The notes under the pieces are model-generated. The model was not told the DNA's origin. It ran no database searches and saw only the letters and a program-made list of their open reading frames with translations. Both the position numbers and the translations under genes were made by a program. Shown here in pieces: positions 1 to 9,483 of a stretch of 9,483 nucleotides of DNA (its first letter is position 1; each line of letters opens with the position of its first letter). The stretch comes from Candidatus Zymogenus sp. (GTDB lineage Bacteria > Desulfobacterota > Zymogenia > Zymogenales > Zymogenaceae): assembly GCA_030613285.1 (NCBI GenBank), contig JAUWME010000054.1:1-9483 (forward strand). The letters are read 5' to 3'.

Positions 1-905
1 CCCAGATGTCCACTCTCCTCGATTATAAGTACAGGCAGCGCTGGGCCGCAGAGAGAGGAGGCCACGGGAAGGGAAAAGATCAACACGGGAAAAACGGTGA
101 AGACCTGATAATCCCCGTCCCAGTTGGAACAGAGGTCAAAGACGTCGATGAGGAAGGGCTGATAGTCGATATTACCGAGCCAAATAAAAAAATATTAATC
201 CTCAAGGGAGGCAGGGGGGGGAGAGGAAACGCCCGCTTTACTACCTCAACGAACAGAGCGCCAAGAGAATTTGAAAAGGGTGAGGCCGAAAACGAGATAC
301 GAATACAGCTCTCGCTTAAGGTCATTGCCGATGTTGGCATTATCGGGTTTCCCAACGCCGGTAAATCTACCCTGATAAGCAAAATATCCAAGGCAAAGCC
401 GAAGATTGCCGACTATCCTTTTACTACCCTTACCCCCACATTAGGAATTGTGTCGCTAACTGGCGATAGAACTCTCGTGGTTGTTGACATCCCCGGAATT
501 ATCGAAGGGGCGCACAAGGGCGTTGGGCTGGGAATAAGATTTTTGAAACATGTGGAGCGGGCAAAGGTTCTAATTCACCTTTTGGACTTGGATCCACAAA
601 ATGGAAGAGACCCCGCCAAAGATTATGAAATGCTCAACTTTGAAATGAAATCCTTCAGTGAAAAACTCTCTCAAAAGCCCAGGGTGGTGGCGGCAAACAA
701 AATTGACCTTCCCGGCTCCCAAGAAAGATTGGAGGAGCTTAGAAATGAACTGGGCAGATTAGATATTGACATTTTTCCAGTTTCTGCTATCAATAGGGAT
801 GGAGTAAAAGAGCTCCTCAACGAAGTGTATAAAATGACAATAGAAATAGATATGTCGAAAGATGAAGACGCGAATGGAGGCGAAAAGGTTGGTGATGGGA
901 GTTAA
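1..905 (+). CDS. obg: GTPase Obg/CgtA, 5'-truncated by the window
   Basis: Obg is an essential GTPase that binds the 50S ribosomal subunit and acts in its maturation and in stress signalling. Counting from the first Met in the window (position 6), residues 1 to ~105 are the rest of the glycine-rich Obg fold (HGKNGEDL, GGRGGRGNARF). The G domain follows: G1 GFPNAGKST at 114-122, the YPFTTL switch at 137-142, G3 DIPG at 161-164, G4 NKID at 231-234 and G5 SA at 260-261. The Met at position 6 aligns inside the Obg fold (family pattern: NLxTLLDFxY), so it is not the true start and about 50 residues lie upstream of the window. The protein ends soon after the G domain with an acidic tail and has no OCT-type C-terminal domain, as in many proteobacterial short forms. 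Its last codons overlap the proB start region, which suggests translational coupling. Confidence 0.96.
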   Translation, partial: QMSTLLDYKYRQRWAAERGGHGKGKDQHGKNGEDLIIPVPVGTEVKDVDEEGLIVDITEPNKKILILKGGRGGRGNARFTTSTNRAPREFEKGEAENEIRIQLSLKVIADVGIIGFPNAGKSTLISKISKAKPKIADYPFTTLTPTLGIVSLTGDRTLVVVDIPGIIEGAHKGVGLGIRFLKHVERAKVLIHLLDLDPQNGRDPAKDYEMLNFEMKSFSEKLSQKPRVVAANKIDLPGSQERLEELRNELGRLDIDIFPVSAINRDGVKELLNEVYKMTIEIDMSKDEDANGGEKVGDGS

Positions 906-2058
906 AGATAAACCAACTTATTTTAATAGTCAAATGCGACAAAAGCTGATCGGCAACGTAAAAAGGGCCGTAATAAAAATTGGGAGCGGCGTCCTGACAG
1001 CAAAGGACGGCCTCAATATCGCCGTTATCGAGAGAATTGCCTCGGAAATTGCAATCCTCAAAAGGCGGGGGATCGAGTTTGCAATTGTCTCCTCAGGATC
1101 AATCGCAGCAGGTGTGCCCAAGCTCGGTTTTAGTCAACGACCAACGGCAATGGCGGAGCTTCAGGCCGCGGCCTCAGTCGGGCAGACATCCCTGATGAGG
1201 GCATACGAACGTTCATTTGAAAAATACGACATCATGGTTGGTCAGATACTCCTGACAAACAGGGATTTGAGTTACAGACACAGATTTATCAACGCAAAAA
1301 ATACAATCTCAACCCTTTTGGAACTGGGTATCATCCCAATAATTAACGAAAACGACACGGTGGTTGTAGATGAAATCCGCCTCGGTGACAACGATTTTCT
1401 CGCCGCCCAGATAATAAACCTTGTTGGTGCTGACCTCCTTTTGCTTTTGACCGATACCGGCGGGTTTTACGACAAAGACCCAAACCTCAACAACGATGCG
1501 AAACTAATATCGGTAGTCGAAAATATTACAGAAGAGGTAAGCCACCTTGCCGCGGATACCTCAACTAGTGTCGGCAGCGGCGGGATGAAGACAAAGGTCG
1601 AGGCCTCCGAGATGGCCGTCGAAATGGGAATCCCAGCAGTAATTGGAAACGGACTTCAAGAAAACTCCATCATCGATATCTTTGAGGCCAAAGATGTGGG
1701 GACGCTTTTTCTCCCCAAAAAAGAGGGATTGAAAAGCAAAAAACACTGGATTAGATATTCACCAAATATCAACGGATCGATTGAGGTGGACGGGGGCGCC
1801 TTTGAGGCTATCGCCAAAAGAGGAAAGAGCCTCCTCCCCGGCGGCATCGTAATGGTAAACGGAAAGTTCAAAGAAAAAGAGATTGTCTCCTTGATGGGCC
1901 CCGAAGGCCAGGAATTTGCCAGAGGGCAGGTCAATTACGACTATCACGATCTCCTAAAAATGAAAGGAAAAAAGACCGATGAGATAAAGAGGGAACTGGG
2001 CAATAAATATCCCGACGAGGTCATACATCGGGACAATCTTGTCCTTATCGACAGATAA
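895..2058 (+). CDS. proB: Glutamate 5-kinase ProB with PUA domain
   Basis: ProB phosphorylates L-glutamate with ATP, the first step of proline synthesis in the cytoplasm. Numbering from the internal Met at 934, the amino-acid-kinase domain shows VIKIGSGVLT near residue 13, VSSGSIAAG at 52-60, NENDTV at 138-143, LGDNDFLAAQ at 150-159, LTDTGGFYDKDP at 172-183 and the GSGGMKTKVEA loop near 214. A PUA domain follows from about residue 279 to the end. The start is uncertain. The open frame reaches back to ATG 862; TTG 889, GTG 892 and ATG 895 lie 8-14 bases after a TGGAGG at 875-880; and ATG 934 gives MRQKLIGNVKR, which aligns best with the usual ProB N-terminus but has no clear ribosome site. I chose 895, which overlaps the obg stop by 11 bases. 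proA, its usual pathway partner, does not follow here. Confidence 0.93.
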   Translation: MGVKDKPTYFNSQMRQKLIGNVKRAVIKIGSGVLTAKDGLNIAVIERIASEIAILKRRGIEFAIVSSGSIAAGVPKLGFSQRPTAMAELQAAASVGQTSLMRAYERSFEKYDIMVGQILLTNRDLSYRHRFINAKNTISTLLELGIIPIINENDTVVVDEIRLGDNDFLAAQIINLVGADLLLLLTDTGGFYDKDPNLNNDAKLISVVENITEEVSHLAADTSTSVGSGGMKTKVEASEMAVEMGIPAVIGNGLQENSIIDIFEAKDVGTLFLPKKEGLKSKKHWIRYSPNINGSIEVDGGAFEAIAKRGKSLLPGGIVMVNGKFKEKEIVSLMGPEGQEFARGQVNYDYHDLLKMKGKKTDEIKRELGNKYPDEVIHRDNLVLIDR

Positions 2059-2063
2059 GCCCC

Positions 2064-2165
2064 TGCCGTAAATTCTGTAAGATGGATTGTGGAATGTTGA
2101 AAGGTTGGTGAAGTTTGGGAGTTGGGGTTGTTGCTGTAAATGTCGTTGGGAGGATTGCCGTAAAT
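2064..2165. repeat. G/T-rich spacer with three copies of TGCYGTAAAT
   Basis: TGCCGTAAAT occurs at 2064-2073 and 2156-2165, and the one-mismatch copy TGCTGTAAAT at 2132-2141. The stretch between them is unusually poor in C and rich in G and T on the + strand, with several GTTGGG/GTTGGTG words. I see no convincing gene or terminator in it. It could be decayed sequence or a weak protein-binding array; spacing between copies is irregular (68 and 24 bases). Confidence 0.4.
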
Positions 2166-2255
2166 TTAAGGGTCATCCGATTAATGTGTATCTGAACAAA
2201 ATGGAAAAGTACTTTTTAAGGATTTATTAGAAAGATAGATGGTGGATTTGAGGGC

Positions 2256-2343
2256 AGCAGAATCTCGAATTTTGTCAAAGGCGAGCAAAGCTCGTCGCCG
2301 TAGGCGATCGAGACCCTTGACAAAATTCTTAAGGGATTCTGCT
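2256..2343. repeat. 88-base palindromic element with two internal hairpins (REP/MITE-like)
   Basis: The outer stem is AGCAGAATC (2256-2264) pairing perfectly with GATTCTGCT (2335-2343). After an asymmetric internal loop (3 bases left, 7 right), a second stem pairs AATTTTGTCAA (2268-2278) with TTGACAAAATT (2317-2327). Two perfect small hairpins stand side by side inside: CGAGC-aaa-GCTCG (2282-2294) and TCGCC-gta-GGCGA (2295-2307). TCTCGA (2263-2268) and TCGAGA (2308-2313) offer an alternative pairing, as do GGCGA (2280-2284) and TCGCC (2295-2299). The cloverleaf-like layout is typical of small dispersed palindromic elements. There is no transposase, and I see no target-site duplication next to the ends. 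Dispersal in the genome cannot be judged from one copy. Confidence 0.75.
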
Positions 2344-2348
2344 ATAAT
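2317..2348 (+). promoter_or_regulatory. Candidate sigma70 promoter in the right arm of the palindrome
   Basis: A perfect TTGACA (2317-2322) and a perfect TATAAT (2343-2348) preceded by TG at 2340-2341 (extended -10, TGCTATAAT) lie in the right arm and its immediate flank. The spacer is 20 bases, longer than the usual 16-18, so the extended -10 may do most of the work. Transcription would run into leuD with a leader of about 165 bases. It is the best promoter I can see for the leuD-to-truA cluster. I see no leucine-rich leader peptide or T-box sequence in that leader. Confidence 0.5.
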
Positions 2349-2507
2349 AGAAACAAGGCGGGAAAAATGTTTTAGATTTATCATCGATAGACGTCTGAAT
2401 ACTACTGATTGTAATAATGCCATAAAACTGTTAAGCAAAATAACATTTTTCTCCGCTTAAAAACAATAACGTTTAGGTACTCAAAATCAGGAAGAAACAT
2501 ATAATAA

Positions 2508-2513
2508 AAGAGG
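2508..2513 (+). promoter_or_regulatory. Ribosome binding site that fixes the GTG start of leuD
   Basis: AAGAGG lies 8 bases before GTG 2522. The reading from that GTG begins [17 protein letters not shown], which matches the usual N-terminus of the short LeuD family, so GTG rather than a later ATG is the start. Confidence 0.65.
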
Positions 2514-2521
2514 AATGGTCA

Positions 2522-3016
2522 GTGAAATACAAAGGTAAAGTTTACAAGATGGGCGACGACATAGACACAGATGCGATAATACCAGCGAGGTTTCTCAACA
2601 CATCTGACCACGAAGAGCTGGGTTCCCACGTCATGGAGGATTACGCCCCGGATTTTAGGGGGAGCGTTCGCGCTGGCGGAATACTCGTTGCCGGAAGAAA
2701 CTTCGGATGTGGCTCTTCGAGGGAACACGCCCCCGTGGCAATTAAGGTCTCTGGGGTACCAATTGTTATCGCCGAAAGCTTTGCAAGGATTTTTTACAGA
2801 AATTCCTTTAACACTGGGCTTGCCATCATGGAATCCCCGGAGGCAGTAAAAGGGATTAAGAAAGGGGACGAGGTGGAGGGGGACACCGAAAGCGGAGAGA
2901 TAAATAATCTTACCACGGGAGAAAAATTTCAGGCAAAATCAATACCGCCATTTATGGCCGAACTTATTTCGGATGGCGGGCTTATCCCACATTTAAAGAA
3001 AAAACTTGAGAAGTAG
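2522..3016 (+). CDS. leuD: 3-isopropylmalate dehydratase small subunit
   Basis: With the iron-sulfur large subunit LeuC, this protein isomerises 2-isopropylmalate to 3-isopropylmalate in leucine synthesis. At 164 residues it is the short LeuD/HacB-like type that is common in archaea and many anaerobic bacteria, rather than the ~200-residue enterobacterial type. The swivelling aconitase-like domain shows [17 protein letters not shown] at 11-27, [12 protein letters not shown] at 60-71 (substrate-binding loop) and [11 protein letters not shown] at 84-94. It starts with GTG. leuC, normally just upstream, is not in the window; a structured non-coding gap lies there instead. leuB follows after 4 bases. 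Confidence 0.95.
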
Positions 3017-3020
3017 ATAA

Positions 3021-4127
3021 ATGAAAAAGCAAATAAAAAAACATCAGATAGCACTGCTGCCCGGAGACGGAGTGGGCGTTGAGGTAACACGGGAAGCTGT
3101 AAAGGTCCTTAAGGCGGTATCGTCCAATGTTAATGCCAACATTAATGAAATTGCGTTTGATTTTGTTGAGTGTCCAGTAGGGGGTGCGGCGATAGATGAG
3201 TACGGTACTCCACTGCCGGAGGATACAATGAAAGTAGTTGAAAAATCGGCCGCAATCCTTTTGGGGGCAGTGGGCGGCCCAAAGTGGGACGATCTCCACA
3301 CAAACCAACGACCAGAGGCAGCGCTTCTGAAACTGAGGTCATCCCTTGGACTTTTTTGCAATTTACGACCGGCGGTTATCTTTCCCGGTCTTGAGGGCGC
3401 CTCAACCATCAAGGAGGAAGTGATTCGAGGTATCGATATTATGGTGGTAAGGGAGCTTACGGGGGGGATTTATTTTGGGGAACCCAGGGGGATAAAAAAA
3501 GGGAGAACCGTACGGGTGGGAATAAACACCTTATCGTATGAGGAATCCGAAATTCGGCGGATTGCCAAAATGGCCTTTAAGGTTGCAAGTAAGCGGAAAA
3601 AAAAGGTAACATCGGTCGACAAAGCCAATGTCTTGGAATCGATGGCACTCTGGCGGGAGGTTGTAACCAAAGTGGCAAGAGACTTTCCCGATGTAGAATT
3701 GGAACATATGTACGTGGACAACTGTGCCATGCAGTTGATAAAATCCCCAAGAGATTTCGATACTCTTTTGACAACGAATCTATTTGGTGATATACTAAGC
3801 GACGAGGCCGCAATGTTGACAGGGTCCATTGGAATGTTGCCCTCTGCGAGTTTGAGGGGTGAGGGTGGCCAGGGGATGTATGAGCCTGTACACGGAAGTG
3901 CCCCGGATATTGCGGGAAAGTCAATTGCAAATCCCATAGCATCGATATTGTCCGCAGCGATGATGTTGAGGTATTCCTTCTTGGCCGATGAGGCGGCAGA
4001 TGCCATTGAGAAAGCGGCGAGGAAGGCAGTGGCCGAGGGCTTGATGACCAAAGATATCTTCAGGGGAGAGGGAAAAGAGGTAACTACCTCTGAGATGGGC
4101 GATTATATTGCAGAAAATCTTGAATAA
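3021..4127 (+). CDS. leuB: 3-isopropylmalate dehydrogenase
   Basis: LeuB oxidises and decarboxylates 3-isopropylmalate with NAD+ to give the precursor of leucine; it is a cytoplasmic, metal-dependent enzyme. The 368 residues match the family length. Visible motifs are LLPGDGVG at 12-19, the substrate-binding arginines in [13 protein letters not shown] (R106, R116) and R144 in the [14 protein letters not shown] segment, VDKANVL around K201, YVDNCAMQL at 231-239, and the metal-binding aspartates of [13 protein letters not shown] (D257, D261) with D233. [10 protein letters not shown] near 291-300 is the cofactor-loop signature. The ATG at 3021 follows the leuD stop by 4 bases, with GAGAAG as a plausible ribosome site inside the end of leuD. 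The extra lysine-rich N-terminus (MKKQIKKHQ) is unremarkable. Confidence 0.97.
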
Positions 4128-4149
4128 GTAGAGGAGAAAAAGGGAAAAT

Positions 4150-5172
4150 ATGGCTGATAAAAAATATTGTGTTGCGGTGGCAGGTGCAACCGGTGCCGTT
4201 GGAAGCGAGATGATAAAGACCTTGGAGATGAGGAAATTTCCCATAGGGGAGTTGAGACCCCTTGCGTCTGTGAGATCGAAGGGTAAGACCATTAAGTTTA
4301 ATGGTGAAGATGTTACGGTTGGTTTGCTTTCCAAAGATTCATTTTCGGGTGTGGATGTTGCCCTTTTTTCTGCCGGTGGTGACAGAAGCATCGAGTTTGC
4401 CCCATCCGCCGCAGATGCAGGGGCCGTAGTTGTCGATAACTCCAGCGCCTTTCGGATGGAAGACGATATTCCCCTCGTGGTGCCGGAGGTTAACCCCCAC
4501 AGAATTGCCGATTACAAAAATCGGGGAATTATTGCCAACCCAAACTGTTCCACCATACAGATGGTGGTGGTACTAAAACCAATTCACGATGCCGCAAAGA
4601 TAAAAAGGGTTGTGGTGTCCACATATCAGGCGGTTTCCGGCTCTGGGCTTGTGGCCATAGACGAACTTACCGAGCAGTCAAGGGCGGTTTTAGACTCCAA
4701 AGATTTTATTCCCTCGGTTTATCCGCATCAAATTGCCTTTAACAGCCTTCCCCACATTGATTCTTTTCTTGAAAACGGGTACACTAAAGAAGAGATAAAG
4801 ATGACAAACGAGACCATCAAGATATTGGAGGATGAGAGTATCGCTGTTACCGCCACGACGGTGAGAATCCCCGTTTTTTACAGCCACAGCGAGTCTGTCA
4901 ACATTGAGACAGAAAAAAAACTCACTGTTTCTGATGTAAGAAAAATCCTTGGAGGTGCCCCCGGTGTTGTTGTTCAAGACGATCCCCAAAAAAATATCTA
5001 TCCCCTTGCAACCAATGCCGCAGGAAAAGATGAGACCTTTGTGGGGAGAATAAGGGAAGATTTCAGCATCGCAAACGGGATTAATATGTGGATTGTTTCT
5101 GATAACATCAGAAAGGGAGCGGCGCTAAATGCCGTACAGATAGCCGAATATCTTATTGAGAAGCATCTGTAG
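4150..5172 (+). CDS. asd: Aspartate-semialdehyde dehydrogenase
   Basis: Asd reduces aspartyl phosphate with NADPH to aspartate semialdehyde, the branch point to lysine/diaminopimelate, threonine and methionine. The 340 residues fit the Gram-positive/deltaproteobacterial form of the enzyme. The nucleotide-binding loop GATGAVG is at 12-18, phosphate-binding R102 lies in DNSSAFRM, the catalytic cysteine is C133 in NPNCSTIQ, and Q160 lies in STYQAVSG. R239 and H246 lie in RIPVFYSHSESV, with H246 the likely general base. AGGG at 4141-4144, 5 bases before ATG, with GAGGAG further up, supports the start. It lies 22 bases after leuB, an arrangement seen in many proteobacteria. Confidence 0.97.
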   Translation: MADKKYCVAVAGATGAVGSEMIKTLEMRKFPIGELRPLASVRSKGKTIKFNGEDVTVGLLSKDSFSGVDVALFSAGGDRSIEFAPSAADAGAVVVDNSSAFRMEDDIPLVVPEVNPHRIADYKNRGIIANPNCSTIQMVVVLKPIHDAAKIKRVVVSTYQAVSGSGLVAIDELTEQSRAVLDSKDFIPSVYPHQIAFNSLPHIDSFLENGYTKEEIKMTNETIKILEDESIAVTATTVRIPVFYSHSESVNIETEKKLTVSDVRKILGGAPGVVVQDDPQKNIYPLATNAAGKDETFVGRIREDFSIANGINMWIVSDNIRKGAALNAVQIAEYLIEKHL

Positions 5173-5180
5173 TTTAAAAA

Positions 5181-7688
5181 ATGAGCATTGCAAAAATAGA
5201 AAAAGAGTATCTCGAACTTCTGGAAAAGGGGAGCATCCCTGTAGATGAGCGACTTTCTATCTCCAAGGGAATACTTGCCGACGGAACTCCTACCCCTCTA
5301 CGTGTTTTAGCAAGGCTTTTTCTTGATAATGCAATTGTTATAAAAGAAGAGGCAAAAAAGTCAATTCTGAGACTTCAGGAGAGTGACCTTTCAAAAATCG
5401 CATCTGATGATACTACCCATTCATCGCTCCTTCTTCTTTTGGCCAAACATTTTCATGGCTCCCCCGCTGTGGGAATCTCAATTATCTCAAACAAAAACAC
5501 CACGGAGAAGGTACTTTTCTACCTTCAGGGAAGAGGTGATGAGGTTGATGATGCTTCGGATGAGGAGTTTATAGTTGGAGGGGGGGGTATTCAGGTTGAA
5601 AGCCATGATGATGTAGAGATTAGTGAGGAAATAGAAATTGAGATTAGTGAGGATATTGAGATTGGTGAAGAGAAGGATGTTGAGATTGGTGAGGAGATAG
5701 AGCTTAATATTAGTAATAGTGAGGGAATCGGACTTGAAGTTCCATCAGAGGGGGATATTGATGGAGATATTCCCTCGGCAGGGACACCTGATTTGACAGC
5801 TAATTCCAAAGCAAGACAAAGTGAAGAAGTTTTCAAGTTTGTCCCGGAGAGGTATACCGACGGTGATATGGAGGTAATCATCGAGTTGGAGGAGACCGAT
5901 GATTTTGATGAGGAGGAGGAGATAGTAATTAGTGATAAGGGTGCTGTTGCTACTGACGAGTTTATCCAAGACGCGCCCCAAAGAGATGAGATGATCACCG
6001 ATGAGGAGATAAAAAGCGCTGATATAGATATTGGGATTACACACCACGATGAGGGTGACCAAATAATCGAGGATGACGTTCTTTTTGAGCAAAAGGAACA
6101 TCTTGATGAAGAGGGGGGTGGATTTTCAACTACCATTGACAGCATTGAAGACAAAGTAGGCGAGATATTTGATATCGATCTTGGGGATACTGATACCCAA
6201 GGAGACGGGGCATTGGGGGGCACTGAAGGAGGAATGGAGTTTGAATCGGGCTTAGATATTCCCGGAATGGAGACCCCTGTGGAAGGAAATTCGCCGCTTG
6301 AATCCCTAGGGCCAATTGGTGGTTTTGGCGGGGGAGTGGACGAGCAACTGACGAATACAGGCAGAGAGCAAACTGATGTATCTACTCCTCTTTCCGAAAA
6401 GAGGTTTATTACCCATCTTGCCACCAAAAGAGATGCCGGTAAGGTAACGGTTAAGGAGTTATTTGCAAAGGTGGCAAAAATCGCTGTTCCTGTGGCTGTA
6501 GTTGTTTTGGTTTTTGTTGCGTTGTGGGTGTTTTGGCCGAAGAGTGAAGTCTCTGTTGAGGCATTTAACAACGGGGTCAATCGAGTTTTTGTAAAAGCTA
6601 AAAATGAGGGTTTAAATCTAAAACTCAATAATCCCTTTCCCAAGGGAAGCTTTATTTACAAATGGGAGCCTGGTAAGGTTCAGGAGGAGAAAGGTTATAG
6701 TCCCAATGGTAAAGCATACGATGATAAAAAGCTAAAGGAGGATCTGTTAGGTTTTAAAGTAAAATATGAAAGGGAGCTGGAATATGAAAAGATTTCAGAA
6801 GAGCTTTCTATCAAAAGAAAAAATTTGTCCACGGCTTTAAAAAAGAGCAAAGAGATAGACGAAAAACTCTCCCGTTTAGAAGCAGAAAATGATAGCTATC
6901 TCAAAAAATATAGAGGAGAAAGTCTAAAAAGAGTCGTAGTTCTTGAAGAGCGGGGCAATGAGATTAGGGAGCTGAAGAGGTTATTTGAAAAAGAGAAGCT
7001 GAAGATTAAAAAGATAGAAAGTGAGATGGCCGACGTAAGAAGAAGAGTTGCGGACTTTGAGAGAGACAATATTCCAACGGCAGATGACCACGGTTATTAC
7101 GCGAATAAACAAGAATTGGATGAGTTGACAGCGGAGTATAGAAAGATAAAGCCGAAATTTGATAATTTTAGTTTGCGTTATAATGGTATCCTAAATAAGC
7201 TGGAAAACAAATACAAACAAAAATTGAGCATTATTGATAGAATCATAGAAATTGGTCAAAAAGTTTCCGAATTAGATAGAGAAAAAAACAAAATTGAAAA
7301 AAGAAAAAGGGCTTTGAGGGCGAAGATTGGAAAACTTGAAAATAGTTTATACGATCTTGAAGACAAAAATGCCACGGGAGAATTGATTACTGATGAGAAT
7401 CTCCCCATTTATCTTTTAGTAAGTAAATACATTAGGGAACAAGAGAAATTACAAGTAGATAGCGGGCTGAAAGGGAATGATGAGGTTTCTTATTTTGAAA
7501 CATATACAATAAAACAAAAGAAAGCAGATATAACAATTACGTTAGAGAACAAAGAGGGGACAAAAGAGAAGAAAAAGTATTCTACTACTTTTATGAGGAT
7601 GATTACGAAAAAGAAGATTCTCATGTTTCAATGGGATGTAAAGACCACCGAGTGGGTTCTTACATCGATCTCTGAAAAAAAGAAGTAG
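5181..7688 (+). CDS. Uncharacterised single-pass membrane protein: acidic linker plus coiled coil
   Basis: I do not recognise this 835-residue protein. Residues 1-115 look alpha-helical and mildly repetitive, reminiscent of HEAT/LRV-like repeats (low confidence). Residues ~118-420 are extremely acidic and low complexity, with EISEE/EIGEE repeats at ~146-176 and Gly/Pro-rich stretches near 340-385. A basic patch (KRDAGKVTVKELFAKVAK) precedes one clear membrane helix at 434-452, which suggests N-terminus inside and C-terminus outside. Two strongly charged, lysine-rich coiled-coil stretches follow (~525-629 and ~644-727), then a ~100-residue tail that looks beta-rich. There is no signal peptide, LysM or TPR that I can see. 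The ATG is 8 bases after the asd stop without a clear ribosome site, so reinitiation is likely; ecfT follows after 13 bases. Its place between asd and the truA side recalls fimV of gammaproteobacteria. A cell-envelope scaffold is possible but unproven. Confidence 0.85.
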   Translation: MSIAKIEKEYLELLEKGSIPVDERLSISKGILADGTPTPLRVLARLFLDNAIVIKEEAKKSILRLQESDLSKIASDDTTHSSLLLLLAKHFHGSPAVGISIISNKNTTEKVLFYLQGRGDEVDDASDEEFIVGGGGIQVESHDDVEISEEIEIEISEDIEIGEEKDVEIGEEIELNISNSEGIGLEVPSEGDIDGDIPSAGTPDLTANSKARQSEEVFKFVPERYTDGDMEVIIELEETDDFDEEEEIVISDKGAVATDEFIQDAPQRDEMITDEEIKSADIDIGITHHDEGDQIIEDDVLFEQKEHLDEEGGGFSTTIDSIEDKVGEIFDIDLGDTDTQGDGALGGTEGGMEFESGLDIPGMETPVEGNSPLESLGPIGGFGGGVDEQLTNTGREQTDVSTPLSEKRFITHLATKRDAGKVTVKELFAKVAKIAVPVAVVVLVFVALWVFWPKSEVSVEAFNNGVNRVFVKAKNEGLNLKLNNPFPKGSFIYKWEPGKVQEEKGYSPNGKAYDDKKLKEDLLGFKVKYERELEYEKISEELSIKRKNLSTALKKSKEIDEKLSRLEAENDSYLKKYRGESLKRVVVLEERGNEIRELKRLFEKEKLKIKKIESEMADVRRRVADFERDNIPTADDHGYYANKQELDELTAEYRKIKPKFDNFSLRYNGILNKLENKYKQKLSIIDRIIEIGQKVSELDREKNKIEKRKRALRAKIGKLENSLYDLEDKNATGELITDENLPIYLLVSKYIREQEKLQVDSGLKGNDEVSYFETYTIKQKKADITITLENKEGTKEKKKYSTTFMRMITKKKILMFQWDVKTTEWVLTSISEKKK
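5616..5692 (+). repeat. Degenerate tandem repeat coding for EISEE/EIGEE units
   Basis: GAGATTAGTGA occurs at 5616-5626 and 5640-5650, and the variant GAGATTGGTGA at 5658-5668 and 5682-5692. The spacing is 24, 18 and 24 bases, all multiples of six, so the frame is kept. The repeats encode alternating acidic and isoleucine residues in the linker of the large membrane protein and mark a region that can expand or contract. Confidence 0.7.
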
Positions 7689-7701
7689 TTTTTTAAAAGA
7701 T

Positions 7702-8499
7702 ATGAAATTTCTTCAAGACATAACGTTGGGTCAATATATGCCCCAAGATTCGTTCATCCACGGATTAGATCCCAGAGTAAAATTTATTGCCTTGATTCTT
7801 TTTATGGTCACACTTTTTTTTATTGAAGCCCCATTAAAATTTCTTTTGATGGGGCTTGTTATTCTGTTGATTATACAGTCGTCCAAGATCCCCTTGGGAT
7901 TCGTCATAAAGGGCATAATCCCATTTGTCTGGCTTTTCCTCTTCGCGGCCTTTGCCCATTTCTTTTTCACCCCCGGAACCTCAATCAAACCTTTTCCCAT
8001 ATGGTTTATAAATGTTACTTTTGAGGGAGTTACTAATGGAACTATCATTACGTTAAGAATCCTCCTCATTATAGTTTTATCGTCCATGTTGACCTTAACC
8101 ACAACCCCGTTGGAGCTTACAACGGCTCTAAAGCGGGTATTGTCTCCCCTTAAGCGTTTTAAGATCCCCGTCAATGATTTTACAATGATGATGATGTTGA
8201 CGATAAGGTTTGTTCCTATTCTTCTTCTTGAGGCCCAGAGAATCATTAATGCCCAGAGATCGAGGGGGATAAACTTTGAGACAGGTGGTTTGATCAAACG
8301 AGCAAAAAAACTCGTTCCAATTTTGATCCCCCTGTTTAATCTGTCGTTTATACGGGCAGAAGAGCTTGCAATTGCAATGGTTTGCCGGGGCTATGCCACA
8401 GGAAAAGAGAGATCGAGCTTTAGAGAGCTCCGGTTTTCCACGTCCGATCTTTTTGCAATTACTTCGGTAATCCTTGTAATACCTTTCTTTTTCCTTTAA
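7702..8499 (+). CDS. ecfT: ECF transporter transmembrane coupling protein EcfT (CbiQ/BioN family)
   Basis: EcfT is the membrane subunit that couples the ATPases of an energy-coupling-factor importer to a vitamin-binding S component. The 265 residues are strongly hydrophobic. The family's N-terminal LDPRVKF-type motif is at 22-28, membrane segments lie roughly at 28-60, 68-92, 113-135 and 250-265, and the long cytoplasmic coupling helices carry the two signature motifs AQRSRG (184-189) and AMVCRGY (225-231). These correspond to the usual Ala-Arg-Gly pairs; here the Ala is Ser and Cys, while both Arg-Gly pairs remain. No ATPase gene is in the window. A BioY-like S component begins two genes downstream, so biotin is the likely substrate (BioN role). 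It may instead serve several S components. Confidence 0.9.
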   Translation: MKFLQDITLGQYMPQDSFIHGLDPRVKFIALILFMVTLFFIEAPLKFLLMGLVILLIIQSSKIPLGFVIKGIIPFVWLFLFAAFAHFFFTPGTSIKPFPIWFINVTFEGVTNGTIITLRILLIIVLSSMLTLTTTPLELTTALKRVLSPLKRFKIPVNDFTMMMMLTIRFVPILLLEAQRIINAQRSRGINFETGGLIKRAKKLVPILIPLFNLSFIRAEELAIAMVCRGYATGKERSSFRELRFSTSDLFAITSVILVIPFFFL

Positions 8500-8500
8500 A

Positions 8501-9244
8501 ATGAGAAATATAAAGCTGATTCTCTCCTACGATGGTACCCATTTTTACGGATGGCAAGTCCAGCCAAGGGAGAGGACCGTCCAAGGGGTTGTCGAAAAAT
8601 GTATCAATACGATGGTCGATGCTAAAACAAGGATTACGGGTTCGGGGAGAACGGATGCCGGGGTTCATGCTTTGGCGCAGGTTGCAAATTTTAGGACTGA
8701 GAGTCGGATTGATTGTAAGAGCTTTATGAAGGGTCTAAATTCCCTTTTACCACAGGACGTGAGGGTTACAGACGTTTTGGAAGAAGAGGAGGATTTTGAC
8801 TCAAGGAGGTCTGCGACATCGAGAAGGTATCGATACTTGATTTTTAATGGTGAGGGGGTGCCGTCCCCTTTTGTCAGAAACTACGTTTGGAGTGTCAGAA
8901 GCTACCTTGATACCGATACCATGCAGGATGCAGGGAAGGAACTTTTGGGTGTCCACGATTTTTCTTCCTTTGTTGGGAGGAAAAACGAGACGGACAGTAC
9001 CGTAAGAGAGGTTTTAAATTTTACCGTAAAGCGGATTAATGAAGATTTCATTTCCATTGAGATTGAGGCTAATGCCTTTTTGAGGCACATGGTCAGAAAT
9101 ATTGTGGGGACCTTATTTGAGGTGGGACTGGGGAAAATGGGGCCGAATGAATTTCTGGGCGTTTTAAATGCCCAGGACAGGAGGGCGGCAGGAAGTACCG
9201 CACCGCCTCAGGGGTTGTATCTTGTTGAAGTAAAGTATTTTTGA
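8501..9244 (+). CDS. truA: tRNA pseudouridine(38-40) synthase TruA
   Basis: TruA converts uridines 38, 39 and 40 of the tRNA anticodon stem-loop to pseudouridine. The 247 residues are a usual family length. The N-terminal YDGTHFYGWQVQP is at 10-22, and the catalytic aspartate is D52 in GSGRTDAGVHA (47-57). Further family motifs are SRRSATSRRYRY near 101-112, HDFSSFVG in the second half and FLRHMVRNIVGTL towards the end. The C-terminus APPQGLYLVEVKY is typical. The ATG starts 1 base after the ecfT stop, with no ribosome site of its own in the pyrimidine-rich end of ecfT, so it is probably translated by coupling. Confidence 0.97.
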   Translation: MRNIKLILSYDGTHFYGWQVQPRERTVQGVVEKCINTMVDAKTRITGSGRTDAGVHALAQVANFRTESRIDCKSFMKGLNSLLPQDVRVTDVLEEEEDFDSRRSATSRRYRYLIFNGEGVPSPFVRNYVWSVRSYLDTDTMQDAGKELLGVHDFSSFVGRKNETDSTVREVLNFTVKRINEDFISIEIEANAFLRHMVRNIVGTLFEVGLGKMGPNEFLGVLNAQDRRAAGSTAPPQGLYLVEVKYF

Positions 9245-9268
9245 AAAGACGTCTTGAAAAGAAAAGCC

Positions 9269-9317
9269 CCTTGAAGAGACAATACATATTAAAGAGAAAA
9301 TATCCTTGAAGAGACAA
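9269..9317 (+). repeat. Direct repeat CCTTGAAGAGACAA, period 35 bases
   Basis: The 14-base CCTTGAAGAGACAA is present perfectly at 9269-9282 and 9304-9317, each followed by AT-rich sequence containing ATTAAA. Related TTGAAAAGA words lie at 9241-9249 and 9254-9262, so four TTGAARAGA units occupy the truA-bioY gap. The second unit contains the proposed TTG start of the bioY-like gene. A 10-base palindrome AAGACGTCTT sits at 9246-9255. A local duplication or an operator are both possible. Confidence 0.55.
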
Positions 9318-9483
9318 GAATCATTAAAAATATTTGTTTTGGCTTCTATGTTCGCTGCCCTGACAGCGGCTGGGGCGTTCACACCGCTGCCCTTGCCCTG
9401 GGTCCCCCGGCCGCTTCCCACACGGTGGGTTTTGCTGGCGGGGTTGATATGCGGCGGGCGGGGGGGGCCCTTATCGCAAATAT
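9306..9483 (+). CDS. bioY: BioY-like biotin S component, 3' end beyond the window
   Basis: Only the first 59 residues are present. From TTG 9306 the reading begins MKRQESLKIFVLASMFAALT and continues into AAGAFTPLPLPWVP, VLLAGLI and a final PLSQI. This follows the BioY start: a membrane helix ending FAALTAVGA, a Pro-rich loop, then VLLAGLLLG...GALSQ. BioY binds biotin in the membrane and works alone or with EcfT and ATPases. AAAGAGA at 9291-9297 is a suitable ribosome site for TTG 9306; ATG 9348 would remove much of the first helix. Unlike BioY relatives, the loop reads VPRPLPTRWVLLAG where TLQ is usual, and the next turn is GGRGGPLSQ. G+C is about 70% from 9361 on, so base errors near the end or a divergent paralogue are possible. 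Confidence 0.65.
   Translation, partial: MKRQESLKIFVLASMFAALTAAGAFTPLPLPWVPRPLPTRWVLLAGLICGGRGGPLSQI

What the first reader, a model, noticed from the sequence alone, without database searches (positions are those of the whole stretch)
5181..7688. FimV-position protein with a mirror-image FimV layout
In Pseudomonas and relatives the order leuC-leuD-leuB-asd-fimV-truA is established. Here leuD-leuB-asd-X-ecfT-truA puts an unrecognised 835-residue protein in the fimV place. FimV is, from N to C, a periplasmic LysM/coiled part, a membrane helix, a very acidic cytoplasmic region and a helical TPR end. X is, from N to C, a helical repeat-like part, a very acidic region, a membrane helix and a lysine-rich coiled coil with a small tail outside. 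The same four parts thus appear in the opposite polarity. It could be an analogue that links a cytoplasmic protein-binding domain to the envelope, for example for pilus, polarity or motility control. The parts are read directly from the sequence; the functional link is inference.
Basis: partly seen in the sequence, partly recalled or inferred. Interest (0 to 1): 0.72.

Follow-up and report, generated by a model that had tools for sequence, protein, structure and literature searches.

The report
Membrane adaptor with MglA-linked head
A membrane protein found in only one family among the related bacterial genomes searched carries the same kind of head domain as a protein often encoded beside the cell-polarity switch MglA, and it is predicted to connect that switch, or a partner of it, inside the cell to the envelope space outside the inner membrane.

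Summary
Window 5181-7688 encodes an intact 835-residue protein (X) between asd and ecfT-truA: helical head, acidic disordered linker, one membrane helix, periplasmic coiled-coil hairpin and beta-rich tail (topology and folds predicted). It is a real family: 8 full-length homologues (31-71% identity), plus one in genome G003. X sits at asd-X-ecfT-truA in all three genomes of its family where asd and truA were found; it was not found in 55 other genomes of the phylum.

The FimV reading is not supported. X has no LysM or TPR match, and the asd-truA interval holds unrelated ORFs, or nothing, in other lineages.

The head gives a better lead. It is homologous to the first block of an unnamed two-block HEAT-like protein (hhalign probability 98.7). 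Of 30 loci of that family examined, 14 lie beside an MglA gene and 20 beside a SPOR-domain envelope protein. The window's genome has the HEAT-like - MglA pair with a SPOR fragment upstream, plus roadblock proteins and a PilT.

Best reading: X is a one-chain adaptor carrying an MglA-module docking head to the envelope. Architecture and head homology are shown; binding and function are inferred. New variant of a known kind.

The parts
5181..7688 (+). X, 835-aa bitopic membrane protein (whole gene)
   Evidence: ORF; 8 full-length homologues; same locus in G001 and G003
5181..5531 (+). head, residues 1-117: eight-helix HEAT-like block, the best conserved part
   Evidence: mean conservation 0.75; helices, pLDDT about 60-84; hhalign to two-block HEAT-like family prob 98.7; that family's profile hits residues 4-119 of X
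5532..6452 (+). acidic linker, residues 118-424, predicted disordered
   Evidence: net -78 over residues 119-408; pLDDT under 50 over 118-435; 24-base repeats within 5616-5697
5835..5936 (+). conserved linker island A, residues 219-252 (...RYTDGDMEVIIELEETDDFDEEEE...), largely lost in G003
6108..6203 (+). conserved linker island B, residues 310-341 (F-x4-D-x-IE-x-K/R...F), low-confidence predicted helix 315-329
6453..6539 (+). membrane helix region, residues 425-453, with a conserved stretch (403-424) just before it
6723..7364 (+). predicted periplasmic coiled-coil hairpin, residues 515-728, conserved turn near 638-645 (G-x-x-AN-K/R-x-E)
   Evidence: closest structural matches are coiled-coil hairpins, at chance-level Z
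7365..7685 (+). tail, residues 729-835: helix and four predicted strands; conserved T-x-M-R...F-x-W...T-x-WV
   Evidence: in 118 relatives it is found only in X, 3 genomes
4150..5172 (+). asd, upstream neighbour
   Evidence: NCBIfam asd models
7702..8499 (+). ecfT/CbiQ-type ECF transporter T component, downstream neighbour
   Evidence: Pfam CbiQ above cut-off
8501..9244 (+). truA

Best explanation
X is predicted to be a single-pass inner-membrane protein; its head is homologous to the first block of a HEAT-like family often encoded next to MglA GTPases and SPOR envelope proteins, and it likely works as an adaptor that docks on that polarity module in the cytoplasm and anchors it, or reports to it, through a periplasmic coiled-coil hairpin. 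Shown here: the gene, its family, its conserved place, the homology of the head, and the HEAT-like - MglA pair (with a SPOR fragment upstream) in the same genome. Predicted: topology, disorder of the acidic linker, hairpin fold. Inferred: that the head binds MglA or another member of that module, that the linker lets the head move or gather partners through its conserved islands, and that the hairpin or tail contacts cell wall or envelope proteins such as the type IV pilus machine.
For: Head homology: a profile of X heads finds the first block of ~340-390-aa proteins in other families of the phylum (best 1.6e-10); hhalign 98.7%, 104 columns; the reverse profile hits 9 of 9 X proteins over about residues 4-121 (31.7-59.9 bits; in P0008 to 218), with nothing better than 0.34 for any other stretch (E for 9 sequences). 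Context of that family: of the 30 best loci, MglA in the up to 1.5 kb fetched beside it in 14 and a SPOR protein in 20; among the 21 two-block proteins, 11 and 18; among the 9 with only the second block, 3 and 2. The window's own genome has HEAT-like - MglA on contig C112 with a 54-codon SPOR fragment just upstream near the contig end; its GTPase matches solved MglA proteins at 4e-74 to 1e-67. Roadblock (MglB-type) proteins occur in 4 of 4 family genomes but in 3 of 14 control genomes. Type IVa pilus ATPases: PilT above cut-off in 4 of 4, PilB in 3 of 4; the window genome's best PilB is cut by its contig end, 632 against a cut-off of 675.65 bits. Precedent: in M. xanthus, MglA-GTP binds the TPR end of SgmX to activate pili at one pole (PMC7668184, passages), and GltG joins a cytosolic FHA domain across the membrane to a periplasmic domain (PMC3169522, passages).
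Against: X is not encoded next to mglA, SPOR or pilus genes but in an amino-acid/ECF/truA operon. The link is by head homology and by the context of the paralogue only. 10 of 21 two-block relatives (L104, L105, L108-L113, L116, L121) show no MglA in the stretch fetched, so the family is not strictly an MglA partner, and MglA is not significantly tied to the shared first block (11 of 21 versus 3 of 9, Fisher p 0.44). SPOR is the stronger association (p 0.0017), but it was scored with a profile built from 8 of these loci; without them 10 of 13 versus 2 of 9, p 0.027. The 30 loci are the best-scoring of the survey and include proteins the profile was built from, so they are not a random sample. 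X lacks the second block, which may be the one that binds MglA. HEAT-like blocks are common scaffolds and can change partners; the HEAT label itself rests on Pfam hits below cut-off.
Confidence: 0.42

Rival explanations
1. X is a true functional replacement of FimV/HubP: a polar landmark that binds cell wall outside and gathers client proteins inside, built in the opposite order along the chain.
For: Same four kinds of part and same asd-truA interval; type IVa pilus ATPases present; HubP/FimV proteins share layout but little sequence (PMC12918733, passages).
Against: No LysM, TPR or FimV model matches X. The interval is occupied by unrelated ORFs or nothing elsewhere in the phylum. X was found in one family only. 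No peptidoglycan-binding domain was identified.
Confidence: 0.15
2. X is an envelope scaffold unrelated to polarity, for example an adaptor for the neighbouring ECF transporter (ecfT, bioY) or for envelope assembly, and the HEAT-like head has a partner of its own.
For: ecfT follows X directly in 3 of 3 genomes with X in context, and bioY follows truA in G001 and G003. Coiled coil plus beta domain is common in envelope scaffolds (recalled).
Against: ecfT also follows asd without X in G058 (L045), so the transporter gene does not need X. I saw no ECF genes beside the head's relatives in the loci read by eye.
Confidence: 0.2
3. X feels force or span across the envelope: the hairpin acts as a ruler or tether to cell wall or outer membrane, and the head only oligomerises the protein.
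Confidence: 0.15

Closest known systems
Unnamed two-block HEAT-like protein of the SPOR - HEAT-like - MglA cluster (e.g. window genome G000:C112:6197-7309; L080, L081, L085)
   Same: First block homologous to X residues 4-121; low-complexity, often acidic middle; same genomes
   Different: No membrane helix noted by eye, about 300-425 aa, has a second conserved block that X lacks; X has a membrane helix and a periplasmic part
FimV / HubP
   Same: One membrane helix, long acidic cytoplasmic region, helical repeat-type domain at the cytoplasmic end, asd-truA interval (the gene order in Pseudomonas is recalled, not tested)
   Different: Chain order reversed; no LysM, no TPR, no FimV model match; HEAT-like head instead
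GltG and GltJ of the Myxococcus gliding machine
   Same: Bitopic, cytosolic binding domain and periplasmic part; GltG described so in PMC3169522 (passages). That GltJ's cytosolic domain binds MglA is recalled
   Different: GltG has FHA and TonB-like domains; neither is among X's Pfam matches
SgmX (MglA-GTP effector that activates type IV pili)
   Same: A helical-repeat domain as the MglA-facing part (PMC7668184, passages)
   Different: SgmX is described as composed solely of TPRs; X has a membrane helix and a HEAT-like head; binding of X to MglA untested

Membership tests
FimV/HubP | periplasmic LysM-like domain | tested here: not met
   No LysM among Pfam matches of X at E up to 1 nor among the families shown for the 9 members (25 of 38 shown); no FimV model at E up to 1 in NCBIfam
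FimV/HubP | C-terminal cytoplasmic TPR (FimV) domain | tested here: not met
   C-terminus is predicted coiled coil plus beta tail; no TPR or FimV match for X
FimV/HubP | single membrane helix | tested here: met
   One strong hydrophobic segment, 9 of 9 members
FimV/HubP | extensive acidic cytoplasmic region | tested here: met
   Net -31 to -88 in 9 of 9; cytoplasmic side is a prediction
FimV/HubP | fimV itself present in these genomes | tested here: inconclusive
   TIGR03505 found in 0 of 59 genomes, but also in 0 of 14 controls, so the search is uninformative
two-block HEAT-like family | first block | tested here: met
two-block HEAT-like family | second block | tested here: not met
   Profile finds only the first-block region in 9 of 9 X proteins
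two-block HEAT-like family | gene beside SPOR or mglA gene | tested here: not met
   X lies between asd and ecfT in 3 of 3 contexts read
MglA effector | direct binding to MglA-GTP | not testable with these tools
   needs pull-down or two-hybrid

The most novel reading that the evidence does not exclude
X is a one-chain transenvelope effector of an undescribed MglA - HEAT-like - SPOR polarity module: in this family the SPOR partner appears to have become a lipoprotein with no cytoplasmic part, and X has taken over the membrane-crossing link, giving a polar hub that arose independently of FimV/HubP and is built in the opposite direction.
Probability: 0.16. Interest if true: 0.75.

Novelty: new variant of a known kind. 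Interest (0 to 1): 0.48.

Why it matters
MglA polarity control is known in detail mainly from Myxococcus (recalled). A recurrent SPOR - HEAT-like - MglA cluster across this phylum, with a membrane-spanning protein that shares the HEAT-like head, would give candidate missing partners that tie a bacterial Ras-like switch to the cell wall, and it is directly testable by pull-down and localisation. Three library searches, for MglA with SPOR domain (1 paper, on Francisella), MglA with HEAT repeat, polarity and motility (1 paper, on DENN proteins) and Ras-like GTPase MglA with HEAT and Desulfo, listed no paper on such a module by title or abstract; most subscription papers are not in that library.

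Tried and rejected
FimV equivalence by position: rejected because the interval is variable. FimV core search: uninformative, its positive controls were silent. Plasmid search: no match. The A1 profile hit in G027 (5.3e-4, part of the coiled-coil region only) was dropped as a likely coiled-coil artefact. PDB sequence searches: head best 0.7 (PP2A scaffold, a HEAT-repeat protein by recall), tail best 0.54; both too weak to use. The fold-search rows shown are mostly coiled coils and other long helices, so the folds of head and tail stay untested structurally. The tail's order of helix and strands reminded me of NTF2-like domains; recalled, not tested. The antisense ORF 5591-6643 (-) was not pursued: it lies opposite the linker, the membrane helix and the start of the periplasmic part of a conserved gene.

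Full report
Observation. Neighbours are leuD, leuB, asd upstream and ecfT (CbiQ family), truA downstream. X itself has no Pfam or NCBIfam match near a cut-off.

Family. A search of 5.8 billion proteins (7994 candidates scored) gave 8 homologues covering 99-100% of X at 31-71% identity (alignment). A profile search added none (7 hits including X; it missed P0007 and P0008). In whole genomes, 3 of 59 relatives (window genome included) have X by protein search; the profile search reported a fourth, a partial coiled-coil hit in G027 that I discard. The three are the window genome, G001 (same genus; its contig length equals that of the Deltaproteobacteria MAG protein JW984_00670) and G003 (same family). 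The fourth family member, G002 (89% complete), gave no hit for X, asd or truA, so its missing X is uninformative. In G001 and G003 the order leuD-leuB-asd-X-ecfT-truA is kept, followed by bioY. The contexts of the other homologues were not seen.

The asd-truA interval. truA was found in 56 and asd in 57 of 59 genomes (some asd hits are weak paralogues). Only 7 of 59 have the two within about 4 kb on one contig; broken contigs make this a lower bound. Three hold X and ecfT. G018 holds an 811-aa protein with PQQ beta-propeller and ankyrin matches, G033 a 600-aa protein with an fn3 match. In G055 and G057 asd and truA are adjacent by coordinates (the G057 asd is a distant one, 34% identity). In G058 a CbiQ/ecfT gene follows asd directly, with no X, and truA is on another contig. 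So the interval is a variable site, and sharing it with fimV does not argue for shared function.

Anatomy. AlphaFold2 on the 9-row alignment gives eight helices over 1-117 (pLDDT mostly 70-84), disorder over 118-435 except a low-confidence helix at 315-329, a helix over 425-450 and long helices over 515-728 (pLDDT 76-93 from residue 531, lower before); overall pTM is only 0.34. The 382-residue C-terminal part alone gives pLDDT 78, pTM 0.49: short helix, strands, two long coiled-coil arms with breaks, a helix and four strands. Conservation is highest in the head (0.75) and lowest in the linker (0.47), which still carries conserved islands at 219-252, 310-341 and 403-424 (island A is largely lost in G003). 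The rows shown by the fold searches are mostly generic coiled coils, hairpins among them, and Foldseek gave no E of 0.001 or better. Basic residues before the hydrophobic segment outnumber those after it in 9 of 9, giving a cytoplasmic N-terminus by the positive-inside rule; I ran no topology program.

What the head is. A profile of ten X heads found, besides X, 11 places in 10 of 118 genomes at E up to 0.01; 10 of the 11 lie in open frames of 339-390 aa (one 282), best 1.6e-10. These are mostly two-block proteins with a HEAT-like first block (Pfam HEAT hits below cut-off in 3 of 4 scanned). hhalign of the X heads with 13 such proteins: probability 98.7, E 2.6e-16 for the single comparison, 104 columns, 15% identity. 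The reverse profile finds the head in 9 of 9 X proteins, 31.7-59.9 bits, over the first block. The second block is not found in X.

Context of the relatives. In the window genome the two-block protein lies directly upstream of a GTPase (L084) that matches solved MglA proteins at 4e-74 to 1e-67 (that these are from M. xanthus and T. thermophilus is recalled). Just upstream of the two-block gene, near the contig end, only a 54-codon in-frame SPOR fragment can be read. I took the best 30 loci of a survey of 148 genomes of the phylum (57 of 148 have a match at 1e-20): 14 of 30 have MglA and 20 of 30 a SPOR protein in the up to 1.5 kb fetched on each side (contig ends and short flanks make these lower bounds). 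Of the 21 two-block proteins, 11 and 18; of the 9 with only the second block, 3 and 2. The MglA difference is not significant (p 0.44), the SPOR one is (p 0.0017). The 30 include proteins the profile was made from. The SPOR profile was built from 8 of these loci; without them SPOR is beside 10 of 13 two-block versus 2 of 9 others (p 0.027). Pfam itself scores SPOR above cut-off in 8 of 8 such upstream proteins scanned, in L080 and in L081. So the first block, the part X shares, travels with an envelope-anchoring SPOR protein, and about half the two-block proteins also lie beside MglA.

A further hint, inferred. Outside X's family the SPOR proteins read are bitopic by hydropathy (7 of 7: L056, L054, L051, L057, L053, L106, L102), 5 of them with a clearly acidic N-terminal side. 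In G001, G002 and G003 they look like lipoproteins (hydrophobic segment ending in a cysteine; 3 of 3, by eye). In these genomes the membrane-crossing acidic link is thus missing from the SPOR protein, while X, where found, provides one together with a copy of the head. Whether G002 has X is unknown.

Mechanism. I propose that X docks with its head on the MglA/HEAT-like module and fixes or relays it across the inner membrane through the hairpin and tail. M. xanthus shows that MglA-GTP uses a TPR solenoid (SgmX) to activate type IV pili at one pole (PMC7668184, passages). The four family genomes have roadblock proteins (4 of 4, against 3 of 14 controls) and type IVa pilus ATPases: PilT above cut-off in 4 of 4; PilB above cut-off in G001, G002 and G003, and in the window genome one contig-truncated copy at 632 bits (cut-off 675.65) and another at 558. 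Binding, localisation and phenotype are untested. The FimV paper used for definitions was seen as passages (PMC12918733); PMC9481161 likewise.

Verdict. Real, lineage-specific protein; architecture as described; FimV analogy unproven; a more specific and testable lead to an MglA - SPOR module.

Noticed in passing
L080, L081, L082, L085, L098, L099, L102, L106, L107 (fragmentary in L084/L100): Recurrent cluster SPOR envelope protein - two-block HEAT-like protein - MglA GTPase, in several loci after an EF-G-like and a pantothenate-kinase-like (CoaX) gene (these two names are my reading), across several families of the phylum.
   Followed up: partly
L084 4998-6179: The window genome's MglA carries an extra roughly 200-residue, partly acidic C-terminal tail, a little like X's linker in style.
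   Followed up: no
L085 8278-9087, L080 6725-7633, L081 6419-7225: SPOR proteins of this family look like lipoproteins by eye, whereas the 7 read from other families are bitopic.
   Followed up: partly
window 7702-8499; L038 13543-14097; L039 12667-13197: ecfT and bioY flank truA in G001 and G003 (the window ends before bioY), so an ECF biotin-type transporter is split around truA in this family.
   Followed up: partly
L038 14094-15059; L039 13190-14137: Conserved ORF of about 320 aa after bioY; the L038 copy has no Pfam match; helical repeat-like by eye.
   Followed up: no
window 5616-5697: 24-base tandem units encode the E-I-x-I-acid repeats of the linker; the length of this stretch differs among homologues.
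   Followed up: partly
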